The position numbers and the translations under genes were made by a program. Source: Anaerolineae bacterium (lineage in GTDB: Bacteria; Chloroflexota; Anaerolineae; B4-G1; SLSP01). From it: a stretch of 8,710 bases of DNA. Each line of letters starts with the position of its first letter. The first letter of the stretch is position 1. Positions 1-8,710 of this stretch are shown piece by piece. The notes beneath the pieces were generated by a model that saw nothing but the letters and a program-made list of their open reading frames with translations, was not told the origin of the DNA and did not search any database. The stretch is from NCBI GenBank assembly GCA_016934645.1, contig JAFGSL010000198.1, forward strand, positions 1 through 8,710, read 5' to 3'.

Positions 1-72
1 ATGCGGATTGTGTTTGACACTGTCCTGCCGCAATGGAACTACCGTGTCCTGCCCACCCGGACAGTTATTTAA
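1..72 (+). CDS. Possible C-terminal end of an unidentified protein (left-truncated)
   Basis: The frame starting at base 1 stays open for 23 codons and stops with TAA at 70-72, giving a peptide that ends PQWNYRVLPTRTVI. Whether the ATG at base 1 is a start or an internal Met cannot be told, because the window begins there. A hairpin that could be a terminator follows about 40 bases later, and the next gene is convergent, so this is a natural place for a + strand gene to end. The WNY near the end recalls the tails of some transposases, but 23 residues are far too few for a family call. Frame 2 is also open to about base 85, so the call is weak. Confidence 0.25.
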   Translation: MRIVFDTVLPQWNYRVLPTRTVI

Positions 73-110
73 TTCCCATTCCTAAGCGGATAAGCGACTG
101 CAAAAGGATA

Positions 111-144
111 GCCCCCTGCACAATGGTTGCAAGGGGCCTTGTTT
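111..144. terminator. Hairpin between convergent gene ends, probable bidirectional terminator
   Basis: Arms 111-120 (GCCCCCTGCA) and 128-137 (TGCAAGGGGC) form a 10-position stem with one C-A mismatch at 116/132 and a 7-base loop. On the + strand the stem is followed by CTTGTTTAT. On the - strand it is followed by a TCCTTTT stretch. Both T-tracts are imperfect. The hairpin lies between the possible + strand gene end at 72 and the - strand gene end at 205, which suits a shared terminator. Confidence 0.5.
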
Positions 145-204
145 ATGATCGTGGTTCAGGCAGATAACTCGTGAGACTTTTGTGGTTTGATGCCTATGCC
201 TTGT

Positions 205-984
205 TCAGCGGACGGGATTGCGTAGCGCGCCTACATTCTCGATGTTTACCTCGACTACATCGCCGGGCATTAATGGACCGACGCCAGCCGGTGTGCCGGT
301 AAGGAATATGTCGCCCGGCTCGATCGTCATCACGCTGGCGGCATAGGCGATGAGCATCGCGGGCGAGAACACCATCTGGCTCGTGCGCCCCTGTTGCCGT
401 ACCTCTCCGTTGACGCGGCAGACCACGCCAAGGTCCGCAACGTCTGCCTCCCGCAGACCGGTCACAATCCATGGTCCGACAGGGCAGAAGGTGTCGAAGC
501 CCTTGCCGCGCGTCCATTGTCCATCCTTGCGCTGTAAATCGCGGGCGGTGACGTCGTTGCTGCATGTGACGCCGAGTACATAATCCCAAGCTTCTTCCGC
601 AATGACGTTGCGGCAGCGTTTGCCAATCACCACCGCCAACTCGGCTTCGTGTTCCACCCGCTGCGAAAGTACCGGCATGACTATGCTATCTCCCGGCCCG
701 ATAACGCTACTCGGTGGTTTGAGGAAGAGCAGTGGTTCGGCGGGCACCTCGACCCCGTGCTCGGCGGCGTGCGCTACGTAGTTGCGCCCCACACAGATGA
801 CTTTCGTTGGGTAAACTGGCGGCAACAGCGTAACCGTCTCCAGGGGCCCGACAGGCTCTCCTCGCGAACCGCCGCTGTAGGGATTGCCTTCCAGCCGGTA
901 GACTTGATCCTGCTCTAGCAAGGCCCATTTGCTTTCGCCTTGGTCGTCGATGCGAATCAGACGTGAAATAGAAGTCGTATGCAT
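205..984 (-). CDS. Fumarylacetoacetate hydrolase (FAH) superfamily protein
   Basis: This 259-residue protein belongs to the FAH superfamily, metal-dependent enzymes that hydrolyse, decarboxylate or isomerise 2-oxo and enol acids such as acylpyruvates, oxaloacetate and ring-cleavage products of aromatic degradation. Visible family motifs are [11 protein letters not shown] (65-75), [11 protein letters not shown] (87-97), EHEAELAVV (111-119), NDVTARDLQ (143-151), [12 protein letters not shown] (161-172), LTGTPAGVG (228-236) and the end [10 protein letters not shown] (249-258). By family knowledge, E113, E115 and D144 should bind the divalent metal. The ATG at 984 is preferred over an upstream in-frame ATG at 1029 because GGAGG (994-990) lies 5 bases before it. 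The length suits a single-domain FAHD1-like enzyme. The gene is divergent from the large + strand operon. Substrate cannot be assigned: acylpyruvase, oxaloacetate decarboxylase and a diene-dioate isomerase all remain possible. Confidence 0.92.
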
Positions 985-1034
985 TTTTTCCTCCAAATTG
1001 TGATCGGCGTGACTAACATTGCACTCCATATACT

Positions 1035-1052
1035 GTTATAGTGTGGTTATAG
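1035..1052. repeat. Direct repeat GTTATAG with 11-bp period, possible operator
   Basis: GTTATAG occurs at 1035-1041 and again at 1046-1052, separated by TGTG. The 11-bp period places both copies on the same DNA face, and the pair covers the -10 box and much of the spacer of the proposed - strand promoter. This is the geometry of a repressor site, but two 7-bp copies in AT-rich DNA could arise by chance. Confidence 0.3.
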
Positions 1053-1062
1053 ATGAAGTCAA
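1035..1062 (-). promoter_or_regulatory. Candidate sigma-70-type promoter for the FAH-family gene
   Basis: Read on the - strand, TTGACT (1062-1057) and TATAAC (1040-1035) are separated by 16 bases, close to the consensus -35 and -10 boxes. The -10 lies about 50 bases upstream of the chosen ATG at 984. The assignment is by inspection only. Confidence 0.5.
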
Positions 1063-1064
1063 CT

Positions 1065-1081
1065 ACGCAGGAACCCTGCGT
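1065..1081. promoter_or_regulatory. Perfect inverted repeat ACGCAGG-AAC-CCTGCGT
   Basis: Two 7-bp arms (1065-1071 and 1075-1081) are perfect inverted complements around a 3-base centre. The element starts three bases upstream of the proposed - strand -35 box. It lacks a T-tract and sits far from any gene end, so a protein-binding site in the divergent promoter region is more likely than a terminator. Confidence 0.35.
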
Positions 1082-1086
1082 GCGCG

Positions 1087-1103
1087 AAAACTTGACGAGT
1101 TTT
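1087..1103. promoter_or_regulatory. Inverted repeat AAAACT-TGACG-AGTTTT
   Basis: Six-bp arms at 1087-1092 and 1098-1103 flank TGACG. It is the second dyad in the divergent intergenic region, 6 bases past the first. It could be an operator half-site pair for either direction. A hairpin with a short T run on both strands is also possible, but the stem is AT-rich and weak. Confidence 0.25.
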
Positions 1104-1148
1104 AGTACAAACATCGTCTCCCCGCCTTTGCGAGGTCGATTAGCGACT

Positions 1149-1176
1149 TTGGTTTCTTGTCACAACATTGTATAAT
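1149..1176 (+). promoter_or_regulatory. Candidate promoter for the CHAT-FGE operon
   Basis: A perfect TATAAT lies at 1171-1176. A weak -35 match, TTGGTT, sits at 1149-1154 with a 16-base spacer. Transcription would start near 1183, giving a leader of roughly 20-25 bases that contains the purine-rich ribosome-binding stretch at 1191-1201. It is the only clear promoter candidate ahead of the six tightly packed + strand genes. Confidence 0.5.
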
Positions 1177-1205
1177 TCAGATGACTATTCAGGTGGGGGG
1201 GCGAC

Positions 1206-3266
1206 TTGGACTATCTAGATTTTGAACTCGAAATCGGCGTAGGAGATGAGCTGGAATATCCAGTGGCAGTGCTACGTTCTCCGGCGGGTGAGGCTCGCGA
1301 GCGAGTCGAATTTCCTTTTGGCGAATTAGAAATGGAAAACCGCCTGCAGGCGCTCCAGATCGCGTTGTTGCGCACTGGGAACATCTTGCGACAGGTTTTA
1401 ACGCCTGAAGAACATGCCGTGCGAGATTTCGGGCGTGCACTGTTCGAAATGTTGCTTTGTCGCGAGGTGCGCAGCCGTTATGATGTAAGTCTACGCGAGG
1501 CGGCTTCGCAGGGCAAAGGCTTGCGCATCAAGCTACGTGTGCAATCGCCGGTGTTGGCGGCCCTGCCGTGGGAATTTATCTATGATCCGCGCAACGCGGA
1601 ATACGTCTGTCTCTCGCGCAACACTCCCTTGGTGCGTTACCTGGAACTCCCACAGCCGCAGCAGCCCCTGCGCGCCGAACTGCCGTTGCGTATCCTGGGC
1701 ATGGCTGTCAGTCCGGAAGGATTGCCACCGCTGGATATAGTGCAAGAGAAGGAGCGCGTGGAAACTGCTCTGGAGGGGTTGCGTGCAGCGGGTTTGGTGA
1801 CGTTGACGTGGCTGGAGGGCCAGACATGGCGTGACTTGCAGCGTGAATTGCGTCACGGCCCCTGGCATATTTTCCATTTCATCGGCCACGGTGGCTTCGA
1901 CCGGGCAGCGGATGAGGGCTTTGTCGCGCTGGTTGACGAGACAGGTAATGCCTGTGATTTGAGCGCAACGCAGTTGGGCCGGTTGCTGGCCGATCACCGT
2001 GACCTGCGACTGGCGTTGCTTAACGCCTGTGAGGGAGCGCGCGGCAGCGCGCAGGACATCTTCTCCGCGACGGCGGCGATTCTAATGCGACGTGGACTGC
2101 CGGCAGTGCTGGCGATGCAGTACCCTATCACCGATCGTGCCGCCATCGAATTTTCGCGCACGTTTTACGAGGCGTTAGCCGATGGGTTGCCCGTGGATAC
2201 GGCAACGACGGAGGCGCGCCAGGCGATCAGCTACGTCGCACCGCACTCGGTGGAGTGGGGAGTCCCCGTGTTGTATATGCGCGCTGCGGATGGCGTTCTG
2301 TTCGACGTGCGGGCTAGGCAACCGAAGCGCCAACCGTTGGTTGAATCTCCATCGTCTGTTCCTCACGTAGTTGCGTGGCCAGAGCGCGATCAAACTCAGA
2401 TGCCTAAAATACCACGTGTAGCGGAGATATCGTCTATTCCGGTGCTCGATGTAGAATTGGTTTACATTTCGCCTGGTGATTTTGTGATGGGTAGCGATCC
2501 ACGCCAGGGCGAGTTTGTTCAGGATGAGGAATTGCCCGAGCACACACTAATATTGCCTGAATATTATCTGGCGCGCACTCCTGTGACGAATAGGCAGTAT
2601 CTTGCCTTCGTACAGGCGCGTGACTACCATCGCCCGGAGCACTGGCCAAGTGATGGTTTTCCAGAAGAGCAGGCCGATCACCCAGTGATCAATGTCACTT
2701 GGTATGATGCGACGGCCTATTGTACATGGCTGACGGAGCAATTGAGTGCTGAAGAGTGCAAGCTAAAGGTGTGGCGTGCTGAGCACTGGGAGACGATTGC
2801 CGTCGATGGCAAAACTTGCCGTTTCCAGCTCCCTTCTGAGGCCGAGTGGGAGAAGGGTGCGCGCGGCACTGATGGCCGTCTCTACCCGTGGGGCAACCTT
2901 TGGGATGCGAAGCGCTGCAATACGAAGGAGTCCCGTAGCGTGATGACGACGCCAGTGGACGCTTATCCGCTTGGCACAAGTCCGTTTGGGGTGTTAGATG
3001 TGGCAGGGAACGTCTGGGAGTGGACGCGCACACTGTGGGGCGCTGATATTCTTGAGTCGCCGTTCAAGTATCCTTATAATCCTGCAGATGGTCGTGAAGA
3101 CATAGAGGCAGGCAAGTGGACGCATCGTGTTCTGCGCGGCGGTTCTTTTAACTATGGGCGCGATGCGGCACGCTGTGCCAGCCGCAATCGTCTCCTACCC
3201 GATCATAGTAATTGGTACGTTGGCTTCCGTGTGGCCTTGTTGAAAGGAAATTCCTCAACAGGTTGA
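1206..3266 (+). CDS. CHAT-domain protease fused to an FGE-sulfatase (SUMF1-like) domain
   Basis: The 686-residue protein has two modules. Residues about 1-370 form a CHAT domain, a caspase-like cysteine protease fold. ALPWEFIYDP lies at 119-128, the catalytic His is H228 in HFIGHGGFD, and the catalytic Cys is C275 in LLNACEGA, so the dyad is intact. After a Pro/Gln-rich linker (about 369-410), residues 415-680 form an FGE-sulfatase domain of C-type-lectin-like fold: FVMGS (426-430), HPVINVTWYDA (492-502), LPSEAEWEKGARG (542-554), GNVWEWT (601-607), RVLRGGSF (641-648) and YVGFRVA (671-677). In true formylglycine-generating enzymes two cysteines follow the RGGS motif; Y650 and A655 stand there, so that chemistry is unlikely and a binding or recognition role is inferred. 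The start is TTG at 1206: the frame is closed just upstream by TGA at 1182-1184, a G-rich ribosome-binding stretch precedes it, and translation from there begins with a regular CHAT-type N-terminus. The target is unknown. There is no signal peptide, so it is probably cytosolic. It is the first gene of the apparent operon. Confidence 0.9.
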   Translation: MDYLDFELEIGVGDELEYPVAVLRSPAGEARERVEFPFGELEMENRLQALQIALLRTGNILRQVLTPEEHAVRDFGRALFEMLLCREVRSRYDVSLREAASQGKGLRIKLRVQSPVLAALPWEFIYDPRNAEYVCLSRNTPLVRYLELPQPQQPLRAELPLRILGMAVSPEGLPPLDIVQEKERVETALEGLRAAGLVTLTWLEGQTWRDLQRELRHGPWHIFHFIGHGGFDRAADEGFVALVDETGNACDLSATQLGRLLADHRDLRLALLNACEGARGSAQDIFSATAAILMRRGLPAVLAMQYPITDRAAIEFSRTFYEALADGLPVDTATTEARQAISYVAPHSVEWGVPVLYMRAADGVLFDVRARQPKRQPLVESPSSVPHVVAWPERDQTQMPKIPRVAEISSIPVLDVELVYISPGDFVMGSDPRQGEFVQDEELPEHTLILPEYYLARTPVTNRQYLAFVQARDYHRPEHWPSDGFPEEQADHPVINVTWYDATAYCTWLTEQLSAEECKLKVWRAEHWETIAVDGKTCRFQLPSEAEWEKGARGTDGRLYPWGNLWDAKRCNTKESRSVMTTPVDAYPLGTSPFGVLDVAGNVWEWTRTLWGADILESPFKYPYNPADGREDIEAGKWTHRVLRGGSFNYGRDAARCASRNRLLPDHSNWYVGFRVALLKGNSSTG

Positions 3267-3298
3267 ACAGTTTCTCTCGTTTCTGAGTTGGAGAGGTA

Positions 3299-4075
3299 AT
3301 GGAACTACTGCAACGTGAATTGCGTGGGTTACGGATCTGGCAGATCGTAGTACTGGTGGTACTCGTTGTGAGTGTGACGTTGGGTGTGGTTGGTGGGATC
3401 ACGTTGTTACAGCAGGTTTCCGAACCGGAGACGCCCGCACCGACCATGCTCCCACCCACGCGGACGCCCGTCCCACCCACCGCGCGTCCCACGCGGACAC
3501 CCACGCCGACCGCTACGCCCACGCCGACGATAACGCCATCACCGACCGCCACCCCCCTGCCGACATCCACCCCAACCCCCACGCCGATTGCCGTCATCAC
3601 CGGCATCAACGCTTTTGGCCGACTGGAGACCGTCCAGTACACCATGCGCGACATCGTGCGGATCGAGGATGAACCAACGGGCCTCTTGGAGCGTTTTTCG
3701 CGGGACCGGCTGATGCTGATCGCGGAAGGCGAAGTGGTGGCAGGCTTCGATCTCACGAAAGTGACCGAAGACGACATTGTTGTGTACGGGACGAGGGTGT
3801 TGATTTTCCTGCCGCCGCCGGAAATTCTCTACAGTCGCATCGACAACGACGGCACCTACGTCTACGAGCGCGAAACGGGGATTCTGCGCCGCCCCGATCC
3901 CGATTTGGAGACTGCCGCGCGCCGTCTGGCCGAGGCGCAACTGGTCAGTTGGGCGCTGGAGCGGGACATTCTTGATCAAGCTGAGGAAACTGGCGTTATC
4001 TATATGGAAAACTTCCTGCGTTCGTTAGGCTTCACCCAGGTTAGCGTTGAGGTGCGTCCCTTTGAAGGCGAATAA
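3299..4075 (+). CDS. Membrane-anchored DUF4230 protein with Thr-Pro-rich stalk
   Basis: This 258-residue protein has a short basic N-terminus, one strong hydrophobic segment (about 13-37, rich in V, L and I), a Thr/Pro-rich stalk (about 43-97) and a globular domain (about 98-252). The globular part, beginning INAFGRLETVQYTMRDIVRIED and continuing LMLIAEGEVVAGFDL, resembles DUF4230, a family of unknown function. The TM segment has no obvious cleavage site, so it is probably an uncleaved anchor with the stalk and DUF4230 domain outside the membrane. The ATG at 3299 is preceded by GGAGAGG (3290-3296). It lies 32 bases after the CHAT-FGE gene, and its 3' end overlaps the polyferredoxin gene. The role is unknown; position suggests it serves the same pathway as its neighbours. 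The TP stalk is typical of Chloroflexota surface proteins. Confidence 0.85.
   Translation: MELLQRELRGLRIWQIVVLVVLVVSVTLGVVGGITLLQQVSEPETPAPTMLPPTRTPVPPTARPTRTPTPTATPTPTITPSPTATPLPTSTPTPTPIAVITGINAFGRLETVQYTMRDIVRIEDEPTGLLERFSRDRLMLIAEGEVVAGFDLTKVTEDDIVVYGTRVLIFLPPPEILYSRIDNDGTYVYERETGILRRPDPDLETAARRLAEAQLVSWALERDILDQAEETGVIYMENFLRSLGFTQVSVEVRPFEGE
3425..3589 (+). repeat. Low-complexity Thr-Pro stalk coding region
   Basis: About 55 codons are dominated by ACG/ACC and CCC/CCG, giving irregular TPTPT and TPTATPT repeats. The + strand is strongly C-rich and nearly G-poor here, which also creates a long Gly/Val-rich open frame on the opposite strand. Tracts like this can vary in length between strains. 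Confidence 0.8.
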
Positions 4076-5687
4076 GCAACGGTTCCGCATCCGTCCCCAA
4101 AACTGGCGGCGCTTGCGCCAGGGCGTGCAAATCCTGTCTTTTTTGCTGTTTAGCTATCTGTTTGTTTTTGCGACTTTCCTGAGTCCCAATCGTGCCTGGG
4201 CCGATCTTTTCTATCGCCTCGATCCCCTCGTGGCGCTCACGGCGATGTTGGCTGGGCGCGCGGTGATCGCAGGATTGGGCTACGCCGGACTGACGTTGCT
4301 GCTCACGCTGATCTTTGGGCGGGTGTGGTGCGGTTGGTTGTGCCCCTTCGGGACGCTGCTCGAATGGCTCACACCGCGTCGCGTCAAACGCGCCACGCGC
4401 CGCAAGGGGCCACCGGAGAAGTGGCGGGCGATCAAGTATCTGCTGCTCGTCGTCATCCTCGTCGCGGCGGTATTGGGCAACCAATCGTTGCTTTTCCTCG
4501 ACCCGATCACGATCATGACACGCACGTTGATCACGGCGATCTGGCCGGCACTGCGCGATGCGGTCTACAAATCCGAAGCCTTTCTCTATCGTTTTCCGTT
4601 CCTGTGGGAGATGTTGGACTTCGTTCATAACAACGTGATCTATCCCCTTTTTAGGGACGTGATTTCTGTTTTCGCGCTGACCGTGCCGGTTTTTCTTTTC
4701 TTCCTCACGATTGTTGGGTTGAATTGGTGGGCGGAGCGTTTCTGGTGCCGGTATCTGTGTCCTTTGGGCGGATTGTTGGCGCTGCTCTCGAAGTTATCGT
4801 TGGTGCGGCGTGAAGTGGGGACGACGTGCGCGGCATGTGCGCTGTGCAACGGGCAATGTCCCACCGGTGCTATTGATCCTGCCGATGGTTACCGTAGCGA
4901 TCCCGCCGAGTGCGTCGTCTGCTACGACTGTATCGTGGATTGTTCGCGCGAGGGCATTGCCTTCCGTTGGGTCGCGCCGACGTGGCCGCCGGTTAAGAGC
5001 TACGAATACGATCCCTCACGCCGCGCGCTGTTGGCGAGCGTAGGAGCGGCGGCAGCGGGTGTGGCGCTGGCAGGCGTGGAACCGATCGCGCGACGGCAGC
5101 CCGCTAACCTTGTGCGTCCGCCCGGCGCTACGCTAACCGAATTCGAGGCATTGTGCATCCGTTGCAACGAGTGCGTGCGTGTCTGTCCCACACAAGGGTT
5201 GCAGCCGGCACTCTTCGAGGCCGGTGTACAGAACGTCCTTACGCCGCATCTCGTTCCCCGGCTTGGCTACTGCGATTACAGTTGCACGGCCTGTGGCGAG
5301 GTCTGCCCGACGGGAGCTATCCCGCCATTGCCGCTGGAAGAGAAGCGCCACACGCCCATCGGACTGGCGCGCATCGACCAGAACCGCTGTCTGCCGTGGG
5401 CTTACAACATCCCCTGCATCGTCTGTGAAGAAGCGTGCCCCGTCCAGCACAAGGCGATCTGGCTCGAGACAGCGCAGGTTTTCAACGCGAGCTCCGAGCT
5501 GATCACGATCCAGCGACCCTACATTGTGAAGGAGTTGTGCATCGGCTGCGGTATCTGCGAGTACCAGTGCCCGATGGGCGGTGAAAGCGCCATCCGTGTT
5601 TACGCACCAACGGAGGCTGGCGGCTATCTGGGCGACGATCCTAACTACCGTCCACGCAAAGGCCGGCGAGGAGGGGGAGAGGAATGA
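4062..5687 (+). CDS. Fused NapH-NapG-like membrane polyferredoxin with six [4Fe-4S] cysteine sets
   Basis: The 541-residue protein should pass electrons between the quinone pool or membrane partners and a redox enzyme. Residues 1-300 resemble NapH: about four TM helices (21-40, 66-86, 124-140, 199-221), the paired motifs CGWLCPFG (90-97) and CRYLCPLGG (229-237), and two cysteine sets (C256/259/262/266 and C284/287/290/294). Residues 318-340 look like an internal Tat signal, SRRALLASV followed by an Ala/Gly/Val-rich hydrophobic stretch. The rest resembles NapG with four sets: C365/368/371/375, C404/408/411/415, C443/452/455/459 and C493/496/499/503. If the Tat-like helix spans the membrane, this second half faces outward. 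Start choice: TTG at 4062 has GAGG nine bases upstream; TTG at 4047, with AGG six bases upstream, would add five residues. The gene overlaps DUF4230 by 14 bases and shares ATGA with the AOR gene, so translational coupling is likely. The fusion makes it distinct from separate napG and napH, so no symbol is given. Confidence 0.88.
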   Translation: MKANKQRFRIRPQNWRRLRQGVQILSFLLFSYLFVFATFLSPNRAWADLFYRLDPLVALTAMLAGRAVIAGLGYAGLTLLLTLIFGRVWCGWLCPFGTLLEWLTPRRVKRATRRKGPPEKWRAIKYLLLVVILVAAVLGNQSLLFLDPITIMTRTLITAIWPALRDAVYKSEAFLYRFPFLWEMLDFVHNNVIYPLFRDVISVFALTVPVFLFFLTIVGLNWWAERFWCRYLCPLGGLLALLSKLSLVRREVGTTCAACALCNGQCPTGAIDPADGYRSDPAECVVCYDCIVDCSREGIAFRWVAPTWPPVKSYEYDPSRRALLASVGAAAAGVALAGVEPIARRQPANLVRPPGATLTEFEALCIRCNECVRVCPTQGLQPALFEAGVQNVLTPHLVPRLGYCDYSCTACGEVCPTGAIPPLPLEEKRHTPIGLARIDQNRCLPWAYNIPCIVCEEACPVQHKAIWLETAQVFNASSELITIQRPYIVKELCIGCGICEYQCPMGGESAIRVYAPTEAGGYLGDDPNYRPRKGRRGGGEE

Positions 5688-7654
5688 ACGGGCAACCGGT
5701 TCGCTTGTTGGTGATTGACGCGGGGCGGCAGCGGTATCATTTGCGCACGTTGCGCGCCGGGACTATGAGCCACGATCCGCGCGACGATTACACGCTTTTG
5801 GGTGGTGAATCGCTGTGCCAGTACCTCCTGCGGGAAGACCCTGGTGCACTCGTCATTGCGTGTGGACCGCTGCCATTTCTGGCGGGGAATAAAACCACGG
5901 TGGGCTACGTCTCTCCGTTGACCGGCTTGCCGCATTATAGTTTCGTCGGCGGGCGCGGATTTGCGGCGTTGTTCAACCTGGGGCTGGATGCGATCGTTTT
6001 TGAATCGGCGAATGAGCGAATCGGCGAATTACGAATCACGAATCACGAATCACGAATTCCTGATCCCCGATTACCAGTTACCAATTACCTTGTTGTCTCC
6101 GGGCGAGCGCCGCACCTGACCGTTGAGTGGAAATCCGCTACTGAGTTGCCGGCGGGCCAGCGCAGCGCCTACTATTGGCTGTTGGAGCGGGAGCTTGGCG
6201 GGCGGCAGGAGGATGGCAGCCTCTTCACCCTCGGCGAGGGAGCGCGTTACGGCTATCGCGCTGCCAACCTCGCCGTGGATGGCCTCTATCACGCTGGACG
6301 GGGTGGGGCGGGTCACGTCTTTGCCCGGTACGCGGCGGCGCTCGTTCTGCACGGTGAATCACTGACGTTGGAGGCGTGGTTTGGATCGCGCGCGGAAGCA
6401 TTCCGCGACCTGCGCAACGGTGAAATCCGACGCCGTATCGAAACCTACTGCGCGCGGCTTTCACGGCGCGATGGCGGCACAGTGACGAAGCTCTACACCA
6501 CCGGCAGCGGTAAAAATCCTACGTTGCCTGCGCGCAACGCGCAACGCCTCGGCTACGCGTTGGCCGATTTGGGCGCGCGCAAGGTGCTGCACGCCAGCCG
6601 CGTCGGGCAGACGGGCTGCCATTGGTGCCAGGTGAATTGCCGTCACTGGCATTGGGTGGACGTGGACTACGCGCCCGGCGGGCGGGATATGTTTCTGGAT
6701 GACTTTGAGCCGACCTACGCGCTGTTTGCGATGCTCGACCTGCAGCCGGAGAACGACGCGCTTGACGCGCGGCTACGTCTGCTGGATGAGGTGGATCGCC
6801 GCATCGTTGTTCCCCTTGAACAACTGGGCTGCGATGTGATCGACGTGGGCGTAGGATTGGCGGCGCTGTTTGAGGGCTTGGCGCGGGGCATCATCCCGTC
6901 TGAGGACGTTCCGGCGTTCGCGCGCACAGGCCCCTATTTCGGCAACCTCGATGTGGCGGCGCAGATTGTGGCGGTGTTACGAGAAGGGACGGCGTCTCCT
7001 GCGTTGCGTGCGCTCGGTGACGGGTCACAGGCACTTGCTGAGGTGTACCCGGCGCTGCGTGACATCGTCTTCACGTCGGGAAAAGGCACGTTGGGCAATC
7101 CCGGTCACGCCAACGCGCTGTGGACGTTCCTGATGCCGTTCTCGCGCTTTTTCAGCCATTACTCCGGGCAAATCTACAAAGTGCCGGGCGAGCTGAAACC
7201 GGGCCTCAGTCCCGCCGAAACGCAGACACTCTTTGAGCACGTGATCGTGGAGATGCTGAAGCGGGAGACGTTCGGCTGCCTCGGCAACGCCCTCTCGCTG
7301 TGCGCCTTTACGTTCGTCGTCTTCAGCAAGGACGGCGCGGGCGTCGAACTCGACGGTGACCTGCTGGCGCGGACGCTCGCGCTGTACGGCATCGATGTGC
7401 ATCGCGAAGACCTGTTGTGGTTCGCCGAGGCGTTCTGGGCGCAGTCCATCGCGCTCAAGATCGCGCACGGGTGGCAACCGCCGCGCGCCGAAGACTTCCC
7501 CGCGCGCGTCTTCGAGACCCTCTCGCAGACCTTGGCCCTGCCGGTGGATGACTTGCGTGGCCTGATGAACCAGTTGATCGTGGAGTGGGAGAAACAGGCG
7601 GGGGCGTTGCTGGCGAAGTATGGGTATGAGGACATAACGGATGACATCTTCTGA
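5684..7654 (+). CDS. Divergent aldehyde ferredoxin oxidoreductase (AOR) family protein
   Basis: The 656-residue protein matches the AOR family, cytosolic tungsten- or molybdenum-bis-pterin enzymes that oxidise aldehydes or related substrates and pass electrons on through one [4Fe-4S] cluster. The N-terminal domain shows LGGESLCQYLL (39-49), VIACGPLPF (57-65), SPLTGLPHYSFVGGRGF (77-93) and DAIVFE (102-107). Cluster ligands are C312, C315 and C319 (CHWCQVNC), with C540 (LSLCAF) as the probable fourth. The two pterin-binding motifs, DxxGLD and DxxGLC in characterised AORs, here read EQLGCD (379-384) and NALSLC (535-540), and the usual GGRG near the N-terminus reads GGES, so this is an off-main-line member. 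Residues about 109-134 are encoded by a heptamer-rich insertion. The ATG at 5684 overlaps the previous stop as ATGA and has GGAGGG eight bases upstream. The adjoining polyferredoxin is the obvious electron partner. Substrate and metal are unknown. Confidence 0.85.
   Translation: MNGQPVRLLVIDAGRQRYHLRTLRAGTMSHDPRDDYTLLGGESLCQYLLREDPGALVIACGPLPFLAGNKTTVGYVSPLTGLPHYSFVGGRGFAALFNLGLDAIVFESANERIGELRITNHESRIPDPRLPVTNYLVVSGRAPHLTVEWKSATELPAGQRSAYYWLLERELGGRQEDGSLFTLGEGARYGYRAANLAVDGLYHAGRGGAGHVFARYAAALVLHGESLTLEAWFGSRAEAFRDLRNGEIRRRIETYCARLSRRDGGTVTKLYTTGSGKNPTLPARNAQRLGYALADLGARKVLHASRVGQTGCHWCQVNCRHWHWVDVDYAPGGRDMFLDDFEPTYALFAMLDLQPENDALDARLRLLDEVDRRIVVPLEQLGCDVIDVGVGLAALFEGLARGIIPSEDVPAFARTGPYFGNLDVAAQIVAVLREGTASPALRALGDGSQALAEVYPALRDIVFTSGKGTLGNPGHANALWTFLMPFSRFFSHYSGQIYKVPGELKPGLSPAETQTLFEHVIVEMLKRETFGCLGNALSLCAFTFVVFSKDGAGVELDGDLLARTLALYGIDVHREDLLWFAEAFWAQSIALKIAHGWQPPRAEDFPARVFETLSQTLALPVDDLRGLMNQLIVEWEKQAGALLAKYGYEDITDDIF
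6001..6090 (+). repeat. Heptamer tandem array embedded in frame in the AOR gene
   Basis: Five 7-bp units run from 6025 to 6059: CGAATTA, three exact CGAATCA copies (6032-6052), then CGAATTC. Looser CGAAT-containing units precede it, with GAATCGGCGAAT at both 6002 and 6018. A run of TTACC-type units follows up to 6090. The stretch encodes roughly residues 109-134 (ELRITNHESRIPDPRLP in the middle), a polar peptide unlike the flanking protein, placed between the family motif DAIVFE and the strand YLVVSG. It reads as an intergenic-type repeat that entered the gene without breaking the frame. Confidence 0.75.
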
Positions 7655-8504
7655 CCAATCTATGCTTGGCAAAGTCTGCATGGTCACCGGCGCTGCCTCT
7701 GGCATCGGCGCGGTGACAGCGCATGCATTGGCACAACAAGGCGCATCTGTGATCCTCGTGGACCGCAGCGCAACAAAGGGCGTCATTGTTGTCGACCAAA
7801 TAAAGCGGCAAACGGGCAATACCGCGCTCGAGTTTCTGAGGGTAGATCTCTCCTCGCAGAAAGAGATTCACCAACTGGTGCAGCAGTTCACGAGCCGGCA
7901 TCGGCACCTACATGTGCTGGTCAATAATGCCGGGGCCATGTTTGCCGAGCGGCAGGAGAGCGTCGACGGGATCGAGATGACGTTCGCTCTTAATTACTTG
8001 GGGTACTTCCTGCTGACGAATCTCCTGCTCGACACGCTCAAAGCCAGCGCTCCGGCCCGCATCATTAACACATCATCCCGCTCGCACGCCAGAGCGAAGA
8101 TCAACTTTGACGATCTGGAAAGCCGGTCGGGATACAAAGGCTTGTCGGCCTATGCGCACTCCAAACTCGCCATTGTGCTATTCACTTATGAACTGGCGCG
8201 GCGGTTGGAAGGCACAGGTGTGACGGTCAACGCGCTGCATCCGGGCATCGTGGCGACGAACTTTGCGATGAAGAGCGGCGGGGCCATCGGCCTGGTTATG
8301 CGCTTGTTCCGCCCGCTTTTTGTCGGCCCTGAACAGGGAGCACAGACTGGTATCTACCTGGCAACCTCGCCAGAAGTCGAGGGCGTGACAGGGAAATACT
8401 TCGTGAAGTGCAAAGCCGTTCCGTCCTCCCCGGTCTCCTACGACACGGCTGCTGCGCGTCGGTTGTGGGAAGTGAGCGAAAAGTACACCAACCTGGGCGG
8501 CTAG
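7641..8504 (+). CDS. Short-chain dehydrogenase/reductase (SDR), retinol-dehydrogenase-like
   Basis: This 287-residue classical-type SDR should interconvert an alcohol and a carbonyl using NAD(P)H. Visible elements are the nucleotide-binding TGAASGIG (16-23), D41 at the end of the second strand (which favours NAD(H)), DL at 69-70, NNAG (95-98), catalytic S146 in NTSSRSHA, and YAHSK with Y171 and K175. The PGIVATNF stretch (201-208) also fits. The 25-residue Ser-to-Tyr spacing and overall pattern resemble the RDH11-14/WWOX branch more than FabG-like enzymes, but the natural substrate is unknown. The ATG at 7641 overlaps the AOR gene by 14 bases and has GAGG nine bases upstream; the later ATG at 7662 has no visible ribosome-binding site. 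Overlap with the AOR-like gene suggests joint expression, perhaps acting on a related aldehyde or alcohol. Confidence 0.93.
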   Translation: MTSSDQSMLGKVCMVTGAASGIGAVTAHALAQQGASVILVDRSATKGVIVVDQIKRQTGNTALEFLRVDLSSQKEIHQLVQQFTSRHRHLHVLVNNAGAMFAERQESVDGIEMTFALNYLGYFLLTNLLLDTLKASAPARIINTSSRSHARAKINFDDLESRSGYKGLSAYAHSKLAIVLFTYELARRLEGTGVTVNALHPGIVATNFAMKSGGAIGLVMRLFRPLFVGPEQGAQTGIYLATSPEVEGVTGKYFVKCKAVPSSPVSYDTAAARRLWEVSEKYTNLGG

Positions 8505-8506
8505 AA

Positions 8507-8710
8507 GTGATTGTGGATACACACGCTCAAACGTACGACTTTACCTGTGAAAAACCTGACGATGATACCTTCAAGCGTTTTTTGCAAGGGATTCTGAACG
8601 AATACCACGAGACGGCTTACCCCGCGATGGAGGTGCCACAATCCCGGAATTTCGTCATGCGGGTAACGAACGCACGCGGCGATGTCGTGGGTGGCGCTCT
8701 CTTCTGGGCC
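8507..8710 (+). CDS. Probable GNAT-family N-acetyltransferase, N-terminal part only
   Basis: The frame opens at GTG 8507, two bases after the SDR stop, and runs uninterrupted for 68 codons to the window edge, where it is cut. The translation has an N-terminal helix region (FKRFLQGILNEYHETAYP) followed by FVMRVTNARGDVVGGALFW, the strand-turn-strand with a Gly pair that starts many GNAT acetyltransferases before the acetyl-CoA loop. That loop (RxxGxG/A) would lie beyond the edge, so the call is provisional. An in-frame GTG at 8513 is an alternative start. A weak GGGCGG lies 7 bases before 8507. It continues the tight + strand gene series. Confidence 0.55.
   Translation, partial: MIVDTHAQTYDFTCEKPDDDTFKRFLQGILNEYHETAYPAMEVPQSRNFVMRVTNARGDVVGGALFWA

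Follow-up and report, generated by a model that had tools for sequence, protein, structure and literature searches.

A predicted CHAT protease with a conserved loop in an FGE-fold domain that DGRs diversify in its relatives

The stretch of Anaerolineae DNA analysed here (8,710 nucleotides; the window) encodes a 686-residue protein (1206..3266, forward strand, TTG start) in which a CHAT domain is fused to an FGE-fold domain. The matches to both Pfam families in this open reading frame were far above chance level. An N-terminal part (residues 1-73; 1206..1424, +) precedes the CHAT match (residues 74-342; 1425..2231, +; PF12770, E 5.2e-26), and a linker (residues 371-412; 2316..2441, +), disordered at residues 371-410 in the AF2 model, leads to the FGE/C-type-lectin fold domain (residues 417-677; 2454..3236, +; FGE-sulfatase PF03781, E 6.6e-49). 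The tail of this domain, RGG..GFR (residues 644-675; 3135..3230, +), is homologous to the variable region of DGR targets and is conserved in the window's clade. The CHAT-FGE fusion alone is common, and it is the conserved loop that is of interest.

The sequence-only reading had reported an intact His/Cys dyad in the CHAT half, and both residues are as claimed. In an alignment of 120 proteins, the window's own among them, the presumed catalytic H228 (codon 1887..1889, +) and C275 (codon 2028..2030, +) are present in 119 and 118 sequences, respectively. Their counterparts in SAVED-CHAT 8tl0 lie in the HFIGHG and LNAC motifs, and in the AF2 model each of the two comes straight after a strand (222-227 and 269-274, respectively). 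A single alignment span links residues 2-361 to residues 397-716 of the Craspase TPR-CHAT chain. The profile match and the dyad that characterise CHAT proteins are both present, and the CHAT half is a predicted caspase-like cysteine protease.

The same reading had placed Y650 and A655 where formylglycine-generating enzymes have their copper cysteines, and this too was borne out. An ungapped count from RGGS puts these residues at the positions of SUMF1 C336 and C341 (numbered as in the titles of 2aft and 2afy); HMMER aligns the post-RGGS stretch to SUMF1 with gaps, and C657 is the sole cysteine of the window's tail. Neither column holds a cysteine in any of the 120 aligned proteins (0/120 at both, with 3 gaps at 650 and 1 at 655). 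Structural matches of the FGE half comprised FGE, EgtB, PvdO and ToxD, and its fold, like that of 2y3c, combined with the RGG..GFR tail, is the FGE/CLec fold of DGR variable proteins. By homology, the post-RGGS stretch lacking the cysteines corresponds to the variable region of DGR-targeted lectin-fold proteins, which provides another explanation for their absence.

The origin of loop variation in this family can be traced in three other genomes (loci L006, L009 and L010; best-segment identity 43%, 66% and 43%, respectively), where CHAT-FGE genes adjoin a DGR-type reverse transcriptase (RT) and an Asn-rich template. The RTs of these loci carry the motif IGNLTSQ, the SQ form of which we take to mark DGR reverse transcriptases, and L009 additionally encodes Avd (NF033474). 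Over the 96 bases of RGG..GFR, all 56 template/target mismatches of four CHAT-FGE pairs fall at template adenines (15/15 and 14/14 in L006, 17/17 in L009 and 10/10 in L010), as do 59 of the 62 differences over a 108-base span. Non-CHAT targets behave alike, with 14/14, 18/18 and 16/16 mismatches at template adenines for NACHT-FGE and 15/15 and 10/11 for kinase-FGE proteins. The A content of the templates is 28-32%. Read from these template/target pairs, the pattern shows that the family's C-terminal loop has been hypermutated by DGRs in relatives. Within the stretch examined of each locus, a DGR-type RT was present in 3 of 13 loci (L006, L009 and L010) and none was detected in L005 and L007, which have variable tails.

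Other observations were made among these elements. An additional RT pattern match in L009 sits inside the CHAT-FGE gene itself and was set aside as a chance match. The DGR at L090 6218-12682 (template 10053-10148) has two targets, both protein kinase-FGE fusions, in a genome that also contains a CHAT-FGE gene with a conserved (fixed) loop, and in the DGR of L081/L037, with a NACHT-FGE target, the reverse transcriptase gene is broken by a TAA stop.

Conservation of the loop, taken as the 12 template-Asn positions, was assessed by pairwise comparison of 116 of the 120 proteins. In the window's clade, whose members were initially spotted by their common tail (28 proteins, 378 pairs), mean identity was 0.64 at these positions versus 0.70 in the FGE core. 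A second fixed clade of five proteins (P0054, P0055, P0060, P0062 and P0066; 10 pairs; one member at L003 11906-12001), with a conserved loop that differs from the window's, gave 0.71 versus 0.73, and the remaining unfixed proteins (3,080 pairs) gave 0.10 versus 0.56, with a single unfixed pair (P0070-P0080) more alike in loop than in core. At a backbone identity of 0.85-0.90, loop identity was 0.79 (67 pairs from P0001-P0018) versus 0.15 (9 pairs). Among the 18 closest proteins the loop and the FGE core were equally conserved (0.79 each; CHAT 0.91), so loop conservation matches that of the core and does not exceed it. The hypervariability among close relatives typical of an active DGR target is not seen in the window's clade; at the protein level, these comparisons show a loop that is no longer hypervariable and appears to evolve about as slowly as the surrounding domain.

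The linker was proposed from sequence as a Pro-rich cleavage or hinge site. Its identity in a set of 18 close relatives is 38%, and its length is 52-64 residues in the 14 of them delimited by script, so that no conserved cleavage motif is seen. Some relatives insert EAD7, EAD2, EAD1 or TIR domains between the two halves, among them P0019 (87% identity across 57% of the query) with EAD7; a domain profile search detected no effector-associated domain in the window's protein. One further CHAT protein, P0024, has two FGE stretches. The suggestion that a single chain unites a protease-like effector with a recognition domain is partly supported: the domain combination stands, and the sensing and effector roles are putative.

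On balance, we favour, with modest confidence, a CHAT protease of predicted activity under the control of a DGR-derived sensor that would have settled on one constant ligand, both this ligand and the substrate being putative. A flexible linker would tether the cysteine protease to the C-type-lectin (FGE-fold) sensor, the fixed loop of which may recognise one constant ligand. Binding could free or align the CHAT active site via a hinge, and the activated protease would then cut a host protein, possibly membrane-linked, in defence or stress response, with the adjacent DUF4230 protein as a candidate partner.

That partner is encoded immediately downstream (3299..4075, +) and presents a long N-terminal helix, likely a membrane anchor, and a Pro/Thr-rich stretch. 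Its gene is overlapped by that of a NapH/NapG-like polyferredoxin (4047..5687, +), which in turn is overlapped by a gene for an aldehyde ferredoxin oxidoreductase-like (AOR) protein (5684..7654, +; no NCBIfam match at E 0.1); both (4047-7654) possibly form one operon with the CHAT-FGE gene. A divergent fumarylacetoacetate hydrolase-family (FAAH) gene (205..1029, -) is the upstream neighbour here and in L001, L078 and L002. The order FAAH (-), CHAT-FGE, DUF4230, NapGH, AOR is common to the window and L078 (genome G020, 78% identity), where only a 33-residue match to SDR lies beyond AOR. L002 keeps FAAH, CHAT-FGE and DUF4230, and neither NapGH nor AOR was detected in the 1.3 kb that remain of it; the L001 contig stops not far beyond the CHAT-FGE gene. 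None of the loci with a diversified CHAT-FGE gene, many of them short, gave a DUF4230 match. The window's six main annotated ORFs include neither a gRAMP/Cas7-11 partner nor a MoxR-vWA gene.

Loop conservation could also serve the fold or a contact within the protein, and not a ligand. The loop would then pack against its own CHAT half or the DUF4230 partner, in autoinhibition or complex assembly, a reading we regard as unlikely, though the best placed of the alternatives. It draws on the adjacency of CHAT-FGE and DUF4230 genes in the window, L078 and L002, on the end of the L001 contig, which in an antisense frame looks like the start of a DUF4230 gene, and on a hint of three more linked pairs from equal-sized contigs (43919, 38506 and 12118) in two protein lists. 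As regards a contact of the loop with either candidate, however, the AF2 model is of a single chain (pTM 0.56) and does not establish how the domains are arranged.

If the sensor settled from a diversified state, the fixed clades should be derived, and the converse, that the window's clade was never diversified and preserves the ancestral type of sensor that gave rise to DGR targets, was also considered. A quick CHAT-only tree (127 rows) contained two fixed groups but was poorly resolved, and forcing the fixed clades together gave a log-likelihood 44.8 higher than the free search (p 0.77), as the never-diversified reading would allow. After this test failed to split the fixed clades, a CHAT plus FGE-core tree, with the tail omitted, was built from 63 of the 127 rows, picked by hand. 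Here variable lineages separate the window's clade (support 100/99 for 14 rows) from the second fixed clade (100/100 for 4 rows), which requires two changes, and a single clade is rejected (p-AU 0.0048, for groups named with the tails already seen). Two separate loop fixations are likely on this tree, the variable ancestral state being inferred by parsimony, and an ancestral fixed sensor appears improbable. We tentatively advance the broader proposal that a DGR-diversified immune receptor-protease became fixed, probably twice, as a receptor that is constant and inherited vertically. This would be a bacterial transition from adaptive to innate, with diversified relatives and DGRs persisting elsewhere in fixed-copy genomes.

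A further reading is that a DGR located elsewhere in the genome continues to diversify the loop, either at a low rate or subject to strong purging. The 8.7-kb window yielded neither a DGR RT nor a template, one of the search patterns being a weak test as it had no chance expectation, and G001 yielded no DGR RT, its single RT match having QGSPLSP. Genomes G020 and G002, with fixed relatives, do have DGRs elsewhere, and strong purifying selection can mask DGR activity, according to the available part of PMC8144416. Three G020/G002 templates, however, agree with the fixed tails at no more than 47-60 of 96 bases; for two further DGRs of these genomes (L091 and L080) templates were not found, and the window's tail, with 41-47 mismatches of 96 to five templates, is a copy of none. 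At the DNA level, synonymous/non-synonymous differences at the 12 codons were 9/1 for window-L001, 9/3 for window-L078 and 2/4 for L001-L078, so that loop changes between the window and these orthologues are mostly synonymous, versus 2.8-4 synonymous and 12-15.5 non-synonymous in six diversified pairs. Replacements increase toward L002 (8.8/9.2, 6.7/11.3 and 8.7/13.3), with a pN of 0.32-0.47, a range that runs into that of the diversified pairs (0.41-0.53) and lies above the values for the FGE core of the same L002 pairs (0.22-0.24); at this distance pN alone does not separate fixed from diversified pairs, and pS is saturated in several pairs. The L002 pairs still show many synonymous changes and residues more alike than in diversified pairs. 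The signal of constraint is mixed, good where the window is compared with its two closest orthologues (L001 and L078) and weak elsewhere, and we consider ongoing diversification quite improbable.

Finally, an FGE half acting as the enzyme (sulfatase-maturation-like or sulfoxide-synthase-like) with CHAT as its regulator would suit the PF03781 and structural matches, but is very improbable given cysteine-free copper positions in a stretch that coincides with the hypervariable region of unfixed members. Under the favoured reading of a protease with a settled sensor, a one-loop lineage provides one stable receptor for which a ligand can be sought, and a natural setting in which to test whether fixed innate receptors can emerge from a repertoire diversified by a retroelement.

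Several known systems share parts of this architecture. DGR-diversified CLec/FGE antigen sensors have been described in multicellular bacteria (Dore et al. 2024, PMC10907252), one DGR target containing CHAT and TIR domains, so DGR-diversified CHAT sensors are already in print. In the accessible text of that paper, targets with effector domains are proposed as bacterial antigen sensors, their loops differing between copies. Like the window's protein, they combine conflict-system effector domains with a C-terminal FGE/CLec fold bearing a variable region; in the window's protein, by contrast, this region is conserved and there is no NTPase domain, and neither an RT nor a template was detected in the window. 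Within the portions of the literature covered, no description of a fixed member of the DGR-type CHAT-FGE family was found. The FGS-domain and EAD conflict systems, as far as the available parts of their reports extend (Kaur et al. 2020, PMC7159879; 2021, PMC8195603), likewise place a C-terminal FGS/FGE domain behind effector domains and include the EAD7, EAD2 and EAD1 of the relatives, whereas EAD and STAND domains are absent from the window's protein. SUMF1 and bacterial FGE have a fold in common with the FGE half, which lacks their copper cysteines and has the counterpart of a DGR variable region in that stretch. Craspase TPR-CHAT (Csx29), with its dyad at H615/C658 in the part of PMC10028731 available, shares the CHAT fold and His/Cys dyad; unlike it, the window's protein has no TPR family match at E 1 or better and carries a lectin-fold sensor in the same chain. 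SAVED-CHAT 8tl0 also shares the CHAT fold and its motifs, and has a SAVED sensor where the window's protein has an FGE-fold one.
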